Shown here: piece after piece, positions 1 through 10,291 of the stretch | Position numbering within the stretch: position 1 is the first letter of the stretch | How the letters are laid out: the number at the start of each line of letters is the position of its first letter | Origin: Deltaproteobacteria bacterium | GTDB lineage: Bacteria > JAUYMQ01 | Assembly (NCBI GenBank): GCA_030698575.1 | Contig: JAUYMQ010000353.1 | Coordinates: 1-10,291, forward strand | Direction: 5' to 3' | DNA length: 10,291 nt | Translations under genes and position numbers: made by a program | Notes under the pieces: generated by a model | Database searches by the model: none | What the model was told of the DNA's origin: nothing | What the model saw: only the letters and a program-made list of their open reading frames with translations

Positions 1-1158
1 AACACCAACGGCCAGTTCGATTACGATCGGTACAAGCGCGCCATGGCGCTTCAGCGCCGGAACGCCAAGGACTTCGAGGCGACCATCCGCCAGGAGCTGC
101 TGCTCAGAAAGATGCAACAGTTCCTGCTCGACTCGGTTCACGTGTCGAAGGCCGAGGTGATGGAGGCCTTCAACCAGGCGCGCGAGAAGGTCGACGTGGA
201 GTTCGTGGCTTTCGATCTGGAGGACTACCAGAAGAAGGCTGAACCGACGCAGGAGGAGATCTCGGCCTTCATCGAAAAGGAGGGGGCGCGGATCGACAGC
301 TACTACCAGGCACGCTTGGCGGACTACAACCGCCCGGAGCAGGTGCGCGCCTCGCACCTGCTGATCGCGCTGGAAGAAGGGGCTGGCCCCGAGCAGGCGA
401 AGGAAGCCGAGGCCAAAGCGACGCGCCTGGCCGCGGAGGCGCGCAAGAAGGGGGCTGATTTCGCCAAGCTCGCGCGTGAGAACTCAGCCGATCCCGGCAG
501 CGCGCCGCGGGGAGGGGATCTCGGGTTCTTCGCCCGCGAGCAGATGGTGACGCCCTTCGCCGACGCCGCGTTCGGCGCCTCCCCGCCCGAAATCGTGGGC
601 CCCGTGAAGACCCGGTTCGGCTACCACGTGATCAAGGTCGAGGAAAAACGCCCCGCCCTCGAGCGAAAGCTCGAGGAGGTGAAGGAGGAGATCGCGCAGA
701 CGCTCGTGACCGAGGATCGGGCGAAAGCGGCGGCCGTCGCCGACGCCCAGGCGCTGCTGGCGAAGGCCGGTGGCGCGAAGAACCTGGCATCTCTCGACCG
801 CCCTCGCGGGGCCCGCTACGGCACTACCGACCCTTTCACCCGCGGCGTTCCCGAGATCCCGAACCTCGGCCGCTCTGCGGAGGCCGTCGAGGCCGCCTTC
901 AGCCTCACCGCCGAAGCGCCGCTGGCCCCGAGCCCGGTCACCGTGGGCGATGCAATTGTGGTGCTGCGACTCAAGGCCCGGACGGACGCGCCCACCGCGC
1001 CGCCCAGCGAGGATCTCGATCCGTTCCGCGAACGCCTGCTGGCCGACAAGCAACGCAAGACGATCTCGCTCTGGCTCATGTCAGCGCGCACGGAGGCGGT
1101 GCAGGCGGGAGATCTAGAGCGCAACGAGCGCACCCTGCAGGAACTCCTCGGGGGCTAG
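1..1158 (+). CDS. ppiD: PpiD/SurA-type periplasmic peptidyl-prolyl cis-trans isomerase, 5' end outside window
   Basis: The reading frame is open from base 1, and residues before the first ATG (position 43), such as NGQFDYDRYKRA, fit the SurA/PpiD N-terminal chaperone domain. The gene therefore starts upstream and 43 is not its start; 385 residues are visible. Order seen: the end of the N-terminal helical chaperone domain, a linker, then a parvulin (PpiC) domain at about 337-650. That domain has the family signatures RASHLLI, the segment around GGDLGFF and FGYHVIKVE. A C-terminal part with AFSL and IVVLRLK resembles the tail of PpiD. Family knowledge: such proteins sit in the periplasm, usually anchored by one N-terminal helix, and help newly exported outer-membrane proteins fold. 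The anchor lies outside the window, so PpiD versus a soluble SurA/PrsA-like protein cannot be settled; the C-terminal match favours PpiD. Confidence 0.87.
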   Translation, partial: NTNGQFDYDRYKRAMALQRRNAKDFEATIRQELLLRKMQQFLLDSVHVSKAEVMEAFNQAREKVDVEFVAFDLEDYQKKAEPTQEEISAFIEKEGARIDSYYQARLADYNRPEQVRASHLLIALEEGAGPEQAKEAEAKATRLAAEARKKGADFAKLARENSADPGSAPRGGDLGFFAREQMVTPFADAAFGASPPEIVGPVKTRFGYHVIKVEEKRPALERKLEEVKEEIAQTLVTEDRAKAAAVADAQALLAKAGGAKNLASLDRPRGARYGTTDPFTRGVPEIPNLGRSAEAVEAAFSLTAEAPLAPSPVTVGDAIVVLRLKARTDAPTAPPSEDLDPFRERLLADKQRKTISLWLMSARTEAVQAGDLERNERTLQELLGG

Positions 1159-1186
1159 GCAGCGCCCTCGCGATCGCGGAGAAAGA

Positions 1187-1217
1187 AAAAGCCCGGCGTC
1201 GATGACGCCGGGCTTTT
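1187..1217. terminator. Bidirectional intrinsic terminator between convergent genes
   Basis: A perfect 14-bp inverted repeat is seen: AAAAGCCCGGCGTC, a 3-base loop GAT, then GACGCCGGGCTTTT. The GC core is flanked by A's on the left and T's on the right, so it can end transcription in both directions. It lies 28 bases after the stop of the isomerase gene and 33 bases after the stop of the malic enzyme gene, exactly where a shared terminator is expected. Confidence 0.93.
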
Positions 1218-1250
1218 CATTGGAGCCCCTTCAGACAGCCTCACCGGCAA

Positions 1251-2552
1251 TCAATCCGCCTCGGGCATGCGCAGGGAGGCAACGTGCCTCGCCCGCTTTT
1301 CCAGCTCCTTGGTGTAGGCGTCGAGGCTCTCGATCTGCTTCCGGGCCACGCCGGATTTCATCGCCGCCTCGGCCACGGCCGGCGCGACGCTGAAGAGGAC
1401 GTTGGGATCGAAGGGCTTCGGAATGATGTACTCCGGCCCGAACTCGAGGCTCTTGAGTCCGTAGGCCACGAGCACGCTCTCGGGCACTTTCTGCTTCGCC
1501 AGATTCGCCAGCGCCTTCGTGGCGGCCACCTTCATCTCTATGCTGATCGACCGGGCCCGCACATCCAGGGCGCCGCGGAAGATGAAGGGGAAACCGAGGA
1601 CATTGTTCACCTGATTGGGGAAGTCGCTGCGCCCGGTGGCCATGATGATGTCGCTGCGCGCCTCCCGCGCCTCGTAGTAGCTGATCTCGGGCACCGGGTT
1701 CGCCATGGCGAAGACGATCGGGCGCGGCGCCATGCTCTTGACCATGATGCGCGTGACCAGTTCCGCCGACGAGACGCCGACGAAGGCGTCGGCGCCGCGC
1801 ATGGCATCCTCGAGCGTGCGGAGGTTCGTCCTGACCGCGAAGCGCTCCTTGAAGGGGTTCATGTTCTCCTTGCGCCCCTCGTAAATCACCCCGCTCCGAT
1901 CGCACATGATCATGTTCTCACGCTTGACGCCTAGGTCCACGTAGAGCAGCGCGCAACCCACGGCGGCAGCCCCCGCGCCCGAGAACACAACCTTCATCTC
2001 CTCGATCTTCTTGTTCTGCAGTTCGACGGCGTTCAGGAAGGCCGCAGCCGAAATGATGGCCGTGCCGTGCTGATCGTCGTGGAAGACCGGGATCTCCATC
2101 CGCCTGCTCAGCTCTTCCTCGATGTGGAAACACTTCGGCGCCGCGATGTCTTCCAGGTTGATGCCGCCGAAGGTCGGCTCGAGGGCCGAAACGACCTCGA
2201 TGATTTTCTCTGGATCCTGCGTGTTCAGCTCGAGGTCGAACACATCGACGTCGGCGAAGCGCTTGAAGAGAACACCCTTGCCTTCCATGACCGGCTTGCC
2301 CGCAAGCCCGCCGATGTTCCCGAGGCCGAGCACCGCGCTGCCGTCGGAGATGACCGCCACAAGATTGGCTTTCGAGGTGTAGCGATACGCCTTCAGGGGG
2401 TCGACCGCGATCTCGAGGCAGGGCTCGGCCACACCGGGGGTGTAGGCGAGGCTCAGGTCTTCCTGGGTTTGGCAGGGTTTGGTGGGCACGGTCTCGACTT
2501 TCCCGTGCCGGCCGCGGGAGTGATACTCGAGCGCTTTCTCCTTCCAATCCAT
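1251..2552 (-). CDS. maeB: Malic enzyme (NAD(P)-dependent malate dehydrogenase, decarboxylating), single-domain MaeB-type
   Basis: This enzyme oxidatively decarboxylates L-malate to pyruvate and CO2 with reduction of NAD(P)+, linking the TCA cycle to pyruvate. The 433 residues cover the whole malic domain and NAD-binding domain. Visible motifs: AYTPGVAEP with the catalytic Tyr37; [13 protein letters not shown] with the catalytic Lys92; the metal-binding Glu134-Asp135 and Asp159-Asp160 (FHDDQHGTA); the Rossmann loop GAGAAAVG at 192-199; ANPVPEI at 284-290; and a typical [11 protein letters not shown] at 313-323. Length matches the short bacterial and archaeal forms; the phosphotransacetylase-like C-terminal domain of E. 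coli MaeB is absent. The start ATG (2552) is supported by the family N-terminus ([11 protein letters not shown]) and a GGAG nine bases upstream. Cofactor preference cannot be read from sequence alone. It is transcribed alone, with its own promoter and terminator. Confidence 0.95.
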
Positions 2553-2644
2553 GTCGGTGGGCTCCGTCAGGGGGCTCCACGGCGCCGAAAGCCGCCGACC
2601 GACTTGATTTCTCGGGCTGCGGCTCGGCGCTGCGAAAGACTACC

Positions 2645-2674
2645 TTTATAGCACAGGATTGTATGCAATCCCAA
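2645..2674 (-). promoter_or_regulatory. Probable sigma70-type promoter of the malic enzyme gene
   Basis: On the minus strand TTGGGA (2674-2669) and TATAAA (2650-2645) are separated by 18 bases. This would start transcription near 2638 and give an 85-base leader. It sits in the only gap upstream of the malic enzyme, just after the terminator of the preceding gene. The -10 box is good and the -35 box moderate. Confidence 0.55.
2656..2671. promoter_or_regulatory. Operator-like dyad in the malic enzyme promoter
   Basis: The sequence is GGATTG-TATG-CAATCC: two perfect 6-base arms around a 4-base centre, 14 of 16 positions symmetric. It covers the promoter spacer and part of the -35 box, where a bound repressor would block RNA polymerase. 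The TTGTATGCAA core resembles operators of GntR/FadR-type regulators, but no regulator gene is nearby, so that assignment is inference. Confidence 0.45.
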
Positions 2675-2724
2675 GGACTTTCGAGCGGCTTCCTGTGGAT
2701 GGCGGCGCGCAACCCCCCGCGCCG

Positions 2725-2758
2725 AAAAAGAAAGGCGGGAACCGGCGATCAGGTCCCG
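2725..2758 (-). terminator. Probable intrinsic terminator after the MBL/beta-CASP gene
   Basis: On the minus strand, 20 bases past the stop codon, CGGGA-CC pairs with GG-T-TCCCG around the 8-base loop TGATCGCC (one bulged T). It is followed after CC by TTTCTTTTT. A 7-bp GC-rich stem plus U-rich tail is a reasonable terminator, weaker than the two perfect ones in this window. Confidence 0.6.
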
Positions 2759-2777
2759 GAAGCGCCCTCGCGGCCCC

Positions 2778-4187
2778 TCACAGATCGAACGTTTCGTGGA
2801 GGGCCGGGGTTTCCACCCGCCTGGCTTTCAGCATTTTCGCGAAGATCTGCCGGGTCTCATCTTCACCGTGCACCACGAAGGTGATCTCGGGCTCGCCGGT
2901 CTTCGCGTGCCAGGCCAGCAGTTCCGCCTGGTCGGCGTGCGCCGAGAAGCCGCCGAGCGTGTGAACCCTGGCCCGCACGTGAATCTCCTCGTCAAAGATG
3001 GTCACGCGCTTCTCCCCGTCGATGATCCGGCGCCCGAGCGTCCCCCGGGCCGCAAAGCCGACGAAGACGATGCTGCTTTCGGCCCGCCAGAGGTTGTACT
3101 TCAGGTGATGGCGCACCCGACCGCCCGTGCACATCCCCGACCCGGCGATGATGACGGCGCCTCCCGCGATGCGGTTGATGGCCATCGACTCGGCGGTCTC
3201 GTGAGTGAAGTGGAGCCCGGGAAGATGGAAAGGGTCCTTCCCCTCCCGGAACAGCCGGGACGTTTCCTCGTCGTAGCATTCGGGATGTCGCCGGAAGATC
3301 TCGGTGGCCGAGATGGCCATGGGCGAATCGAGGAAGACCTGCATCGAGGCGGGCAGGCGCCCCGCCCCGACGCCTTCGCGCAGGTGGTAGAGCACCTCCT
3401 GCGCGCGCTCGAGGGCGAAGCTCGGGATGATTACGTTGCCGCCGCGCGCGAAGGTTCCGGTGATGGCCTCGTACAGTTCCTCGACGGAGGATTCGAGGGG
3501 CCTATGCTGGCGGTTGCCGTAGGTCGACTCCATGACAACCACGTCGGCCGTGGGCGGCGTGTCGGGATCGCGCAGGATGGGCCGTCCGCCGTAGCCCAGA
3601 TCGCCCGAGAAGAGGACTTTGCGCCGCCGTCCCTTCTCCTCCAGTTCGAGGAGCACGCTTGAAGCGCCGAGAATGTGCCCCGCGTCGAGATAGGTAGCCG
3701 TGATGCCGGGCGCCAGTGCGAGGGGCTTTCCGTAGGAAGCCGGGCGCCCGAAGGCGTCCATCGTGTCGAGCGCATCGAGCGTGGTGTACAGCGGCTCTTC
3801 CAGTTCGTGGCGCTGCCCCCGCTTCCTCGGCTTTCCGCGCCGCTCCGCCCGGCGCTGCCGCCGGCGGGCGTCCTCTTCCTGGATTCCGGCGGAATCGAGC
3901 AGCACCAGGCGCGCCAGATCACGCGTGGCGCCGGTGGCGATGATCTCGCCGCGAAAGCCCCGGCTCTTGAGTAACGGCAGCCGCCCGCAGTGATCGAGGT
4001 GGGCGTGGGTGAGAAGGACGAAGTCGACTTCCTCCGGCTCGAAGCCGAAGGGCTCGGCATTCTCTTCCCGCAGTTCGCGCCCGCCCTGGTAGAGCCCGCA
4101 ATCGACGAGGATCCGGAGCCCCGCGCATTCCACCAGGAAGCAGGAACCGGTGACGCCGCCGGCAGCGCCATGGAAGCTGATCTTCAT
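2778..4187 (-). CDS. Metallo-beta-lactamase/beta-CASP family RNA-specificity hydrolase (CPSF73-like)
   Basis: The 469-residue protein has the full layout of bacterial CPSF73-like nucleases. Seen in order: the N-terminal MBL strand MKISFHGAAGGVTGSCF; the zinc motif HAHLDH (His61, His63, Asp65, His66); His171 in AGHILGAS; Asp196 in FSGDLG; the beta-CASP motif A acid Glu220 in ESTYGN; the AGSGMCTGGR segment (348-357); motif B His417 in GGFSAHAD; and motif C His440 in VVHGE. All metal ligands are present, so it should be active. Known relatives are endo- or exoribonucleases of RNA processing; the natural substrate is unknown for this subfamily. A strongly basic stretch (residues 107-127, mostly Arg/Lys) could bind nucleic acid and seems common in the family. 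The ATG at 4187 fits the family N-terminus and has GAGGAG 11-13 bases upstream. It is monocistronic, with a terminator behind it. Confidence 0.92.
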   Translation of the reverse strand: MKISFHGAAGGVTGSCFLVECAGLRILVDCGLYQGGRELREENAEPFGFEPEEVDFVLLTHAHLDHCGRLPLLKSRGFRGEIIATGATRDLARLVLLDSAGIQEEDARRRQRRAERRGKPRKRGQRHELEEPLYTTLDALDTMDAFGRPASYGKPLALAPGITATYLDAGHILGASSVLLELEEKGRRRKVLFSGDLGYGGRPILRDPDTPPTADVVVMESTYGNRQHRPLESSVEELYEAITGTFARGGNVIIPSFALERAQEVLYHLREGVGAGRLPASMQVFLDSPMAISATEIFRRHPECYDEETSRLFREGKDPFHLPGLHFTHETAESMAINRIAGGAVIIAGSGMCTGGRVRHHLKYNLWRAESSIVFVGFAARGTLGRRIIDGEKRVTIFDEEIHVRARVHTLGGFSAHADQAELLAWHAKTGEPEITFVVHGEDETRQIFAKMLKARRVETPALHETFDL

Positions 4188-4229
4188 GCGGTCGGGCTCT
4201 CCTCAATGCAAACTTGCTCGCCTCGCCAC

Positions 4230-4235
4230 ATTCTA
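4230..4235 (-). promoter_or_regulatory. Possible -10 element for the MBL/beta-CASP gene
   Basis: TAGAAT reads on the minus strand 42 bases upstream of the ATG, at a fitting distance for a short leader. No convincing -35 box lies 16-18 bases upstream, so this is only a candidate. Confidence 0.3.
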
Positions 4236-4293
4236 CACCATCACAGCACCGGGGGAGGGAGCCCGCCTTCGGACATGCAATAGTTTCATGAGG

Positions 4294-4302
4294 TGTTATG
4301 AT
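4294..4302 (+). promoter_or_regulatory. Possible extended -10 promoter for the PAP2 phosphatase gene
   Basis: TGTTATGAT has the TGn extension followed by TATGAT, 51 bases upstream of the ATG at 4354. The -35 region (around 4274-4279) does not match TTGACA, which extended -10 promoters can tolerate. Confidence 0.4.
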
Positions 4303-4317
4303 GACGCGCCAATAGCC

Positions 4318-4353
4318 CCCTGAACAGAGAAACACCTCCCTGAACGGGGAACA
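4318..4353 (+). repeat. Imperfect 20-base tandem repeat covering the ribosome-binding region
   Basis: CCCTGAACAGAGAAACA (from 4318) is followed at a 20-base period by CCCTGAACGGGGAACAA, which runs into the ATG at 4354. The first eight bases are identical. The second copy supplies the GGGGA used as ribosome-binding site. It may be a chance local duplication. Confidence 0.5.
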
Positions 4354-4902
4354 ATGGACGCGATCGCCGAGCTCGATCAGCAACTCTTCCACTATATAAA
4401 CCAGGTCCTGGCTTACCCGCCCCTCGATCCGGTGATGACCACCATCACGCGCATCCGTTACTGGCGCGTGCCATTCGGGATCCTGGGTGTGCTCCTCTTC
4501 TTCTTCGGAGGGAAGAAGGGAAAGATCGTCGTCCTTCTCCTGATCCCGGCCATCGCGGTCTCGGACGTTTTCAACGCGAAGATCCTGAAGCACGTCTTCG
4601 AGCGCGTTCGGCCCTGCCACGAGCTGCCGGATGTCCGCCTGCTGGTCTCCTGCCGGCATTCGCCCTCCTTCCCTTCGAATCACGCGTTCAACATCTTCAC
4701 CGCCGCGACGCTCTTCGCGCAGTTCTACTCCTGGCGCATCGGCCTCGTCGCGCTCACGATCGCCACGGCTGTGGGCTACTCGCGCGTCTATGTCGGCGCG
4801 CACTATCCCTTCGACGTGCTGGTTGGCGCCGCCTTGGGCATCCTGTGGGGATCCGCCGTGGCCTGGACCTACCGCCGCTGGCAGAACCGGGGTCAGGCTT
4901 GA
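4354..4902 (+). CDS. PAP2-family membrane phosphatase (PgpB/undecaprenyl-pyrophosphatase type)
   Basis: The 182-residue protein carries all three PAP2 signature motifs. These are KX6RP (Lys79 to Arg86-Pro87), PSNH (107-110, with the catalytic His110) and SRX5HX3D (Ser143-Arg144, His150, Asp154). Hydrophobic segments at about 40-53, 58-73, 111-125, 129-147 and 155-172 make it an integral inner-membrane protein with the active site near the membrane surface. Known relatives dephosphorylate lipid phosphates such as phosphatidic acid, phosphatidylglycerol phosphate or undecaprenyl pyrophosphate; sequence alone does not choose among them. Length is typical for the small single-domain forms. GGGGA ends five bases before the ATG. 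It is a single-gene unit, divergent from the MBL nuclease gene and ended by the hairpin at 4973-5006. Confidence 0.93.
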   Translation: MDAIAELDQQLFHYINQVLAYPPLDPVMTTITRIRYWRVPFGILGVLLFFFGGKKGKIVVLLLIPAIAVSDVFNAKILKHVFERVRPCHELPDVRLLVSCRHSPSFPSNHAFNIFTAATLFAQFYSWRIGLVALTIATAVGYSRVYVGAHYPFDVLVGAALGILWGSAVAWTYRRWQNRGQA

Positions 4903-4972
4903 CTTGTTGACTTATTGGACCCCGACCCTGCGATGAACCGGGCGCCTCGCCACGAAATTCGCAGCAGACGAA

Positions 4973-5006
4973 ACGAGCCCGCCAGATTACTCCCTGGCGG
5001 GCTCGT
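4973..5006. terminator. Bidirectional hairpin terminator between the PAP2 gene and tRNA-Ala
   Basis: A perfect 13-bp stem is seen, ACGAGCCCGCCAG / CTGGCGGGCTCGT, around the 8-base loop ATTACTCC. On the plus strand it is followed by CGTTTC and on the minus strand by TTCGTC, so the U-tracts are short. Its place, 70 bases after the phosphatase stop and 31 bases beyond the tRNA 3' end, supports ending transcription from both sides. Confidence 0.85.
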
Positions 5007-5036
5007 CGTTTCAATGTCGCTACTTCGATCTACGAT

Positions 5037-5112
5037 TGGTGGAGCTGAGGGGGTTCGAACCCCTGACCCTCAGACTGCCAGCCTGATGCTCTCCCAGCTG
5101 AGCTACAGCCCC
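5037..5112 (-). tRNA. tRNA-Ala (anticodon GGC)
   Basis: The minus strand folds into a complete 76-base cloverleaf. The acceptor stem is GGGGCTG with CAGCTCC and includes the G3:U70 wobble pair that is the alanine identity element. The D arm is GCTC-AGCTGGGA-GAGC. The anticodon stem TCAGG/TCTGA holds the loop CTGGCAG with anticodon GGC. The variable loop has 5 bases (GGGTC), and the T arm is AGGGG-TTCGAAC-CCCCT. The discriminator A and the CCA end are encoded (5037-5040). It reads GCC codons, which are abundant in this GC-rich segment. It is transcribed alone from the promoter at 5148-5176. Confidence 0.98.
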
Positions 5113-5118
5113 ATAAAG

Positions 5119-5140
5119 GGCGGGCGGCACGCCGCCTGCC
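5119..5140 (-). other. GC-rich hairpin in the tRNA-Ala leader
   Basis: On the minus strand GGC-A-GGCGG pairs with CCGCC-C-GCC (one A-C mismatch) around CGTG, ending six bases before the mature tRNA 5' end. It would form in the precursor leader removed by RNase P. No U-tract follows before the tRNA, so it is not a terminator. Confidence 0.5.
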
Positions 5141-5147
5141 TTGCCGA

Positions 5148-5176
5148 ACGCTAACATCGGCCCCCGGTATTGTCAA
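5148..5176 (-). promoter_or_regulatory. Sigma70-type promoter of tRNA-Ala
   Basis: On the minus strand a perfect TTGACA (5176-5171) is followed after exactly 17 bases by TAGCGT (5153-5148). This would start the precursor about 30 bases upstream of the tRNA. It is the best consensus promoter in the window, as expected for a stable RNA gene. Confidence 0.8.
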
Positions 5177-5181
5177 CGTTT

Positions 5182-5219
5182 ACGCGCCTCTGCGACCGAT
5201 CCCCGAGAATCAGGCGCGT
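5182..5219. repeat. Perfect 8-base inverted repeat upstream of the tRNA promoter
   Basis: ACGCGCCT (5182-5189) and AGGCGCGT (5212-5219) are exact reverse complements separated by 22 bases. The element starts six bases beyond the -35 box of the tRNA promoter and lies upstream of the gene at 5408. It could be a protein-binding dyad spaced about three helical turns, or chance in GC-rich DNA. No U-tract follows. Confidence 0.45.
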
Positions 5220-5407
5220 TCAAGTTCGCTCAGAATCGCACGATGAAACCGATATCGCGCAGCGCTACCGGGCGCATCGAATATGAAGTATAAATTGCGG
5301 TCCGTTCCGGGGTTGGCTGCCCCTGCAGCCGGTCCGCCACCTGGTCTCAACCTTCTCGGCGTCTCAGTTTTTTCGGCCTCTCAGCTTTTCCGAAGGAGTC
5401 GTAACCG
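5220..5407 (+). promoter_or_regulatory. Upstream region of the secreted hydrolase-like gene
   Basis: A TATAAA box (5289-5294) lies in a locally AT-rich stretch about 115 bases before the start codon; no good -35 box is found (TACCGG at 17-base spacing). Downstream of it, GGCTGC-CCCT-GCAGCC (5315-5330) can form a small hairpin in the leader. AAGGAG at 5393-5398, nine bases before the ATG, is a strong ribosome-binding site and decides the start of the gene at 5408. Confidence 0.4.
5356..5389 (+). repeat. Two-copy 17-base tandem repeat in the leader of the gene at 5408
   Basis: TCGGCGTCTCAGTTTTT (5356-5372) is followed directly by TCGGCCTCTCAGCTTTT (5373-5389), 15 of 17 bases identical. It ends a few bases before the AAGGAG ribosome-binding site. 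The pyrimidine-rich repeats would lie in the untranslated leader of the mRNA. Confidence 0.75.
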
Positions 5408-6214
5408 ATGATCCAGCGTTCCATCCGAACCGCTCTCGTTTTCACGCTCCTACTGGCCCCCTCCCAGACAGCGGCCACGACGACCCCCAAGCCGCTTCCG
5501 CGGACTGCAACAGTTGATCTCGCGGTCGCCTTGCCCAGCGGCGAGCAGACGCTCCCTGTCTATCGCTTCAGCCGCCAGCCCCACGAGTACACACAGGCCA
5601 TGATGTATTTCTCAGCCCCCTCCGGTGTGACCGAAGAGGATCACGAGATGGCGCGCCAGGTCGCCGAAAACGGGTGCTGGGCGGTTCTTCTCGATCTCGG
5701 GAAGCTCACTTCGAAGTTCAAGGACGAGGCGGAGTTCGATCAGGCGGTCGTGGCCATCGCCCTTGCGATGAGGAAGAGCATGAGCGACGCCATCGGGCCC
5801 AGGATGAAGGACCAGGGTGAGAGAAAGTGGCCCTATACTTTCGCCGGCCGGGGCGCCGGGGCGGTGCGCGCGTCTCGCGCGGCGATCGGCTTCGAGGCCA
5901 AGGGCAAGGTGCGGGGTGTGATGATGATCGAGCCGGCGGTCGAGGCGCCCGGAATCGGAACCGGGGCGGCGCAGGTCGAGCATTCCCAGCTCCTCCCGAA
6001 GCTCGGGGTGGCGCCGGTGGCTTTCGCCGTCTCCGGCGAGAACGAAACCGTTCACACCCTCGAGAAAGACGTCATCGGCTACAACGCGGTGAAGCCCTCG
6101 GTCAAGGGCGGGCTCGAGTTCATCTCCATGCACTACCCGATCCGCAGGCAGCGGGCGCCCCGCACGGGGCCAGCCGTGTTCGATCCCGGCAAGCTCTTCC
6201 AGCCCGGACGCTGA
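5408..6214 (+). CDS. Secreted protein with a probable alpha/beta-hydrolase-like fold lacking the nucleophile serine
   Basis: I do not recognise this 268-residue protein as a named gene. It begins with a signal peptide (Arg4, Arg7, then ALVFTLLLA, a likely cut near residues 22-23), so it should be exported. After a Pro/Thr-rich linker the order is: a strand region (TVDLAVALPSG, then AMMYFSAP at 64-71), a helix, WAVLLDLG (91-98), a long acidic helical segment, and YTFAGRGAGAVRASRAAIG (143-161). Then follow VRGVMMIEPA (168-177) and VAPVAFAVSGENETVH (201-216). This order resembles dienelactone-hydrolase-like alpha/beta hydrolases, where the elbow should be G-x-S-x-G; here it is G147-R-G-A-G151, with no serine or cysteine nucleophile. 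A binding or regulatory role, or a different fold, is therefore possible. ATG is preceded by AAGGAG at nine bases. It appears monocistronic. Confidence 0.72.
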   Translation: MIQRSIRTALVFTLLLAPSQTAATTTPKPLPRTATVDLAVALPSGEQTLPVYRFSRQPHEYTQAMMYFSAPSGVTEEDHEMARQVAENGCWAVLLDLGKLTSKFKDEAEFDQAVVAIALAMRKSMSDAIGPRMKDQGERKWPYTFAGRGAGAVRASRAAIGFEAKGKVRGVMMIEPAVEAPGIGTGAAQVEHSQLLPKLGVAPVAFAVSGENETVHTLEKDVIGYNAVKPSVKGGLEFISMHYPIRRQRAPRTGPAVFDPGKLFQPGR

Positions 6215-6220
6215 GAGCGC

Positions 6221-6276
6221 GGGGGGATTGCGTCGTCGGGCCTCAATACTTCCTCGGCCCTCCTCGCAATGACATG
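6221..6276. repeat. Short palindromic intergenic repeat (REP/MITE-like)
   Basis: Outer arms ATTGC (6227-6231) and GCAAT (6266-6270) and inner arms GGGCC (6238-6242) and GGCCC (6256-6260) are exact inverted repeats, giving a long imperfect hairpin. On the minus strand its edge reads GTCATTGCGAGGAG and the other end reads GCAATCCCCC. I recall this TCATTGCGAG...GCAATC layout as a dispersed intergenic repeat in many environmental and deltaproteobacterial genomes. It starts seven bases after the stop at 6214 and could also stabilise or end that transcript. Only one copy is in the window. Confidence 0.6.
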
Positions 6277-6306
6277 CGGGGCGAATGTTACGGCCCCTCG
6301 CGCGTC

Positions 6307-6335
6307 TTGATGGGGTGCGGGGCGGGTGGTAGCAT
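6307..6335 (+). promoter_or_regulatory. Probable sigma70-type promoter of the VWA-TonB-repeat operon
   Basis: TTGATG (6307-6312) and TAGCAT (6330-6335) are separated by exactly 17 bases. The -10 box is close to that of the tRNA promoter in this window (TAGCGT). Transcription would start near 6342 and give a leader of about 100 bases before the GTG at 6445. Just upstream, GGGGC (6278-6282) and GCCCC (6293-6297) form a small dyad. Confidence 0.55.
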
Positions 6336-6444
6336 CGTTTTTTCCCGGTTTCACGCGCGCGGGCGTCGGTCCGGATCTCGCCTCCCACCCCCCAGGGCGC
6401 GTACCCGATCCATCCCCGCCCGCATCCTCAAGAGAGCGCCTAGC

Positions 6445-7800
6445 GTGCATCGAAGCGTGTCGAAAGCCCCGAACTCAAACCCGAGACCGCCAGGAAGGGT
6501 CCTGGCGCTCGCCGCCGCGTGCCTGCTCACGCTCACCATGGCCGGTGAGGCCGGGGCGATCTCTTCGGTCAACCTCGACGTGCGCTCGCCGCAGGACGGC
6601 GAGAACCTCACCCATCACCTGAATCTCGCCTACCTGACCGGCGACACCTGGGTCAACGCCCCCTACCGGCGGGCGCAGGACGTCGTGATGCTCATCGATT
6701 CGTCGGGCAGCACGGCCGACCCCTCGGGCGCCGACGTCGACGGCGACGGCAAGACCGGGCGCGGATTCCTGGGCCTCGTGACCAACACTGACGGCGGCGA
6801 CTCCGTGCTGGCCGCCGAGATCGCCTCGGCGCGCAAGCTGCTCCAGAGTTTCGACCCGGGCATCACCGCCGTGGCGGTGGTCACCTTCGACGGCGGGCGG
6901 ACACAGGGGTTCGGCTTCGGCCGCCAGCTCATCCCCGACGCGGTCGTCGAGCAGCCCCTGACGGGGAACTACCATCTGGTCGAGGGCGCCCTCGCGCGAA
7001 TTCTCCAGCGCGGCCCGGACGGCGGCACCAACATGGCCGAGGGCGTGCGCATGGCGGTGAACGAGCTGACCGGCTTTCAGAGCGCCTCCGTTCCACGCCC
7101 CGGCGCCGAGCGCTCGATCTATCTCTTCACAGACGGCTTCCCCACCCTCCCCTTCCTCGGCTGGTTCGCCGCCGAGCGGAAGAACGTCGAGCTGACCGTT
7201 TATTACGCCGAGACCGCCGGCCGGCTCGGCATCAAGGTCCACGCTTTCCCGGTGGGCAAGAGCGCGCTCGCGCGCCCGCTGGCCACCGTCGATGCGGCGC
7301 GCGTGTCGGGCGGAATGTTCGTGCCGGTGCCCGATCCGGGCAAGCTCCCCGCCGTCATCGAGGCCGTCGCGGCGCTGCGCGTGCAGCGCGTCACCGTGCT
7401 CAACACCACCACGCAGGAGCGCGCGCGCGTGGTTAAGCTCAATCCCGACGGCACCTTCGACTCGCTCGTCCCCGTCAGGCCCGGGCCCAACCGGCTGGAG
7501 ATCATCGCCATCGCCACCGACGGCGGCTCGTCGATGCAGAACGTCACCGTGAACTACCAGCGCCCGTCGCAGAAGAGCCTCGACGTGAGCGTCGAGGAGG
7601 CGCGGCAGCTCGAGAAGCTGCTCGAGATCCAGATCGAGGAGGACGAGGGCGGCCTGCCCGACCGCGATCTGTTCCTCGAGATCGAAGTGGAGCGCCGCAA
7701 GGCTTTCGAGCAGGCCGAACGGCAGCGTGAGGAGCTGGGCATGGCGCGGGAACCCGTGACCTCGCCACCGACCGCGCCCGGCCCGGGGGGCGCGCCATGA
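6445..7800 (+). CDS. Secreted von Willebrand factor A domain protein with complete MIDAS and inserted DxDxDG loop
   Basis: The frame is open from much further upstream. I chose GTG at 6445 (451 residues) because it has GAGAG eight bases before it, avoids the gene at 5408 and yields a proper signal peptide (Arg18, then VLALAAACLLTLT, cut near AGA at 36-38). The VWA domain follows: the MIDAS DxSxS is D85-S-S-G-S89, with Thr195 in GGTNMAEG and Asp230 in LFTDG, all intact, so it can bind a divalent metal and a ligand. Directly after DxSxS an insert carries a DxDxDG loop (Asp97, Asp99, Asp101, Gly102), like a calcium-binding loop, before helix 1 resumes at about 119. Residues 312-372 look like a beta-sandwich domain; 380-433 is a charged, coiled-coil-like helix; the tail is Pro-rich. 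No C-terminal anchor is seen, so it is periplasmic or surface-associated. It is the first gene of the operon and overlaps the next by 4 bases. Confidence 0.85.
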   Translation: MHRSVSKAPNSNPRPPGRVLALAAACLLTLTMAGEAGAISSVNLDVRSPQDGENLTHHLNLAYLTGDTWVNAPYRRAQDVVMLIDSSGSTADPSGADVDGDGKTGRGFLGLVTNTDGGDSVLAAEIASARKLLQSFDPGITAVAVVTFDGGRTQGFGFGRQLIPDAVVEQPLTGNYHLVEGALARILQRGPDGGTNMAEGVRMAVNELTGFQSASVPRPGAERSIYLFTDGFPTLPFLGWFAAERKNVELTVYYAETAGRLGIKVHAFPVGKSALARPLATVDAARVSGGMFVPVPDPGKLPAVIEAVAALRVQRVTVLNTTTQERARVVKLNPDGTFDSLVPVRPGPNRLEIIAIATDGGSSMQNVTVNYQRPSQKSLDVSVEEARQLEKLLEIQIEEDEGGLPDRDLFLEIEVERRKAFEQAERQREELGMAREPVTSPPTAPGPGGAP

Positions 7801-8933
7801 GCGACCCACGGCCGAACGGCGCCGGCGAGTCGCGCTGGACATTTCTGCGCGACGCCATCGACGAGCTTCAGCGCAAGCAGTCGCGAATTCCCGCGCGGTG
7901 GTTCCGCCCGATCTCGGAGTGGGCAAGTCGCCAGGAAAGTTCCGGCCTGCTCCGTTTCTGGTCGCCCGCGCCCCGGGTGCGCGAGGCCGGCGATCTCTGG
8001 CTGATCGAGGACCGCAACGTGCGGTTCGACCCCTTCTTCCTGACCTCACTCCTGCTTCATCTGATCCTGGCGCTCCTCCTCTGGCAGGTGCTGAGCGAGT
8101 TGCCCGAGCCTGATCCCGAGAAGGAAAAGGAAGTCATCGTGCGGCTCGAGGAGCTGCTGCCCTCCGAGGCGGGACAGGCTGCGGCCGTCCCCGCGCCCGT
8201 GCCCGAGCCCGCCAAACCCGCGGCGGCCCCCAAGGCCGAGGCCAAGGCGCCCACGCCCAAGGCGACGGCTCCGAAGCCGAAGCCCAGGCCCACGCCGGTG
8301 GTGCAGAAGCCCGTGCCGGAGCCTGAGCCCGAGCCCATTCTCGCGCCCAAATCCATCAGCAAGCCCAAGGCCATCAGCACCAAGGCGCCCATCTCGCCGA
8401 GCACCCCCACGCTCTCGGAGCGCGTCGCCGACGTGCGGGCGCCCTCGGCGGGCGCCGAAGTCACGATGGGCGCGGGTGCGTCGGCCTCCGACATCGACGT
8501 CGATCGCGGCGGCGCCACGGGCGTTCGGGGGCCCGCCGGCCCCGTAGCGGTCCCCGGGGGACAGGGCGCCGGAACAGGGCGCGGCGCGAGCACCGGGCGC
8601 GGGGACGTCCAGGGCTCTCCCATGCGCAGCTTCGAAACCGACCCCGACTTCCAGGAGTATCTGGAGAAGATCAAGAAACGCATTCAGCAGGTGTGGGCCT
8701 ACCCGCCGGGCGTTGCAGGAAAGCAGACCGTAGTGCTGGTCTTCCGCCTCGACGCCAGCGCGCGCGCATACGACGTGAGCGTGCGGCGTTCGTCGAACGT
8801 GGGGCTAAACCAGAGCGCCATGGACGCCATGAAGCGCGGCTCCCCCTTCCCGCCGATCCCAGGCAAGTTCCGCGGGCTCATCGGCATCCCCCTGGCCCTG
8901 ACGGTCACCGTCACCATCACGAGCACCGGATGA
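7797..8933 (+). CDS. TonB-family energy-transducing protein with long cytoplasmic N-terminus
   Basis: The 378 residues show: a 79-residue N-terminal part rich in Arg and Trp; one membrane helix at about 80-99 (FFLTSLLLHLILALLLWQVL); an acidic stretch, then a Pro/Ala/Lys/Glu-rich linker (about 102-206); a Gly-rich low-complexity part (224-275); and a TonB C-terminal domain (about 284-374) with VWAYPP, VVLVFRLDASARAYDVSV and a FPPIPG motif. The helix contains S84-LLL-H88, the SxxxH spacing by which E. coli TonB uses Ser16/His20 with ExbB-ExbD, so coupling to the proton-motive force is plausible. E. coli TonB has a far shorter cytoplasmic tail, so the N-terminal extension is unusual. The gene starts in an ATGA overlap with the VWA gene and ends in another with the repeat protein, which points to translational coupling. 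No exbB/exbD is visible. Which TonB-like partner it serves is unknown. Confidence 0.88.
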   Translation: MSDPRPNGAGESRWTFLRDAIDELQRKQSRIPARWFRPISEWASRQESSGLLRFWSPAPRVREAGDLWLIEDRNVRFDPFFLTSLLLHLILALLLWQVLSELPEPDPEKEKEVIVRLEELLPSEAGQAAAVPAPVPEPAKPAAAPKAEAKAPTPKATAPKPKPRPTPVVQKPVPEPEPEPILAPKSISKPKAISTKAPISPSTPTLSERVADVRAPSAGAEVTMGAGASASDIDVDRGGATGVRGPAGPVAVPGGQGAGTGRGASTGRGDVQGSPMRSFETDPDFQEYLEKIKKRIQQVWAYPPGVAGKQTVVLVFRLDASARAYDVSVRRSSNVGLNQSAMDAMKRGSPFPPIPGKFRGLIGIPLALTVTVTITSTG

Positions 8934-10291
8934 CCGCCCGCGCCCTCAGCCTGCCGGCTGTCTGCCTGGCGTTTGCGCTCTCCGGCGCCGTCGCGCACGC
9001 GCAGGTGTCCGATCCGGCGGCGAAGCTCTACTACGAAAACGATCAGATCGTGCGCCAGGAGCTGGACAACGACGGCGACGGGCGCACGGACGTCTGGATC
9101 TTCTTCACCGCGGGCAAGCCGGCCCGGCAGGAGCAGGATGAGGACTACAACGGCCGCGTGGACATCTGGCACCACTATGAAGAAGGCCGCCTGGTCCGGC
9201 AGGAGGTCGACGAGAACGGCGACGGAAAGCCCGACACGGTCTACGAGCTGGATCCATCGGGCACCCTCTCGAAGAAGCTGTCGCTGAACAGCCAGGGGAA
9301 GAAGCAGCGCGTGGTCGCCTACTCGAACAACGACGCCTCGCGGCAGCAGGAAGACACCGACGGCGACGGCGTGATGGACCGCGTGGTGATCTTCGAGGGC
9401 GGGCGCATTGCGCGTGTGGAGGATCTCGGGCTCACCGAGGGCAAGGCCAACACCTTCTCTCACTATGATCGCGCGGGGCAGCTCGAGCGCGTCGAGGGGG
9501 ACAAGAACAAGGACGGACTCGTGGACATCCGGCGCTTCTTCGTGAGCGGCCGGCTCGACCACGAGGAGATCGATTCAAATTTCGACAGCAAGACCGATCT
9601 GCGCGCCTGGTACCGCGACGAGAAGATGACGCGCCGGGAGCAGGATACCGACTTCGACGGCGGCTTCGAGACGAAGTCCTGGTACGAGGGGGACGCCCTC
9701 ACGCGGAAGGAGCTCGACAAGGACGGCGACGGCCGCGCCGAAACGGTCGTGGAGTTTTCCGGCGGCAAGCCGGTGCGCGAGGTGCGCCTGACGGATGCCG
9801 GGCAGGAGACGTTGACCTTCGAGGCCGGGCAGGCGGCGCGCCGCGAGTTCGACTCGAACAGCGACGGCCGGGTCGACGTCGTCGAGGAGATGTCCGGCGC
9901 CCGCATCACGCGAAAGCTGGAAGACACCGATCACGACGGCCGCTTCGACACGATCACCGAGTGGCCCGACGCGACGCGCGTGGTGCAGGAGACCGATTCC
10001 GACGCCGACGGCAAGCTCGACCTGCGATCGACCTTCATGGGCGGGACCCTCTCGCGCCAGGACGCCGACACCAACAAAGACGGTCAGGCCGACGTGTGGA
10101 TCAGCTTCCTCGACGGCCAGAAGCACCAGCAGGAGGAAGACACCGACTTCGACGGGCGCATCGACGCGCGTTTCACCTACGCCGGCGAGGAGATCACGAA
10201 GCAGGAGCGGGTCAACCGCGAACGCCCCGCCGCCGATCGCGCGCGCCCCTTCTCGCCGGTCCCGGCGACCAGCCGGGTGACCGGCGCGGCG
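8930..10291 (+). CDS. Exported protein of sixteen 24-residue DxDxDG repeats, 3' end outside window
   Basis: The frame opens with ATG in a 4-base ATGA overlap with the TonB-like gene and stays open for 454 codons to the window edge. A signal peptide is clear (Arg4, hydrophobic core LSLPAVCLAFALSGAVA, cut after AHA at residue 24). Residues 45-426 are sixteen units of 24 residues (one of 25, one of 21) with the pattern D-x-[DN]-x-D-G-x-x-D followed by two short strands, a Gly turn and often RQE. Such acidic loops resemble the calcium-binding loops of EF-hands and thrombospondin type-3 repeats; the strand part resembles MORN/YD-type repeats. I know no named protein of this exact type. After the repeats comes an Arg/Pro-rich stretch, perhaps a linker to another domain. 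A calcium-stabilised periplasmic or surface rod is inferred. Confidence 0.83.
   Translation, partial: MTARALSLPAVCLAFALSGAVAHAQVSDPAAKLYYENDQIVRQELDNDGDGRTDVWIFFTAGKPARQEQDEDYNGRVDIWHHYEEGRLVRQEVDENGDGKPDTVYELDPSGTLSKKLSLNSQGKKQRVVAYSNNDASRQQEDTDGDGVMDRVVIFEGGRIARVEDLGLTEGKANTFSHYDRAGQLERVEGDKNKDGLVDIRRFFVSGRLDHEEIDSNFDSKTDLRAWYRDEKMTRREQDTDFDGGFETKSWYEGDALTRKELDKDGDGRAETVVEFSGGKPVREVRLTDAGQETLTFEAGQAARREFDSNSDGRVDVVEEMSGARITRKLEDTDHDGRFDTITEWPDATRVVQETDSDADGKLDLRSTFMGGTLSRQDADTNKDGQADVWISFLDGQKHQQEEDTDFDGRIDARFTYAGEEITKQERVNRERPAADRARPFSPVPATSRVTGAA
9062..10207 (+). repeat. Array of sixteen 72-bp coding repeats (24-residue DxDxDG units)
   Basis: Aspartate loops begin at residues 46, 70, 94, 142, 191, 215, 239, 263, 308, 332, 356, 380 and 404. 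Units 4, 6 and 11 keep the length frame but have lost the acidic loop, and unit 8 has Ser for Gly. Unit 6 has one extra residue and unit 11 three fewer. At DNA level the units differ strongly, so the array is old rather than a recent expansion. Confidence 0.88.

What the first reader, a model, noticed from the sequence alone, without database searches (positions are those of the whole stretch)
6307..10291. Three-gene operon: MIDAS-VWA protein, TonB-like coupler and DxDxDG-repeat protein
Seen: one promoter candidate, three genes in one direction, both junctions being 4-base ATGA overlaps, all three products exported or membrane-inserted, and DxDxDG loops in both the first and third products. 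Known: MIDAS VWA domains bind ligands through a metal; TonB proteins transmit proton-motive force across the periplasm. Inferred: a metal/calcium-dependent envelope machine, perhaps adhesion, gliding-like motility or surface assembly, in which the TonB-like protein pulls on or energises a complex of the other two. The nearest idea I can offer is Myxococcus gliding, where TonB-like proteins work with the VWA adhesin CglB, but no sequence link is claimed. I know of no described system with this trio.
Basis: partly seen in the sequence, partly recalled or inferred. Interest (0 to 1): 0.72.

Follow-up and report, generated by a model that had tools for sequence, protein, structure and literature searches.

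The report
Proton-driven machine with calcium-ribbon proteins
The three neighbouring genes are half of a six-gene, apparently undescribed bacterial envelope machine, found in several phyla, in which a proton-driven TonB-type motor is linked to long ribbon-like proteins with repeated calcium-type loops and to an adhesion-type (VWA) protein.

Summary
In detail: exported VWA protein (6445-7800), TonB-like protein (7797-8933) and DxDxDG-repeat protein ("DDG", 8930 to contig end), joined by 4-base ATGA overlaps. No sigma-70-like promoter was found. The window is a whole contig. Contig C199 of the same genome starts in frame with the probable end of the DDG gene, then encodes a DDG lipoprotein, ExbB and ExbD, so the trio is probably half of a six-gene operon. 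Contig C79 carries a second DDG-lipoprotein/VWA pair. Relatives support one system. All 30 other VWA-carrying genomes searched have DDG genes (against 35 of 386 diverse genomes), and in 23 of 23 intact long-DDG loci tonB lies immediately upstream, with exbB nearby in 19. Three loci hold all six genes together; a Methylomirabilota contig holds five before it ends. The DDG protein is predicted as a single-layer beta-ribbon resembling OspA. Most likely this is a Ton/Tol-type force transducer whose TonB pulls on DDG ribbons anchored at the outer membrane, with the VWA protein as ligand binder. It is not simply nutrient uptake: one 96%-complete carrier has no TonB-dependent receptor detected. Gliding remains possible but unproven. 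The function is unknown.

The parts
6445..7800 (+). vwa gene: exported VWA protein (451 aa): signal peptide, N-terminal beta strands, VWA domain, Ig-like domain (aa 313-371), two C-terminal helices (aa 383-430)
   Evidence: Pfam VWA_2 3e-7; AF2 model pLDDT 84.5 with VWA fold; nearest solved folds are pilus adhesins PitA/SpaC, inter-alpha-inhibitor HC1 and ANTXR2; homologues in 71 public loci
6697..6711 (+). MIDAS DxSxS (D85-S-S87-G-S89)
   Evidence: D85 and S87 invariant and S89 over 90% in 29 homologues; partner residues T195 (7027-7029) and D230 (7132-7134) over 90% conserved
6733..6750 (+). DVDGDG loop inserted after the MIDAS, a family signature
   Evidence: D97 invariant and G102 over 90% conserved in A5; also present in P0008 of contig C79
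7797..8933 (+). tonB-like gene: N-terminal cytoplasmic segment of about 80 aa, TM helix, Pro-rich linker, TonB C-terminal domain
   Evidence: TonB_2 6.7e-9 over aa 286-358, cut-off exceeded; TIGR01352 1.1e-6
8046..8060 (+). motor-binding motif S84-LLL-H88 in the TM helix (S-x3-H of TonB/TolA; L95 also fits SHLS)
   Evidence: present in this protein and in many TonB-like proteins of relatives; in some relatives a variant of the motif is seen
8652..8930 (+). TonB C-terminal domain
   Evidence: 40% identity to the Methylomirabilota L035 homologue
8930..10291 (+). ddg gene: exported DxDxDG-repeat protein, open at the contig end; probably ends about 18 codons into contig C199 of the same genome
   Evidence: NCBIfam Lsa25.6 domain-level similarity 5.9e-19, below its cut-off
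9023..10210 (+). repeat region: about 34 beta strands in strand-turn-strand-Ca-type-loop units of about 24 aa; predicted single-layer beta-ribbon
   Evidence: AF2 mean pLDDT 89, about 95 over most of the repeat region; engineered OspA single-layer sheet Z 13.9 over 307 residues
7797..7800 (+). ATGA overlap vwa/tonB
   Evidence: sequence
8930..8933 (+). ATGA overlap tonB/ddg
   Evidence: sequence

Best explanation
The trio is part of a conserved six-gene, proton-motive-force-driven trans-envelope machine: ExbB and ExbD (inner-membrane motor), a TonB-like force transducer, an exported DDG ribbon protein, an outer-membrane DDG lipoprotein, and an exported MIDAS-VWA protein. Shown by sequence and comparison: the parts, their domains, their linkage and co-occurrence. 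Inferred mechanism: the ExbB-ExbD proton channel drives the TonB-like protein through its S-x3-H transmembrane helix. The TonB C-terminal domain grips an edge strand of a DDG beta-ribbon by strand addition, as TonB and TolA do with their targets. The Ca-loop-stiffened ribbon passes the pull to the outer-membrane lipoprotein and the VWA protein, whose MIDAS binds a ligand (surface, or the Asp-rich DDG loops). The most likely use is mechanical work at the outer membrane (tethering, constriction, or assembly or traction of an adhesive surface complex) rather than uptake through a TonB-dependent receptor. Which of these uses is not resolved.
For: Own genome: C199 begins in frame with a Pro/Ala-rich gene end, then an ATGA overlap into a DDG lipoprotein, then ExbB (Pfam 2.8e-32) and ExbD (3.3e-28); suffix/prefix share GCGGCG and codon usage correlates at r=0.95; C79 carries a second DDG-lipoprotein/VWA pair. 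Canonical TolQRA are elsewhere on C267. Relatives: L035 TonB>DDG>DDG-lipoprotein>VWA>ExbB; L077, L093 and L192 all six genes in one place. Long DDG directly downstream of tonB in 23 of 23 intact loci, with exbB in 19 of 23, against 0 of 46 control loci around the other VWA clade (Fisher p 2e-13, kinship not corrected). 30 of 30 searched VWA carriers have DDG genes, against 35 of 386 diverse genomes. Five of five other strong VWA carriers in the unbiased survey have DDG (p 4e-6; four of four families, p 5e-5). The window VWA groups with the DDG-linked clade (99/96 support). G214 (96% complete) has the system but no Plug domain detected. DDG is predicted as an edge-exposed single-layer beta-ribbon.
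Against: No experiment exists for any homologue found. In two genomes without the VWA family the DDG gene sits in a TonB-dependent receptor operon (L153, L156), so DDG may be an uptake accessory there. Most loci of the wider VWA family are not beside exbBD. The C326-C199 join rests on a 6-base overlap plus reading frame and content. The window VWA is on a long branch. Calcium binding, secretion and TonB-DDG contact are predictions.
Confidence: 0.62

Rival explanations
1. Dedicated nutrient or metal uptake: the system is an ordinary Ton system whose TonB energises a TonB-dependent receptor encoded elsewhere; DDG is a periplasmic calcium- or metal-binding accessory and VWA an auxiliary.
For: DDG lies in receptor operons in L153 (receptor>ExbB>ExbD>TonB>DDG) and L156 (receptor>CobN-like>DDG>ExbB>ExbD>TonB>DUF2162>MotA/ExbB>DUF2149). 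29 of 32 genomes searched have at least one Plug domain, and the window genome has one on C590.
Against: No receptor was seen in the VWA-containing clusters. G214 (96% complete) has no Plug domain detected, nor do the less complete or unrated G388 and G411, yet they carry the system. The window genome's single receptor has its own tonB on the same contig. The exported VWA protein and up to 1,150-aa DDG ribbons have no known role in receptor systems.
Confidence: 0.2
2. Adhesion/gliding machine comparable in principle to the Myxococcus Agl-Glt complex: the motor moves VWA adhesins along or across the envelope (a special case of the best explanation, counted apart).
For: The ingredients match in kind: ExbB/ExbD-type motor, TonB-like transducer, outer-membrane lipoprotein, VWA protein. 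Most carriers are Myxococcota. In about ten loci a GldA/GldF/GldG-like ABC operon is adjacent (below the equivalog cut-offs).
Against: The VWA protein has a plain signal peptide and no lipobox (CglB is an outer-membrane lipoprotein, PMC4488436). No GltA/B-type barrels or AglZ were identified in the clusters. The GldAFG-like neighbours may be shared synteny of one class. Nitrospinota and Methylomirabilota carriers are not known gliders (own knowledge).
Confidence: 0.25
3. Chance or house-keeping neighbourhood: three envelope genes that are not a functional unit.
For: None found beyond the window itself.
Against: The linkage recurs across phyla and in different orders and orientations, and the genes co-occur even when unlinked.
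Confidence: 0.03

Closest known systems
ExbB-ExbD-TonB (Ton) system
   Same: ExbB and ExbD families, TonB-type transducer with S-x3-H TM helix, Pro-rich linker and TonB C-terminal domain
   Different: No TonB-dependent receptor in the VWA-containing clusters; two or more DDG proteins and a VWA protein instead; one 96%-complete carrier has no receptor detected
Tol-Pal
   Same: Motor, transducer, exported periplasmic protein and outer-membrane lipoprotein in one cluster
   Different: No Pal (OmpA-like) or TolB beta-propeller in the cluster; the window genome has separate TolQRA genes on C267
vWA force transducers next to tolQR (Williams-Jones et al. 2025, PMC12204202)
   Same: vWA proteins genetically tied to TolQ/ExbB-type motors, and a TPR gene in the Nitrospinota locus L085 as in the PVC clusters
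   Different: There the vWA is the C-terminal domain of a TM-tethered transducer; here the VWA is a separate signal-peptide protein beside a true TonB C-terminal-domain protein, plus DDG proteins, which that paper does not mention in the passages read
Myxococcus xanthus Agl-Glt gliding complex with CglB
   Same: ExbB/ExbD-type motor, outer-membrane lipoprotein and VWA protein
   Different: No sequence link beyond the VWA fold tested; no lipobox on the VWA; OM barrels and cytoplasmic parts not found in the clusters
Lsa25.6 family (Leptospira; NCBIfam NF050087)
   Same: DDG repeats match stretches of this model (5.9e-19 for P0003; 1.4e-28 for P0012)
   Different: Below the curated cut-off (68 and 100 bits against 150); much longer; tied to a motor
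Borrelia OspA single-layer beta-sheet
   Same: Predicted DDG fold is a free-standing single-layer beta-meander; engineered OspA is the best solved match (Z 13.9, 307 residues, rmsd 11.9)
   Different: About 10% identity; DDG hairpins carry Ca-type loops; fold similarity only

Membership tests
ExbB-ExbD-TonB (Ton) system | MotA/TolQ/ExbB and ExbD/TolR proteins encoded with the transducer | tested here: met
   On C199 (Pfam 2.8e-32 and 3.3e-28), probably the continuation of the window; directly linked in relatives
ExbB-ExbD-TonB (Ton) system | TonB architecture: TM helix with S-x3-H, Pro-rich linker, TonB C-terminal domain | tested here: met
ExbB-ExbD-TonB (Ton) system | Energises TonB-dependent outer-membrane receptors | tested here: inconclusive
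   No receptor in the VWA clusters; G214 (96% complete) has no Plug domain detected, the window genome has one elsewhere, L153 and L156 have one in the operon
Tol-Pal system | TolB beta-propeller and Pal lipoprotein in the cluster | tested here: not met
   Pfam of cluster proteins shows neither; the genome's TolQRA lie on C267
vWA force transducers (PMC12204202) | vWA domain tethered by its own TM helix (SHLS or trans-pore) to the motor | tested here: not met
   P0001 has a cleavable-type signal peptide and no S-x3-H helix; the tether is the separate P0002. The signal peptide call is by inspection.
Myxococcus Agl-Glt/CglB gliding complex | VWA protein is an outer-membrane lipoprotein | tested here: not met
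   No lipobox Cys in P0001 (alignment); CglB lipoprotein status from PMC4488436
Myxococcus Agl-Glt/CglB gliding complex | GltA-K, AglZ and MglA partners | not tested
   No family models for these were searched
Lsa25.6 family adhesin | Score above the NCBIfam cut-off | tested here: not met
   68.4 and 99.8 bits against 150
MIDAS-type VWA proteins | DxSxS, Thr and Asp of the MIDAS | tested here: met
   Conserved in 29 homologues, VWA fold in the model; metal binding not testable

The most novel reading that the evidence does not exclude
A new class of proton-driven envelope machine in which TonB pulls not on a receptor plug but on calcium-stiffened single-layer beta-ribbons (up to about 1,150 aa and 35 Ca-type loops) that span the periplasm as ropes to an outer-membrane lipoprotein and a VWA ligand-binding protein, found in Myxococcota, Nitrospinota, Methylomirabilota and the window's own isolated lineage.
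Probability: 0.35. Interest if true: 0.85.

Novelty: new variant of a known kind. Interest (0 to 1): 0.68.

Why it matters
Only a few uses of ExbB/ExbD-type motors are understood (receptor import, outer-membrane constriction, gliding, type 9 secretion). A conserved cluster that ties such a motor to a long calcium-loop beta-ribbon and a MIDAS-VWA protein would add a further output, with a plausible mechanical element (a stiff beta-ribbon that TonB could grip by strand addition). It also gives a function-guiding context to a large family of DxDxDG-repeat proteins for which Pfam has no family and NCBIfam only a sub-threshold Lsa25.6 match, and makes clear, testable predictions (TonB-DDG binding, calcium dependence, independence from receptors).

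Tried and rejected
Single-sequence scan of genome contigs with P0001 found nothing; the alignment-based scan succeeded. Pfam gives no family for DDG proteins at its cut-offs, and P0003 has no sequence match in the PDB. Foldseek's top hits for DDG (Rhs/teneurin) have TM-scores of 0.2 or less and were read as shared local beta-hairpin strips only. Promoter scan negative. Literature searches for a described VWA + ExbB/TonB + calcium-repeat system found only the 2025 vWA transducer paper. A GldAFG-like ABC operon beside the Myxococcota loci was considered as evidence for gliding but may be class-level synteny. Ordinary gene-order conservation was considered and rejected because the genes stay together in different orders and orientations, and co-occur when unlinked.

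Full report
What is there. The window is one complete 10,291-base contig (C326) of a 4.13-Mb, 653-contig assembly, the only genome of its phylum held. The three genes are real: VWA protein P0001 (GTG 6445 to 7800), TonB-like P0002 (7797-8933) and DDG protein P0003 (8930, open at the contig end), with ATGA overlaps at both junctions. P0001 has a signal peptide, a VWA domain with full MIDAS and a D-x-D-x-D-G insert just after it. P0002 has a TonB C-terminal domain, Pro-rich linker and an S-x3-H transmembrane helix. P0003 has twelve DxDxDGxx[DE] loops on a register of about 24 residues, against 0.02 expected in shuffles. No sigma-70-like promoter was found upstream; the stretch holds a dispersed repeat.

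The rest of the operon. The same genome has DDG matches on only two other contigs. C199 starts in frame with a Pro/Ala/Ser-rich gene end (AAPSPSGAPKTGASGRGA-stop), overlaps by ATGA with a DDG lipoprotein, and continues with ExbB and ExbD. Window end and C199 start share only GCGGCG, but frame, content and codon usage (r=0.95) agree. I treat the join as likely, not proven. C79 ends with a second DDG lipoprotein joined to a second VWA gene. The genome's only other ExbB-family gene is TolQ, with TolR and TolA, on C267. The genome's one TonB-dependent receptor lies on C590 with its own tonB.

Relatives. In 386 diverse genomes, full-length VWA relatives occur in five genomes other than the window's (six if a weak match is counted), and DDG matches in 35. 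All five strong VWA carriers are among the 35 (hypergeometric p 4e-6, or 5e-5 by family). Their DDG genes lie next to tonB and/or exbB-exbD. The VWA alignment found 71 public loci, mostly Myxococcota/Deltaproteobacteria, with Nitrospinota and one Methylomirabilota. L035 reads TonB>DDG>DDG-lipoprotein>VWA>ExbB to the contig end; L077, L093 and L192 hold all six genes; L085 reads TPR>ExbB>ExbD>TonB>VWA; ten more have VWA convergent with a DDG gene.

Linkage numbers. All 30 searched VWA-carrying genomes have DDG genes. In 23 of 23 loci where the long DDG and its upstream side could be read, tonB is directly upstream, and exbB is in the same stretch in 19. None of 46 loci around the second VWA clade has exbB at E below 1e-6. 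Fisher p is 2e-13, without correction for shared ancestry, so the size of p should not be taken literally. The window VWA groups with the DDG-linked clade, though on a long branch.

Structure. AlphaFold2 gives P0003 as about 34 consecutive strands with pLDDT around 95 over most of the repeat region. The best solved match is engineered OspA (Z 13.9, 307 residues), so the predicted shape is a single-layer ribbon with free edge strands. Rhs/teneurin hits have very low TM-scores and mean only similar hairpin strips. The VWA model shows a VWA domain flanked by beta-sandwich strands, nearest to pilus adhesins and ANTXR2.

How it most likely works. Shown: parts, motifs, linkage. Inferred: ExbB-ExbD proton flow drives the TonB-like protein; its C-terminal domain binds a DDG edge by strand addition, the binding mode described for TonB and TolA (PMC12204202); the ribbon carries force to the outer-membrane DDG lipoprotein and VWA protein. 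A pure receptor-uptake role is disfavoured because G214, 96% complete, carries the system with no Plug domain detected. It is not excluded, because DDG sits in receptor operons in L153 and L156. Gliding or adhesion is possible; the VWA protein lacks the lipobox that CglB has.

Novelty. The nearest published idea is the TM-tethered vWA force transducers of PMC12204202. The present system differs in having a true TonB C-terminal-domain transducer, separate exported VWA, and DDG ribbon proteins. I found no description of this set in the library searched. I rate it a new variant of the Ton/Tol kind.

Limits. TonB and ExbB calls in relatives rest on phmmer matches, and gene starts were not curated. 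Calcium binding and all contacts are predictions.

Noticed in passing
window 6206-6300: A dispersed repeat with 58 matches in the genome lies between the upstream gene and the VWA gene.
   Followed up: partly
L195-L198, L200, L205-L207, L209, L210: A GldA/GldF/GldG-like ABC-transporter operon (below equivalog cut-offs) lies beside exbB-exbD of the DDG locus in about ten Myxococcota genomes, with aroA further upstream.
   Followed up: partly
L156 227-11156: TonB-dependent receptor, CobN-like protein, DDG, ExbB, ExbD, TonB, DUF2162, MotA/ExbB and DUF2149 in one run: resembles haem/corrinoid uptake operons with a DDG gene inserted.
   Followed up: partly
L153 10656-16242: Receptor>ExbB>ExbD>TonB-like>DDG in an unnamed 3.6-Mb genome; a second, similar DDG copy lies at 5867-6826.
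   Followed up: partly
L085 728-3808: 1026-aa TPR protein upstream of ExbB>ExbD>TonB>VWA in a Nitrospinota genome, with an N-terminal PEVVIIGED segment that looks like a TonB box.
   Followed up: no
L141 2471-3373 and 9737-10492; L144 4073-4903: Glycine-zipper outer-membrane-type lipoproteins flank the DDG/TonB/ExbBD loci of Nitrospinota-type genomes.
   Followed up: partly
L145 3224-5332: 702-aa lipoprotein with FG-GAP repeats next to ExbB-ExbD of the genome G214 in which no receptor was detected.
   Followed up: no
window 5037-5112: tRNA-Ala (GGC) on the minus strand.
   Followed up: no
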